Assembly (NCBI GenBank): GCA_902574355.1 | Contig: CACGNN010000003.1 | Span: 96,565 to 160,564, forward strand | Length of the DNA stretch: 64,000 bases | Source: an uncultured SAR86 cluster bacterium | GTDB taxonomy: Bacteria; Pseudomonadota; Gammaproteobacteria; Magnimaribacterales; Magnimaribacteraceae | Reading direction: 5' to 3' | Shown here: in pieces, positions 1-64,000 of the stretch | Position numbering within the stretch: the stretch's first letter is position 1 | How the letters are laid out: every line of letters begins with the position of its first letter | The notes under the pieces: model-generated | Database searches by the model: none | What the model was told of the DNA's origin: nothing | Seen by the model: the letters and a program-made list of their open reading frames with translations, nothing else | Position numbers and translations under genes: made by a program

Positions 1-295
1 AAATTGCTTTTTGAATCTCCACAAGTTTTTCGTCACCACTGATAACATAATCTAGAGCCTTTTCATCGGTGCCAGGAATTTCTTGAGCCATGCAAGCTAC
101 TTTTAAATCCGGAGGATAATTACATTGGCCTTGATCCGATTCAAATTCACCTAGAATCATCTTAAAGAGGCTTGTTTTTCCAGTTCCATTAGCACCAACT
201 AGTCCAACTTTATTATTTCTATGCACAGTAAAACTTACACCTTCAAATAAAAGATTTGAACCTCTTCTTAGAGATAGATTGTTAAATGAGAGCAT
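1..295 (-). CDS. ABC-F family ATP-binding protein, N-terminal part (truncated by window edge)
   Basis: Reverse-strand translation MLSFNNLSLRRGSNLLFEGVSFTVHRNNKVGLVGANGTGKTSLFKMILGEF... contains Walker A GANGTGKTS typical of ABC-F (YheS/Uup-like). Confidence 0.85.
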   Translation of the reverse strand, partial: MLSFNNLSLRRGSNLLFEGVSFTVHRNNKVGLVGANGTGKTSLFKMILGEFESDQGQCNYPPDLKVACMAQEIPGTDEKALDYVISGDEKLVEIQKAI

Positions 296-445
296 AAATT
301 TGCCTGCGGATTGTAGCAAATATTATCTTCTAAATTTCTAAATAAGATACAACATCGACAGTTAAGCTAGTAAAAAGAATATGTTCATATAAGATTCTTA
401 GATTAAACTAAAGATACAAAGGTTCTAAATTTCTTAATCTAAAAA

Positions 446-637
446 ATGCAATATATCGAAGGCACAATTCATGACCTGCTAATTTTTATAATCATGATTA
501 TTTTAGGAGGATTGACCTGGTACATCGTAAATAAGCTTTTATCTAGTTTGATTACAAATCAAAGAATCACTGAGATTGTATCTATTATCTGTGGACTTTC
601 TGTTGGCGTATATATTATTAACGAGTTCTTACTCTAA
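446..637 (+). CDS. small hypothetical membrane protein
   Basis: 63 aa ORF, strongly hydrophobic, fits between neighbouring genes. Confidence 0.5.
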   Translation: MQYIEGTIHDLLIFIIMIILGGLTWYIVNKLLSSLITNQRITEIVSIICGLSVGVYIINEFLL

Positions 638-678
638 TCCTCTATATACAGGGTGAAATTTCAGTTTATTATTAGATT

Positions 679-1986
679 ATGAGTAATTCACAAAAAGAAT
701 CTAATATAAGAAAAGTAGCTTTGACGTCATTGTCTGGCACTAGTATCGAATGGTATGACTTCTTTTTATACGGCGCAGCAGCAGGTTTAGTATTTCCAAA
801 ACTCTTTTTTGGAGAAGTTGATCCAACTACTGCATTAGTTTTATCTTTTATGACTTTTGCTGCAGGATTTATAGCTAGGCCAATCGGAGGAATTGTCTTT
901 GGTCATTTTGGAGACTTAATAGGAAGAAAGAAGACTTTAGTGATTGCTTTAATGCTTATGGGTATTTCTTCGACTCTTATCGGGTTATTGCCTACCTATG
1001 ACACTATTGGAATAGTTGCTCCAATATTACTTACTGCCTTAAGATTTTGTCAGGGTATTGCGATAGGAGGGCAGTGGGGCGGCGCTATGTTACTAGTTAC
1101 TGAGAGTGCTCCTAGTAATAGGAGAGGCTTCTATGGTGCTTACGCTCAAGCTGGAGCTCCTGTTGGAGTAATTCTTGCAAACATAGCCTTTATTTCAGTA
1201 AGTATGCTTACATCAGAGGAAAACTTCTTATCATGGGGTTGGAGAATTCCATTTCTCATAAGTTTTGTTCTAGTAATTATCAGTATGTATATACAACTAA
1301 ATCTAGAGGACACAAAAGCTTTTCAAGATCTTGAGGCAATGAAATCATCTGATGATAGTAGTCCAAAAGTTGTAAAATCATCTCCAATTTTGGAGGCTTT
1401 AAGAAGATATCCTAAAAGGATTTCACTGGCAGCGGGGGCTTTTCTTTCAGTACAAGTAACTTTCTATATATTAGTGGCATTTATCCTAGCCTATGGTGTT
1501 CAGACCACTGACTTAACTAGAAATGATTTACTAATGGCTGTTTTGATAGGATCTGCATTAATGGTGCCGACGCAATTTATGTTTTCAGATTACTCTGATA
1601 AAAAAGGCAGAAAAGGAATCTTTATGACCGGAGCTGCCTTAACAGCTTTATGGTCCTTTGCTCTTTTCCCTCTAATAGACACGGGAAATTTTTACTTAGT
1701 TATACTAGGTGTGACTGGAGGATTGGCCTTTTTAGGTATGATGTATGGTCCACAAGCAGCCTTTTTTGCTGAATTATTTTCTACAGAAGTGCGATATTCC
1801 GGTGCTTCGCTTGGTTATCAAATTGGAGCAATTATTGGGGGTTCTTTTGCCCCTACAATAGCAACGCTTCTTTGGAAAAATTATGATATTTTTTGGGTGT
1901 CTGTCTATATAGCCTTTGCTTCTATATTGTCTTTAATATCTGTTTATTTTTTAACTGAAACCTATAAGTCAGACTTGAATGAATAG
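679..1986 (+). CDS. MFS transporter, metabolite:H+ symporter (MHS/ProP-ShiA-like)
   Basis: SGTSIEWYDFFLYG N-terminus and GHFGDLIGRKKTL motif. Confidence 0.88.
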   Translation: MSNSQKESNIRKVALTSLSGTSIEWYDFFLYGAAAGLVFPKLFFGEVDPTTALVLSFMTFAAGFIARPIGGIVFGHFGDLIGRKKTLVIALMLMGISSTLIGLLPTYDTIGIVAPILLTALRFCQGIAIGGQWGGAMLLVTESAPSNRRGFYGAYAQAGAPVGVILANIAFISVSMLTSEENFLSWGWRIPFLISFVLVIISMYIQLNLEDTKAFQDLEAMKSSDDSSPKVVKSSPILEALRRYPKRISLAAGAFLSVQVTFYILVAFILAYGVQTTDLTRNDLLMAVLIGSALMVPTQFMFSDYSDKKGRKGIFMTGAALTALWSFALFPLIDTGNFYLVILGVTGGLAFLGMMYGPQAAFFAELFSTEVRYSGASLGYQIGAIIGGSFAPTIATLLWKNYDIFWVSVYIAFASILSLISVYFLTETYKSDLNE

Positions 1987-1989
1987 AGG

Positions 1990-2640
1990 CTAAATTAATT
2001 TACCATTTTCCATTCTTAACTGTTTATCAGTCATGACCTCAGCTTCATAAGGATCATGAGTGACTAGAAGAATACTAGAATTTTTTTCAGAACAAACCTC
2101 AGACACTTCTTTATATAGAGTTTTTCTAAGCTCCTCATCTAGGGCACTAAAAGGTTCGTCTAACAATAGTAAATCTGGATTCGGTGCGAGAGATCGAGCA
2201 AGTGCAACTCTTTGTTGTTCTCCTCCAGATATTTCATGAGGGTACTTATTCTTTAGAGAATCTATTTTTAAAAGTTCTAGAAGATCCGATACAATTTTGT
2301 TTTTATCTTTATTTCTATGAATCCCAAAACAAATATTTTCATAGACAGACAAATGAGGAAAAAGAGCTTTCTCTTGGACAACAAGTCCAACATTTCGTTT
2401 TTCAGGAGGAATGAATATTTTGTGATTAGTCATAACTTCTGCTTTCTTAATAATCTCTCCGCTATTTGGTTTTTCTAACCCAGCAATAAGCCTTAATAAA
2501 GTACTTTTTCCACATCCCGAAGGACCCAATATTGAAACTTTTTCTCCGATTGAAATATTTAAATTAAGATCTTTTATTGTTAAGTCAGACTCCCCGTAAG
2601 CATGATTCAGTTCTTTAATTTCTAAGATTAGGTTATCCAT
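1990..2640 (-). CDS. fbpC: Fe3+ ABC transporter ATP-binding protein
   Basis: Walker A GPSGCGKST, signature SGGEQQRVALARSL, Walker B LLLLDEPFSALD; operonic with permease and iron SBP. Confidence 0.85.
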   Translation of the reverse strand: MDNLILEIKELNHAYGESDLTIKDLNLNISIGEKVSILGPSGCGKSTLLRLIAGLEKPNSGEIIKKAEVMTNHKIFIPPEKRNVGLVVQEKALFPHLSVYENICFGIHRNKDKNKIVSDLLELLKIDSLKNKYPHEISGGEQQRVALARSLAPNPDLLLLDEPFSALDEELRKTLYKEVSEVCSEKNSSILLVTHDPYEAEVMTDKQLRMENGKLI

Positions 2641-2644
2641 TTAC

Positions 2645-4249
2645 TCAATTGGGTCTAGATGATCTTATCATTTTTGAGAGAAATATTATGGGAATCAATC
2701 CAATAATGACTATGGCAATAGCAGGTGCAGCTGCTTGTAACATTCTTTCTTCAGAGGCATAGGTATATGTTGAAACGGCTAACGTTTCAAAATTAAATGG
2801 CCTTAATATAAGAGTAGCGGGTAATTCTTTGACTACATCAGACATCACAAGTAAAACTGAGGTTAATAAAGCGGTTTTCATTAGCGGAGAATGTACATTG
2901 ATCAACATGCGCCAACCTGATATTCCAAGCAATCTAGATGACTCATCCATCGAATTACTAATTCTTTGGTAACCAGATTCTATAGAGGAGTTTGCAAGTG
3001 CATAAGTTTTTATGACGTATGCAATCATCAAACCGAAGATAGAGCCAGTCAATACAATATCTAAACTAGAGAATAAAAAAGTATCAAGATATACCATTAA
3101 CTGAACCATACCCACGGCAAGGATTAAGCCTGGTACAGCGTAACCTAATGACAATAGCGAACTTAATTTCTCAACCAATTTATTAGGTTTAAATCTGACT
3201 GAAAAGTTTATTAATAGAGCTAATCCGGCACAAATTATACCTGTACCTAAAGACAGACTCAGCGTATTCATTGCATTACTAATAAATCTATCATTGAAAA
3301 AGCCTAGGTTAACTTCGTAAGCCCAAAAACTAAGTTCAACTATCGGAATAATAAAGCCTATAAAAATTGGAATAAAACAAATCAAAAATGCTATTAATGC
3401 CTTAAAACCTTGCAGATTATCCTCAAGATTGGGCGAGAAATTAGAATTATTAGATGTGTAGATTGACCCGCCCCGAGTATTTTTTTCGATTAGGTAAAAT
3501 ACACCAACAATAATAAGCAATAAAGAAGCCAGTTGCATTGCAGTTTGTAGATCGTACAAGCCATACCAAGTTCTAAATATGCCTGTGGTAAAAGTCTCAA
3601 TTGCAAAGTGATCAACTGCACCGAAGTCAGATAAAGTTTCCATGATCACTAACATGACACCAGCTATAACAGCAGGTCTTATCATAGGTAACGCAAGCTT
3701 ATAAAACACTTGTACTTGATTGAGACCTAGCAATCGTGAGGCTTCTTTCATTGATTTTGATTGATTGATTAGGGCACTTCTAGAAACCAGGTAAACATAA
3801 GGGTAAAGAGTAAAGGCGAACACTATGATTGCTCCATACATACTCCTCACATTTGGAAAGAAAACGAAATCACTACTGAGATCAAATAAATATCTAATTA
3901 AATTATTTGCATCGCCATAAGGATCAAATAGTCCAGTAAAAGTATAGGCCAAAATGTATGGAGGTATAGACAACGGAAGAATTAAAGCCCATTCAAATAT
4001 ATCCTTACCTATAAAGTTGTAGTTTGTAACAGTCCAGGCAGTCACTGTTCCAATAATGAATACTAAGAATGCAACTCCAATAACTAAAATTAGTGATGAA
4101 TTTACATAGTCTAAAAGAACAAATTCATAAAGATGAGACCAATTATCAGAATAATTCCCAAGTAAACTTGATAAAACTATTACTAGAGGAGCAGTAAAGA
4201 TAATCAGGACTGCAAAAGGGAGAAGTCTCCAGGAAGATATAGTGTTCAA
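2645..4249 (-). CDS. fbpB: Fe3+ ABC transporter permease (double-length)
   Basis: 534 aa, duplicated BPD_transp_1-type membrane domains, adjacent to fbpC/fbpA. Confidence 0.85.
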   Translation of the reverse strand: MNTISSWRLLPFAVLIIFTAPLVIVLSSLLGNYSDNWSHLYEFVLLDYVNSSLILVIGVAFLVFIIGTVTAWTVTNYNFIGKDIFEWALILPLSIPPYILAYTFTGLFDPYGDANNLIRYLFDLSSDFVFFPNVRSMYGAIIVFAFTLYPYVYLVSRSALINQSKSMKEASRLLGLNQVQVFYKLALPMIRPAVIAGVMLVIMETLSDFGAVDHFAIETFTTGIFRTWYGLYDLQTAMQLASLLLIIVGVFYLIEKNTRGGSIYTSNNSNFSPNLEDNLQGFKALIAFLICFIPIFIGFIIPIVELSFWAYEVNLGFFNDRFISNAMNTLSLSLGTGIICAGLALLINFSVRFKPNKLVEKLSSLLSLGYAVPGLILAVGMVQLMVYLDTFLFSSLDIVLTGSIFGLMIAYVIKTYALANSSIESGYQRISNSMDESSRLLGISGWRMLINVHSPLMKTALLTSVLLVMSDVVKELPATLILRPFNFETLAVSTYTYASEERMLQAAAPAIAIVIIGLIPIIFLSKMIRSSRPN

Positions 4250-4295
4250 TTTTAAATTTAAAAACGTTTGTAATTAAGCTTAAACTAGAAAAGAG

Positions 4296-5315
4296 CTATT
4301 TCCAACCAGACCTATCCATAAGCTTTACTGCATCAGGATTAAGTTCACCAAAACTTCTCACAGAAGTTTGATCTTCTTTGAAGTCTGTTCCAAACCCTGC
4401 TATCTCACTGCTGGGTGCAACATCATTAAGAACTGAATATTCATATGATTTATCAATCATATATTTTTGTACTCTGTTTGAAATTAAAAATTCAATGAAA
4501 GAATTAGCATTATCTTTATTTGGTGCATTTTTTAATATACCAGCCCCACTTATATTGATATGAGCTCCTCTATTATCTTGATTTGGGAAAATCATTTTTA
4601 CTTTCTTTGCTGCTTCTAGTTGTTCTTGCCCAGCAGATCCAGAAAGCATTATCCCTATGTAATAGCTATTTGCTATGGCTAAGTCTGCCTCTCCATTTGC
4701 TACTGCTATTATTTGTGATCTGTCGTTGCCTTGGGGTTTTCTTGCAAAGTTACTGACTAATTTTTTGGCCCATATTTCAGTTGCTTCTTCTCCTATATTC
4801 TCTATCAATGATGCAACTAAAGATTGGTTATACATATTATTGGAACTTCTTATAACGATTCTTTTATTCCATTTTTGATCCGCTAAGTCTTCGTAATTAA
4901 AATTCTCTAGTAGTTCATCAGAGATATTCTCTGGATTGTAAAATATAACCCTGGCTCTTTTAGCTATAGCTGTCCACTCATTATTTGGACCTCTGAGATT
5001 TTCAGGAATCTCAGTGAGCACTTTTTCAGACTGAATGCTTTGAAATAAACCTTCTTTTTGAACTTTCCAAAGATTTCCTGCATCTACGGTGAAAAAGATG
5101 TCAGCAGGTGAGTTTTTACCTTCCGCCTTAAGTCGCTGCAATAGGGCACTGCCTTTTCCAGAGATGATATTAACTTTTATACCAGTCTCTTGTGTAAATT
5201 CTTCGTAAAGTGCATCATCTGAATCATAGTGTCGAGATGTATATACATTTACTTCGTCAGCGGTAACTAAATTAACAAAAAAGGCAAAAAGCAAAATCAG
5301 TTGAATTTTCTTCAT
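4296..5315 (-). CDS. fbpA: Fe3+ ABC transporter substrate-binding protein
   Basis: Signal peptide, then VNVYTSRHYDSDDALYEEFTQETGIKVN typical of FbpA/FutA; upstream Fur-like box. Confidence 0.88.
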   Translation of the reverse strand: MKKIQLILLFAFFVNLVTADEVNVYTSRHYDSDDALYEEFTQETGIKVNIISGKGSALLQRLKAEGKNSPADIFFTVDAGNLWKVQKEGLFQSIQSEKVLTEIPENLRGPNNEWTAIAKRARVIFYNPENISDELLENFNYEDLADQKWNKRIVIRSSNNMYNQSLVASLIENIGEEATEIWAKKLVSNFARKPQGNDRSQIIAVANGEADLAIANSYYIGIMLSGSAGQEQLEAAKKVKMIFPNQDNRGAHINISGAGILKNAPNKDNANSFIEFLISNRVQKYMIDKSYEYSVLNDVAPSSEIAGFGTDFKEDQTSVRSFGELNPDAVKLMDRSGWK

Positions 5316-5333
5316 GGTTAGGATTTTACTTTA

Positions 5334-5350
5334 TTGAGAATGATTCTCAA
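5334..5350 (-). promoter_or_regulatory. candidate Fur box upstream of fbpABC
   Basis: TTGAGAATGATTCTCAA: perfect 8-bp inverted repeat around one central base, matching the GATAATGATAATCATTATC-type core; lies in the 42-bp gap just upstream of fbpA. Confidence 0.8.
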
Positions 5351-5357
5351 ATAGAAT

Positions 5358-6686
5358 TTACTTTCTATGAACTATTACTGGTAGATCTGTAATGCCTCTA
5401 ATAAAACTTGAGTTGAGATACCTAGTTTCTCCTACAGTTTCAATATATGAAAACCTTTTTAGAATTTCTTCCCAAAGAATCTTAAGTTGAAGATCGGCAA
5501 GCCTATTGCCAAGACATCTATGGATTCCAAAACCAAAGGAGATATGCTGCCTTGCATCTTCTCTTTCAACATTAAGTGCATCAGGATTCTCAAATTTATT
5601 AGTATCTCTATTTGCCGATGTGTACCAGATTGCAACCTTATCCCATTTTTTAATTTTTTTTCCACCAATTTCAACATCTTCCATTGCCGTTCTACACATG
5701 TGTCCAACAGGACTCTGCCACCTAATAATCTCAGACACCATATTTCCTATTAAATCATTGTTAGCTTGTACTTTAGCTAGCTGTTCTGGAAATTGATTGA
5801 AAGCTTTAATGCCACCGCTCATCGAATTTCGAGTAGTGTCATTTCCTGCCACTATTAAGAGAATTACATTTCCTAAAAATTCATTAGGTGTCATATTTTT
5901 GGTATTTTCACCTCGAGCGAGCATTGAAATAAGATCATTTCCATCACTACCATTTGCCTTCCTTTCTTCCCATATTGAATTGAAGTATTCAAAACATTTC
6001 CAAAGTTCTTGAAAACCTTCCTCGGGAGTCTCAAAAAAATCTGGATCCGTTATTCTCTCAACTGTATCTGACCAATGAATCAGTTTTAATCTATCTTCTT
6101 GCGGGACATCAAATAACGTAGCCAACATTCGGCTGGTTAGCTCTATAGATACCTTATCAACCCAATTAAAAGTCTCTCCATCAGGAAGTGCATCAAGAAT
6201 ACTTTCGGTCCTTTCTCTTATTAACTGTTCAAAATTTCCTAAATGGCCCTGAGTAAACATCGGCGCAACCACCTGTCTTTGGTCGGTGTGAATGGGCTGA
6301 TCTTGCATAATGAACATAGGTAGATGAAATATTGCGTCTGGTGGCTCGGACATTGGCTGTCCACCGAGTCTAATTCCACCATTCATAATGTCAGATGAAA
6401 ATGTTTTATGATTCATATCAATAGCTTTTACATCTTCATATCCTGAGATAGACCAATAAGGACCTGCTTGACTATCCTCAGTAAAGTGAACAGGACTCTC
6501 TTCTCTTAATCTTTTAAATACGTCAATATCAAGATTCTTTCCAAACCAATCATTATTGGCAGGATTGATTTTATCGATATCAACAGAGTAGGGATCAATG
6601 TCGTCTGGCAATCCCCACTTAGCTTTTATGTCTGCATTCGAAATATTTTCAATATCAAGAATATTATTTTTTTGATCTGTACTCAT
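5358..6686 (-). CDS. cytochrome P450, CYP153-like (alkane/fatty acid terminal hydroxylase)
   Basis: Heme motif FGFGIHRCLG; NVILLIVAGNDTTRNSMSGG I-helix; GETFNWVDKVSIELTSRMLATLFD resembles remembered CYP153 sequences. Confidence 0.85.
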   Translation of the reverse strand: MSTDQKNNILDIENISNADIKAKWGLPDDIDPYSVDIDKINPANNDWFGKNLDIDVFKRLREESPVHFTEDSQAGPYWSISGYEDVKAIDMNHKTFSSDIMNGGIRLGGQPMSEPPDAIFHLPMFIMQDQPIHTDQRQVVAPMFTQGHLGNFEQLIRERTESILDALPDGETFNWVDKVSIELTSRMLATLFDVPQEDRLKLIHWSDTVERITDPDFFETPEEGFQELWKCFEYFNSIWEERKANGSDGNDLISMLARGENTKNMTPNEFLGNVILLIVAGNDTTRNSMSGGIKAFNQFPEQLAKVQANNDLIGNMVSEIIRWQSPVGHMCRTAMEDVEIGGKKIKKWDKVAIWYTSANRDTNKFENPDALNVEREDARQHISFGFGIHRCLGNRLADLQLKILWEEILKRFSYIETVGETRYLNSSFIRGITDLPVIVHRK

Positions 6687-6760
6687 TTCAAGTACATTAT
6701 CTCAAAAGATATTGATTATTGTTATAAAGTTTTTTTTTAATATGTTTTAAAATGTAGCTA

Positions 6761-7438
6761 ATGATAATAGGAATTTTATTTTTTCTAATTGTCTTTGTTA
6801 TTCCCAAATTTTGGCTTTCGTATTCAATGAAAAGTAATGACAAAGAACTCACAAATATGCCATTCAATGCAGAAGAATTCGGAAGGCTTATTTTGGAAGA
6901 AAATAATTTAAAAGACGTAAAGATCGAAGAATCTTCAATGGTAGATCATTATGATTTAAATGATAAGACTGTAAGAGTTCAAGAAGGTAGGTTGTCAAAA
7001 AAAAGTTTAACTTCTTTAACTATAGTTTGTCATGAAATAGGGCATGCAATACAACATAATGAAGAGTACGGTCCTTTAGTTCGCAGAACAAATATAGTAG
7101 AAAAGACTCAGTGGATTTCTAAACTCGGAGGAATAATACTCTACAGTGGCCTTCCACTCATATTAGCGACAGGTTCCTTCGGCCTGATCAAAATTTGTCT
7201 CATTTTTGTCATATGCTCGGTTCTACTTGGAGTTTTGATTCACTTAATAACCTTAGATGTAGAGATTGATGCAAGCTTCAGACGAGCTATGCCTATTATT
7301 AGAGAAAAGATACCTGAACAATATCATACCAATTGCAGCAATGTACTTAAAGCAGCTGCTTTTACTTATGTTATTGGTGCACTTACAAGTTTCTTGTCTC
7401 TAAGATATTTGTGGCTACTCGTTTCGAGAGTACGTTAG
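6761..7438 (+). CDS. membrane zinc metallopeptidase (YugP/Zn-dependent protease family)
   Basis: HEIGHAIQH zinc motif, hydrophobic segments. Confidence 0.8.
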   Translation: MIIGILFFLIVFVIPKFWLSYSMKSNDKELTNMPFNAEEFGRLILEENNLKDVKIEESSMVDHYDLNDKTVRVQEGRLSKKSLTSLTIVCHEIGHAIQHNEEYGPLVRRTNIVEKTQWISKLGGIILYSGLPLILATGSFGLIKICLIFVICSVLLGVLIHLITLDVEIDASFRRAMPIIREKIPEQYHTNCSNVLKAAAFTYVIGALTSFLSLRYLWLLVSRVR

Positions 7439-7442
7439 AAAT

Positions 7443-7685
7443 TTAATCTAACTTCTCTTCAAAGTCACAGACCATCTTAGCCTCAACAGATCCAACAACA
7501 GCCAAGTTTACTTTTGCACGACCTTCCATAGATCCAGAAACTAGACATTTTTCAAGACTTTCTTGAATAATCTCTCTAACGATCTGAGTTAACTCCTCAA
7601 CAGTTAAGTCGCTAACTGTTTTTTCCTCTGTTGATAAGATATTGAAGCTTACGAGTAAAATTGCACAAATTAATTTCTTTTTCAT
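7443..7685 (-). CDS. hypothetical secreted protein
   Basis: 80 aa ORF with N-terminal signal-like sequence. Confidence 0.5.
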   Translation of the reverse strand: MKKKLICAILLVSFNILSTEEKTVSDLTVEELTQIVREIIQESLEKCLVSGSMEGRAKVNLAVVGSVEAKMVCDFEEKLD

Positions 7686-7689
7686 ATCT

Positions 7690-9195
7690 TTATTTAGTAT
7701 TTTCTTTTATAAATTTTTCAGCATTTGCAAATATGTTCTTCTTTCTCACAGGATCCAATCTGTCTAAAGTTCTGGTGAGAAAGCTCATTCTGGCGTTTTT
7801 TTCAAAGAAGTTTCTATGTTTCTCTGTAAATCTCCAATAGAGTCCATCAACGGTATCATTCCATTCTCCTTTTTTATAATTGCTCATTTTCATCATATAG
7901 TTGGAACCGCACGTATAAGGTTTAGTAGACATTAATCCTCCATCTGCAAAGGTTGCCATTCCATATACATTTGGCACCATCACCCAGTCTGATGAATCAA
8001 TATACATTTCCATAAACCATTTATAGATTTCATCAGGATGAATTTCGCACATATTCATTAGATTACTGATAATCATCAGTCTTGGTATGTGATGATTGTA
8101 GCCATCTTTAAGAACACTTTTTATGCAATCATCAAGAGGAACAATACCAGTCGTTCCGTCATACCAACTTTTGGAGAGTTTGTTGGTATGATTCCAATAG
8201 TTACTTTGCAGTTGGAATTCACTTTGATCTTGATATATACCTCTTATAAATTCTCTCCATCCTATTAATTGCCTTATGAAACCTTCTAACGAATTCAAAG
8301 GTACTTCAAATTTACTTATATGTTTATTAATAGATTTTAAAATTTCCTCAGGAGTTATAAGTCCTAGGTTTAAAGAAGAACTAATGCAACTATGAAAAAG
8401 AAAATTTTCTTTATTCAACATTGCATCTTCGTATAAACCAAAGTTATTGAATTTTATTTCTAAAAAGTTTTTAAAATGTTTATTGGCTTGCTCTCTTGTG
8501 ACTGGAAACCAAAAATTTTCTAATAATCCAGGATGATCAGAAAAATATTTTTCGATGATCTGGACAATATCATTGTGATGCTTTGATTTTTGGTAGGAAG
8601 GTTGAGTAGGCAGTTCTATACCTTTTGGAAATTTTTTTCTATTTTCTTCATCAAAAGACCACTTGCCGCCCTCTGGATTTCCTTCTTCATCCACAAGAAG
8701 ATTTAATCTTTGTCGAGATTTCTTATAGAAATTTGCCATCCTATATTTACTACTATCTCCTTGAAATTCTCTAAATTCCTCTCTTGAAAAAAGGAACATA
8801 GGTGATCGAATAAATTCTATTTCTCTCTCAATCTTCTTAAAATAATTGGTAGATTCTTCCTCGAAGAGCTTATCCTCAATTTCGTAAATATTAATTTTGT
8901 CAAAACTATTTTTCTTCAGAAAGGCATCAAAATTATCAAAGTAACTTTTTGAGACTTTTAAGTTTTCTAGTTTGTTGTAGTGAACATTTATGCCTCTTTC
9001 AATTAATATATCTTTGTATTCCCTCATAGAAGTCAAGAATAGATAGAGTTTCAATTTATGATGTTTTTGGTAAGTACATAGTCCAAAATCCTCAGACATA
9101 TATACATCTGTGCAACCCTTTTCCAGTAAGTCGTCTGGATTGAAAAGTTGATTACCTAGAATTAAAAAAAGATTTCTACCGTTACTGGTTGTCAT
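7690..9195 (-). CDS. cryptochrome/photolyase-related protein (FeS-BCP / (6-4)-type family)
   Basis: ILGNQLF N-terminus, GWREFIRGIY, VPNVYGMATFADGGLMSTKPY and LYWRFTEKHR motifs of the deoxyribodipyrimidine photolyase-related family. Confidence 0.88.
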   Translation of the reverse strand: MTTSNGRNLFLILGNQLFNPDDLLEKGCTDVYMSEDFGLCTYQKHHKLKLYLFLTSMREYKDILIERGINVHYNKLENLKVSKSYFDNFDAFLKKNSFDKINIYEIEDKLFEEESTNYFKKIEREIEFIRSPMFLFSREEFREFQGDSSKYRMANFYKKSRQRLNLLVDEEGNPEGGKWSFDEENRKKFPKGIELPTQPSYQKSKHHNDIVQIIEKYFSDHPGLLENFWFPVTREQANKHFKNFLEIKFNNFGLYEDAMLNKENFLFHSCISSSLNLGLITPEEILKSINKHISKFEVPLNSLEGFIRQLIGWREFIRGIYQDQSEFQLQSNYWNHTNKLSKSWYDGTTGIVPLDDCIKSVLKDGYNHHIPRLMIISNLMNMCEIHPDEIYKWFMEMYIDSSDWVMVPNVYGMATFADGGLMSTKPYTCGSNYMMKMSNYKKGEWNDTVDGLYWRFTEKHRNFFEKNARMSFLTRTLDRLDPVRKKNIFANAEKFIKENTK

Positions 9196-9221
9196 GGCAA
9201 AATGTTGGGCGCAAATTCAAA

Positions 9222-9557
9222 TTAGTTCAAACGGTATTTGAAGTTTATTTGAAATTCATTGTTTTGTTCAAAATATTGATTATTGGCAAAATCATCTTTA
9301 GCAGGCTGTTTTAAGAAATCTATAGTAAATTTCCTTTCAACTGTCTCATTGATGAACTCAGCTTCTTCAGAATCATCACCGCTATTCATGACGAAATAGG
9401 CAATTAATCCTACTGCAACAATTGCGCCTGCAGCAGAACTACTTCCACCGTATCCACCACCATCATCACCTGAAGAAGGATTTTCACTTCCTCCATGATA
9501 ACTAGCCAGAGCCAGATTCGAAGTTATTGAGAACAATAATATAAATAAGTATTTCAT
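9222..9557 (-). CDS. small secreted Gly/Ser-rich hypothetical protein
   Basis: Signal peptide MKYLFILLFSITSNLALA, Gly/Ser-rich segment, TM-like segment, C-terminal FQINFKYRLN. Confidence 0.6.
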   Translation of the reverse strand: MKYLFILLFSITSNLALASYHGGSENPSSGDDGGGYGGSSSAAGAIVAVGLIAYFVMNSGDDSEEAEFINETVERKFTIDFLKQPAKDDFANNQYFEQNNEFQINFKYRLN

Positions 9558-9574
9558 AAATATTTCCTTATATT

Positions 9575-9690
9575 TGTCCTGAGCGTCTAAGTCCGTAACC
9601 GAAAACGTCAGTGCCCTTACGTTTCGTAGAACCTAGCAAAGCAGATTATTAAATTGAGCGGCAGCTAACACTGAATGTGTGCCCGTATTA
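9575..9690 (-). ncRNA. candidate structured 5' leader RNA
   Basis: Relatively GC-rich intergenic element. Stem CGAAAACGT(9600-9608)/ACGTTTCG(9619-9626); its loop TCAGTG (9608-9613) is complementary to CACTGA (9669-9674). TATAAT-like -10 on the minus strand just upstream. Confidence 0.4.
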
Positions 9691-9767
9691 TAAATTGTTC
9701 TTCAAATTATTAATATATGAATTTCACCTTCATGGAATTTTTTTGAAATAACAACCTATGATAATAT

Positions 9768-10991
9768 GTGATAAACAGTAACAATTACTTAATGCATAAA
9801 AAAGAACAGATACGCCTTCTAAAGGGGTTGATCCATCATTTAGACAATAAAACTAATATCGATGCAGGTGGCATAATACGAACTCCAGCTGACACTTATA
9901 CATCGGAAGAAAGATTCGATATGGAGTGGAATACTTTTTTTCAAGATTATCCTCAAATAGTAGGCATGTCAGGAGATCTACCTGGACCTGATACTTTTTT
10001 AACTACTGAGGATTTTGGTGTACCAGTCTTAGCCGTGAGAGATAGTAATGGTAAATTTAAGGCTTATGCTAATGTCTGTGCACATAGAGGTGTAACTGTC
10101 GAGGCTAACAAAAGAGGTGAAAAAACGAGATTTTCTTGTCCTTTTCATGGTTGGACTTTCAATAATGATGGGGAGCTCGTAGGTTATCCAAAAAAAGATC
10201 AATTCGGAGAAATAGATAAAGCATGTTACGGACTTAAAGAGTTGCCAGCCACTGAAAAATTTGGATTTCTTTGGGTCCATCCTTCTAGAGAGGGAACGAT
10301 TAATTTTGAAGAATTACTCGGAGAAGATTTAGTTAAAGAATTTGAATCTTGGAATTTTGAGAGTTTAGTTTTCGAACACCAAGAAGAATATGTCACTGAT
10401 ATGAATTGGAAATTGGCGATTGATACATTTGGCGAAACCTATCATTTTTCCGTTCTTCACAAAGATTCTTTGCACGAAGTATTCCATGGAAACTGTCAAA
10501 TGTTCGATAACTTTAATCGTAATGGAAGGTTAATATTGTGCAGAAGAGCTATAGATGAAATGAGAAAATTGCCAGAATCTGATTGGAATATCTGTGCTGG
10601 CACATTACCGGTATATTATTTATTTCCAAATATTATTTTTATGCCAACACAAGAAGGCGCCTTCTTAGTTCAAGAGTATCCCCTAGAAAATTCACCCCAT
10701 AAGAGTGTTTCTAAAATTTCATTTTATTTTTATCCTCATGTTTTAGAACATGTTAAACAGCTTGAGAAGCAAGGCATTAATGGAAAGGAACTGCTTCAAC
10801 AGCAATACAATGGATTTGCCTCAGTAATTAGAGATGAAGATTATGTTGCTGCAGCCTCATCTCATAAAGGTCTGAAATCAGGGAATATAGATTATTTAAC
10901 ATTTGGTAAAAATGAGCCTGCTCTTCATCACTATCACAATACATATCGTGAGGCTTTAGGCCTTCAATCTTTACCACTAGAAAAAGCTTAG
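9768..10991 (+). CDS. Rieske [2Fe-2S] aromatic-ring-hydroxylating oxygenase alpha-type protein
   Basis: CAHRGVTVEANKRGEKTRFSCPFHGW = CxH...CxxH Rieske motif. ATG at 9792 is an alternative start. Confidence 0.88.
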   Translation: MINSNNYLMHKKEQIRLLKGLIHHLDNKTNIDAGGIIRTPADTYTSEERFDMEWNTFFQDYPQIVGMSGDLPGPDTFLTTEDFGVPVLAVRDSNGKFKAYANVCAHRGVTVEANKRGEKTRFSCPFHGWTFNNDGELVGYPKKDQFGEIDKACYGLKELPATEKFGFLWVHPSREGTINFEELLGEDLVKEFESWNFESLVFEHQEEYVTDMNWKLAIDTFGETYHFSVLHKDSLHEVFHGNCQMFDNFNRNGRLILCRRAIDEMRKLPESDWNICAGTLPVYYLFPNIIFMPTQEGAFLVQEYPLENSPHKSVSKISFYFYPHVLEHVKQLEKQGINGKELLQQQYNGFASVIRDEDYVAAASSHKGLKSGNIDYLTFGKNEPALHHYHNTYREALGLQSLPLEKA

Positions 10992-10994
10992 AGA

Positions 10995-11738
10995 GTGAAT
11001 ATTCTCGAAGTAAGAGGCTTAGAGAAGTCTTATCCTGACCCCGAGTCTGATAAAAACTTAAAAGCTGTCGACGGCATTTCTTTTATACTTGAGGAAGTCC
11101 AAATTTATGGAATATTAGGGCCTAATGGGGCAGGGAAAACGACAACATTAGAAATGATAGAGGGCTTAACGGATATAGACAAAGGTTATGCTGCTGTGAA
11201 TGGAATAAATGTTGCGGATAACCCTTATGCAGTTAAAGAGATCATAGGAGTGCAACTTCAATCAAACGAATATTTTGATTCCTTAAGCCTTAAAGAATTA
11301 CTGGTCCTTTTCGGTAAGCTTTACCAAAATAATGTTGATCCCAAAGATCTCCTTAACAAAGTGGACCTTCTAGAAAAGATAAACTCAAAACCTGAAGAAC
11401 TGTCAGGTGGTCAGAAACAGAGATTTTCCATCGCATGTGCTTTAGTTAATGAACCTAAAGTTCTTTTTCTCGATGAGCCAACTACTGGCCTAGATCCACA
11501 AGCCAAACATAATCTCTGGGAGCTAATAAAAGAATTAAATCTTTCCGGAATGACAATTATTCTTACAACTCATAATATGGAAGAGGCAGAAAACCTTTGC
11601 CACAAAGTAGCAATTATGGATAAAGGTAGGATTTTAATTGAAGGAAATCCCAAAGATTTAATACATAAATATGATCAAGAGCATGGGAATCTTGAAAATG
11701 TTTTTTTGTCATTAACGGGCAAAGAGCTTAGAGATTAA
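10995..11738 (+). CDS. ABC-2 exporter ATP-binding protein
   Basis: GPNGAGKTTTLEMIEGL, LSGGQKQRFSIACAL, VLFLDEPTTGLDPQ; GTG start. Confidence 0.88.
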   Translation: MNILEVRGLEKSYPDPESDKNLKAVDGISFILEEVQIYGILGPNGAGKTTTLEMIEGLTDIDKGYAAVNGINVADNPYAVKEIIGVQLQSNEYFDSLSLKELLVLFGKLYQNNVDPKDLLNKVDLLEKINSKPEELSGGQKQRFSIACALVNEPKVLFLDEPTTGLDPQAKHNLWELIKELNLSGMTIILTTHNMEEAENLCHKVAIMDKGRILIEGNPKDLIHKYDQEHGNLENVFLSLTGKELRD

Positions 11739-12827
11739 ATGATTTCTTCCCTGCAGTTGCATCTCTCCAAGATTTTTTTAAAGATATTTTTAAGAAATAG
11801 ACAAGCTATATTATTCAGTCTTTTTTTCCCACTCATATTCATCGGAGCCTTTTCTTTTTCGGGAAGCGAACCTCAACCATTTCTCATCGGAGTAGAAGAC
11901 AAATCCAATTCTCCTTTTTCTTCTGAATTTATAGAAAACTTAGAAAAAGAAGACTTATTTACTTTGATCAATGGAGATTTTGAAAACCTCAAACTATCTC
12001 TGGAAGAGGGCGAGATAGATGGATTTATTGTGATTCCTGAGAATTTTGAGGAAATTGAAAATTTAGATGCATTGAAATTTTATGTGGATGCATCTCAAGC
12101 CAGACAAGCTAGTATTATCAAACAGGCCATAGACAGATCGCTTGTTTCTATTGAAAGGAATATAAGAAATATGTCTCCTTTATTTTCTGTTGAATTGGAA
12201 GATGTGAAATCAAGAAATCAAAGGTATATCGATTTCTTACTTCCTGGATTATTAGCTTTTATGATCATGAATTTGAGCATAGCTGGATCAGGATTCAATA
12301 TTGTGGAATATAGAAGAAGAGGAATACTTAAACGATTATTTGTAACACCAATCAAACCTAGAGACTTTATGATTGGTATTGTTTTAGCCAGAATGGCCAT
12401 CGTTCTCGTTCAACTTTCTGTTGTTTTGTCTATAGCTTTACTTTTATTAGATATAAATATTATTGGTAGTTATATTTCTTTTTATTGTGCTGTGATTCTA
12501 GGAACTCTTATTTTTTTATGTATAGGCTTTGCACTTGGAAGCCTTGCAAAGACTCAAGAAGGCATCAGGCCCGTTGTAGGTTTAGTTACATTTCCCCAAG
12601 TTATTCTATCTGGTGTATTTTTTCCTATCAGCTCTATGCCTGAATTAGTTCAACCAATTATTTACTCTTTACCGCTAAGTTCAGTTGTTTCCTCTTTAAG
12701 AGAAATTGCTAATGATGGTGCAAGTCTTTTCTCTTTTAGCGCCTCAACCATTGGGCTAGTCATCTGGGTAATGATTGCTTTTTTTATTTCAATAAGATTT
12801 TTTGTCTGGAAGGAAGTGGCTAGATAA
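11739..12827 (+). CDS. ABC-2 type permease
   Basis: ABC-2 permease topology; directly follows ATPase gene. Confidence 0.85.
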   Translation: MISSLQLHLSKIFLKIFLRNRQAILFSLFFPLIFIGAFSFSGSEPQPFLIGVEDKSNSPFSSEFIENLEKEDLFTLINGDFENLKLSLEEGEIDGFIVIPENFEEIENLDALKFYVDASQARQASIIKQAIDRSLVSIERNIRNMSPLFSVELEDVKSRNQRYIDFLLPGLLAFMIMNLSIAGSGFNIVEYRRRGILKRLFVTPIKPRDFMIGIVLARMAIVLVQLSVVLSIALLLLDINIIGSYISFYCAVILGTLIFLCIGFALGSLAKTQEGIRPVVGLVTFPQVILSGVFFPISSMPELVQPIIYSLPLSSVVSSLREIANDGASLFSFSASTIGLVIWVMIAFFISIRFFVWKEVAR

Positions 12828-12908
12828 TCATTCATATTTTAAAAAATATCCTTTTAAAAGAGTTAAAATAGTTAAATTCCATCAATCTCATTTAAGAAGG
12901 CAAAAAAA

Positions 12909-13352
12909 TTGTTCCAAAGTGTCAACTACAAGAATCCGCGAAAATTATTAAATTCATGGGAAGCTCAAGCTTTAGCTACTCTGACAGCAAAGAATTTACC
13001 TAATTCTTTCAAGGCAGTCTCAGAGATTATGCATGACGAAACAAAAGATATTGAAGTACGAACAGCATCTGAAATACTCTTTTGGGGGAGAGTATGGCGC
13101 CAATCTAAAACTAAAGAAGAGGTAGTAACTTCTTGGGAAAGAATATTAAGATTGATAAAGCACTCTAACTATCAAGGAATAGCAACTTTTGATGAAGGTA
13201 AAGCATCAATGGAAGGGTTTGATGAAAGAGTTGACTTACCTGCTACCGAAAGGATTCAAGAGCTTACTGAAGAGGGTCTATCGCCAGAAGAAATCATTAT
13301 GCGAGGTTTTAGTTTTGAAAAGGTAAGTGAAGCTTTAAAAAATGGCTCATAG
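12909..13352 (+). CDS. hypothetical protein
   Basis: 147 aa ORF, TTG start, overlaps downstream DUF2256 ORF. Confidence 0.55.
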
Positions 13353-13482
13353 TAAACTAACACTAGAAACAAAAATTTGTGCAAACTGCAAAAGACCTTT
13401 TTCGTGGAGAAAAAAATGGGAAAGGAATTGGGAAGAGGTAAGATTTTGTAGTAAAAGATGCAAAAGAGAGGGGAAATGTTGA
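13342..13482 (+). CDS. DUF2256 zinc-ribbon-like small protein
   Basis: Not in the ORF track: [46 protein letters not shown] (46 aa); CxxC...CxxxC with PFxWRKKW matches DUF2256. Confidence 0.85.
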
Positions 13483-13874
13483 GAGTAGATAAAATTATAT
13501 TAGCAATACTGGCAATTGAGCATTTAGGATTTGGCATCTATGGTTTTTATTCTCCAGAAGGTATTGCTGAACTAACTGGCTATGGACTTAATAGTGAATT
13601 TGCTTATTCTGAAATAAGGGCATACTACACTTTAATTTCAGGATTGGGACTTATGGCCTTTTTGGCAATTATCATTCATAAGTTAGCTAGGCAAACTTAT
13701 ATCCTTTTTTCGTTCATGTTTAGTTGTATTTTCGTAGGAAGGCTTGCTAATTATCTTCTCACTGGTGAGATGGATAATTCTATTATGATTGCCATGATTG
13801 CAGAAGCCTTGGTGATAGTCTTATCGCTTTGGAGACTTGCATCTTCTAAAAATAGATCAGCTGTAGAAGTTTAA
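13476..13874 (+). CDS. DUF4345-like membrane protein
   Basis: Four hydrophobic segments; likely start ATG 13476 overlapping the DUF2256 stop. Confidence 0.6.
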
Positions 13875-14096
13875 ATGAGCTCCAATACCATCACATTTAT
13901 ATTTTGCCTAGGCGGTATAACTTTTCTGTTTAATTGGTTGCTTATGCTTCATTGGTATTTCAACAATAATTCATTACAAATAACTAACAAAATCCAGTTT
14001 GCAAGAATCTTCTTAGTTTGTTTGTTTATTTCCATTTTTGGAGTTTTAACAACAGGTGTTATATTTGTTTCGGCTTTAATGTTTTCCCACGGTTAA
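13875..14096 (+). CDS. small hypothetical membrane protein
   Basis: 73 aa hydrophobic ORF abutting upstream gene. Confidence 0.5.
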
Positions 14097-14109
14097 AGAA
14101 TTTAAAAGT

Positions 14110-14778
14110 ATGGACAATAAATATTCTCTTGATAATTTTTCGAGACCTAACTTAGAACTACCAAAAAAAAATTCTAAGCTGCTTCTTCATAGTTGTTGCG
14201 CGCCTTGCGCAGGGGAAATAATGGAAGCCGTTGCAGCATCGGATATTGAAACTACAGTCTATTTTTATAATCCTAATATTCATCCTGTTGAGGAATATGA
14301 AATAAGAAAAGATGAAAATAAAAGATTTTGCGATGCCCTAGGATTTAAATTTATTGATGCTGATTATGATAAAGAAAATTGGTTCGAGCGAATAAAAGGT
14401 CTTGAGAATGAACCCGAAAGAGGGGAAAGATGCACAAAATGCTTTGATATGAGGTTCGAAAGATCAGCGCTTTATGCCAGTGAAAATGATTATGCTGTTT
14501 ATGCCACAACACTAGGTATCTCAAGGTGGAAAGATATGAAACAAATAAATGATTCCGGTCATAGAGCAGCAGAAAGGTATGACCAAGTTAGTTATTGGGA
14601 TTTTAATTGGAGAAAGCAAGGCGGTTCTTCAAGAATGATAGAAATATCTAAAAGAGAAGAATTTTATCAACAAGAATACTGTGGTTGCGTTTATAGCTTG
14701 AGAGATACTAATAAATGGCGCAGAGAGAACAACAGGCCTAGGATAAAACGCGGTATAAAATATTATAATATTTCATGA
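14110..14778 (+). CDS. queH: epoxyqueuosine reductase QueH (DUF208)
   Basis: [37 protein letters not shown] motifs. Confidence 0.9.
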
Positions 14779-15470
14779 GACATATTATCGCGATTGGCGG
14801 TGGGGGCTTTGGAAGGAATCCAGGTGAAGGTCTAATAGAACAATATATTCTAGATCAGACTGGCAAGGAAAACCCAAATATTTGTTTTATTCCAACTGCA
14901 ACAGGAGACAATGAAGCTTACAAGGTAAATTACTATAGTACTTTCTCAAAGTTACACTGTAATCCAGTTCATTTAGATTTTTTTAAAAGAACTCCGGATC
15001 TAGAAAAGTTAATAGGTGAACAAGACGCTATCTTTGTTGGGGGAGGCAATACTAAGAGTATGTTGGCTGTCTGGAAAGATTGGGGACTGGATAGCCTGCT
15101 TAAAAAAGCTTACGAGGCTGGAGTTGTGATGAGCGGAGTCAGTGCTGGTGCTAACTGTTGGTTTGAAAGAGCTGTCGTTGATTCTTGGGAAGATGAACTT
15201 AAAGTAATTGATTGTATGGGGTTTGTGAAAGGAAATTTTTGTCCGCATTATGATGAAGAACCTCAGAGACGACCTTCAGTTAAGTCTTTTCTCGAAGAGG
15301 ATATTATAAACGCGTGTTATGCCTCCGAAGGTAATGCAGCCCTTCACATTAAAGATGATAATGATTATTTGTCCGTTGATTTCGGCAAACAAAAACAGTC
15401 TTATCTAGTTTCACTCGTCCAAGGGAAAGTATCAGAAGTGGCATTTGAATCTCTTTCTTTGAAGGCCTAA
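14775..15470 (+). CDS. peptidase E-like (S51) protein
   Basis: [14 protein letters not shown] and [11 protein letters not shown] nucleophile motif. Confidence 0.85.
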
Positions 15471-15530
15471 AAAAACTAAAAAGTAATCTCTCAAAAGTAT
15501 ATAACTCCTGTTAGAATGCCTGAGTTCTAT

Positions 15531-15608
15531 GGACCGGTAGTTCAGTTTGGTTAGAACGCCGCCCTGTCACGGCGGAGGTCGCGAGTTCGAGTCTCGTCCG
15601 GTCCGCCA
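15531..15608 (+). tRNA. tRNA-Asp(GTC)
   Basis: Acceptor GGACCGG/CCGGTCC, anticodon loop CTGTCAC, TTCGAGT T-loop, encoded CCA. Confidence 0.95.
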
Positions 15609-15657
15609 TTTTTCATTCAGGGTTAACACACAAATAAATAATCAATAGAATGATGAT

Positions 15658-16122
15658 ATGAAAATTTTATCTCTCATTGGTGCGTTATTAATTTCTCAAG
15701 TTTCCAATGCTGAATACTTAGAGGGTCTCAAAATAAAGAAAATAGTCGATGGAGATACTGTGCATGTCTTTTATCAAGACGAAGTTTATAAGATCCGACT
15801 CACAGAGATCGATGCACCTGAAAGAGATCAACCTTATGGGAGCAATTCAACCGAATATTTAAAAGGTCTTTTGAAGGAAGGGAGAGTTGACGCAGATATC
15901 TCTGGGACAGATAGATACGGAAGAAAACTAGGTAGACTTTATTGGCAAGGCATGGATATCAATCGTGAACTTGTATCAGCTGGTTATGCTTGGGTTTATG
16001 ATCAATACGTCACGGATGATTCATTTTACGAAAGCCAAACAAAAGCAAGGAATTTAAAAAAAGGTCTATGGCAGGATAAAAATCCACTAGAACCTTGGAA
16101 TTGGAGAAAGCTAAAAAACTAA
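15658..16122 (+). CDS. SNase-like thermonuclease family protein
   Basis: Signal peptide; IVDGDTVHVFYQDEVYKIRLTEIDAPE and DRYGRKLGRLYW motifs. Confidence 0.88.
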   Translation: MKILSLIGALLISQVSNAEYLEGLKIKKIVDGDTVHVFYQDEVYKIRLTEIDAPERDQPYGSNSTEYLKGLLKEGRVDADISGTDRYGRKLGRLYWQGMDINRELVSAGYAWVYDQYVTDDSFYESQTKARNLKKGLWQDKNPLEPWNWRKLKN

Positions 16123-16134
16123 TTTATCTTAAAA

Positions 16135-16163
16135 TTGTTATGGCAATCTAACCCATCTATAAT
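16135..16163 (+). promoter_or_regulatory. sigma70 promoter
   Basis: TTGTTA-N17-TATAAT upstream of the 16182 ORF. Confidence 0.65.
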
Positions 16164-16181
16164 GGTTACAGGGAGAATTGC

Positions 16182-16508
16182 ATGAAATGGTCCTATACGA
16201 ACGGAAAGCTTAATGTCAGCTCAGATGACGTCGATCAGCAGTTTACATTGCAAGAACTCATTGAAGAAGCTTCTAGACATCAAGCGTATAGAAAAAAAAT
16301 AGTAGCCTTATTTCTAATAATCTCATTGATTTTATTTTTTATGCAGACTTATGGAGGAGATATGCCACCAAACGCGTCTATTTATTTTTATGTAGGTTAT
16401 TTGTCGACACCTCTATTCATCTCAGGATTTATTTCATCTATCTGTTATGTTCTTATGCGAAAGCCTCCTAGGCAAGTTAGACGACTTAACAAATTTTTCA
16501 AAGATTAA
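16182..16508 (+). CDS. hypothetical membrane protein
   Basis: 108 aa ORF with two TM segments and good promoter. Confidence 0.6.
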   Translation: MKWSYTNGKLNVSSDDVDQQFTLQELIEEASRHQAYRKKIVALFLIISLILFFMQTYGGDMPPNASIYFYVGYLSTPLFISGFISSICYVLMRKPPRQVRRLNKFFKD

Positions 16509-17309
16509 TAGAAAGTTCTAGCAGACCCTCCATCTACTTGCACAGCTAAACCGGTCATATAGTTTGCTTTTTCTGAAGCCAAGAAAGTTATCAATCCTGC
16601 TAAATCTTCAGCTTCGCCAACTCTCTTCATTGGAATATTATCAGCAATGGTTTTTTCTATTTCTTCTTTACTCAAACCAGAAGAAGAAGATTGAGATTCT
16701 AAGATAGCCTCGACTCTCTCTGTCCTGGTATAACCAGGACATACTGTATTAACAGTTATGCCGTGAGCAGCTAATTCATCTGCAAGTGCTTTTGCCCATC
16801 CCAGAACACCCATTCTTAGACTATTAGATAGAAATAATCCATTTACAGGAGTTTTTACTGATACTGAGGAGATATTGATAATGCGGCCCCATTCCTTTTT
16901 TTTTCATGTTGGGCACCAAGGCTCTTGAAAGCCGAATTGCTGACATCATTGTTGAATTAAACGCATTTTGCCAATCTTCATCAGAAATTTGCTCAAATGT
17001 ACTTGGTGGTGGGCCTCCAGTATTATTTACTAAAATATCAACTTCACCCAAGCTTTGTTCAACTTCTTGCAAAAATATTTGTATATCCTCTAAAGAATCA
17101 AGATCAGCTTTTAATGCTAGAACCTTGATACTGTGTTCTGTTTTCTGAAGTATTTCTTCTTTAGCTTTGTCTATTTTTTCTTGATCTCTAGAACAAATGG
17201 CCAGATTCACCCCTTCCTTTGCAAGATCTATAGCTGCCGCCTTACCTAATCCTTGGCTGGATGCACAAACGATTGCATTCTTATTTTTTAGATTTAAATT
17301 CATATTCAA
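16505..17309 (-). pseudogene. SDR-family oxidoreductase interrupted by a frameshift at an A9 tract
   Basis: ORFs 17309-16824 and 16813-16505 join into one SDR (…VPNMKKK|EWGRIINISSVSVKTPVNGLFLSNSLRMGVLGWAKALADEL…) if one A of the tract at 16896-16904 is removed. Confidence 0.8.
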
Positions 17310-17373
17310 AATTTACAGTTAAGCCTTATATTAATCAAATAATCCAGTATCATTAGCTTTGTAAATTTATGGG

Positions 17374-18741
17374 GTGTCAATGATCAAATCAAAGTGGATT
17401 TTCTTTTTATTATTTTCGGCATTGAGTTTATCTCTATTTCCAAGCTCATATGAAGCCAGTCAAGTCGGTGTTTCTAAAGAAAGACTAGATAAAATCTTTC
17501 CTGTTCTGGAAGAAAATATAAAAGCAGGGAGATTTCCTGGCTTCATCTCGGCGGTTGCACGAAAAGGTAAAGTCGTACATTTTGAAACTCAAGGATATTC
17601 AGATTTAGAAAAACAAATACCTCTCCAAAAAGACTCACTATTTAGAATTTATTCAATGAGTAAACCAATTACTGGAGTTGCTCTAATGATTTTATTAGAA
17701 GAAGGTAAAGTAAGATTGAATGATCCTGTTTCTCTCTACATACCTGAGTTCGCCAATACAGAGGTAATGACAATTAATGAAGATGGCACAACATCTCTGG
17801 AAAAACTCAATAGAGAAGTTACGATTAGACATTTAGCTACTCATACTTCTGGAATTGCTTATAGCTTTACGGCAATACCTCAACTGCGAAAGATTTACGC
17901 TAAAGAGAGACTGTCCCCTTATTTTTTTATTGATAATTTTGAAGCTCTTCAAATAAATGGTAATACCGTAGTTAGTTCAGGAAAGTCTTTCCCAGATATT
18001 TGTACTTTTTCTGCTGCATTGGCATCAAAAGCACCTCTGATGCATCAACCTGGTGTTAAATATACATACTCTATGGGGATGGATGTTTTGGGTTGTGTTA
18101 TTGAAAGAGCGTCAGGAATGAAATTTGATGCTTTTTTAGAGGAAAAAATCTTTAAACCTCTTCAAATGAATGATACTTCTTTTTCCGTTCCAGCGTCAAA
18201 GGTAGATAGATTCACTTCTCTTTATGCGTATCCTGGAGATTTAGGTCGTTTGATACCTGAAATGGAAGGTAAAATACCAGATGATCTTTTAATGATAAAA
18301 ATTGATGATCGTTCTTCTAGTCCTTATCTTAAACCTGCAACATTGTTCGATGGTGGTTCTGGTTTGGTCTCATCAACAGAAGACTACTTAAAATTTGCTC
18401 AAATGTTACTGAATGGTGGTGAACTTGCAGGAGAAAGAATATTGAGCAGAAAATCTGTAGAACTTATGTCATCTAATCTTCTACCAGACAATATTAAAGG
18501 ATCGGATGACTACATTCAGGGTGCTGGATTTGGTATCACAGTCGGAGTAATTGAAGATCCTGGACTAATTGGACAATATGGTTCTGAAGGGATGTATTTT
18601 TGGGGCGGTGCTGCATCAACATTTTTTTGGGTAGATCCTAAAGAAGATTTAGTTGCAGTAGTGATGACGCAATTGCTTGCTAATCCATGGCCTCTTAGAG
18701 AAACTTTTAATGCTCTTGTATATCAATCCATAGACGATTAA
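17374..18741 (+). CDS. serine hydrolase, beta-lactamase/class C family
   Basis: RIYSMSKPITG SxxK motif; YSMGMDVLG; signal peptide. Confidence 0.87.
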   Translation: MSMIKSKWIFFLLFSALSLSLFPSSYEASQVGVSKERLDKIFPVLEENIKAGRFPGFISAVARKGKVVHFETQGYSDLEKQIPLQKDSLFRIYSMSKPITGVALMILLEEGKVRLNDPVSLYIPEFANTEVMTINEDGTTSLEKLNREVTIRHLATHTSGIAYSFTAIPQLRKIYAKERLSPYFFIDNFEALQINGNTVVSSGKSFPDICTFSAALASKAPLMHQPGVKYTYSMGMDVLGCVIERASGMKFDAFLEEKIFKPLQMNDTSFSVPASKVDRFTSLYAYPGDLGRLIPEMEGKIPDDLLMIKIDDRSSSPYLKPATLFDGGSGLVSSTEDYLKFAQMLLNGGELAGERILSRKSVELMSSNLLPDNIKGSDDYIQGAGFGITVGVIEDPGLIGQYGSEGMYFWGGAASTFFWVDPKEDLVAVVMTQLLANPWPLRETFNALVYQSIDD

Positions 18742-18743
18742 AA

Positions 18744-20462
18744 ATGAAGAAGATTTTTTTCATAACAATTTTGCATCTTTGGTTTATAAGCCACACATTT
18801 GCAAATGAACTACCTATTATTGAATATCAATCAATTAATCATCCGGTTATAGGCGAAGAGGGGATGGTTGTTTCTCAAAGAATGATCGCTAGTGAAGTCG
18901 GAGCTTCCATTCTTAGACAAGGCGGAAATGCAGTAGATGCAGCAGTAGCAACTGGCCTAGCTTTGGCGGTTGTATTACCTAGAGCAGGAAATATTGGAGG
19001 TGGCGGCTTTATGGTTATACATCTCAAAGATCAAGATAAGAGTTTGACTATAGATTACAGAGAAAAAGCACCAGCTGCTGCTTTTAGAGATTTATTTCTA
19101 GATGAAAATGGAGATTACGACAGAAATAAAGCTCAGTTTTCTCTTTTATCAGCGGGTGTTCCAGGCTCTGTTGCTGGCTTCTATCACGCTTTAACTAAAT
19201 ATGGCACTCTGACTTGGCAAGAAGTGATGGAACCATCAATTAAATTGGCAGAAGAAGGATTTAAAATCCCTCATGATTTAGCGAATACGTTGGCTTCAAA
19301 ACGTTATAGAGAAAGATTATCTTCTGATCCTGCTGCCTCCAAAGTCTTTTTTAAATCGGATGGCAGTCTCTATGAGGCTGGAGAAATCCTTATACAAACA
19401 GACCTTGCTTCTACTCTTAAACAAATTAGTAAATACGGACCTGATGCTTTTTATCGTGGAGATATAGCTAAGCTTATTGTCAAAGAAATGGAAACAAATG
19501 GTGGCTTGATCACTCTTGAAGATCTGGATAATTACAACGTAGTTGAGAGGCAACCACTCACTGGAAATTATAGGGATTTTAAAATTGTATCTATGCCGCC
19601 TAGCAGCTCAGGTGGAACTCACCTAGTACAAATGCTAAATATGCTTGAAGAGTTTCCCATCAAAGAAATGGGTTTTGGAAGCTCAGAAGGTATTCACATT
19701 CTCGCTGAGATTATGAAAAGGGCATATGCCGATAGAAGTAAGTATTTAGGTGATAGCGATTTTTATGAAGTACCTTCAAGTCTCACAAGTAAAGAATATG
19801 CAAAATCTTTAAATTTAGATATTTCGAAAGACAAAATAACTCCCTCAAGTGAAATCTCTCCAGGCGATCCTTATCCATATGAAAGTCCTGATACAACTCA
19901 TTTTTCTGTTATGGATGCTTATGGAAATGCTGTTTCTAATACATATACCATTAATTTTTCTTATGGCTCAGGAAAGATGATTCCAGGCACGGGTATGTTG
20001 ATTAATAATGAAATGGATGATTTCTCATCTAAGCCAGGAACACCTAATGGATATGGATTACTCGGATCTGAAGCTAACGCAATAGAAGGGAATAAAAGAC
20101 CTCTTTCGTCGATGACTCCAACAATTATTTTTAAAAATGATGAACCTTATGTGATTTTAGGAAGTCCGGGTGGGAGTAGGATTATTACAACGGTGTTACA
20201 AGTTGCTATTAATGTGATGGATCATGAAATGAATATAGCTCAAGCAGTTCATAGCCCGCGCATTCATCATCAATGGTTGCCCGAAGTATTGATGATAGAA
20301 AAAGGATTTGGTACTGATACTGAAACACTTTTAATGCAAAAAGGGTATAGATTATATCCCTCATCAACAATGGGAAGTGTTCAGGCGATCATGAAAGAGG
20401 GGAATTATTTCTATGGTGTGGCAGATCCAAGACGACCTAGTGCTGGAGTTGCAACTCCTTAA
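18744..20462 (+). CDS. ggt: gamma-glutamyltransferase (copy 1)
   Basis: GGNAVDAAVA, SPDTTHFSVMDAYGNAVSNTYTINFSYGSG catalytic-Thr region, GSPGGSRI. Confidence 0.9.
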   Translation: MKKIFFITILHLWFISHTFANELPIIEYQSINHPVIGEEGMVVSQRMIASEVGASILRQGGNAVDAAVATGLALAVVLPRAGNIGGGGFMVIHLKDQDKSLTIDYREKAPAAAFRDLFLDENGDYDRNKAQFSLLSAGVPGSVAGFYHALTKYGTLTWQEVMEPSIKLAEEGFKIPHDLANTLASKRYRERLSSDPAASKVFFKSDGSLYEAGEILIQTDLASTLKQISKYGPDAFYRGDIAKLIVKEMETNGGLITLEDLDNYNVVERQPLTGNYRDFKIVSMPPSSSGGTHLVQMLNMLEEFPIKEMGFGSSEGIHILAEIMKRAYADRSKYLGDSDFYEVPSSLTSKEYAKSLNLDISKDKITPSSEISPGDPYPYESPDTTHFSVMDAYGNAVSNTYTINFSYGSGKMIPGTGMLINNEMDDFSSKPGTPNGYGLLGSEANAIEGNKRPLSSMTPTIIFKNDEPYVILGSPGGSRIITTVLQVAINVMDHEMNIAQAVHSPRIHHQWLPEVLMIEKGFGTDTETLLMQKGYRLYPSSTMGSVQAIMKEGNYFYGVADPRRPSAGVATP

Positions 20463-20471
20463 ATTAACTTC

Positions 20472-22175
20472 ATGATAAAAAGTTATTTCCCTTATCTTCT
20501 TTTATTATTTTTTTCTTTTGATGGCCTGGCACAAACAAGAACTCAAACAACTCTAGATTACCAAAATAGAATCCATCCAGAGATTTCTAATGGCTTTATG
20601 GTTGTTTCACAAAATAGTCATGCTACTGAGGCAGGTTACGAAATACTTAAGAAAGGAGGAAATGCAGTAGATGCTTCGGTTGCCGTTGGCTTTGCTTTAG
20701 CAGTTACTCTTCCTAGAGCAGGAAACTTAGGAGGTGGAGGATTCGTTTTAATCTATGACAAAGAGAAAGACGATGTAACTTCAATAGATTATCGTTCTGC
20801 AGCTCCAAAATCAGCAACAAGCGATTTATTTGTCAAAGAAGACAGTGTTGTAAGGTTTGGTCATCTTGTAAATGCAGTACCTGGATCTGTAGCTGGCCTA
20901 CTTAAAGCTCATCAGGATCATGGGACTATGCCGTTGGGAGATTTGCTGATGCCTTCCATAAGATTGGCAAGAGACGGCTTTGAAGTTACTCATGATTTAA
21001 ATTACGTCTTAGAGTGGGGAAAAGAGTCTATGATTTCTAATGAGGCTTCCAATAATAAATTCTATAGTGCTAATGAAGATCCTCTTGAAATCAAAAGTAT
21101 TTTTAAACAGCCTAACTTAGCTAAAACTTTGTCTATGATCAGCAAGAAGGGTGTTGATGAATTTTATAGAGGTGAAATAGCTAAATGGATTTCTGAAGAA
21201 TCCTTATCCAATGGCGGATTAATAACTCTAGAAGATATGGCTTCTTATGAGGCTAAATATAGAGAGCCTATAGAGACGTCCTATAGAGGCTATAAAATAA
21301 TTTCTATGGCTCCTGCAGCTAGTGGCGGCTTAGTTTTACTTCAAACTTTAAATATTTTAGAAAATTTCAATTTAAAAGATTCAGGACATAATTCAGCTAA
21401 AACAATTCATATTCTTTCTGAAGCAATGCAAAGAGCTTATGCGGACAGAGCAGAGTATCACGGAGATCCTGATTTTTATGATGTACCGATTAAGCAGATT
21501 TTAAGCAAACAATATTCTAAGGATTTATCTGACCAAATAAGTGGAATGAGAACTCCTGATGGACAGATTTTTGAGGGAGATTTAAAGAAATATGATGAGA
21601 GTCCAGATACTACCCATTTCTCGGTTATAGATTCCAAAGGAAATGCTGTTTCAAATACTTATACCTTAGGTTCCTCTTTTGGTTCTGGCGTAACAATCAA
21701 AAAAGGCGGTTTCCTAATGAACAATCAAATGAGAAACTTTTCTCATTTTTACGGAAGAGATGATATGCAATATGGTACAAGTGAGGCCAATAAACTTGAG
21801 CCTGGCAAGAGAATGATAAGCACACAAACTCCAACGCTTGTTTTTGATCCTAATGGCGATCTTTTCATGATTTTAGGCTCTCCAGGTGGTGGTCGAATTC
21901 CTAATATTATCACTCAAGTAATTAGCAATATAATTGATCATGAAATGAGTTTTACTGAAGCAATGATAGCTCCAAGGATAAATCAAAGATTGGAAGGTAA
22001 TCTTCAATTAGAGACTGGCTTTAGTCCGGATACTATTAGCTTACTCATCGACAGAGGGCACAAAGTTGAAAGTTCTAATACCATGGGCAGTGTGCAAGCT
22101 ATCTTTTTAGACAAAGGAAATATATTTGGAGTGGCTGATACCAGAAGGCCTGGAGCACTAGCAAAAGGCAATTAA
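20472..22175 (+). CDS. ggt: gamma-glutamyltransferase (copy 2)
   Basis: GGNAVDASVA, SPDTTHFSVIDSKGNAVSNTYTLGSSFGSG, GSPGGGRI. Confidence 0.9.
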   Translation: MIKSYFPYLLLLFFSFDGLAQTRTQTTLDYQNRIHPEISNGFMVVSQNSHATEAGYEILKKGGNAVDASVAVGFALAVTLPRAGNLGGGGFVLIYDKEKDDVTSIDYRSAAPKSATSDLFVKEDSVVRFGHLVNAVPGSVAGLLKAHQDHGTMPLGDLLMPSIRLARDGFEVTHDLNYVLEWGKESMISNEASNNKFYSANEDPLEIKSIFKQPNLAKTLSMISKKGVDEFYRGEIAKWISEESLSNGGLITLEDMASYEAKYREPIETSYRGYKIISMAPAASGGLVLLQTLNILENFNLKDSGHNSAKTIHILSEAMQRAYADRAEYHGDPDFYDVPIKQILSKQYSKDLSDQISGMRTPDGQIFEGDLKKYDESPDTTHFSVIDSKGNAVSNTYTLGSSFGSGVTIKKGGFLMNNQMRNFSHFYGRDDMQYGTSEANKLEPGKRMISTQTPTLVFDPNGDLFMILGSPGGGRIPNIITQVISNIIDHEMSFTEAMIAPRINQRLEGNLQLETGFSPDTISLLIDRGHKVESSNTMGSVQAIFLDKGNIFGVADTRRPGALAKGN

Positions 22176-23617
22176 AGAAGAAAGAAGGGCACAGAAACAA
22201 CTGCAACAAAAGACACGATAATTATTCCTAAGATATTTATCAGAAATCCTGCTCTAGCCATTTGGGGAACTCTTATTAAACCTGATCCAAACACAATTGC
22301 GTTAGGAGGTGTTGCTACAGGCAACATGAAAGCACAGCTAGCAGCTAAACCTACAGCAGCAGTTAAAAGGATAGGATTAAAATCTGACTGAATAGCAACA
22401 GCAGCTACAACAGGAAGAAAAGTAGCTGTCGTAGCCAAGTTGGATGTAAGTTCTGTCAAAAATAAAATCATCGTTACCACCAAAACAACAAGTAAGACTA
22501 AGTTGATACCTTCTGGAAGTAGGTTGCCCATCCATATAGCAAGACCGGTGGTCTGAACTGCATTTGCAAGACTAAGGCCGCCTCCAAACAATACTAAAAG
22601 ACCCCAAGGAACATTCTCTTGGGCATCTTGCCACTCTAATAATCCACCTTTTTTTTCTTTATCTCCGCTCGGAACAAGAAATAAGGCCAATGAAGCAATC
22701 ATTGCTATACCGGCATCAGAGAGACCTTCTAGAAAAGTAATATTATCTATCAGAGTCCTAAACATCCATGCAGCAGCCGTAAGTATGAATACCAATAAAA
22801 CTTTATATTCAGGACCTCTTAAAGAGCCTAATTCTTCTTTCATATCTGATAATAGTGCGATTGTTTCAGTGGAAGTTTCAAATTTAACCTTAAAAATTAT
22901 TCTGGTTAAGATCAACCAACTGCAAGGTAACATCACAGCACTTAATGGAACTCCAACTTTCATCCAATCTACAAAGCTGATGTCCAATCCATAGTTATCT
23001 GCCATGAAGGCTGCCAGCATTCCATTTGGACCTGTGCCAATTAGAGTCGACATGCCTCCGATGGTAGCTCCATATGCAATTCCTAGAAGTAAGGCAAGTT
23101 GGAAATTCTCCGTTTCTTTTTCGCTCAAACCCTTAACGGTTTCTTTTACAACTGTGATTACAGCAAGACCAATAGGTAAAAGCATAATAGTTGTAGCGGT
23201 ATTCATTACCCACATACTTATGACAGCAGCAGTCACCATGAAGCCCAGTATCAGAGAAGCGCCATTTGATCCTGCATTATTCAGGACGAATAAAGCTATT
23301 CTTTTGTGAAGATTCCATTTTTGTATAGCAGTAGCAATCAGGAATCCTCCAAGGAATAAATAAACTATCTTATTGGCATAAGGATTGGCTGCATTTTGAA
23401 TATCAACTATTCCCAATAGAGGAAATAATGCTAAGGGCACTAGGGCTGTTACTGCTACAGGAACTGCTTCAGTTGCCCACCAAGTACCCATTAGTAAAAA
23501 TATAGCTGCAGTTCTATGGGCTTCAATTGAAAGATTGTCAGGAGTGGGTAAAGCAAGCACTATTAATGCCATCATAAGTCCAAGGACAAACCCTTTGTTA
23601 TCAACTATGAAGTTCAT
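22172..23617 (-). CDS. DASS/SLC13 family dicarboxylate or sulfate symporter
   Basis: WWATEAVPVAVTALVPLALFPLLGI and LPVATPPNAIVFGSG signatures. Confidence 0.88.
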   Translation of the reverse strand: MNFIVDNKGFVLGLMMALIVLALPTPDNLSIEAHRTAAIFLLMGTWWATEAVPVAVTALVPLALFPLLGIVDIQNAANPYANKIVYLFLGGFLIATAIQKWNLHKRIALFVLNNAGSNGASLILGFMVTAAVISMWVMNTATTIMLLPIGLAVITVVKETVKGLSEKETENFQLALLLGIAYGATIGGMSTLIGTGPNGMLAAFMADNYGLDISFVDWMKVGVPLSAVMLPCSWLILTRIIFKVKFETSTETIALLSDMKEELGSLRGPEYKVLLVFILTAAAWMFRTLIDNITFLEGLSDAGIAMIASLALFLVPSGDKEKKGGLLEWQDAQENVPWGLLVLFGGGLSLANAVQTTGLAIWMGNLLPEGINLVLLVVLVVTMILFLTELTSNLATTATFLPVVAAVAIQSDFNPILLTAAVGLAASCAFMLPVATPPNAIVFGSGLIRVPQMARAGFLINILGIIIVSFVAVVSVPFFLL

Positions 23618-23632
23618 ATTTGTATTTTAAAT

Positions 23633-23660
23633 AAAAAAGGGAGTAATAACTCCCTTTTTT
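23633..23660 (-). terminator. intrinsic terminator of TonB receptor gene
   Basis: Perfect 12-bp stem AAAAAAGGGAGT/ACTCCCTTTTTT with AATA loop. Confidence 0.85.
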
Positions 23661-23673
23661 CAGTTACCAAGGA

Positions 23674-26592
23674 TTACATTTTTAGCCTAAAATCTAAGTA
23701 GTAATTTCTTCCATAGTCTTGATGAGCATCAGCAAAGAATCCATAGAATCTATCTGCAAGAGGAGCTCTTTCATCATCTATATTTTTGACTGCTAATTTT
23801 ATCCTTGCCTCATTATCTCCAATATCAAAATTATAATATACAGAAGCATTTACAGTCCTCATTGACGGAATTACATACCTTGTCCCATCTGATCTCGTCT
23901 CACTATTCTGATAAAAATCACCTTTTTTCAGGCTAGAAATTTGAGCACCCCAATCACCGTATCTGTAGTTAAGTTTCATACTAGTTTTCTTGACATAGTT
24001 GCCATCAAGCCCAGCTAAATCACCAAATCCTGACAAAGTAATATTGAAAGGTATCTGTCCGCTTTGCTGTGCCGCAACCAATTTTGCATACTCAGCAGTC
24101 GGTTCTTGAGTAAATTCATCTGTTTCAGAATAATTGATAGATAATTTAAAGCTACCAAGATCAGTATCAAGATCATAGTACAGACCAATATCCTCTCCTG
24201 ATATTGTTCTAGTTGCAGCGTTTGCATAAGGATCTCTAACTATTAGAGCCTCTCCCACCGGACATATTCCAGCATTAGCGAAGGCAGCTAGTTCGTCTGC
24301 ATCATAAGAAGAAGAATCATCTCTTGATACATTTGGATTGTTATAAGCATCACAATTATTTGGGCCGTAATTAATGAGATTTATTAAATCATTAACAACT
24401 TGATTTGATCTACCCAAGAGGACGATAGTATTTTCTTTTTCTATTTCCCATGAGTCATAAGTTAGCATCAGCCCATCAATAATTTCAGGAGTCCAAACAA
24501 TTCCTAAAGAGTAATTATCTGATTCTTCAGGTTTTAGATCTGGATTACCTATTCTAAAGCTTTGCAGTTGATATCTGTCATCTAATGCGAAATCATTGCT
24601 TCCACCGATATATTCTCCTACAGCATCATCCACATTTCCGTAACGTGTAACATACAGTTGATTTTTCTGTATTAGATTAGGAACTCTAAATGAGGTAGAG
24701 AAGGAGCCTCTTAGAGAAACATTCTCAGAGATGTCCCATCCTAAAGCTAGTTTCCCAACAGTAGATGAATCTGTATCATCTGGATCTTCATGACGCAGTG
24801 CAATTTGAGATTCTATATTTTCTGATAAAGGGATTATAAATTCCGCAAAAATTGAATTAGTTTCTCTTTCACCTTTTGTATCAGCAGTTGGACTTGATCC
24901 CAATACATCACCTATGAATGGGAACGTAAGACCTGTAACAGTTGATGTGAATCTAGTAGTTCCATCTAACCTTGGATCTCTGTCATCAGAATATTCCTCT
25001 TTCCTATATTCATATCCAATTAACATTGCGACAGGACCTGCCGGCATGCTGAATATCTCAGGGTTGGATGCTTTAAAGTCAAAAGAATTTAACTCACTAG
25101 TATCATTTCTGAAAACATCTATTATTGCTGGAGCTAATGCAGTTTTTACATCAGATGAGAAAATGTTTATCGCATTAGATGTTGAGTCCGCTAAGCCAGC
25201 TTCTAGCAAGCTATTGGAAAGCCTATTTTGCGTAAAGTCTTCAGATTCAGCTTTCGAACTTAATATAGCTGTTTCCCAATCCCAACCTGAATCTGTCGTT
25301 CCTCTTAAACCAATAAGAAAACGAGATGTCTCTTTTTCAACATTTATGATTCTTGGTCCGATGTCAGGTCTCCAGTTATCAATTCTTATATTTTTATTAG
25401 AACTACTATTATCAGCATTTATACCCAGCAAATTTGTATAGTAATATTCTGGACCTATATTCAATAAAGCTGTTGAAAAGTCTCCAGCCGGTTCTTTCAA
25501 TCTTCTGTAATCCGAATTGTATTGACCTAGTTCAGCAAAAAGCTCGTTACCATTTTCAAGTTCATGATTTATAAAAATAAAAGTATTATCTCTTTCTAGT
25601 TCTCCTCTGTAGTCTCTGAACTGACCTGGATTGATGTAGTATTCTCCGTTAGCTAAAGAAGTTGTATCAACACCTAAACAAGTTCCGTATCCTGTATCTA
25701 TAGAATCAGATCTTGAACATCTTGGGTCTGTTGAAGGCATTATCTGAATCTCACCCCTGCTGTCACTGTAGTCAGTTGTTCCTCTAAGATCTAATTGAGC
25801 CCACTTTCCCGAATATCTATTATTGAATGAGCTATCGTTAGCCCATAGAGAATCAGATGGTATCCATTTTCTGTGATCTGAGTCACCCCATCTTGGATCT
25901 TCAGATGCGGCTATAGAATCTCTATCATAAAAATCAAACATGACTGATATGTTTGTTCGTCCTTCATTTAAATCTGCTCCATATTTAATTTGAACCCTCT
26001 CATCATTAGCATCAAAATGATCATAGCCATTACCTCTGAAAGATACTTCAAAGCCAGTATAGTCGGTATCCAGAACATTATTTACTACACCAGCTACAGC
26101 ATCAGCTCCATAGATAGCGGAAGCTCCATCTTTTAATAGCTCAACTCTATCAAGAGCATTTGAAGGTATTAAGTTAGAGTTCACTGACATCGTTGGTACG
26201 AAGTCACCACCTAGTAGTTCAGTTTGATAACCTGCATTATTTACAAGTCTCCTACCATTCAAAAGAACAAGTGTGTTTCCAACACCCATATTTCTCAGAT
26301 TGTATGCACCTACGTCTCCTCGAGCGGAATTTACCCCACCAGAATCGGACTCAGCTTCAGTAAAGTAGTTTAAGCCTTGTTCTGCTATATTTTCCATAAG
26401 CTCTGTTCCGTCTTCTGGACCAATTGCATCAATATCATCGGATGAAAGAATAGTTACAGGCAAGACACCTGTAATCTTTGCTCCTTTTATCTGAGAACCA
26501 GTTACTACTACTTCTTCAACTTCTTCTTCAGATAAAAGCAATCCGACGGAATTGAGAAGCCCCATCAACACTATAAAAGTTATTTTTTTCAT
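23674..26592 (-). CDS. TonB-dependent receptor
   Basis: VEEVVVTGSQIKG N-terminus, plug domain (LLNGRRLVNNAG, GASAIYGADAVAGVVNNVL), beta-barrel C-terminus; ATG at 26592 has better SD. Confidence 0.92.
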   Translation of the reverse strand: MKKITFIVLMGLLNSVGLLLSEEEVEEVVVTGSQIKGAKITGVLPVTILSSDDIDAIGPEDGTELMENIAEQGLNYFTEAESDSGGVNSARGDVGAYNLRNMGVGNTLVLLNGRRLVNNAGYQTELLGGDFVPTMSVNSNLIPSNALDRVELLKDGASAIYGADAVAGVVNNVLDTDYTGFEVSFRGNGYDHFDANDERVQIKYGADLNEGRTNISVMFDFYDRDSIAASEDPRWGDSDHRKWIPSDSLWANDSSFNNRYSGKWAQLDLRGTTDYSDSRGEIQIMPSTDPRCSRSDSIDTGYGTCLGVDTTSLANGEYYINPGQFRDYRGELERDNTFIFINHELENGNELFAELGQYNSDYRRLKEPAGDFSTALLNIGPEYYYTNLLGINADNSSSNKNIRIDNWRPDIGPRIINVEKETSRFLIGLRGTTDSGWDWETAILSSKAESEDFTQNRLSNSLLEAGLADSTSNAINIFSSDVKTALAPAIIDVFRNDTSELNSFDFKASNPEIFSMPAGPVAMLIGYEYRKEEYSDDRDPRLDGTTRFTSTVTGLTFPFIGDVLGSSPTADTKGERETNSIFAEFIIPLSENIESQIALRHEDPDDTDSSTVGKLALGWDISENVSLRGSFSTSFRVPNLIQKNQLYVTRYGNVDDAVGEYIGGSNDFALDDRYQLQSFRIGNPDLKPEESDNYSLGIVWTPEIIDGLMLTYDSWEIEKENTIVLLGRSNQVVNDLINLINYGPNNCDAYNNPNVSRDDSSSYDADELAAFANAGICPVGEALIVRDPYANAATRTISGEDIGLYYDLDTDLGSFKLSINYSETDEFTQEPTAEYAKLVAAQQSGQIPFNITLSGFGDLAGLDGNYVKKTSMKLNYRYGDWGAQISSLKKGDFYQNSETRSDGTRYVIPSMRTVNASVYYNFDIGDNEARIKLAVKNIDDERAPLADRFYGFFADAHQDYGRNYYLDFRLKM

Positions 26593-26683
26593 AATTTCCC
26601 CCAAAATAGACTAAGCGCATGCTCAATTTAATGAAACTTCACTCAAAAGTCACTAAAAGTTGTATAGAATAAAACCTTAAGTT

Positions 26684-27580
26684 ATGGAAAAAAAATACAT
26701 ACTATCCATGGACGGAGGAGGTGTAAGAACTTTAGCTTCTATAACCTTTTTAAAGAGGCTTGAGATTGCATTAAAAACAAGAATTGCAGATAAGTTTGAC
26801 TACTTCATAGGGACATCTGCAGGAGCTGTTTCCTGTTTAGCTTTAGCTGTTAATGAAGCAAAAGTTATTGATTTAGAGGATATTTGGGCGCCAAGAAATA
26901 TAAACAAAACTATGAGCAACTCTTCATGGGAAAGTAAATTTGGATTACTTCAAGGAAGACCTAAATACGACAATGTAGGTAAACTTTTTGTCCTAAAGAA
27001 ATATTTCGGTAAAAGCATCATGATGGATGCAAAAAAACCTGTAGCAGTAACAAGTTATGACATAGAAAAACGTAAACCTGTTCTAATAAGATCTTATTTT
27101 GAAGAGGATAGTCAAATTAAAATTATTGATGCGGCAAATGCTACCAGTGCCGCTCCAATCTATTTTCCAACAGCAAAAGTAGAAGATAGATACTTGATAG
27201 ATGGAGCTATTGTAGCTAATAATCCAGTCCTTCATGGTTATGCTGAAGCTGTAAAATTATTTCCAAATACCGAACTGAAAGTTTTAAGTGTGGGAACAGG
27301 TCTTAGCAAAAGACCCTTAAAAGGTGAAGCTTCTCAAAACTGGGGAGTTGTTGGATGGATGATGCATGATTTATTTGGTCTAATGGTTGAAAGTAGCCTC
27401 GACCATGAATTAGCAGGGGATTTGATTGGAAAAAATTATTTGAGAGTAAATTCTCCTTTAGGAACGGTTAATAGAAGATTAGATGATAAAAGAGAAGCAA
27501 ATATTAAAAAAATAGTCGCAATGGGTGAATCTTGGTGGGAAGAGTTTGGAACAAAGGCAGTGAATTTGCTTACCTCGTGA
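26684..27580 (+). CDS. patatin-like phospholipase
   Basis: DGGGVR oxyanion motif, GTSAG nucleophile elbow, DGA motif. Confidence 0.9.
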   Translation: MEKKYILSMDGGGVRTLASITFLKRLEIALKTRIADKFDYFIGTSAGAVSCLALAVNEAKVIDLEDIWAPRNINKTMSNSSWESKFGLLQGRPKYDNVGKLFVLKKYFGKSIMMDAKKPVAVTSYDIEKRKPVLIRSYFEEDSQIKIIDAANATSAAPIYFPTAKVEDRYLIDGAIVANNPVLHGYAEAVKLFPNTELKVLSVGTGLSKRPLKGEASQNWGVVGWMMHDLFGLMVESSLDHELAGDLIGKNYLRVNSPLGTVNRRLDDKREANIKKIVAMGESWWEEFGTKAVNLLTS

Positions 27581-29004
27581 AAATTTATCTTTTATCATTA
27601 TTCCTCATTTTTTCTCTCGTGAGTTGTGCGGTAAATCCTGTAACAGGCAAGCAGGATTTTGTAATGATTAGTGAGGAACAAGAGATTCAGATGGGTAGAG
27701 AATACAATTCTCAAATACTCAAAATGAATCCAATTTATCAAGATCAAGAGCTTCAGGAATATGTTCAGTCAATCGGAGAATCTCTTGCCTTGAAGAGTCA
27801 TAGACCAAACCTCATTTATAGATTCACTGTACTGGATAGTCCTGACATCAATGCTTTTGCATTGCCTGGAGGTTACATATATATCAATCGTGGATTGATG
27901 AGTTACTTTTCTAAAGAAGAAGAATTGGCAGCTGTTTTAGGTCATGAAATCGGTCATGTCACTGCAAGACATAGTGTCAGACAATATTCACAATCTCAAT
28001 TAATGGGCATTCTTTCAGCAGCTATTGAGATTAACTCCGGTAGAACGGCAGGCAATATCGCGAATTTGGCTTCAGGAGCACTTCTTTCAGGTTATGGAAG
28101 AGAGATGGAATTAGAAGCTGACGATTTAGGAGCTCAATATATCTATCAGGATGGATATTCTCCTCAAGGTATGTACGACGTGCTATCAGTGCTCAAAGAT
28201 CAAGAAACTTACTCTAAGAAGATAGCTGAGCAAAGAGGACAAGAACCAAGAAGCTATCACGGAGTTTTTGCAAGCCATCCGTCAAATGATCTTCGTCTTC
28301 AAGAGGTTTTAGATAATGTGAGTAATACTTTTCAAAAAGGAAATGAAAAAACTAAAGACATCTATCTTGAAAAGATAGAAGGTATGGTATTTGGTGATTC
28401 GGAACAATCCGGCATTAGGAGAGGTAATAAGTTTTATCATGGCCCTTTAAATCTTTTCATGTCCTCTCCTGAATCTTGGGAAATTATCAATACACCCAAT
28501 CAACTTATTTTTCTGTCTCCTCTTGGTGAAGCAGTTTTGCAGATGACCCTTGAAGATGTAAATTTTAAAGAGTCTCCAGAAAGTTATTTGAGACGTTTCG
28601 CCTCAAATACGTATGACGATATGAGCTTAAATGTGAACGGATTTGAAGGATTCACTGCCAAGACTTATAGGAACGGAAAAGAAACTAGGATGGCAGTATT
28701 ATTTAAGGATGATCAAGCTTACCAATTTTTAGCTTACTCAAAAAATGATTTTTCTAATATCTCACAATTTGATACAGAGTTTCTCGATATTATAAATTCC
28801 TTTAGGAATCTAGTGGCAGAAGAGCGAGTTCTAGCTAAGCCACTAAGACTGAACATTTATAAAGTCAAAGAAGGAGATAGTTATAAATCTCTTGCATCAA
28901 AGAGTAGTATAAATATCAATGCGGAAGACCAGTTGCGTCTCATCAATGGCGATTATCCTGACAAAACTCTTAAAGCTGGAAGATTAATTAAGATTGTTCA
29001 ATAA
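27577..29004 (+). CDS. M48 family metalloprotease lipoprotein (BepA-like) with C-terminal LysM-like region
   Basis: GTG start overlaps patatin stop; lipobox LVSC; HEIGHVTARH zinc motif; C-term YKVKEGDSYKSLASKSSI…LKAGRLIKIVQ. Confidence 0.87.
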   Translation: MKIYLLSLFLIFSLVSCAVNPVTGKQDFVMISEEQEIQMGREYNSQILKMNPIYQDQELQEYVQSIGESLALKSHRPNLIYRFTVLDSPDINAFALPGGYIYINRGLMSYFSKEEELAAVLGHEIGHVTARHSVRQYSQSQLMGILSAAIEINSGRTAGNIANLASGALLSGYGREMELEADDLGAQYIYQDGYSPQGMYDVLSVLKDQETYSKKIAEQRGQEPRSYHGVFASHPSNDLRLQEVLDNVSNTFQKGNEKTKDIYLEKIEGMVFGDSEQSGIRRGNKFYHGPLNLFMSSPESWEIINTPNQLIFLSPLGEAVLQMTLEDVNFKESPESYLRRFASNTYDDMSLNVNGFEGFTAKTYRNGKETRMAVLFKDDQAYQFLAYSKNDFSNISQFDTEFLDIINSFRNLVAEERVLAKPLRLNIYKVKEGDSYKSLASKSSININAEDQLRLINGDYPDKTLKAGRLIKIVQ

Positions 29005-29005
29005 A

Positions 29006-29764
29006 CTAAAGAGGATTTATCAGATGACCGCCATCTACAGGGATTATAGAACCCGTCATAAAAGATGAAGCCTCACTTGATAAAAGTAATAATACCCCAT
29101 CAAGATCCGACTCTAGGCCCAATCTATTCATAGGTATATTTTTGATATAGTTTTGTCCATCAGTCGTAGCAAAAAAATCATCATTTATTTCAGTTAAAAT
29201 GTAACCTGGAGCAATTGCATTTACTCTAACTTTAGATCTCGCTAATTCTAAAGCCATGCTTTTCGTTAATTGAACTAAACCCGCCTTAGCGGTTGCATAA
29301 CTGGCAAGATTGAAGCCTACTCTTAGACCAAGAATTGAAGCAATATTAATAATACTGCCTCCTTTATTATCTTTAATTAAATGATCTGTGAAGTTTTTTG
29401 CAACCCTATAAGCGCCATTTAGATTAGTTTCTAGAACATAGTTCCAACTTTCCTCATCTAAATCTTTAAACCTCTTTGGGTCAGATGTCCCTGCATTGTT
29501 GATTAATATATCTGCAGAACCAATTGAAGACTCTACTTTTGAAAAGAAATTTGAGACACTTTTTTTAGAAGTTACATCTAAAGGCAGCACAAGCACTTCT
29601 CCATCAATTTCATCCTTTAGTTTTTCTAGGTTTTTCATCCTTCTTGCGCAGATAACCAAATTCGCTCCAGCTGCAGATAGTGTTTTAGCAAAGTGTTTAC
29701 CAAGACCTGAAGATGCTCCTGTAACAATTGCAGTTTTCCCATCTAAATTAAATATATCTTTCAT
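29006..29764 (-). CDS. SDR family oxidoreductase
   Basis: TGASSGLGKH, NNAGTS, YATAKAGL motifs. Confidence 0.88.
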   Translation of the reverse strand: MKDIFNLDGKTAIVTGASSGLGKHFAKTLSAAGANLVICARRMKNLEKLKDEIDGEVLVLPLDVTSKKSVSNFFSKVESSIGSADILINNAGTSDPKRFKDLDEESWNYVLETNLNGAYRVAKNFTDHLIKDNKGGSIINIASILGLRVGFNLASYATAKAGLVQLTKSMALELARSKVRVNAIAPGYILTEINDDFFATTDGQNYIKNIPMNRLGLESDLDGVLLLLSSEASSFMTGSIIPVDGGHLINPL

Positions 29765-29766
29765 AA

Positions 29767-30867
29767 TTATTTTATATTTTTCAGTAACTTCTCTACTTCT
29801 TTTATCAAGCTGTCTTGATGGGGTTGAAGCTCTTGCTGGCCAAGGTTTCCGATGATTCTTTGAAACGGGTCTTCAATGCCCATATTTTCTTTAGCTAGAG
29901 TTTCGATGACTGAGTGTGCAAAGAAGGGAACAGTCGCTGCACTATAACCGCCTTCATGAGTCATTAGAATTTTTCCATTACAAACTTGGTCAGCTATTTT
30001 CATTAGCTTCTGTGTCAGAGATTTAAATCCATCACCAGTCATCATTTGTCTACCAATAGGATCACCTGCACCTCCATCAAAACCAGAGGGCACAATGATT
30101 AATTCAGGTTTATATTTTTCAATCGCCGGTATTACAATTCGATCAAACGCCGCTTCATAAGCTCCAACACCAGAACCAGGAGGTAGAGGAATATTAATAT
30201 TATAACCAGCTCCTTTTTCTTCCCCATTTTCAGAGATAAGACCAGAATTAGTTGGAAAATTTCTATCTTGATGAATAGAAATTGTTAAAGCATTAGGATC
30301 ACTATAGAAAGCAGCTTGCGTTCCGTTTCCATGATGCACATCCCAGTCAATAAAAGCTATTTTGTGTAGATCTTTGTTCTTGAGAGCATGCTTGCCGGCA
30401 ATAGCAGCATTACCAAATATACAAAATCCCATAGCTTTATTTGGCATAGCATGGTGACCAGGAGGTCTAACTAAAGCATATGCATTAGTAACCTTTTCTT
30501 CAATAACATGATCAATTGCTTCAATGATCCCTCCAACAGAAAGAAGTGCAATATCAAAACTACCAATCCCAGTTGGTGTTGTTATGCCCGCATCGATGTT
30601 TATAGAGTTATTCAGTGATTTCATATGTTCAAAATGATTTTCAGTGTGAAAAAGCAAAATTTCATCTTTAGTTGCCTTTCTTGGAGTTATTTGAAAAAGT
30701 TTTTCATAAAGGCCTGAAACTTCCATTAAGTTTTTGATCCTCCTTTTTGCATCAGGATTCTCTGAATGTTGAAAAGGCTCAACTGGAAATCCATAGGGCA
30801 CATAATCAGCATGATTCCCTGTGTCATGCCAAAGATAAAGCTCGTGAAATACTATGCCTGTTTTCAT
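29767..30867 (-). CDS. class II histone deacetylase / acetylpolyamine amidohydrolase family
   Basis: RPPGHHA, DWDVHHGNGTQ, GFDGGAGDPIG motifs. Confidence 0.9.
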   Translation of the reverse strand: MKTGIVFHELYLWHDTGNHADYVPYGFPVEPFQHSENPDAKRRIKNLMEVSGLYEKLFQITPRKATKDEILLFHTENHFEHMKSLNNSINIDAGITTPTGIGSFDIALLSVGGIIEAIDHVIEEKVTNAYALVRPPGHHAMPNKAMGFCIFGNAAIAGKHALKNKDLHKIAFIDWDVHHGNGTQAAFYSDPNALTISIHQDRNFPTNSGLISENGEEKGAGYNINIPLPPGSGVGAYEAAFDRIVIPAIEKYKPELIIVPSGFDGGAGDPIGRQMMTGDGFKSLTQKLMKIADQVCNGKILMTHEGGYSAATVPFFAHSVIETLAKENMGIEDPFQRIIGNLGQQELQPHQDSLIKEVEKLLKNIK

Positions 30868-30869
30868 TA

Positions 30870-32267
30870 TTATATTATTTCAAAGTATCTATCTAACTCC
30901 CATAAAGAAATCTCCTCGGAGTCAAAAAAGTTTTTATTTTTCTGGAATTCTTTAAATTCCCAAATCCTAGTGTTTGCAAAATGTTTAACAAACGTATCTC
31001 CAAAAAGATTTTTGGCTGATTCTGAATTCTTAAAAAGATTTGCTGCTTCACCTAAATTAGAAGGTACTTGATATTTTCGTTCTAGATTTAAATCATATGC
31101 GCCACCTAAAGTCTCCTCGGTAGGATCGATTTTTTCTTGAATCCCAAGAAATCCTGCTCCCAATGTAGCTGCAAGCGCAAGGTATGGATTGGAATCTGCA
31201 CCCGGCAGTCTATTTTCTATCCTTTGACTTGTTGAATCACCTTTTATGACTCTAAATGCTGTTGTTCTATTTTCAATTCCCCAAGTCATATTGATTGGAG
31301 CCCATGCTCCAGGACATAGTCTTTTATAGGAATTTACAGTCGGCGCAATCATTATAGAAAACTCTCTCATATATTTTTGTAAACCTCCTATAAAGTACTT
31401 TAGTTGCTCAGGTAGATCTTCCTGGCCAGATGCGAATAACGATTTTCCTTCCATATCTTGAAGGGAGGTATGAATATGACCAGATTGTCCAGGATACTTA
31501 TCTGACCATTTCGCCATAAAATTTGCCATAAGATCGTTTTTTTGAAATAGAACCTTAGAGAAAGTCTTGAATAAAGTTGCTTTATCGGCGGCATTTAGTG
31601 AATCATCTACAGTAATAGCTGCCTCTATCACTCCAGGTCCTGTCTCAGTATGGAGTCCCTCTAAATGCATATCCATGTCCATACATAAATTCAATAATTC
31701 ATTATAAAGTTGAGACTCAACAGAACTCCTCAGTATTGAATATCCAAACATACCTGGAGTGAAATTAACAAGGTTAGAATAATTTTTACTCCGTATAGAA
31801 TGAGGTGTTTCATTGAAAAGAAAAAATTCATATTCAAAAGCAGACTTTGATCTTATCCCTACATTTTCCATTTTTTTAATAAGTTTATTCAGTAAACCTC
31901 TGGGGCATACTTCGTCTTCGGATAATTCTGCTAGAAAGAATGGAATATTCTCTTCAAATGGATTGATCCTTCCGGATTCAGGAATAATATTTGCTTTGGC
32001 ATCAGGAAATCCTGAATGCCATCCTGTATAAAGATCATCTACTGATTCATTTTTAAGTTCATATAATTCATCACTGCTATCCCAACCAAATATTACATCG
32101 CAAAATCCAAAACCTTTTTTCGAAGATTTGATGAATTTATCTACATGCATATATTTTCCTCGCAGAATGCCATCTATATCTGTTAGTCCAACTTTGACAT
32201 ACTCTGTTTTAGAAGAATCTAAAAACTTTTTTACATCCTCTGCTGACTTTAATTTTCTAATCTTCAT
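30870..32267 (-). CDS. glutamine synthetase family protein (gamma-glutamylpolyamine synthetase-like)
   Basis: SGHIHTSL, NRTTAFRVIKGD, ENRLPGADSNPYLALAATLGAG. Confidence 0.87.
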   Translation of the reverse strand: MKIRKLKSAEDVKKFLDSSKTEYVKVGLTDIDGILRGKYMHVDKFIKSSKKGFGFCDVIFGWDSSDELYELKNESVDDLYTGWHSGFPDAKANIIPESGRINPFEENIPFFLAELSEDEVCPRGLLNKLIKKMENVGIRSKSAFEYEFFLFNETPHSIRSKNYSNLVNFTPGMFGYSILRSSVESQLYNELLNLCMDMDMHLEGLHTETGPGVIEAAITVDDSLNAADKATLFKTFSKVLFQKNDLMANFMAKWSDKYPGQSGHIHTSLQDMEGKSLFASGQEDLPEQLKYFIGGLQKYMREFSIMIAPTVNSYKRLCPGAWAPINMTWGIENRTTAFRVIKGDSTSQRIENRLPGADSNPYLALAATLGAGFLGIQEKIDPTEETLGGAYDLNLERKYQVPSNLGEAANLFKNSESAKNLFGDTFVKHFANTRIWEFKEFQKNKNFFDSEEISLWELDRYFEII

Positions 32268-32358
32268 GTCTCCTTCCTGATGGTTTTAGCTTAAAAAAAT
32301 ACAAACTGTTAGAATTTCTATTTGATTGTAACTTCATAAATATAATTGTTGAAAATTA

Positions 32359-33366
32359 ATGAATAGAAAAACCATTTCTGTCCTAGGAGGGGGAAGTTGG
32401 GGCACAGTATTAGCTAACCTTGCCTCATTGAATGGAAATAAAGTAACTCTGTGGATGCGAGATGAAGAAACTGCAAAAGAAATCAATCAAACTCACATTA
32501 ATAAACAATATCTGCCGAGCTTAAATCTAGGATCAAATCTCGTGGCAACCCCTCATATTGAGGAAGTATCTGATTCAGACACAATAATATTTTGTATACC
32601 AAGCGATGCTTTTAGAGAGGTATCGATACTAGCAGCAAACTTTATTCAAGAAAGTTCATTTCTTATTACTGCAACTAAAGGTGTCGAAAAAGACGGCTTC
32701 AGTTTGATGAGCAATATTCTTGAGAAATATTATCCTAAGAATCCTATAGGTGTCTTAAGTGGACCTAATCTAGCAGAAGAAATAGCCAATCATCACTTAT
32801 CTGGAACGGTCATAGCTAGCAAAGATAAAGATCTGAGAAGAGAGACTATTGAAGATTTATCAACAGATTATTTTAGAGTTTATGAGAATGATGATCCTTA
32901 TGGTGTAGAAATGGGTGGTGCATTAAAGAACATATATGCAATTGCATGCGGTATAGCTGATGGTTTAAATTCAGGAGAAAATACTATTGGTATGATCATG
33001 ACAAGAGGGTTAGGAGAAATGGGACGTTTGGCGACTGAATTAGGCGCTAATCCTCAAACTTTTTTAGGCTTGGCCGGAGTAGGAGATCTTATTACAACTT
33101 GTGCATCACCTCTAAGTAGAAATCATCAATTTGGAAAATATATTGGTGAAGGTCTATCTGTTGATGAAGCTAAACAAAAAATTGGCCAAACCATTGAAGG
33201 ATTAAAAACCTTAAGGGTTGTAAAGAACATATCAGATAAAAATCAAGTTGAGATGCCAATTGTGGATTCTCTTTACAAAATAATCTATAAAGGTGATAGT
33301 CTTGATGGATCAATTCAAAATGTCTTGGGTCAAGACATCATAAAAGATGTTGAATTTGTAAAATAA
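32359..33366 (+). CDS. gpsA: glycerol-3-phosphate dehydrogenase [NAD(P)+]
   Basis: LGGGSWGTVLA, LSGPNLAEEIA, GVGDLITTCASPLSRN. Confidence 0.93.
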   Translation: MNRKTISVLGGGSWGTVLANLASLNGNKVTLWMRDEETAKEINQTHINKQYLPSLNLGSNLVATPHIEEVSDSDTIIFCIPSDAFREVSILAANFIQESSFLITATKGVEKDGFSLMSNILEKYYPKNPIGVLSGPNLAEEIANHHLSGTVIASKDKDLRRETIEDLSTDYFRVYENDDPYGVEMGGALKNIYAIACGIADGLNSGENTIGMIMTRGLGEMGRLATELGANPQTFLGLAGVGDLITTCASPLSRNHQFGKYIGEGLSVDEAKQKIGQTIEGLKTLRVVKNISDKNQVEMPIVDSLYKIIYKGDSLDGSIQNVLGQDIIKDVEFVK

Positions 33367-33370
33367 AAAT

Positions 33371-33718
33371 ATGTCAGAAAAAGAAGAAGATAAAGTTATT
33401 GATGTAGGTAATGAAGAAATCATCGATAGTGAAGAGTGGAAAGATAACTTCCTAAAACAGGGAAAGTGGATAAGGCTTTTTTGGATGTTAGCCTTTTCAT
33501 TTGCATATTATCTATCTATGACCTTCCTATGGTTAATTGTATTCATTCAGTTTCTTTTCGTTTTAATTACGGATAAAAGAAGTGAGAATATCTCTAAAGT
33601 TTCTATAGGTTTTAGAGAGTATATGGTTCAAATTATCGATTACTTAACTTATCAAAGTGGTGAAAAGCCTTTCCCATTTAGCGATTTTCCTAAATCTCAA
33701 GATACTAGCGAAAATTAG
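33371..33718 (+). CDS. DUF4389 domain protein
   Basis: 115 aa with two TM segments and FREYMVQIIDYLTYQSGEKPFPF. Confidence 0.75.
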   Translation: MSEKEEDKVIDVGNEEIIDSEEWKDNFLKQGKWIRLFWMLAFSFAYYLSMTFLWLIVFIQFLFVLITDKRSENISKVSIGFREYMVQIIDYLTYQSGEKPFPFSDFPKSQDTSEN

Positions 33719-33750
33719 TATAACTTTTTAGATAATAAGGGTCTTTCAGG

Positions 33751-34677
33751 ATGGAAAACTTTAAAAATAAAATAGCAGTTGTTACTGGTGGTGGTACCGG
33801 CATGGGTAGAGAGCTAGTGAGACAGTTGGCAGCAGAAGGCTGCCATGTCGCCATGTGTGATGTGATACAGGAGAATATGGAAGAAACATTTGAAATTGTT
33901 TCTAAGGAATGCCCAAATATAAAAGTTACTAAGCATATTTGTGATGTCAGCGATGAGGCGCAGGTCCTCCAATTTAAAGATGAAGTGATAGATCAACATG
34001 ATACTTCAGTAATAAATCTTCTTTTTAATAATGCCGGTATTGGAGGCGGAGGAAGCTTCGTTGAAGGTTCAAGAGAAGAATGGGAAAGATGCTTCGCAGT
34101 TTGTTGGTATGGTGTTTATTATTGCAGCAGAGCTTTTATGGACTACATTGTTGCAAGTGACGAAGGACATATTATTAACACTAGCAGTATTAATGGTTTC
34201 TGGGCTACTTTGAACGGAGTACCTCACACCTCTTACTCGGCCGCCAAATTTGCTGTTAAAGGTTTCAGTGAGGCATTAATTGATGATTTGAAAGTTAACG
34301 CACCGCATGTTGGGGTTTCAGTTGTAATGCCTGGGCATATTGGAACTTCTATAGCTGAAAATACAGGGAAGATTTTAGGGGAAAGATCAGATGAAGATTA
34401 TGAAAAGACAAAGGAAACTATGATAAAAATGGGAATGCCGGTACATAACTTTTCAATCGAACAAATCAAAGATCAAATAAAAGAAAATGCTGAGTCTTTT
34501 AAAAATAATGCTCCTACATCTTCAACTGAAGCTGCAGAAATTATCCTTAATGCTGTAAAACGAAAACAATGGAGAGTGCTTGTTGGAGAAGATGCGAAGG
34601 CAATTGATGGATGGGTTAGAAATTCACCTGAAGACGCTTACAATATAAATTTTAATGGGGAGAGAAGGGGAGAATAG
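33751..34677 (+). CDS. SDR family oxidoreductase
   Basis: TGGGTGMGREL, NNAGIG, SYSAAKFAVKG. Confidence 0.88.
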   Translation: MENFKNKIAVVTGGGTGMGRELVRQLAAEGCHVAMCDVIQENMEETFEIVSKECPNIKVTKHICDVSDEAQVLQFKDEVIDQHDTSVINLLFNNAGIGGGGSFVEGSREEWERCFAVCWYGVYYCSRAFMDYIVASDEGHIINTSSINGFWATLNGVPHTSYSAAKFAVKGFSEALIDDLKVNAPHVGVSVVMPGHIGTSIAENTGKILGERSDEDYEKTKETMIKMGMPVHNFSIEQIKDQIKENAESFKNNAPTSSTEAAEIILNAVKRKQWRVLVGEDAKAIDGWVRNSPEDAYNINFNGERRGE

Positions 34678-35580
34678 ATGAAAACGTTTAAAGATAAAGT
34701 CGCTGTAATTACTGGAGCAGGATCAGGAATGGGAAGATATCTGGCAATATTGCTTGCACAAGATGGCGCTGATGTCTGCGTTACGGATGTTAATGAAGAT
34801 ACATTGAATGAAACTGTCGAAATGTTAAGAAAATATAATGTATCTGTCTCTTCTCATGTTTTAGATGTATCCGATAAAGAATCTATAGAGGCCTTACCTC
34901 AAAAGGTCATCGATCAACATGGAAAGGTCGACTTGGTATTTAACAATGCTGGTGTCACAACGGGATCGCACTTTAAGGATATGGATGAAAAGAACTGGGA
35001 TTGGGTGATGGGGATTAATTTTGATGGCGTTATAAATAGCACAAGAGCGTTTATACCTTATATGATTGAAAGTCCTGAAGCAGCTATCGTTAACACATCA
35101 TCTATATTTGGTATGGTTGCCGTCCCTGGACAAACCGTATATCACGCAACAAAGTTTGCCGTAAGAGGATTTACCGAAAGCTTAGCTCTTGAGATGAAAG
35201 CAACGAATCCAAATCTGCAAATTCATTGTGTCCATCCTGGTCATATTGGGACAAATATTGCTGCAACTGCAAGAATGAGTGATGAAGACTTCAATAGAGA
35301 TGATGGAGCTAGAGACTCTATTTTCACAAGAAATGCTCCAAAATCTCAACAAGAAATGGGAGATCTTTTTAGGGAAGGAGGCATGCACCCAAGTAAAGCC
35401 GCACAAATTATTCTAAATGGTGTGAGAAAGAAGAAAAGTAGAATCTTTATTGGTTTAGATGCTAAATTGTTAGATCTTTCACAAAGATTATTTCCTAAAC
35501 ACTATCACAAGACTTGGGCATTTTTCATGCCATTTTTGATGATTTTCAGAGATAAGAAGGCATTAAAGTCAGTCGACTAA
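34678..35580 (+). CDS. SDR family oxidoreductase (tandem paralog)
   Basis: TGAGSGMGRYLA, NNAGVT, YHATKFAVRG; abuts previous SDR. Confidence 0.88.
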   Translation: MKTFKDKVAVITGAGSGMGRYLAILLAQDGADVCVTDVNEDTLNETVEMLRKYNVSVSSHVLDVSDKESIEALPQKVIDQHGKVDLVFNNAGVTTGSHFKDMDEKNWDWVMGINFDGVINSTRAFIPYMIESPEAAIVNTSSIFGMVAVPGQTVYHATKFAVRGFTESLALEMKATNPNLQIHCVHPGHIGTNIAATARMSDEDFNRDDGARDSIFTRNAPKSQQEMGDLFREGGMHPSKAAQIILNGVRKKKSRIFIGLDAKLLDLSQRLFPKHYHKTWAFFMPFLMIFRDKKALKSVD

Positions 35581-35931
35581 TTTTTTTAAAGTAGAGTAGT
35601 TAGGATTATCAACAGTAATTTTATTCTTTGATAATTTGACAAGTAGGTTCTTTAAATCTTCGTTTTGTAAGTCTAATTTTTCTTCTTTAATCAATAATGC
35701 AAGATCTTTAATATTTGCAGTATCTGTCTCAATTAGTTCTCTTAAATCCTTTACTACGTCATTAGATAATTTTTCTCCGAGTGCCATTTCTCTACTGACT
35801 ATGTTTAATACATTTTCGACAATCCTCAATTTAAATGCTAAGTGAGGAGGTACTTCATCTTTTATTTTTTCATTTAAAAAATGATTCACCGCATTCAATA
35901 ATTCAACACTATCGGGTCTATCAAAGATCAT
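35569..35931 (-). CDS. DUF6285 domain protein
   Basis: RPDSVELLNAVNHFL…AFKLRIVENVLNIVSREM; next to phosphotransferase and ACAD genes as usual for the family. Confidence 0.75.
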   Translation of the reverse strand: MIFDRPDSVELLNAVNHFLNEKIKDEVPPHLAFKLRIVENVLNIVSREMALGEKLSNDVVKDLRELIETDTANIKDLALLIKEEKLDLQNEDLKNLLVKLSKNKITVDNPNYSTLKKLVD

Positions 35932-36914
35932 TATCTTCCTCCTAAAAAAAGTAAATCCACTATATCAATTTCTGTTTCAGATACTCTTCTGCCAATTGCT
36001 GCCTTTTCTACAGAATTGATCGTCCCATTTAAATAAGCAGATGCTTGTATGAGGCAGATAACTCCCCACCTGAAAGTTCCAAAAACTTGCCACGCCTTAA
36101 CTATTTCCTTATCAACTTGATATTCACTAACGGTGTTGTATCCATCCAGAAGGTCTTTTAAATCACCAAAACCACCTACAACTTTATCTGTATTGCCAAA
36201 CCTCCAAGAATTGCCGCAAATCCATCCAAGATCCTGTAAAGGGTTACCTACATGTGCAAGTTCCCAATCTATAATTGATTGCAATCCATCTTGATTAACA
36301 ATGATATTTCCAAGCCTGAAATCACCATGTACAAGAGCATCATCAATGTCACCAAAGTTTTGTTCCTTGAGCCAAAGATAGGTGTACTCAAATACGGGAG
36401 AGGGCTGATTGAATACAGTATAGGTTTCATATAAATCACTCAGTTGCTCTTTGACAGTCTTTTTTGGAAGAAAACTTAATTCAGCTATATCTGTTTGATG
36501 AATTTTTGCTATGGATTGACCACATTCAAAAGCCAGATTTTGAAGTGCATTTTTATATTCTGTATCTCTTAAGATTTTTCTTGCAATAGTTTCACCTTCA
36601 ACAAATTTCATAATGTATGAATCTCCCAGAGGTTCGCTTAGAGATGACACAGAAATGATTTCGGGAACTAATGCACCAAATTTTCTAACAGTTTTTTGTA
36701 TCAGGGCTTCATCTGAAGTTTTGATTGCCAAAGGTCCTTCGATTCCTGAACCTTTCCTAAGAATATATTTTTCAGATTTATCTTTGAGTTTTACTTCAAA
36801 TTTCCAAATTTCTTTTGATGCTCCTCCAGTTAAAGGCTCAAGATTTATAATCTCACCAAAAATGGACTCACTCTCAAGTTTCTTTGATAAAAGACTTCCT
36901 AACTCTTGGCTCAT
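35931..36914 (-). CDS. phosphotransferase (APH/ACAD10 N-terminal-like)
   Basis: LVHGDFRLGNIIV and IIDWELAHVGNPLQDLGW motifs. Confidence 0.88.
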   Translation of the reverse strand: MSQELGSLLSKKLESESIFGEIINLEPLTGGASKEIWKFEVKLKDKSEKYILRKGSGIEGPLAIKTSDEALIQKTVRKFGALVPEIISVSSLSEPLGDSYIMKFVEGETIARKILRDTEYKNALQNLAFECGQSIAKIHQTDIAELSFLPKKTVKEQLSDLYETYTVFNQPSPVFEYTYLWLKEQNFGDIDDALVHGDFRLGNIIVNQDGLQSIIDWELAHVGNPLQDLGWICGNSWRFGNTDKVVGGFGDLKDLLDGYNTVSEYQVDKEIVKAWQVFGTFRWGVICLIQASAYLNGTINSVEKAAIGRRVSETEIDIVDLLFLGGR

Positions 36915-38126
36915 TTAGCTCTCTAAGCTCGCATCTCTCTCACCAAAATCCCAACCTACACCATTATTTTGATAATTTTTTAAGATTCTTCTGGCAACAG
37001 ATTGAACATGAACCTCATCTGGGCCATCATAAATTCTCGCTTCTCTTGCATGTCTGTACATTAAGCTCAGAGGAGTATCATCAGTAAGACCTTTAGCTCC
37101 ATGTACTTGAATGGCTCTATCAATTACATTATGTAACATTTCAGCACCTACCACTTTTATCATTCCAATCTCTATCCTTGCATCATCTCCTTGATCAATC
37201 CTTTTAGCGGCATCGAGTGTAAGGTGTCTGCTGGCTTGAATTTCACAAGCACTATCAAAGACAAATTTTTGCAGTAACTGTTTGTCAGCTAAAGGAGTCC
37301 CAAAAGTTTCCCTTGAATTTAATCTTTCACACATTAAATCAAACGCTCTTTGAGCTTGGCCAAGCCACCTCATGCAGTGAAAAATTCTGCCGGGGCCTAA
37401 TCTTCTTTGAGCAATTAAGAAACCTTGTCCTCTAGGACCAAGAAGATTTTCTTTGGGCACTCTGACATTGTCATAATTAACTTCATAATGACCACCGTTT
37501 ATGCCAAGAACTGGAGTTTCTCTCACTATCTTGTACCCGGGATTATCAGTTGGAACAATAATCATACTGAAAGCTCCATGACTAGGAACATCTAACTCGG
37601 TACGACACATAACAGTTGTGTAAGAGGCTCTGGCAGCTCCTGTTGTAAACCATTTAGTTCCGTTAATAACCCATTCATCACCTTCAAGAATAGCAGTAGT
37701 TTGTAATTGAGTTGGGTCAGAACTAGAAATATCTGGTTCGGTCATTGCAAAGCTTGGAAAAACTTCACCCTGAACCAAAGGTTCAAGATATTCATCTCTC
37801 CATTTTTTAGGAGCAAATTCTCTAAGCATTATTGAGTCTTGAAGTGAATGAGTTCCTAAAGCAACCATCGCACTGGAAGATCTTCCTACAACTTCATTGA
37901 TGTAGACATATTCCATGAAAGGCATGCCATGACCTCCTATGTCTTTAGGATGCCCAAGTGCCCACAAAGAATTATCTTTTGCTTTTTGCATCAGTTCAGA
38001 AAGTTTCTCTTTAGATTCCTTGTTACCTTTATGAAGAATAGGTTCAGCAGGGTAAACTTCCTCTTCAACGAAACGTTTTACTTCTGATCTTACCTCTTTC
38101 CAGTTTCTTTCCATTTCTTTCCTCAT
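36915..38126 (-). CDS. acyl-CoA dehydrogenase family protein
   Basis: FAMTEPDISSSDPTQ, WVINGTKWFTTGA, IQVHGAKGLTDDTPL. Confidence 0.9.
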   Translation of the reverse strand: MRKEMERNWKEVRSEVKRFVEEEVYPAEPILHKGNKESKEKLSELMQKAKDNSLWALGHPKDIGGHGMPFMEYVYINEVVGRSSSAMVALGTHSLQDSIMLREFAPKKWRDEYLEPLVQGEVFPSFAMTEPDISSSDPTQLQTTAILEGDEWVINGTKWFTTGAARASYTTVMCRTELDVPSHGAFSMIIVPTDNPGYKIVRETPVLGINGGHYEVNYDNVRVPKENLLGPRGQGFLIAQRRLGPGRIFHCMRWLGQAQRAFDLMCERLNSRETFGTPLADKQLLQKFVFDSACEIQASRHLTLDAAKRIDQGDDARIEIGMIKVVGAEMLHNVIDRAIQVHGAKGLTDDTPLSLMYRHAREARIYDGPDEVHVQSVARRILKNYQNNGVGWDFGERDASLES

Positions 38127-38127
38127 T

Positions 38128-39867
38128 TTATTTTTTTAGATTTATTGATTGCTTAAATCCCTTAAGGCTTACTTTACTTTTTTCCATAATTACGTCTTCC
38201 TCTCCCTGAAGGACATTTTCATTGAATTTATAAATAATATTATAATTTCCCCTTAAACATTGTTTGTTATGTTTTGATGCCTTTGCGCTCACGCCTTCAT
38301 TTAAAGACAAATATTTCTTTATCTTCGAAGAAGTGTATTTTTTAGATAATAAGGCCATTGATTCTTCGGGTGATAAGATCAAAGCTGAGGCATTATTTCC
38401 GCCAAAACCTTTTGCATTTAAGAAAGCTGCACTGAAATAATTTTTATCTTCTTTTTGGTCATCAAGAAGAATATCTAGGTTGTTCTGATGAACATCCTCA
38501 GCGATAAAATCTGTTGAATGTATACCTGGAACTATACCTTTATCCCAAGTTCCTAGAGTCGCTGTCAGTTGGTCGCCAGAAGCAGGCGCCATACTATGAC
38601 CTAAATAAGATTTGATACCTGAAACTGGAAGAGATTTTATTCCATAGGTTTGTGCTACTTCATTGAGAATATGAGACTCAGTTGTTCTATTTGCTGGCGT
38701 TCCTGTTCCGTGAGCATGCACAAAGGTTCTATTTCTTAGTTTTTTCAACCCAATAATTTTTTCTGCTTCCGAAGCACACTTGGCCATAGTTATATAATTA
38801 CCAACACCTGGTCCACTTATTGAACTTTTGAATCCATCTGAATGAGATGAAACAGCAGACACGCACCCATAAACCTCGGCTCCTAACTCTATAGCTAAGG
38901 CATCATCCATTAAAATAACAAACTGAGCTGACTCACCAAGCACCATCCCCACATTTTGACCAAAAGGTCTGCATGCCTTTTTTTGGATTGGCCCCTCTTT
39001 TAAATTTTCATTATGTTGAGCTTGCATTTCCATCATTCTTTTATCATCTGATAGTGCGCTCATTGCATAAAATCCATCAACGATCTCAGGAGTAATAGGA
39101 GCTTCTGCACCGCCTACAACCACAAATCTAGCAGATCCGGACTCAATGGCTTCTTTTCCCATTTGCAGGTTATACAAAAAAGTTGCACAAGCACCCACAA
39201 CATGACCCGTACGTCCCACACTACCTAGAATATAGGCATTTATGAAATCAGCAGACATTTCTACTAAACCTAGGGCTAAATTCTTGGAACTTGCTCTAGA
39301 TCCTTTTAATCGTGATTGCATTAATCCACCAAACCCGAAGCTATCTAGTTGGCCTATTGCCGCCCCACTAAAAACTGCTACTTCATCTGGAGCTATTTTT
39401 TCTTGGATGACTTTCCAGTCTATTCCAAGCTGTCCAAGAGCATCACCCATACCAAATATGGTCATCTGAAGGGCTTTTGGATGCTGTCTTGCAGGGTATA
39501 AACTCGAAGGATCAAATCCTTTTGGTAATTGCCCAGCTGCACTCGCACCGATTTGGTCAAGAATAATTCCATCTTGGTCATATAAATCCCTATCTAATTC
39601 TCTTACCATTGAGTCAGACCGCATATCTGAGCTGTTATCAAGTAAGTATTTTTTGAGATCAATTGAATCACCAGAATTAGTTTCCCAAGATCTACCAACA
39701 GGCTCAATTTTCCCCTGTAGAACGGCCAAGTCTTGAAGAACCTCAAGTTGTTCTTTATTTGAAAGAGAATCGAAGACCATATTTTTGTATGCAAGGTAAG
39801 ATGAACTTCTACCTGCCGAATTTATTCCTCCGAAGCCGGTTATTAATGCAAGAGATTTTGAAGTCAT
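38128..39867 (-). CDS. beta-ketoacyl synthase (FabY-like)
   Basis: GACATFLYNLQMGKEAI, FVHAHGTGTPANRTTE, YLGHSMAPASG = Cys-His-His KAS triad. Confidence 0.83.
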   Translation of the reverse strand: MTSKSLALITGFGGINSAGRSSSYLAYKNMVFDSLSNKEQLEVLQDLAVLQGKIEPVGRSWETNSGDSIDLKKYLLDNSSDMRSDSMVRELDRDLYDQDGIILDQIGASAAGQLPKGFDPSSLYPARQHPKALQMTIFGMGDALGQLGIDWKVIQEKIAPDEVAVFSGAAIGQLDSFGFGGLMQSRLKGSRASSKNLALGLVEMSADFINAYILGSVGRTGHVVGACATFLYNLQMGKEAIESGSARFVVVGGAEAPITPEIVDGFYAMSALSDDKRMMEMQAQHNENLKEGPIQKKACRPFGQNVGMVLGESAQFVILMDDALAIELGAEVYGCVSAVSSHSDGFKSSISGPGVGNYITMAKCASEAEKIIGLKKLRNRTFVHAHGTGTPANRTTESHILNEVAQTYGIKSLPVSGIKSYLGHSMAPASGDQLTATLGTWDKGIVPGIHSTDFIAEDVHQNNLDILLDDQKEDKNYFSAAFLNAKGFGGNNASALILSPEESMALLSKKYTSSKIKKYLSLNEGVSAKASKHNKQCLRGNYNIIYKFNENVLQGEEDVIMEKSKVSLKGFKQSINLKK

Positions 39868-39953
39868 ATGATTAAATTATTTTAGTCTTACAGATTTTTA
39901 TATTGTATGGCAATATTCACATAAGTTTTAAAGTATATAACACGGGAGAAGTT

Positions 39954-41489
39954 ATGCATCCGGGAGTTAATGGAAAAAAGTTTCCAGAAAAGCCAGCTGT
40001 TATAATGGCAGGTAGCGGTAAGGTAGTCACACACGGCCAATTAAACGAACTGTCTAATCAAGGTGCTCATTTATTTAGATCTCTGGGACTAAAACCAGGT
40101 GACTCCATTGCTATCATGATGGAAAATCACCATTTATTTTTTCCAATCGTATTTGCTGCTTGGAGAAGCGGTCTTAGGTACACAACAATAAGTTGGAGAC
40201 TTCAACCATCAGAGGTGGAGTACATAGTTAAAGATTGTGATGCTAAAGTATTAATCACTTCTAAGTTTTTAGAACAAACAGCAAGCGATCTCAAAGAAGC
40301 TTTAGAGGGTGTTCATCTATTTATGTTAGACGGTACAACATCTGGGTATCTTTCTTATGAAGATAGAATTCAAGATATGCCAATCGACTCGATTGAAGAT
40401 GAATGTCAAGGAGGATCTATGCTTTATTCTTCAGGAACCACAGGTAAACCAAAAGGAGTTAAAAGAGAATTGCCATTAACTCCATTACCCTATGAGCCAG
40501 ATGAAGAAGATCCGGGTTTAGGTCGAGTACTAATGCTATATGGAGCTGGAGAGGATAGTGTGTATTTATCTCCAGCACCTTTATATCATGCCGCTCCGCT
40601 AAACTTTAATACTGGTTTTCTAGCTTCAGGTGCAACTTCAATTATTCTCGAAAAATTTGATGAAGAGACTGCCTTAGAATCAATAGAAAAATATAAGGTT
40701 ACTCATTCCCAATGGGTGCCAACAATGTTCGTTAGATTCTTAAAGAAAGACCCTTCAATAAGGTCTCAATATGATTTATCTAGTCATCAAGTTGCAATTC
40801 ATGCAGCTGCACCTTGTCCAGTAGCTGTGAAAGAAGAGATGATAGATTGGTGGGGCCCTATAATTCACGAATACTATGCAGGTACTGAATATAACGGAAT
40901 AACAATGATTAATTCTGCTGAATGGTTAGAACATAAAGGTAGCGTCGGCAGACCTTTATTTGGCTCATTACATATCCTTGATGATGATGGTGAAGAATTA
41001 CCAACAGGTGAAGTAGGAGGAGTTTACTTCGGAGGTGAGACAGCAACGACATTTGAATACCATAATGATGAAGAGAAAACTAAAAGCGCAATGACTGATA
41101 AAGGTTATAGCTCTCTTGGTGATGTGGGTTATTTAGATCAGGATGGTTTTCTTTATCTTACTGATAGAAAATCTTTCATGATTATCTCTGGAGGAGTGAA
41201 CATTTACCCTAAAGAAACTGAAGACCTTTTAGTGATGCATCCCAAGGTTGCAGACGTAGCAGTCTTTGGTGTTCCGAATGAAGAAATGGGGGAGGAAGTA
41301 AAGGCTGTAGTACAGCCTGCAAATTTAGGTGATGCAGGGCCTGACTTAGAAGCAGAACTCATCGCTTTTTGCAAAGAGAATATGTCTTCAATTAAAAGTC
41401 CTAGAAGTATAGATTTCGAAGAGGAACTTCCTAGACATCCAACAGGAAAATTATATAAAAGACTTCTTAAAGATAAATACTGGCCCTAG
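39954..41489 (+). CDS. AMP-dependent acyl-CoA synthetase
   Basis: MLYSSGTTGKPKGVKRE, YAGTEYNG, GVNIYPKETEDLL; ATG at 39954 has SD GGGAGAA. Confidence 0.9.
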   Translation: MHPGVNGKKFPEKPAVIMAGSGKVVTHGQLNELSNQGAHLFRSLGLKPGDSIAIMMENHHLFFPIVFAAWRSGLRYTTISWRLQPSEVEYIVKDCDAKVLITSKFLEQTASDLKEALEGVHLFMLDGTTSGYLSYEDRIQDMPIDSIEDECQGGSMLYSSGTTGKPKGVKRELPLTPLPYEPDEEDPGLGRVLMLYGAGEDSVYLSPAPLYHAAPLNFNTGFLASGATSIILEKFDEETALESIEKYKVTHSQWVPTMFVRFLKKDPSIRSQYDLSSHQVAIHAAAPCPVAVKEEMIDWWGPIIHEYYAGTEYNGITMINSAEWLEHKGSVGRPLFGSLHILDDDGEELPTGEVGGVYFGGETATTFEYHNDEEKTKSAMTDKGYSSLGDVGYLDQDGFLYLTDRKSFMIISGGVNIYPKETEDLLVMHPKVADVAVFGVPNEEMGEEVKAVVQPANLGDAGPDLEAELIAFCKENMSSIKSPRSIDFEEELPRHPTGKLYKRLLKDKYWP

Positions 41490-41491
41490 AG

Positions 41492-42160
41492 ATGCTCAGA
41501 AATAAATCTATGGTAGTTGGTTCAACCGGCTTGGTAGGTAAATCTGTAGTAAATTATCTAATTGAGAAAGATATTGCGGTTTTAGCCCTTGTAAGAAACG
41601 ATGAAGTAAGCAATAACTCGTTGTTAAATTACTATAAGATAGATTTTGAGGATCTTCAATTTCCAGATGAGACCTTTTCAGATATTAAAGATATATTTAT
41701 TTGCTTAGGTACCACTATCAAAAAAGCTGGATCTAAAGAGGCTTTTCAGAAGGTTGATATAACTTACTGTTACGAGATTGCTAAGCAAGCCCAGGCAAGA
41801 GGTGTTAAAAATATTTCTATTGTTACTTCGCTGGGATCGGATTCTAACTCTACAAACTTTTATTTACAAAGTAAGGGAATGATAGAAGATAAAATCACTA
41901 AGATCGATTTTGATTCTATATCTATTCATAGACCTGGTTTATTAATAGGTGCCAGAAATGAAATGAGGTTAGGTGAGTTTATTGGACAAAAGATTTTTCC
42001 TTATTTTATAGATCCTTTCTTAATGGGAAGCATAAGAAAGTACCGAAGTATAAAGGTTGACACTCTAGCCAAGGCGATGGTTAATCTATCCGGATATGGA
42101 GAAGGTGTTAATTACTATTATTTTGACGACTTTAATGAATCTGCGAAAGGTAATTCCTAG
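41492..42160 (+). CDS. NAD(P)H-binding Rossmann protein (HTATIP2-like)
   Basis: VVGSTGLVGKSVVNYL; HRPGLLIGARNEMRLGE. Confidence 0.8.
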   Translation: MLRNKSMVVGSTGLVGKSVVNYLIEKDIAVLALVRNDEVSNNSLLNYYKIDFEDLQFPDETFSDIKDIFICLGTTIKKAGSKEAFQKVDITYCYEIAKQAQARGVKNISIVTSLGSDSNSTNFYLQSKGMIEDKITKIDFDSISIHRPGLLIGARNEMRLGEFIGQKIFPYFIDPFLMGSIRKYRSIKVDTLAKAMVNLSGYGEGVNYYYFDDFNESAKGNS

Positions 42161-43611
42161 CCTGCCTTCTTAAATTTAAGGTCATCATCTTCAACACTCT
42201 TGAAACGAATTTGAGTGATGTCTCTTAAATAATTTTGGCTATTAATCCAGGGATCTCTTGAGCCTTGCTTAGGCAGTTGATCTCTGACTCTTTCAATATA
42301 TCCAGAGTTTAAATCCAGATATTCCTTTTCAGATACAACATCTTCACCTATCTCAGGACAAAAATAATCTAAACCTTTTTTGTCTAATAAATTAATCAAT
42401 TTGCATGCATATTCCGATATGAGATCAGCACCTAATGTCCAAGAAGCAGTTGTGTATCCAAAAGTTGCTATCAAGTTTGGTACATCGCTAAACATCATTG
42501 TTTTGTATTGAGTCTTTTCTGAAATATCGAGAGTTTGATTATCAATTTTTATATCTATACCGTTAAGCAGTCTCATGTTTAAGCCAGTGGCTGTGATAAT
42601 AATGTCTGCTTCCAATTCTTCTCCTGAATCAAGCTTAATGCCTTTAGGAGTGAATTCATCAATTGTTTCAGTGACGACTGAAGCCTTTCCAGAATTGATA
42701 GCATTGAACATATCTCCATTAGGAACGAAACATAGGCGCTGATCCCAAGGCATATATCGAGGAGTGAAATGTTTATCAACATCATAGTCCTCTCCAAGGA
42801 GTCCTCTAACATGATTAATTAACATCTCTTTTGTCTTTTCAGGATTTCGTCTAAGTCTATTAAGCATAAATCTTTGCATTAGAATATTTTTCCATCTCAC
42901 CAAAAAATAACCCAATCTATCTGTAGTAAATTTCTTTATGAAGTTACCTATTTTATCTTCATCGGGAGCTGCAAAATAATATGTAGGAGACCTTTGAAGC
43001 ATAGTGATGTGTTCTACTTTTTCTGACATGGCAGGAACGATCGTCACAGCAGTTGCTCCGCTGCCGATCACAACCACTTTCTTGTCAGAATAATTTAATC
43101 CTTCTGGCCATTTTTGAGGGTGAATAATTTGACCTTCAAAGGCTTCAACGTTTTTAAATTCAGGTGTATAACCTTCGTCATAATTATAATATCCGCCACA
43201 TAAATATAAAATATTACAAGTCATCTCTTCAACAGAGTTGTTCTCTTGATTTTCTACTTTTAAATACCAAAGAGCATCGGGAGACGACCAAACAGCAGAT
43301 ATGACTTTTCTATTAAATTGAATTTTTTTTCTCAAATCAAATTCATCCACAGTCTCGTTTAGATACTCAAGAATAGAAGGAGCATCAGCAATAGTTTTGG
43401 GGCTCCTCCAAGGTTTAAATTTAAAACCCATGGTATGCATGTCGGAGTCAGATCTTATGCCAGGATATTTAAAAAGATCCCATGTACCTCCCAAATTAGA
43501 TCGTCCTTCTAGGATTGTGTAAGTCTTTTGGGGGCAACGCGTTTTCAAGTTGTAAGCAGCCCCAATACCTGAAATACCGGCTCCAACTACCACTACATCA
43601 ATATGTTCCAT
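42157..43611 (-). CDS. flavin-dependent monooxygenase, AlmA-like / Baeyer-Villiger type
   Basis: GAGISGIG, BVMO fingerprint FEGQIIHPQKWP, GGTWDLFKYPGIRSDSDM, YTPEF, FTPRYMPWDQRLCFVP resemble AlmA. Confidence 0.85.
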   Translation of the reverse strand: MEHIDVVVVGAGISGIGAAYNLKTRCPQKTYTILEGRSNLGGTWDLFKYPGIRSDSDMHTMGFKFKPWRSPKTIADAPSILEYLNETVDEFDLRKKIQFNRKVISAVWSSPDALWYLKVENQENNSVEEMTCNILYLCGGYYNYDEGYTPEFKNVEAFEGQIIHPQKWPEGLNYSDKKVVVIGSGATAVTIVPAMSEKVEHITMLQRSPTYYFAAPDEDKIGNFIKKFTTDRLGYFLVRWKNILMQRFMLNRLRRNPEKTKEMLINHVRGLLGEDYDVDKHFTPRYMPWDQRLCFVPNGDMFNAINSGKASVVTETIDEFTPKGIKLDSGEELEADIIITATGLNMRLLNGIDIKIDNQTLDISEKTQYKTMMFSDVPNLIATFGYTTASWTLGADLISEYACKLINLLDKKGLDYFCPEIGEDVVSEKEYLDLNSGYIERVRDQLPKQGSRDPWINSQNYLRDITQIRFKSVEDDDLKFKKAG

Positions 43612-43661
43612 TATCTAGATCTCCTCTTGGTTTATTATAACAATGTTCTAGTTAAGCCTTT

Positions 43662-45212
43662 TTAGGAAAACTTAAGCAGTTCATCTTGATGGCCATCAGC
43701 CCCACCTAACAAATGGTTAAGATATGATTCATGTGATTCCATCCACATTGCCTTTGAACGACTTCTTCCTGCAGATTGATCATCTTTAGTACCTTTCATA
43801 TACCAGTTATTACATTGGAGCCATATTTTCCCATCAGAAGAAACATTGCATTTATCAGTCCAATTCTTAACGGCTTCCTCAAGAGGCTCTACCTCATTTT
43901 TATTTTCGTGTTTCATTGACGAAACAAGCTTTGCAATATATTTACCTTGTTCTTCGCATAGGAGAGTCACATTAGTCACCGGGTTCAAGCTTTGAGGCCC
44001 GACCATCATATAAAAATTAGGCATGTCATTTACATGTAGACCCCACAGCGTTTTTGGCTCAATCATTTGATAATTATTCTCAGCAGAAGCTCCAAATTTA
44101 TCTGCTAAAGTTACGTTATTTTTACCTGTAACTGTAAAAGGGATTAGCCCAGCATCAAAGCCAGTAGCATAGATAATCACCTCCATTTCGTATAAATCTC
44201 CCGACGACATCTCAAGACCAGTTTCATTGACGGCAACTACTCCTCCTGGGTCATTAACTAAGTGAACATTTTCTTTATTAAAAGTTGTGAAGTAATCATC
44301 AATAATCAAAACTCTTTTACAGAAAAAGGGATAATCAGGCGTGAGAAGTTTTGCCACCTCGGGATCATTGACATCATTTTTGATTCTTTCACTCAAAAGA
44401 TCACAGACTGCAGAATTCCAATTTTCATCATGTAACTGCTCGAATGTGAAAGGCAAATTGGGATCAGGAGGAAATTCCCCTTTCCAGTCGACATATCTAA
44501 GCTTTGCACTATATCCTCCAGCCTTGAAAGCATCGACTATATCTGGCGGAGTAGGTTGGTCTTCTCTTTCAATAGCCCATGTTGCTGTTCTTTGAAATAC
44601 GGTTAGGGATTCTACTTCGTCTGCTATAGATGTGATGACTTGTGCAGCAGAAGCTCCTGTTCCAACAATGCCAACTTTTTTTCCTTTTAAATTCGCTTCT
44701 TGATCCCATTCAGCAGTATGAAAACTTTCACCTTTAAATTTTTCCATTCCACCAAATTCAGGCATTCTGGGACTTGATAATGGTCCGTTTGCACAAACTA
44801 CATGTTTTGCGAATATTTCAGTTTTCGTTTCATTCTCAAGATTAGTGACTTCAACTCTCCATTTACCAAAATCTACATACTCAAGAGCTACTACCTTTTG
44901 TAAGAATTTTATATGTTGACGTATATCAAAGTGGTCCACTAGTAGTTCAGCGTAATCAGCTATTTCAGACTGACTTACATATCTCTTCGAAGGTATAAAA
45001 CCAGTTTCATCTAAAAAAGGTAAGTAGGTATATGATTGAACATCACATGCAGCTCCAGGATAAGATCCTACTCCACCATGAGCCCAAACTCCCCCCAAAG
45101 AATTATTCTTTTCAAGAATGCAAAAGTTATCAATGCCTTCCTCTTTCAAGTAGTGAGCACAGGTTATACCTGAAAAACCACTACCTATTATCACAACATC
45201 ATAAATTTTCAT
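43662..45212 (-). CDS. FAD-dependent Baeyer-Villiger-type monooxygenase
   Basis: GSGFSGITCA, fingerprint FKGESFHTAEWD, GTGASAAQ. Confidence 0.85.
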   Translation of the reverse strand: MKIYDVVIIGSGFSGITCAHYLKEEGIDNFCILEKNNSLGGVWAHGGVGSYPGAACDVQSYTYLPFLDETGFIPSKRYVSQSEIADYAELLVDHFDIRQHIKFLQKVVALEYVDFGKWRVEVTNLENETKTEIFAKHVVCANGPLSSPRMPEFGGMEKFKGESFHTAEWDQEANLKGKKVGIVGTGASAAQVITSIADEVESLTVFQRTATWAIEREDQPTPPDIVDAFKAGGYSAKLRYVDWKGEFPPDPNLPFTFEQLHDENWNSAVCDLLSERIKNDVNDPEVAKLLTPDYPFFCKRVLIIDDYFTTFNKENVHLVNDPGGVVAVNETGLEMSSGDLYEMEVIIYATGFDAGLIPFTVTGKNNVTLADKFGASAENNYQMIEPKTLWGLHVNDMPNFYMMVGPQSLNPVTNVTLLCEEQGKYIAKLVSSMKHENKNEVEPLEEAVKNWTDKCNVSSDGKIWLQCNNWYMKGTKDDQSAGRSRSKAMWMESHESYLNHLLGGADGHQDELLKFS

Positions 45213-45224
45213 TTAAGTAATATT

Positions 45225-46064
45225 TTATAAAGACGCTTCACAGGCTTCAACTGTTTGCAGAATTAGCGTATTAATTGTCATCGGACCAACTCCACCTGGA
45301 ACTGGGGTATAAGCTGAACACCTATCTATGATTCCTTCTAAATCTATATCTCCACATTTTTCAGGATGATAACCTGCATCTATTACCACGGCTCCATCTT
45401 TAATCCAATTTGATTTTATGAACTTTGGGATACCTACAGCTCCTACAATAATATCGGCTTTTATGAGGTGCTCCTCCAAATTGGTAGTTTTAGAGTGACA
45501 AATTGAAACTGTTGCATTCTCATTTAGTAACATCATTGCCATAGGTTTACCCAATATAGGACTTCTTCCAACGACTACCGCATGTTTTCCTGCTATCTCT
45601 ATCTTGTATTCATGCAGCAATCTCATTATCCCCTGAGGCGTGCAAGAGCCAAAAGCCTTTTCTCCCATGGACATGTTTCCAAAACCTAAACAAGTCACCC
45701 CATCTACATCTTTTTTTATGTCTATGGCATCAAAACAAAGCCTTTCATCGATTTGATCTGGGACAGGATGTTGAAGGAGAATTCCATGAACTTCTGGATT
45801 AGAATTCAATTCATTTATTTTTGATAACAATTCTTCAGTCGTTGTGTCGCTATCTAATTCAACTTTTATAGATTTCATGCCTATTCTTTCGCACGCATTT
45901 CCCTTCATCTTAACGTAGGTTGCAGAGGCGGGATCAGTTCCTACTAGAATGGTAGCTAAAATTGGAACGAAATTTTTCTTTTCCAGTAAATTACTTACTC
46001 TAATCTTTAAATTTTCTTCTGAGGAGAGAGCTAAACTTTTTCCATCCATAATAATTGCCATCAA
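45225..46064 (-). CDS. folD: methylenetetrahydrofolate dehydrogenase/cyclohydrolase
   Basis: [44 protein letters not shown]. Confidence 0.95.
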
Positions 46065-46264
46065 AGGATTATATTAGGATTAGATGATTATTCGTAAATA
46101 AAATTAAATTAGATAAAAACGAGTACATATAAGTGACTGATAGGGTAGACGAAGATATCTAAGAAAAAAAAAGAAAAATTTACTGTAATTTGTAGTTTTA
46201 TGAAGTTATAGTGACAATCGGGAAACATATAGAGGTAAATTTTTATCTTAAGTATGTAAATTTT

Positions 46265-46293
46265 GACGCAAGGAAGGGGAAAAGTTCCGCGTC
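46265..46293 (+). promoter_or_regulatory. stem-loop in 5' leader of TonB receptor
   Basis: GACGC-aa-GGAA-ggggaaaag-TTCC-GCGTC: 9-bp stem with 2-nt bulge, about 15 nt before the SD. Confidence 0.45.
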
Positions 46294-46317
46294 CAATATT
46301 AATTAATGGGGAGAAAA

Positions 46318-48933
46318 ATGTTCAAAAAACTATTCTACGTTCCACTTATTTCATTTTTAGTCTTTTCTAATTTCATTGTCTCAGATGATGTTGAAGAGGT
46401 TGTTGTAACAGGTAGTTACATCAAGGGAAGTCCTACTGACGGAGCTTCTCCAGTAGAGCTATATGATCGATCTACTATTGAGGCTATAGGTGCGGTTAAT
46501 GTTGCCGATATAACTGCGAATATTGCTGTTAATTCTGGTTCTGAAAACCAAGCTGATTCATTTACATCGGGAGCACTGCAAGGCAGAACAAATGTAAATC
46601 TTAGGGGATTAGGCTTGTCATCTACATTGGTACTTTTTGATGGTAGAAGACAAACAGTTGCTGGAGCAACTGCTAATGATGGTAGTGTATTTGTAGATAC
46701 TTCATCTATTCCGATTATAGCTCTAGAGAGAGTTGAGGTTCTTAAAGAAGGTGCAGCTTCTATTTATGGATCAGACGCTGTTGCCGGAGTAGTGAACTAT
46801 ATCTTCAGAAGAGACTTCACCGGTTTTGAAGTTGATTTAACTCATCAAGAAACTGATCTAGGCTCACAGGAAGATGACAGAGTTAGTTTCATTTGGGGTG
46901 CAGGTAGTGGAGATACTAACTTAGTGCTTGCATATAGTGCACTTGATAGATCGCCTTTATCTCAAAGCGAGTTAGAGCTTGCTCCTCTTGGTATCAGTGG
47001 ATTAGGAACAAGCTTCCTTTTATTTGGTCCTTCAACTGTAGAATCAGGACCTTATGCTGGAACATATAGTGCCTTCCAAAATGTTCCAGATCCAAACTGT
47101 GTAGCTAACAAAGGTATATTAATTCCTCAAGCGAGTGGAAGTCGTTGCGGATTTAAGTACGGCCCTAGATTTAATATTGTTAATGATGAAGAACATAACC
47201 AACTTTATGTTTCACTAAAGACTGTTCTAACAAGTGGTATAAATGCTGAACTTGATTATCTAAAAGCTGAAACTGATGTTTTTGATAATCCTCAGTCACC
47301 TTCGTATCCAGCCTTATCATATTTAAGTCCTGCATTAGCAATTCAACCTGGCACTGGTGGTAATCCATTTGGAGTTCCAGCTCTTTGGCTTGGTAGACCT
47401 TTAGCGTCTGCTTTCCCTTCGCCATTTGCTCCAAGAGAAATTGAAATGGATAGAGTATCATTCGGACTATCGGGAACATTGGATAGTGGTTTCGATTGGG
47501 ATTTTCATATGACTCGTAGTGCTGAAGATTCATATGGTAGACAACCAGACACTGGAACTTCTGCTCTTGCAGCTGCGATCAATGGAACTGGTGGGCCTAC
47601 AGGAGATCAAACCTTCGATCTATTCAACCCGTCTGCTAATTCACAAGAATTAAGAGATTGGCTAAGGTCAGACCAAGAAACTTGGAATAAAGTTGTACTT
47701 TCAGTCGTTGATTTTGTTGTATCAGGTGAAATAGGCAATGTATCAGTTGCTGGTGGTCTTCAATCTAGAACTGAGAAGTATGATCTCAAGAGAAGTGCTA
47801 ATTCAACTGTGGAATTTGATGCGGCAGGAAATTTAACGAAACCAGCTGACATGATATTCTTAGGCGGAGGTACAGAGTCTGACGCATCTAGAAGAACAAA
47901 TGCTGTATTTGTAGAAGCCTCAACTGATCTTACAGACCAATTAGAATTAAAAGGTGCTATTAGATATGAGGACCTTGAAAATGATTCGAATGTCGATCCT
48001 AAAATTTCTCTAAGATATCAGGTTAATGATGATGTGATTTTAAGAGCATCTGTCAGTACGTCATTTAGAGAGCCATCACTTGCACAACTTTATTCAGACA
48101 CTGTTGGTCTTCAAGGAATTCAAGATTTTGATGAAGATGGGAATACTGTTGGACAGGCAACATTTATTCGTATAGCACAAGCAGGAAGTACAGCTCTGAA
48201 GCCAGAAGAGGCTGATAACTTAAATGTTGGTATCATTTGGTATCCAACCGATAACTTTGAAGCTAAATTAGATTACTGGATGGTTGATTACACTGATGTG
48301 ATAACCATTGAAAGCGCGCAAGGAATTGTCTCCAGGACTCCTAATAGCTCAAAAGTACAAAGAACTACAGATGGTACATTGACTGGGGTTACTACTAGTT
48401 ACTTTAATGCCGCTTCTGTTGACACTAATGGTTTTGATGTTGAACTTCTATACTCTTTGGATACTAACATCGGAAACATTATATTAGGCATGAATGCAAC
48501 TCATATGCTTCAGTATGAGATTCCGATTGGTGGTGTAACAACAGATGTTGTTGGGTTGTTTAATCATGACAATTTTGCAAGGTCTCTTCCAGAAACTAAA
48601 GCAGTTTTATCAGCAAATATAATTTCAGGTAAACACACTGCTGCTGCTTACGGAAGATGGGTTTCTAGCTATGAAACAACCAATAATCCAACACCAACAG
48701 CTTTGGCACTTGGATTTGACCAAAATATTGATAGTCACTTCACTGTTGATCTTCAATATAGTTATACATTTGACTTCAATAGCGCAGACGACCTAAGGTT
48801 AACACTAGGTGTCAAGAATGCTTTTGATGAAGAAGTGCCTCAGGTATATGACAGTGCGAACTGGAGTTATGATCCAAAACATCATGATCCAAGAGGTAGA
48901 ATGTTTTCAGTAGGTTTGAAACTTACTATGTAA
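46318..48933 (+). CDS. TonB-dependent receptor
   Basis: VEEVVVTGSYIKG; LFDGRRQTVAG; GAASIYGSDAVAGVVNYIF; ATG 46318 preceded by GGGGAG SD. Confidence 0.92.
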   Translation: MFKKLFYVPLISFLVFSNFIVSDDVEEVVVTGSYIKGSPTDGASPVELYDRSTIEAIGAVNVADITANIAVNSGSENQADSFTSGALQGRTNVNLRGLGLSSTLVLFDGRRQTVAGATANDGSVFVDTSSIPIIALERVEVLKEGAASIYGSDAVAGVVNYIFRRDFTGFEVDLTHQETDLGSQEDDRVSFIWGAGSGDTNLVLAYSALDRSPLSQSELELAPLGISGLGTSFLLFGPSTVESGPYAGTYSAFQNVPDPNCVANKGILIPQASGSRCGFKYGPRFNIVNDEEHNQLYVSLKTVLTSGINAELDYLKAETDVFDNPQSPSYPALSYLSPALAIQPGTGGNPFGVPALWLGRPLASAFPSPFAPREIEMDRVSFGLSGTLDSGFDWDFHMTRSAEDSYGRQPDTGTSALAAAINGTGGPTGDQTFDLFNPSANSQELRDWLRSDQETWNKVVLSVVDFVVSGEIGNVSVAGGLQSRTEKYDLKRSANSTVEFDAAGNLTKPADMIFLGGGTESDASRRTNAVFVEASTDLTDQLELKGAIRYEDLENDSNVDPKISLRYQVNDDVILRASVSTSFREPSLAQLYSDTVGLQGIQDFDEDGNTVGQATFIRIAQAGSTALKPEEADNLNVGIIWYPTDNFEAKLDYWMVDYTDVITIESAQGIVSRTPNSSKVQRTTDGTLTGVTTSYFNAASVDTNGFDVELLYSLDTNIGNIILGMNATHMLQYEIPIGGVTTDVVGLFNHDNFARSLPETKAVLSANIISGKHTAAAYGRWVSSYETTNNPTPTALALGFDQNIDSHFTVDLQYSYTFDFNSADDLRLTLGVKNAFDEEVPQVYDSANWSYDPKHHDPRGRMFSVGLKLTM

Positions 48934-48945
48934 CTTTCTTTTGTA

Positions 48946-48974
48946 AAAAAACCCGGCGCTTGCCGGGTTTTTTT
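48946..48974 (+). terminator. intrinsic terminator of TonB receptor gene
   Basis: ACCCGGC-GCTT-GCCGGGT stem flanked by A-run and T-run. Confidence 0.9.
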
Positions 48975-49002
48975 GTGCATAAAACTTCTAAGAAGGTATA
49001 AT
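48973..49002 (+). promoter_or_regulatory. tRNA-Pro promoter
   Basis: TTGTGC-N18-TATAAT about 11 nt before tRNA-Pro. Confidence 0.55.
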
Positions 49003-49013
49003 CCTCATCTTTT

Positions 49014-49090
49014 CGGGGCATAGCGCAGCCTGGTAGCGCACCTGCTTTGGGAGCAGGTGGTCGCAGGTTCAAATCCTGCTGCCCCGACCA
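49014..49090 (+). tRNA. tRNA-Pro(TGG)
   Basis: CGGGGCA/TGCCCCG acceptor, TTTGGGA anticodon loop, encoded CCA. Confidence 0.95.
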
Positions 49091-49096
49091 GTTATC

Positions 49097-50368
49097 TTGA
49101 ATAAAAAACAGATTGTCATAATAGGAGGAGGGCTGCAGGGTTTAGCAACTGCAAATGCTCTCGTAGAAAGAGGTGAAGAGATTTTACTTCTTGAGCGAGA
49201 AAGTGATGTCGCAACTTCAACCAGTTTTGCTAATGCGGGCATGATGACCCCGTCTCAATCTTCACCTTGGAACTCACCTTCAGACATTGCACAAATATTG
49301 GCTGGCATAGGAAAAGTTGATAGCCCAATGCTTCTTAAATTAGACCAAATACCATCTTTATTTTTCTGGGGTTTAAAGTTTTTAAGAAATTCAACACCTA
49401 AAAGATTTAATGAGATTTCAAGAAACTTATTTGAATTGGCTAATTACAGTAAAGAACTTACTATCCAATTCAGAAAAAAAAATAATGCCTCTTATGATGA
49501 ATCTGAGAAAGGAACATTAAAAATTTATAGAAATTCTGAATCAATGCAAAAATCTATTAATCAGCATGAAAAAATATTTTCAAATTTGGATGCAGTTAAA
49601 ATAATAAAAAGTAAAGATTTAATTGATTTAGAACCGCAGCTCAAAGATATACACTCCGAATTGGCAGGCGGATTATTGTTTTCTAATGATGAGGTTGGAG
49701 ATGCATATAAGTTTTGTAAACTTCTTGAAGAAAAAATTAGAAATAATGGTGGAAGAATTTTAACAAATACCAAAATAAATAAGATTCTTATCAATAAAGG
49801 TCATGTCAAAGGTATAGTCACTGACAGAGCTATTCTTGAAGCTGAAAGAGTAATTATTTGCTGCGGCTCATGGTCAAGAGAACTTTTGAAACAAGTTAGT
49901 CTTAATTTGCCAGTTAGACCTGTCAAAGGTTACTCCTTAACTTTTGACACTACTGGCTTGAATAATGTCCCTAATATTTCTCTAGTTGACGAAAGTATTC
50001 ACACCGCAGTTACATCCTTTCAAAACAGAATAAGAGTGGCTGGAACTGCTGAATTTGCTGGCTATGATGATTCAATCCATCCTAAAAGAATTGATTATCT
50101 ATATAGAATGTTAGAGACAATTTATCCTAGCCTCTACGGTCAACTTGAAGAAAACGAAGGAAAAGTTTGGCATGGTTTTAGGCCAATGAGTGCTGATGGC
50201 TTACCATTTATTGGTGGAACAAAGATTGAAGGTTTGTTTGTAAATTGTGGTCAAGGACACTTAGGATGGACTCTCGCAATGGGGTCAGCATCATTGTTGG
50301 CAGATCAAGTACAAAATCAAGACTCAAAAATTGATATCAGTCCATATTTAGCCAGTAGATCTCTATAA
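49097..50368 (+). CDS. dadA: D-amino acid dehydrogenase-like FAD oxidoreductase
   Basis: IGGGLQGLATANALVERGEEILLLERE; GFRPMSADGLPFIGGT; CGQGHLGWTLAMGS. Confidence 0.83.
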   Translation: MNKKQIVIIGGGLQGLATANALVERGEEILLLERESDVATSTSFANAGMMTPSQSSPWNSPSDIAQILAGIGKVDSPMLLKLDQIPSLFFWGLKFLRNSTPKRFNEISRNLFELANYSKELTIQFRKKNNASYDESEKGTLKIYRNSESMQKSINQHEKIFSNLDAVKIIKSKDLIDLEPQLKDIHSELAGGLLFSNDEVGDAYKFCKLLEEKIRNNGGRILTNTKINKILINKGHVKGIVTDRAILEAERVIICCGSWSRELLKQVSLNLPVRPVKGYSLTFDTTGLNNVPNISLVDESIHTAVTSFQNRIRVAGTAEFAGYDDSIHPKRIDYLYRMLETIYPSLYGQLEENEGKVWHGFRPMSADGLPFIGGTKIEGLFVNCGQGHLGWTLAMGSASLLADQVQNQDSKIDISPYLASRSL

Positions 50369-50412
50369 ATTATTCATCTTTAATCTTCTTGGTTATTATA
50401 TAATTTGCACAA

Positions 50413-50490
50413 CTCCTCGTAGCTCAGTTGGATTAGAGCAACTGCCTTCTAAGCAGTGGGTCGCAGGTTCGAGTCCTGCCGAGGAGGCCA
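50413..50490 (+). tRNA. tRNA-Arg(TCT)
   Basis: CTCCTCG/CGAGGAG acceptor, ACTGC-CTTCTAA-GCAGT anticodon arm, encoded CCA. Confidence 0.95.
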
Positions 50491-50595
50491 TCTTCCTTTT
50501 TAACTATAAACTAAAACGAATTTTTAAATTCTTTAAAAACTTGAAGGCATTAAATACGGAAGATAGAATATTTGATTAATTATTTAATTTTCCGC

Positions 50596-50865
50596 ATGTT
50601 AGGTTCACACATTTCAATTTATGGCGAAGTTCAAGGATCTGGTTTTAGATCTTGGGCGAAAGAACAGAGTCTCAAACTTTCTTTAACCGGTTGGGCCAGA
50701 AAAGCCTCTGATGGTTCGATAGAAATTTTTGTTCAAGGAGAAGATGAATCAGTCAATTCATTTATATCACTATGTTGGGATGGTCCTTCTTTCTCACATG
50801 TTGACGATGTATTAGTACAAGATGCAAATCCTGACGAATCAATTAAAGGATTCGAAATATATTAA
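50596..50865 (+). CDS. acyP: acylphosphatase
   Basis: YGEVQGSGFRSWA and TGWARKASDGSIEIFVQG; ATG at 50596. Confidence 0.87.
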   Translation: MLGSHISIYGEVQGSGFRSWAKEQSLKLSLTGWARKASDGSIEIFVQGEDESVNSFISLCWDGPSFSHVDDVLVQDANPDESIKGFEIY

Positions 50866-50913
50866 ATTTATCATCTGCAATTTTTATTAAGTGATAAAAT
50901 AACGTTTTTTTTT

Positions 50914-50990
50914 GGTGGGCGTAGCTCAGTTGGTAGAGCCCTGGATTGTGATTCCAGTGGTCGTGGGTTCGAGCCCCATCGCCCACCCCA
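50914..50990 (+). tRNA. tRNA-His(GTG)
   Basis: GTGGGCG/CGCCCAC acceptor with G-1, TTGTGAT anticodon loop, encoded CCA. Confidence 0.95.
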
Positions 50991-51001
50991 ATGGATAAAT
51001 T

Positions 51002-52309
51002 ATGAAATTTTCATTTAAATCAAAGGTTGATATCAATCAAGACCTACAAATAGTAGTTCCGAATAAAGATATTCAGGAACAAATATTAATCAAACTAAAG
51101 GCAGCGCAAAAAGATTCTAAACTCAAAGGTTTTAGAAAAGGGAAAGCTCCCATGGATGTTGTTGAAAGTATATATGGTCCTGAAATAAGACAGGATGTGT
51201 TGTGGGATCTGGCTAGTAAAACTTTCTCTAAAATTGCACAGGAAAAAGACTTAAAGATTGTGAGCAGACCTAACTTGATACCAGAAAAAATAGAGGAGGG
51301 TAAAGATGCCAAATTCAAAGCTTCTTTTGAGGTTTACCCCGAGGTCTCTTTATCAAAAATGAGCAAAATATCTTATACGAATTACTCGTGTGAGATTTCT
51401 AATGATGATCTCGATAAGACCATAACAAATCTTCAGAAAAGGATGAGTCAGTGGGAAACCAGTACTAAAGCTTCTAAAGATGGTGATCAAGTCAAGATTA
51501 GTTTCGTTGGAAAAATTGATGGAGAAGAGTTTGAAGGTGGAACTGCAGAAGACTTTACGGTAGAGATAGGTTCAAAGTCTATGATAGAGGGCTTCGAGGA
51601 AGGCCTTATCGGACTCAGTGCAGGAGATAACAAAATACTTGAGCTAACTTTTCCTGATGATTATGGAAAATCTGATCTTGCATCAAAACCCGTGAATTTT
51701 GAAACACAAGTCAAAGAAGTTCTGAGTCCAAAACTTCCTGAACTAGATAAGGAGTTTTTTAAAAGTACTGGAATTGAGTCAGATAATATTGAGTCCTTCA
51801 AAAAAGAAGTTAAGGCCAAACTAGAGGAAGATTTAATAAACATCTTAAATGGCAAGATCAAACAAAGTCTTTTTGATGCGCTTTTAACAGCAAATGATTT
51901 TGAGGTCCCATCTGCAATGGTTAATTCAGAAGTTTCAAACATGAAACAAGATACCGCAAGAAGAATGGGCATGGATCCAAAGGATATGAATGAAGATTTA
52001 TTTCCCGATGAAACATTTACAGAAGAGGCCACTAAGAGAGTCAAGGTTGGAATATTGTTAAATAAAGTTATCGAAGAAAAAGAGCTCAAGCCTGATGCCG
52101 ATAAAGTTAAAGAAATAATAGAAGAGCGAGCAAAAAACTATAAAGATCCCCAACAAGTAATAAATTATTTTTATTCCGATGACGAGCAGCTTAGAAATAT
52201 TGAATCAATTTCCTTAGAAGAACAAGTTGTTGAAATCATTAAATCCGAGGCTAAATCTGTTGATGAAAATATATCCTATGAAGATTGCGTTTCAGGAACT
52301 TATGGTTGA
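51002..52309 (+). CDS. tig: trigger factor
   Basis: KLKGFRKGKAPMDVVESIYG ribosome-binding region, FKBP-like domain; upstream of clpP. Confidence 0.95.
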   Translation: MKFSFKSKVDINQDLQIVVPNKDIQEQILIKLKAAQKDSKLKGFRKGKAPMDVVESIYGPEIRQDVLWDLASKTFSKIAQEKDLKIVSRPNLIPEKIEEGKDAKFKASFEVYPEVSLSKMSKISYTNYSCEISNDDLDKTITNLQKRMSQWETSTKASKDGDQVKISFVGKIDGEEFEGGTAEDFTVEIGSKSMIEGFEEGLIGLSAGDNKILELTFPDDYGKSDLASKPVNFETQVKEVLSPKLPELDKEFFKSTGIESDNIESFKKEVKAKLEEDLINILNGKIKQSLFDALLTANDFEVPSAMVNSEVSNMKQDTARRMGMDPKDMNEDLFPDETFTEEATKRVKVGILLNKVIEEKELKPDADKVKEIIEERAKNYKDPQQVINYFYSDDEQLRNIESISLEEQVVEIIKSEAKSVDENISYEDCVSGTYG

Positions 52310-52332
52310 AAATAATTTTTATTGCCCCATCT
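52305..52332 (+). promoter_or_regulatory. candidate RpoH (sigma32) promoter for clpP
   Basis: GTTGAA-N14-CCCCATCT versus consensus CTTGAA-N13-14-CCCCATnT; 20 nt before clpP ATG. Confidence 0.7.
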
Positions 52333-52352
52333 ATCAATAAAGGAAGTTATAT

Positions 52353-52973
52353 ATGAGTAAAGAAAACACAAATCTTGTAAATCAACTTGTACCTATGGTT
52401 GTTGAACAAACTCCGAGAGGAGAAAGGGCTTACGATATTTATTCAAGATTGCTTAAAGAGAGAGTGATATTTTTAACAGGCCCTGTAGAAGATTACGGAT
52501 CAAATTTGATAGTGGCTCAAATGCTATATTTAGAGGCAGAAAATCCTGATAAAGATATTCATTTGTATATTAATTCTCCAGGAGGATCGGTTACAGCAGG
52601 GCTTTCAATTTACGATACCATGCAGTTTATCAAACCTGATGTATCTACTCTCTGTATTGGCCAAGCTGCCAGTATGGGGGCTATCCTTTTATGTGGAGGT
52701 GCTAAAGGTAAAAGGCAGGCACTTCCAAACTCAAGAGTTATGATTCATCAAGTGTTAGGAGGATTTCAAGGTCAAGCAAGCGATATAGAGATTCATACTC
52801 AAGAGATACTATCTATCAAAAAGAAATTAAATGAAATTTTAGCAAACCATTCTGGTCAAAAGGTTGATAAGATAGCTAAGGATAGTGATAGGGATAATTT
52901 CATGTCTCCAGAGCAGGCCGTAAAGTATGGTTTAATAGATGATGTTGTTGACAGTCGCTCAGTCAATAAGTAA
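52353..52973 (+). CDS. clpP: ATP-dependent Clp protease proteolytic subunit
   Basis: [11 protein letters not shown] and [13 protein letters not shown]. Confidence 0.96.
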
Positions 52974-52984
52974 GAGGAGTTTAT

Positions 52985-54262
52985 ATGTCTGACAAGGACA
53001 ATACAGAAAATAACGAAGACAAACTTTTATATTGCTCTTTTTGTGGCAAGAACCAAAATGAGGTAAGGAAACTGATTGCAGGTCCTTCTGTTTACATATG
53101 TAACGAATGCATTGATCTCTGTAACGATATAATCAAAGAAGAAATTTCAGAATCATCTGAAGTTGAAGAAGAAAATTTTCCTGTTCCTATAGAAATCAAA
53201 GCCACTTTAGATGAATACGTAATAGGGCAAGAAGAAGCTAAAAAGAATTTATCTGTTGCGGTGTACAACCACTACAAAAGATTAAAAGGTGGAAAGAAAT
53301 TAAATTCCTCCGACGAAGTCGAACTCACAAAAAGTAATATTTTGCTTCTGGGTCCCACAGGCTCTGGAAAAACTTTACTAGCTCAGACCCTTGCTAGGTT
53401 ACTCGATGTACCATTCACTATAGCTGACGCTACAACACTAACTGAAGCAGGATATGTAGGAGAAGATGTTGAAAATATAATACAAAAGCTTCTTCAAAAA
53501 TGTGATTACGATATTGAAAAGGCTCAATTGGGGATAGTCTACATTGATGAAATCGACAAGATAGCTAGAAAGTCAGACAACCCTTCCATCACAAGAGATG
53601 TTTCTGGTGAAGGAGTGCAGCAAGCTCTTCTTAAGCTAATTGAAGGAACCGTAGCGTCTGTTCCTCCCCAAGGTGGAAGAAAACATCCTCAACAAGAATT
53701 CTTGCAAGTGGATACTTCCAATATACTGTTTATCTGCGGAGGTGCTTTCTCTGGTCTAGAGTCTGTAATACAACAAAGATGTGAAGAAACTGGTATTGGT
53801 TTTGGTGCAAATGTAACTTCCATTAAGTTAGAAAATGAAACAGATAAGCTGATAGGACAAGTACGTCCTGAGGATCTAATCAAGTTCGGCTTAATTCCAG
53901 AATTTGTAGGTAGACTGCCTGTAATTACTACTTTAGAGCAGCTTGATGAGGAAGCCTTGGTTACAATACTTACTGAACCAAAAAATAGTCTTACCAAGCA
54001 ATTCTCAAAACTGTTTGAGATGGAGAATGTAGAGTTAGACATTAGGGAAGATGCACTTCTTGAAATTGCTAAAAAAGCAATTGAGAGAAAAACTGGAGCA
54101 AGAGGTTTGAGGTCAATTCTTGAAAGTATTTTGATGGAAACTATGTATAAAGTTCCATCTGAAGAATCTCTCAACAAGGTAGTTCTGGATAGCTCTGTTG
54201 TAAAGGGTGAGACTGAGCCTTTGATGGTTTATGAAAAGACTTCAAAAACTAAAACTGGCTAA
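52985..54262 (+). CDS. clpX: ATP-dependent Clp protease ATP-binding subunit
   Basis: Zn-binding [11 protein letters not shown]…[23 protein letters not shown]. Confidence 0.97.
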
Positions 54263-54264
54263 CT

Positions 54265-54292
54265 CTTGTTTTTTTTAGTTAAACCCCAATAT
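54265..54292 (+). promoter_or_regulatory. candidate RpoH promoter for lon
   Basis: CTTGTT-N13-CCCCAATAT in the clpX-lon gap. Confidence 0.55.
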
Positions 54293-54314
54293 TAGACATA
54301 TAACAAAAACTATT

Positions 54315-56702
54315 ATGTCTAAAAAAAATATACCCCTACTACCTCTTAGAGATGTAGTTATATTCCCATCAGTTGTAACACCTCTTTTTGTTGGAAGAGA
54401 AAAGTCAATTACTGCTTTGCAGTCCGCAATGGCTGGTGATAAACAAATAATGCTTGTAGCACAAAAAAGTGCTCAACAAGATGACCCTAAATTAGGGGAT
54501 CTTTATCCTATTGGAACTCTCTCCACCATTCTACAGCTTATAAAGTTGCCAGATGGTACTCTGAAAGTCTTAGTTGAAGGCAATCAAAGAGCATCGATAG
54601 AGTCACTAGAAGCCTCTGATGAGTATATGTCGGTGCAAGTTTCAACAATAGATGAAGAAAATGAGTCGAAAGAATTAGATCATCTTCTTCCTTCTCTTAA
54701 AAAACAATTTCAGGAATATGTAAAGCTTACTCGAAAAGCTACTCCTGAAGTCTTAAATACAGTCAATGCAATTGACTCTTTATCTAGACTTACAGACACA
54801 CTAGTAGGTCATCTCTCTATCGATATAAGCCAAAAACAAGAAATATTAGAGATGATTTCATTGACTGATAGAGCTAACCGTATTTTGGAGCATTTAGATT
54901 CTCAACTTGATCTTTCTAAAGTCGAAAAGAAAATACGAGGCAGAGTGAAAACTCAAATGGAAAAAAGCCAAAAAGAATATTATCTCAATGAACAGATGAA
55001 AGCTTTAAAAAAGGAACTTGGTGAGATAGACGAAGCAGAAGAAGCTGAAGAGCTTGAGACCAAGATCAATGAAGCTGGAATGACAAAAGAAGCACAAGAA
55101 AAAGCACTTACTGAACTTCAAAAATATAAGATGATGTCACCAATGTCCGCTGAAGCCTCAGTTGTAAGAGGATATATTGATTGGATGCTTAACATTCCTT
55201 GGAAAAAGAAAAGCAAAATTAGGTCAGACCTGAATGCTGCTAGTAATGTTTTAAATGAAGATCATTTTGGTCTAGAGGAAGTAAAAGAGAGAATATTAGA
55301 GTACCTAGCTGTTCAAAAAAGAGTGAAAAAGCTCAAAGGACCAGTTCTTTGTTTAGTAGGACCTCCGGGAGTGGGTAAAACATCTCTTGGTGAATCCATA
55401 GCAAGAGCCACCAATAGAAAGTTTGTAAGAATGTCATTGGGTGGTGTACGAGATGAAGCTGAAATAAGAGGACATAGAAGAACCTATATAGGCTCTATGC
55501 CTGGCAGGATTCTGCAAAAGTTATCTAAGACAGGAGTAAAGAACCCGCTTTTCCTCTTGGATGAAATAGACAAAATGGGCATGGATATGAGAGGAGATCC
55601 CGCTTCCGCTCTTTTAGAAGTTTTAGATCCAGAGCAGAATCACACCTTTAATGATCACTATCTTGAAGTTGATTACGATCTTTCAGACATCATGTTTGTT
55701 TGTACTGCTAATAGCATGAATATCCCTCAAGCCCTTCGCGATAGAATGGAAATTATAACTTTGCCAGGCTATACGGAGGATGAGAAAGTAAATATCGCTG
55801 ATAAGTATCTTATTAATAAACAAAAGAAAAATAATGGCTTAAGTGAAGATGAACTTTCTATTTCTAAAAACACAATAAAAGACCTCATTAGATATTTTAC
55901 AAGAGAGGCCGGTGTGCGCGCTTTAGAGAGAGAGATTGCAAAGATATGCAGAAAAGTTGTCAAAAAAAATGCAACAGTAAATAAGTCTAAAAAGATTTCT
56001 ATCAAACCAAGTAATTTAGAAGACTACTGTGGAGTAAGAAAATTTGATTTTGGTGAGGCTGAAGAAAATGATCGTATAGGACAAGTCACTGGTCTAGCAT
56101 GGACTCAAGTTGGAGGAGAACTATTAACGATAGAAGCCTCAAGCTTCATTGGAAAAGGCAAAATTATTAAAACAGGTTCTCTAGGTGACGTAATGCAAGA
56201 ATCTATCCAAGCGGCACTCTCAGTTGTCCGATCAAGATCAGAATCATTGGGCATAGATCCTAAATTCTATGAGGAGCAGGATATACATATCCACGTCCCA
56301 GAGGGGGCAACACCAAAAGATGGACCTAGCGCAGGTGCTGCAATGACAACCGCACTAACTTCTGTGCTTTCGAATATACCAGTTAGATCAGATGTTGCTA
56401 TGACTGGTGAGATAACTCTTAGAGGAGAAGTACTAAAAATTGGTGGTCTCAAAGAAAAATTATTAGCTGCAAGAAGAGGCGGGATAAAAGTAGTTTTGAT
56501 ACCCGAAGGGAACGTGAGAGACTTAAAAGAAGTTCCAGATAATATTAAAGCTGATTTAGATATTAAACCAGTTAGGTGGATTGACGAAGTCTTGGACATT
56601 GTTCTAACTAGACAACCCATTCCATGGGAAAAAGAAGAGGTAAGTGATAAGGTATCTTCAAAAAAATCTAGAGCAAAGAAAAGCTCAGTTAAAGCTCATT
56701 AA
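54315..56702 (+). CDS. lon: Lon protease
   Basis: GPPGVGKTSLGESIARA; GPSAGAAMTTAL catalytic region. Confidence 0.97.
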   Translation: MSKKNIPLLPLRDVVIFPSVVTPLFVGREKSITALQSAMAGDKQIMLVAQKSAQQDDPKLGDLYPIGTLSTILQLIKLPDGTLKVLVEGNQRASIESLEASDEYMSVQVSTIDEENESKELDHLLPSLKKQFQEYVKLTRKATPEVLNTVNAIDSLSRLTDTLVGHLSIDISQKQEILEMISLTDRANRILEHLDSQLDLSKVEKKIRGRVKTQMEKSQKEYYLNEQMKALKKELGEIDEAEEAEELETKINEAGMTKEAQEKALTELQKYKMMSPMSAEASVVRGYIDWMLNIPWKKKSKIRSDLNAASNVLNEDHFGLEEVKERILEYLAVQKRVKKLKGPVLCLVGPPGVGKTSLGESIARATNRKFVRMSLGGVRDEAEIRGHRRTYIGSMPGRILQKLSKTGVKNPLFLLDEIDKMGMDMRGDPASALLEVLDPEQNHTFNDHYLEVDYDLSDIMFVCTANSMNIPQALRDRMEIITLPGYTEDEKVNIADKYLINKQKKNNGLSEDELSISKNTIKDLIRYFTREAGVRALEREIAKICRKVVKKNATVNKSKKISIKPSNLEDYCGVRKFDFGEAEENDRIGQVTGLAWTQVGGELLTIEASSFIGKGKIIKTGSLGDVMQESIQAALSVVRSRSESLGIDPKFYEEQDIHIHVPEGATPKDGPSAGAAMTTALTSVLSNIPVRSDVAMTGEITLRGEVLKIGGLKEKLLAARRGGIKVVLIPEGNVRDLKEVPDNIKADLDIKPVRWIDEVLDIVLTRQPIPWEKEEVSDKVSSKKSRAKKSSVKAH

Positions 56703-56719
56703 TTAAATTAAATTCAAGC

Positions 56720-56748
56720 TTGACAAGGCTTTAGCCTAAGGTTTTAAT
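56720..56748 (+). promoter_or_regulatory. sigma70 promoter of hupB
   Basis: TTGACA-N17-TTTAAT. Confidence 0.75.
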
Positions 56749-56756
56749 CATATCGA

Positions 56757-56780
56757 CCAGCTTGCAAAATGATAAGCTGG
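56757..56780 (+). promoter_or_regulatory. 5'-terminal stem-loop of hupB mRNA
   Basis: CCAGCTT…AAGCTGG 7-bp stem starting about where transcription should begin. Confidence 0.5.
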
Positions 56781-56805
56781 CTTAACAAGACTCTAGGAGA
56801 TTAAT

Positions 56806-57075
56806 GTGAATAAAGCCCAATTAACAGACGCTGTAGCAGCGGCAACTGACACTTCGAAAGCTGAAGCCGGAAGAGCGGTAGAAGCAACTTTAAATGCAAT
56901 AGCAGGTAGCCTATCTGGTGGAGATAGTGTTTCGCTTGTAGGTTTCGGAACTTTCAATGTAAGACATAGAGCTGCAAGAACTGGAAGAAATCCTCAAACT
57001 GGTGCGACCATCCAAATAGGAGCATCAAAATCAGTAGGATTTAAAGCAGGAAAAGCACTTAAAGAAAGTCTTTAG
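56806..57075 (+). CDS. hupB: DNA-binding protein HU
   Basis: MNKAQLTDAVAAATDTSKAEA… GFGTFNVRHRAARTGRNPQTG. Confidence 0.96.
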   Translation: MNKAQLTDAVAAATDTSKAEAGRAVEATLNAIAGSLSGGDSVSLVGFGTFNVRHRAARTGRNPQTGATIQIGASKSVGFKAGKALKESL

Positions 57076-57094
57076 ACCCAATTAGTTTACTAAG

Positions 57095-57120
57095 AGCGCG
57101 CCATTAGGCGCGCTTTTTTT
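57095..57120 (+). terminator. intrinsic terminator of hupB
   Basis: AGCGCGCC-ATTA-GGCGCGCT followed by T-run. Confidence 0.92.
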
Positions 57121-57131
57121 AATTACAAACC

Positions 57132-59000
57132 ATGTCAGGAATACAAACCATTAGAGAAGGATTAACTGGAAATGTGACTAGAGTTATTGTTGTTGCAATA
57201 ATTATTACTTTCATTGGTTCCGTTGGTTGGGCTGGTTTCTTCTCGCAAGGTAACCTAAACGTGGTTGCCACTGTAGGATCTAAAGAAATTACAAATGCAG
57301 ATCTGAACTTTGAAGTTAGTACTCAACAATTTGCTTTAAGCCAAAGGTTTCCTGATCAAGAGATTGATGACGAAACTCTGTTTACATTGTCAAAGAATAA
57401 TTTGATCAATAAATTTTCGGTATTAGATTTTTTAGATTCTAAAAAAATGATACTTACAGATGAATTTATTTATACGCAATTAGCTGAAGAAGAACAATTT
57501 CAGGAGAACGGTAGATTCAATAAAGCTAGATTTGAATCTTTCGCTAGAAGTAATGGATTTATACCATCCGACTATTTAAAAAGAGTTAGAGAAGACTTCT
57601 TTATGAGTATTTGGCGCCAATCCATAATCAATTCTAGTTTCATAACTGATTTAGATGTTTCAGAATCCATGGCTCTAGCTGATCAAGAAAGAGACATAAC
57701 TTTTATTAAACTCACTGCAGAAAGATTCAAGAATTCTGTAAGCTATCAAGAAGAAGATCTACAAAATTACTACATAGAAAATAAATCTGCCTATATGAGT
57801 CCTGATAGGGCAAAAGTTTCTTATATCTCTTTGAATTCAGAGGAGCTTCAAAGCACTGTTAAAATCTCTGAAGAAGATATTAGACTTGAATATGAAGATT
57901 ATATGAGAGATTTTGATTCTAGTGAAAGAAAGTCTGTATCACACATTATGCTTAATATTACAGATACAAGAGATTCTTCTGCTGCTTCAGCAGAATTAAT
58001 ATCAATAAAAGATAGACTTAATCAAGGCGAAGCCTTTGAAGATTTAGTTGTTGAAGTGTCTGAAGATGGTGGTACAAAAGATATTGATGGTAGTCTTGGG
58101 ATTACTGATGGCACATTACTACCCCCTGAATTTGAACAAGCTTTATTATCTATGGAAGAGGGTGAAGTTTTTGGACCCATAGAGCTTTTATCTAGTGTTC
58201 ATTTGATAAGACTGGATGAAGTAATTAAGCCCGAACCTAAAACTTTGGAAGATTTGTCTCCAAAATTTCGAGAAGATTTATTAACTAATAAATCAGAAGA
58301 GATTTATGTTAATCTTCTTCAAGAACTGTCAGATTTAGCATTTAGTTCTGACTCGATTAATGATATTGCTGAAACTCTTGATCAAGATTTAATAGAGACT
58401 GATTACCTTTCCAGATCCGAGTTACCAGAAATTTTATCTTCTAATTCTATATCTGACTTTATATTTGAAGACTTTAGTGAAGGTAACTTCCCAGAATTAA
58501 TAGAAACTTCTCAGTTAAGTGCTGTTCTTATTCAAATTTCAGATTACGTTGAGCAGGCTCAACTTGAATATCCCGATGTGAGATCTCAAATTGAAGATAC
58601 TTTCGTCCTTAAAGAATCATTAAAAGCTTCAGAGGCCTTTGTTCTTAAATCGATTGAAGATTTAAGAGGCGACAAAACGTTCGAAATATTATCTAGCGAA
58701 AACAATGTAAAAGTCGAAACTTACAAAGGCTTAAAAAGGGATAGTTCATTGCTTCCAGCTAGAGCGGTAAACGAGATATTCTCTTTACCTAGGTCGCAAG
58801 CTGGAGATGTATTTGGTTCAGCAGTATCTCAGAACGGTGATAGCATAATCTTTAGATTGGATGCCGTAAATGAGAGTAACGAAGAACTTACAGAAGAGAA
58901 TATCGCGGGTATTAAGAATTTTCTGAATCAACAAAAAACTATATCCGAGCTAAGCGAATTACAAGCAATTATAAAGCAAGGCCTTTCAATAAGCGGCTAG
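57132..59000 (+). CDS. ppiD: peptidyl-prolyl cis-trans isomerase/chaperone PpiD
   Basis: MSGIQTIREGLTGNVTRVIVVAIIITFIGSVGWAGFF N-terminal anchor, rotamase-like core, downstream of hupB. Confidence 0.92.
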   Translation: MSGIQTIREGLTGNVTRVIVVAIIITFIGSVGWAGFFSQGNLNVVATVGSKEITNADLNFEVSTQQFALSQRFPDQEIDDETLFTLSKNNLINKFSVLDFLDSKKMILTDEFIYTQLAEEEQFQENGRFNKARFESFARSNGFIPSDYLKRVREDFFMSIWRQSIINSSFITDLDVSESMALADQERDITFIKLTAERFKNSVSYQEEDLQNYYIENKSAYMSPDRAKVSYISLNSEELQSTVKISEEDIRLEYEDYMRDFDSSERKSVSHIMLNITDTRDSSAASAELISIKDRLNQGEAFEDLVVEVSEDGGTKDIDGSLGITDGTLLPPEFEQALLSMEEGEVFGPIELLSSVHLIRLDEVIKPEPKTLEDLSPKFREDLLTNKSEEIYVNLLQELSDLAFSSDSINDIAETLDQDLIETDYLSRSELPEILSSNSISDFIFEDFSEGNFPELIETSQLSAVLIQISDYVEQAQLEYPDVRSQIEDTFVLKESLKASEAFVLKSIEDLRGDKTFEILSSENNVKVETYKGLKRDSSLLPARAVNEIFSLPRSQAGDVFGSAVSQNGDSIIFRLDAVNESNEELTEENIAGIKNFLNQQKTISELSELQAIIKQGLSISG

Positions 59001-59001
59001 T

Positions 59002-59799
59002 TTAAGTCTCAGTTTCTTGAATTGAGCCCATAGCGGTTATGTTGAAACCACCATCTACATATAGTACTTCTCCGCTTATTCCGCTTGCCATATCAGATGT
59101 TAAGAATGTTGCAGCATCTCCAACTTCTTTAGTAGTTACATTTCTGCCTATGGGAGACCTAGTGGCATTATAACTAAGCATTTTCCTAAAGTTTTTTACA
59201 CCAGAAGCAGCAAGAGTTTTAATCGGCCCAGCAGATATTGCATTGACTCTGTGACCTTCTGTGCCCATCGAAACAGCTAAATATCTTACACTTGCTTCCA
59301 AACTAGCTTTTGCCAACCCCATCACGTTATAGTTTGGGAGAGTCATTTGAGAGCCTAGATATGATAAAGTCAGTAATGATCCATTCCTTCCTTTCATCAT
59401 ATTCTTTGCTTCTTTGGCAAGAGCGATGAAGCTGTAACTACTTATATCATGCGCTATCTGGAAACCCTCTCTGCTGGTTACATCGACGAAGTCTCCATCT
59501 AATTCCTCTCTAGGAGCAAAACCTACTGCATGAATTACCGCATCTAAACCTTTCCATTGTGATGACAGAATTTCAAATGTCTCTTTAATTTCAATATCAG
59601 ATGAAACATCGCAAGGGATAAATGTCTCTACACCTATTTCCTTTCCTAGCTTCTCAACATTTCCTTTTAAGCGCTCATTTTGATAAGTCAAAGCTATATT
59701 TGCACCATTTTCGAACATTGATTCTGCAATGCCTGCAGCTATGGAGTGTTTATTTGCAACACCTACTATCAACACATTTTTATCATTTAGAATTTTCAT
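59002..59799 (-). CDS. fabI: enoyl-ACP reductase [NADH]
   Basis: [53 protein letters not shown]. Confidence 0.95.
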
Positions 59800-59913
59800 C
59801 TCTATATTTTAGTCTTTTTGCACTAAATCTATAGATATATTTCAAATTTAATAAGTCACAATAAAGTCTTTAAAATGTTGCTAAATCCTATTTTTTCTAT
59901 TAAGGTTTCTCCA

Positions 59914-59938
59914 GAGGGGTAGTGAATCCCTCGTTTTT
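59914..59938 (+). terminator. possible leader attenuator before TonB receptor
   Basis: GAGGG…CCCTC followed by GTTTTTT, 20 nt before the start codon. Confidence 0.4.
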
Positions 59939-59958
59939 TAGATATAAGGGGTATATAT

Positions 59959-62900
59959 ATGAAAAATTCCATTTCATTCTATTCTAAATCATCACTAAGT
60001 TTTGCCTTGGTTGCATTACTGAGTTTTGGTTCTATTTTCACAATTTCTGCAGATGAAGATGAAGATTCTGCTGATGTTGCTGAAGAAATTGTTGTAACAG
60101 GTTCTAGGATTAAGCGTGCTACAAACATTAGTTCACCTACACCTATGGTAACTTTAGGGGAAGACCAGATCGAAAACACTGGTTCCGTTAATGTTTATGA
60201 CATCTTGAATGAGCTTCCACAGGCTGGTGATGCTTTATCAAGAGGAAACACTAACTTTACTGTTGGTAGCTCAGGTGTTCAAACTGTTAACTTGAGAGGA
60301 TTGGGTTCAGGAAGAACTTTAACACTTGTTAATGGTAGAAGATGGGTTGGTGGTCAACCAGGTGAAGGCTATGTTGACTTAAACTCAATACCAACTGATT
60401 TAATTGATAGACTTGAAGTAATTACAGGTGGTGCTTCATCTGTATATGGTTCAGATGCGATCGCAGGGGTTGTTAATATTATTCTTAAAGATGATTTCGA
60501 GGGTATGTCAATCGAAGTTATGGAAGGTGGATATGATGCTGGAGATGGAGACACAAGTCTTGCCTCTCTAACATTCGGAGCTCAGTTTGCTGATGGCAGA
60601 GGTTCTTCGATCTTTAATATAAGAACTGACGAACAAGGTTCTGTTTTTGCTAGGGACAGAGCACCTAATACTGGAACAGATGTTTTTTATTATGGTTACT
60701 ATTATGGAGCTGATTTCGGAGCTCCATATGATTCATTTATTTTAGATCCTGCGTATTCTTCTTATCCTCCACAAGGAAGATTTTTTGTGAGTGGTACCAA
60801 TTCTAGCTCAGCTGGCATGCTTACTTTTGATTGTTCAGAGAGAGACATAGATTCTGTTGTGAAATCAGATACTGTTGTTCCATGGGGCGGATCCGCAGCT
60901 TGTGGATTCAATAGAACGCATTATAGACAGCTTGAGATACCTCTAGATAGATACAGTGTTTTTAACTCTAACAAATATGAATTTGATAGTGGTACAACCT
61001 TCTTCTCAGAAATAGCATTCACTAGTGTTGACTCAACATCATCATTTGAGCCAGTTCCTTTTAGTTCTGAAGATGCTTTTGGTGGTTTGGGAACATATGG
61101 TTTCAATATTAGAAACCCATATATGCCAGCTGCTATTCGTGACGCAGCTGTTGCTGCTCAAGGTGTTGACCTTGATGGAGATGGCAATATGGATGTAGGA
61201 ACGGATTCACTAGGAAATACTGTTGCAGGAATGTACCTAAATGCTGATGGTAATGAAATTCAAGTACCTTTTATTAGAAGGTTGGCTGAGTTTGGTTCCA
61301 GAGGATCTACAAATACCAGACAGACCTTTAGGGCTGCCGTTGGTCTTGATGGAACTCTTTCTAATGGTATGGATTGGGATCTATATTACTCATACGGATT
61401 CTCAGACAGAATGCAATACAGTGGGGCATACAATGCAGCAAATATGGCTTATGCAGTTAATGCTATAACTGGACCTACTGGACAGCCAATTTGTGCAGAT
61501 CCAATTGCCCAGGCAAGAAATTGTGTACCCATTAATCTCTTTGGAATAGATGCTGCTTCTCCTGAAGCTGTTGCTTATGTTAGAGCTGAGACAAGTCGTC
61601 AATCTAAAAACAAGCAAAGGACTGCAGCTTTCAATATAACCGGTGACTTTAATCTTTTAGGATTAGATGCTTCATTTGCCACTGGTGTTGAAAGACGTGA
61701 GGAAAGGGGTATGGATGTACCAGATCCTCTTCAACTTGCAGGACTACATGGCGGAAATAGAGTCCCTAAAACAGTAGGTGAATATTCAGTAAATGGATAT
61801 TACGGTGAGCTTTTAGTTCCTCTTGTACAAGGTCTACCTTTTGCTGATGAAATAACTTTTGAAACAGCCTACAGGGTGGATCATTACTCTACAGCAGGTG
61901 CTGTTGACGCAACAAAATTTGGAATTAGTTGGGTTATTAATGATGATATTAGATTCAGAGGTGTACTTTCTGAATCGGTAAGAGCACCTAGCATCGACGA
62001 TTTGTATTCAGGACAAGCACAATCTTACACTTCCATCGGTGACCCTTGTGCTGGTGTTGGTGGTGCTTCTGAATCGTCCATGGACCCCACAGTAGTAGCT
62101 AACTGTTTATCAGATCCAAGAATCGCTGCAACAGCAGCTGCGGGAAGATTTGATGTAGACCTTAATGAAACAATCCCAGGTTTTTCATATTCACAACCTC
62201 AAATACAAACTATTTCAGGTTTCACAGGTGGTAATGAAAATCTTGGAGAAGAATCTGCGGATACTACTACACTTGGCTTAGTCTGGACACCTTCTTATGT
62301 TGAAGGTCTGGCTGTGACGCTCGATTACTATGAAATTGAAATAGAAGACGTAATTTCTTCTGTATCCGCTTCAAGATTAATTAATGAGTGTTATGCGTCA
62401 ACTAACTATCCAAATGTTTCTCAGTGTGATGCTCACACTCGTTTTGATACTGGTCACTTAAGATATTGGTACTCTTATGGAATCAACCAATCAAAATACG
62501 AGACTGCAGGTTATGACTTGGCAGTTGGTTATACTTTTGAAGACCTAGGCCCAGTTCCTGGTGAACTTGATATTAGAGGTATAGCGACTTTCAGAGATAA
62601 GCATATATATCAAACTACTGTAGATTCAACTCCAACTGATTTTGTTGGTGAGGTTGGTCTAAATGATGAAATTGCAAGATTAAACTTCATATGGACAACT
62701 GATGACTGGTTAGTTTCTTTGCAAACAAATTATTACAGCGAAGCTTTAGATGACGGTACACAGGCCGAAGATGCTTATCACTTAAACCAAGTTGACTCAT
62801 ATACTTACATTGATATGCAAGTCAGATATGACTTAACTGATAGCGTTGATGTCTATTTTGGTATAGACAATTTAACTGACAAAAATCCACCTTACTGCCC

Positions 62901-63006
62901 TACATGTAAAAATGAGCCAAACCCAGGTTCTCATTACACAGCTCAGTCTTATGCTAGAGTTTGGGATAGTAAATTCCATTACGTTGGATTTAGATGGAAT
63001 CTGTAA
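59959..63006 (+). CDS. TonB-dependent receptor (1015 aa)
   Basis: EEIVVTGSRIKRATN; VNGRRWVGGQPG; GASSVYGSDAIAGVVNIIL; C-terminal VGFRWNL. Confidence 0.93.
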   Translation: MKNSISFYSKSSLSFALVALLSFGSIFTISADEDEDSADVAEEIVVTGSRIKRATNISSPTPMVTLGEDQIENTGSVNVYDILNELPQAGDALSRGNTNFTVGSSGVQTVNLRGLGSGRTLTLVNGRRWVGGQPGEGYVDLNSIPTDLIDRLEVITGGASSVYGSDAIAGVVNIILKDDFEGMSIEVMEGGYDAGDGDTSLASLTFGAQFADGRGSSIFNIRTDEQGSVFARDRAPNTGTDVFYYGYYYGADFGAPYDSFILDPAYSSYPPQGRFFVSGTNSSSAGMLTFDCSERDIDSVVKSDTVVPWGGSAACGFNRTHYRQLEIPLDRYSVFNSNKYEFDSGTTFFSEIAFTSVDSTSSFEPVPFSSEDAFGGLGTYGFNIRNPYMPAAIRDAAVAAQGVDLDGDGNMDVGTDSLGNTVAGMYLNADGNEIQVPFIRRLAEFGSRGSTNTRQTFRAAVGLDGTLSNGMDWDLYYSYGFSDRMQYSGAYNAANMAYAVNAITGPTGQPICADPIAQARNCVPINLFGIDAASPEAVAYVRAETSRQSKNKQRTAAFNITGDFNLLGLDASFATGVERREERGMDVPDPLQLAGLHGGNRVPKTVGEYSVNGYYGELLVPLVQGLPFADEITFETAYRVDHYSTAGAVDATKFGISWVINDDIRFRGVLSESVRAPSIDDLYSGQAQSYTSIGDPCAGVGGASESSMDPTVVANCLSDPRIAATAAAGRFDVDLNETIPGFSYSQPQIQTISGFTGGNENLGEESADTTTLGLVWTPSYVEGLAVTLDYYEIEIEDVISSVSASRLINECYASTNYPNVSQCDAHTRFDTGHLRYWYSYGINQSKYETAGYDLAVGYTFEDLGPVPGELDIRGIATFRDKHIYQTTVDSTPTDFVGEVGLNDEIARLNFIWTTDDWLVSLQTNYYSEALDDGTQAEDAYHLNQVDSYTYIDMQVRYDLTDSVDVYFGIDNLTDKNPPYCPTCKNEPNPGSHYTAQSYARVWDSKFHYVGFRWNL

Positions 63007-63020
63007 CCTAAATGCAAAAA

Positions 63021-63051
63021 AGAAGGGCTGGTTAATTACCGGCCCTTTTTT
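63021..63051 (+). terminator. intrinsic terminator of TonB receptor gene
   Basis: AAGGGCTGG…CCGGCCCTT followed by T7. Confidence 0.88.
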
Positions 63052-63071
63052 TATTCTTTATAATACAAATC

Positions 63072-64000
63072 ATGAGAAATTATTTAATTATACTTTTTTT
63101 TGCTTTCTTAACTGCCTGCTCAGAGTCTGTTAAACCTGTCGACACTGCTGTAGAAAATCAGATTTTATTTATTGGAAACGGAACTGAACCTCAAGATCTA
63201 GATCCTCACATAGTAACAGGAGTTCCAGAAAGTAAAGTTTTGATGGCTTTGCTAGAAGGTCTTGTCATTAGGAATCCAGATGGCCCAGATCCACTTCCTG
63301 GAGTCGCCAAGGACTGGGATATTTCTGGGGATGGTAAAACATATATCTTTTATTTGAGAGATGATGCTCTTTGGTCAAATGGAGACTATGTGACAGCGTA
63401 CGACTTTGTCTATGCATGGAATAGAGTGCTTATGCCGAGTCTAGGCTCTAAATATCCAGATATGCTGTACGACGTTGTTAATGCCGAGGAATTTAACAAA
63501 GGAATAATAAAAGATTTTTCAAGAGTAGGCGTCAAAGCCTTAGATAGAAAGACCTTAAAAGTATCTTTAAAAAATCCTGCTCCTTATTTTCTAGAGTTAC
63601 TTTGTCATTACACAACCAGACCTGTTCATAAAGAGACGATTGAATCTTACGGCGAAATGGATACAGCTGGTAGTCAATGGACAAGGCCGGGTAACTTTAT
63701 AGGGAATGGCCCTTTTACACTGGACAAATGGGAATTGAATAAAGTTATTGTAGTAAAGAAAAACCCTTCATATTGGAATAGTTCGGTAGTTAAATTAAAT
63801 GAGATACACTTTTTTCCAGTCGATAATGCATCTCGCGAAGATTTAATGTTTAGATCAGGTCAGTTGCACGTGACCAGCACTGTTCCACCTGAAAAAGTTG
63901 AATCCTATCAAGAAAAGTACCCCAATAATATTCAAGTTGATCCATTTTATGGAACATATTACTATCGGTTTAATACTAAAAAGACACCTTTTGATAGCAA
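63072..64000 (+). CDS. peptide ABC transporter substrate-binding lipoprotein (OppA/SBP_bac_5), truncated by window edge
   Basis: Translation MRNYLIILFFAFLTACSES…GTEPQDLDPHIVTGVPESKVLMALLEGL…DDALWSNGDYVTAYDFVYAWNRVL; lipobox LTAC. Confidence 0.9.
   Translation, partial: MRNYLIILFFAFLTACSESVKPVDTAVENQILFIGNGTEPQDLDPHIVTGVPESKVLMALLEGLVIRNPDGPDPLPGVAKDWDISGDGKTYIFYLRDDALWSNGDYVTAYDFVYAWNRVLMPSLGSKYPDMLYDVVNAEEFNKGIIKDFSRVGVKALDRKTLKVSLKNPAPYFLELLCHYTTRPVHKETIESYGEMDTAGSQWTRPGNFIGNGPFTLDKWELNKVIVVKKNPSYWNSSVVKLNEIHFFPVDNASREDLMFRSGQLHVTSTVPPEKVESYQEKYPNNIQVDPFYGTYYYRFNTKKTPFDS

Follow-up and report, generated by a model that had tools for sequence, protein, structure and literature searches.

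A structured leader RNA family of the SAR86 order, located upstream of genes for exported proteins including, in four genomes, proteorhodopsin

The window analysed here, a 64,000-nucleotide (64 kb) stretch of a contig from an uncultured SAR86 cluster bacterium, contains a divergent gap between the gene for a 111-residue Gly-rich protein and that for a Rieske-type ring-hydroxylating oxygenase. The first-pass annotation of this DNA had placed an orphan structured leader RNA in the gap, reading from the minus strand towards the smaller gene. The 210 bp gap, a minus-strand TATAAT, the proposed stem CGAAACGU/ACGUUUUCG and an upstream UCAGUG complementary to CACUGA are all present in the window sequence. 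The parts of the element, as defined by the comparisons described below, are as follows.

9558-9767: divergent gap of 210 bp between the 111-residue ORF and the oxygenase gene
9687-9692, minus strand: promoter -10 box TATAAT, read from the sequence and kept in six orthologues of the genus
near 9680, minus strand: predicted transcript start, from the -10 box TATAAT at 9692-9687
9572-9653, minus strand: conserved structured RNA motif, spanning the match to the covariance models (104.4 bits with R1, 65.2 bits with R3)
9642-9644, minus strand: 5' strand of helix P0, CUG, whose pairs with 9579-9581 covary, with 98.5% of cells forming a pair
9637-9641, minus strand: 5' strand of internal loop J1, CUUUG (YYUUG in the family), with UU and G almost invariant
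9630-9636, minus strand: 5' strand of helix P1; two-sided changes in seven of the eight pairs of P1
9600-9626, minus strand: P2 hairpin with a GGCA tetraloop at 9612-9615; two-sided changes in 11 of 11 pairs
9594-9599, minus strand: 3' strand of loop J2, GUUAC (UUAC in the family), a conserved column block
9587-9593, minus strand: 3' strand of P1, covarying
9582-9586, minus strand: 3' strand of J1, ACGCU (ACGCN in the family), with A, C, G and C almost invariant
9579-9581, minus strand: 3' strand of P0, CAG, covarying
9565-9569, minus strand: Shine-Dalgarno sequence AAGGA, 9 nt past P0, with the same geometry in relatives
9222-9557, minus strand: target gene c1, a 111-residue exported Gly-rich small membrane protein of the SYHGG family
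9768-10991, plus strand: Rieske-type ring-hydroxylating oxygenase gene, on the other flank of the gap

A DNA search of 61 relatives located orthologues of the element in five additional genomes within the genus, the most diverged of which (G003) keeps UCUGCUUUGCUA, GGGCAC, CGGUUAC and UUAGACGCUCAGG despite changed stems. From five orthologues within the genus a covariance model (R1) was built; its matches included another copy in the genome of the window (G000:C1:244140-244218) as well as members in other families of the order. After successive retrainings (R2 and R3), the motif was found in 82 and then 87 of 203 genomes of the SAR86 order (Magnimaribacterales), the latter amounting to ∼43% of genomes and 14 of 22 genera, with the best genome-wide matches reaching E = 1e-16. 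An even sample of the class yielded matches in two of 369 genomes and an even sample of the phylum in one of 299, every one from the SAR86 order. When all GTDB representatives were scanned with a pattern, 46 stretches were returned, 34 of them SAR86 records; the 12 others (Acinetobacter and further taxa) reach no more than 14.4 bits with the model and are attributed to chance, and the same type of scan gave no match among viral contigs. On this comparative evidence, the element belongs to a structured leader family that appears confined to the SAR86 order.

The consensus architecture is a single irregular hairpin consisting of P0 (3-4 bp), the internal loop J1 (YYUUG on the 5' side and ACGCNC on the 3' side), P1 (7 bp), the loop J2 (CUUG or CUAC opposite UUAC), P2 (7-11 bp of freely varying sequence) and a GRCA tetraloop. 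G-C and Y-G pairs are probable inside J1. Among 89 distinct sequences, pairing is seen in 89.9% of cells (63.3% when shuffled and at most 42.2% when slid) and two-sided changes occur in 20 of 22 pairs; covariation scores 0.648, versus 0.219 after shuffling and no more than 0.148 after sliding. These figures are to be read with caution, as the alignment had been made to fit the structure. The same structure already stands above the controls in a near-ungapped alignment of five sequences. One additional P0 pair (alignment columns 12-97) is supported by several pair types, and a further outer pair beyond P0 is not kept in about half of the sequences. The consensus helices contain 152 G-U cells versus 41 A-C cells, which identifies the minus strand as the RNA strand. 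Near-invariant bases are concentrated in J1 and in the tetraloop, where G, C and A hardly vary. In five variants (L099, L249, L250, L243 and L244) the P2 arm is shortened and GRCA is lost, and J1 is retained, marking J1 as the core of the motif.

The window sequence folded alone is unremarkable (z = -0.17, no better than shuffles), so that the decision was left to comparison only; across 31 family members the folding energy is modestly low (mean z of -1.7). The shuffle-like fold of the window is what would be expected if the element were a product of chance or of sequence-only conservation, with no functional RNA. We give this reading almost no credence: covariation, covariance-model matches across genera and recurrence with unrelated genes all oppose it, and the compensatory changes already refute it. 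Because orthologues, covariation and genome-wide covariance-model matches place the family beyond chance, we regard it as nearly certain, as far as sequence comparison can tell, that the RNA family is real.

The first-pass annotation had proposed an Rfam scan together with a search for conservation and covariation in relatives. None of the 4227 families of Rfam 15 matched the element: at gathering thresholds there was no match in the whole window or in 20 related loci, a relaxed search of the window locus gave none at E values up to 5, and relaxed searches of two relatives gave merely sub-threshold matches to unrelated families. With Rfam matches absent and with orthologues and covariation found, the description of an orphan structured leader lacking a known riboswitch consensus is borne out. 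Among openly readable papers, none describing this leader RNA was found.

The hairpin-loop pseudoknot that had been proposed between UCAGUG and CACUGA fared differently. Complementarity over all six positions occurs only in the window and one other locus (L011), the other genus orthologues tested having four or five of six with several competing sites. The predicted -10 box usually ends 8-15 nt ahead of P0 across the family, and transcripts of most members would therefore lack the upstream partner. Moreover, what had been read as a CACUGA loop includes CACU, the 3' arm of P2; since this segment is helical and the conserved loop is GRCA, the pseudoknot is not a conserved feature of the family.

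The 91 copies comprise 26 upstream of c1, four upstream of proteorhodopsin, 13 that stand alone and 48 that precede mostly c0, or other genes. As in the window, c1 encodes a Gly-rich 'SYHGG' small membrane protein, and c0 encodes a lipoprotein with a Gly tract (CGGGG...) and weak Ig-like similarity. The motif is kept with each gene across at least five different neighbourhoods for c1, at least four for c0 and four for proteorhodopsin. At the R3 threshold, it is present in 27 of 32 genomes with c1 and 45 of 53 with c0, several of the absences corresponding to degenerate copies or contig ends. Overall, 72 of 85 genomes with either gene carry the motif versus 15 of 118 others (odds ratio 38, P = 4e-26, a statistic that ignores the relatedness of the genomes). 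Proteorhodopsin genes with the motif occur only in G021, G024, G027 and G033, none of which has c0 or c1; a general association was rejected, as 50 other proteorhodopsin upstream regions are without it. No biosynthetic or transport genes were found among the targets. The motif usually lies at the predicted 5' end of the mRNA, and its end is separated from the start codon by a median of 19 nt (26 minus a 7-nt pad; in a few leaders the listed ATG lies about 12 nt before a better start).

Several observations concern the target proteins and their surroundings. Full-length c0 and c1 never occur in one genome (53 and 32 genomes, no overlap), as if the two were alternatives. In another genus (L238 and L239, from G054 and G084), c1 has a different but likewise conserved leader, with AAUCGUrAUUUGrUCCUAUUGCyGCGAUU replacing the motif. 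The window also encodes, at 7443-7685, an 80-residue protein of cluster c6 that is found near c1 in a distant genus as well, in a different (RecA/ferredoxin) neighbourhood, which suggests that c6 is functionally linked to c1.

Copies without a downstream target form a separate group. The second copy in the window's genome falls within a candidate stand-alone RNA gene (L020 at about 1400-1579, equivalent to G000:C1 about 244040-244218; orthologues in L017-L024, L051 and L059), which in the window's genus is flanked by a nitroreductase gene and a convergent gene of FKBP type. After the motif come first a hairpin whose loop is CANGGANG and then a terminator-like hairpin. The region is near-identical in seven genomes and divergent in G012 and G018, each of which has two tandem motifs. 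A small-peptide gene was considered for this region and rejected, because G012 does not retain the start of the ORF. Tandem copies are found in five genomes, about 70-80 nt apart (L036, L041 and L048, as well as L059 and L023); P0 is imperfect in the upstream unit of the first three of these loci. We infer that the stand-alone RNA may serve as a decoy.

The reading that we favour, with moderate confidence, is that a trans-acting factor, probably a protein, docks on the leader and controls translation or mRNA stability. J1, aided by the arm comprising J2 and GRCA, would be recognized by this factor, most likely an RNA-binding protein, which, when bound at the 5' end of the mRNA, beside the ribosome site, could alter translation initiation or mRNA lifetime. 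The effect would fall on one major envelope protein, and stand-alone copies would act as competitors for the factor. Support comes from the persistence of the motif with the unrelated c1, c0 and proteorhodopsin genes amid differing neighbours, from the short, fixed spacing to the start codon, from the position of the -10 box shortly ahead of P0, from the retention of J1 when P2 is shortened and from the tandem and stand-alone copies. As counterpoints, single irregular hairpins can be small-molecule aptamers, tandem copies are known for riboswitches and the stand-alone candidate of G004 is missing its 3' half.

A rival reading is a new riboswitch class, in which J1, J2 and GRCA would form an aptamer whose ligand is a small molecule or an ion and binding would alter downstream ribosome access; the targets suggest a light-linked or redox-linked ligand, or copper. 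Conserved loop bases between covarying helices, amounting to an aptamer-like domain in a 5' leader, and the tandem copies agree with such a switch. Copper is hinted at by the proteins themselves. In most c1 proteins the N-terminus left by predicted signal cleavage would be x-x-His (SYH, DYH or YGH), which is of a Cu/Ni-binding type; L078 and L095 have lost this His. The C-terminal domain of the c0 lipoprotein (for example, L113 and L130) contains a His and a C-x2-H-x2-M, both invariant, in the arrangement of blue-copper ligands. However, c0 was not accepted as a copper protein, the conserved pattern being accompanied by a low-confidence model and no significant PDB fold match, and proteorhodopsin does not suit copper as a ligand. 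An expression platform was likewise not found. There is no room for a terminator between the motif and the start codon, and the predicted accessibility of the Shine-Dalgarno sequence in 65 leaders (0.34 with P0 free versus 0.33 with P0 formed, by thermodynamic prediction only) reveals no consistent effect, so that a Shine-Dalgarno switch was rejected. Metabolic and transporter genes are lacking among the targets, and the motif is limited to one order at about one leader per genome. The absence of terminator space and of a conserved ribosome-site switch, together with the unrelated exported targets, leads us to prefer a docking site over a metabolite riboswitch; the riboswitch reading of the first-pass annotation is thus slightly disfavoured, and we consider it possible but rather unlikely.

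The motif follows strong TTGACA-type promoters and is placed at the predicted 5' end or close to it, a position that would also fit a partner-free 5'-terminal stabilizer or translation enhancer for very abundant messages, and proteorhodopsin is an abundant product. We think this improbable: stable helices would suffice for such a role, with no need for near-invariant internal-loop and tetraloop bases, the folding energies noted above are only modestly low and the stand-alone copies would be left unexplained.

SAR86 bacteria are among the most abundant in the surface ocean; their genomes are small and streamlined, and little is known of their gene regulation. The tie of the family to one exported protein at a time in most genomes offers a handle on this regulation, and the orphan RNA can be offered for ligand or partner hunting. 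Extending the docking-site reading, we tentatively picture a lineage-specific RNA signal that is read by a sensor, is buffered by decoys in some species and sets the level of one key surface or light-harvesting protein, including proteorhodopsin; if this rather doubtful scheme were true, proteorhodopsin would be under post-transcriptional control by a new class of RNA sensor.

Several known systems invite comparison. Pseudoknotted aptamers of the preQ1 and SAM-II type are likewise short leaders directly ahead of the Shine-Dalgarno sequence, whereas the SAR86 leader has no conserved pseudoknot. The ompA 5' UTR, the stem-loops of which slow decay, also places a structured 5' end on an envelope-protein mRNA, but the SAR86 leader has conserved internal loops and a tetraloop. 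Ribosomal-protein leaders and the targets of CsrA/RsmA with CsrB-type RNAs similarly have a compact hairpin by the ribosome site, and the stand-alone RNAs that carry the leader motif in some SAR86 genomes recall CsrB; unlike those of the former, the SAR86 targets are not ribosomal proteins. The genome encodes CsrA. The leader does not fit binding by CsrA/RsmA, the sign of which is ANGGA in hairpin loops, since its tetraloop is GRCA; the CANGGANG loop is restricted to the 3' portion of the stand-alone RNA and is absent from the leader. With orphan riboswitch candidates and other structured cis-regulatory RNAs discovered through comparative genomics (Weinberg et al., 2010; PMC2864571), the leader shares its 5' position, covarying helices, conserved loops and particular downstream genes; it differs in targeting exported proteins rather than metabolism, in its restriction to SAR86 and in having no match in Rfam 15. 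The SAR86 leader is a well supported new class within the structured cis-regulatory leaders.
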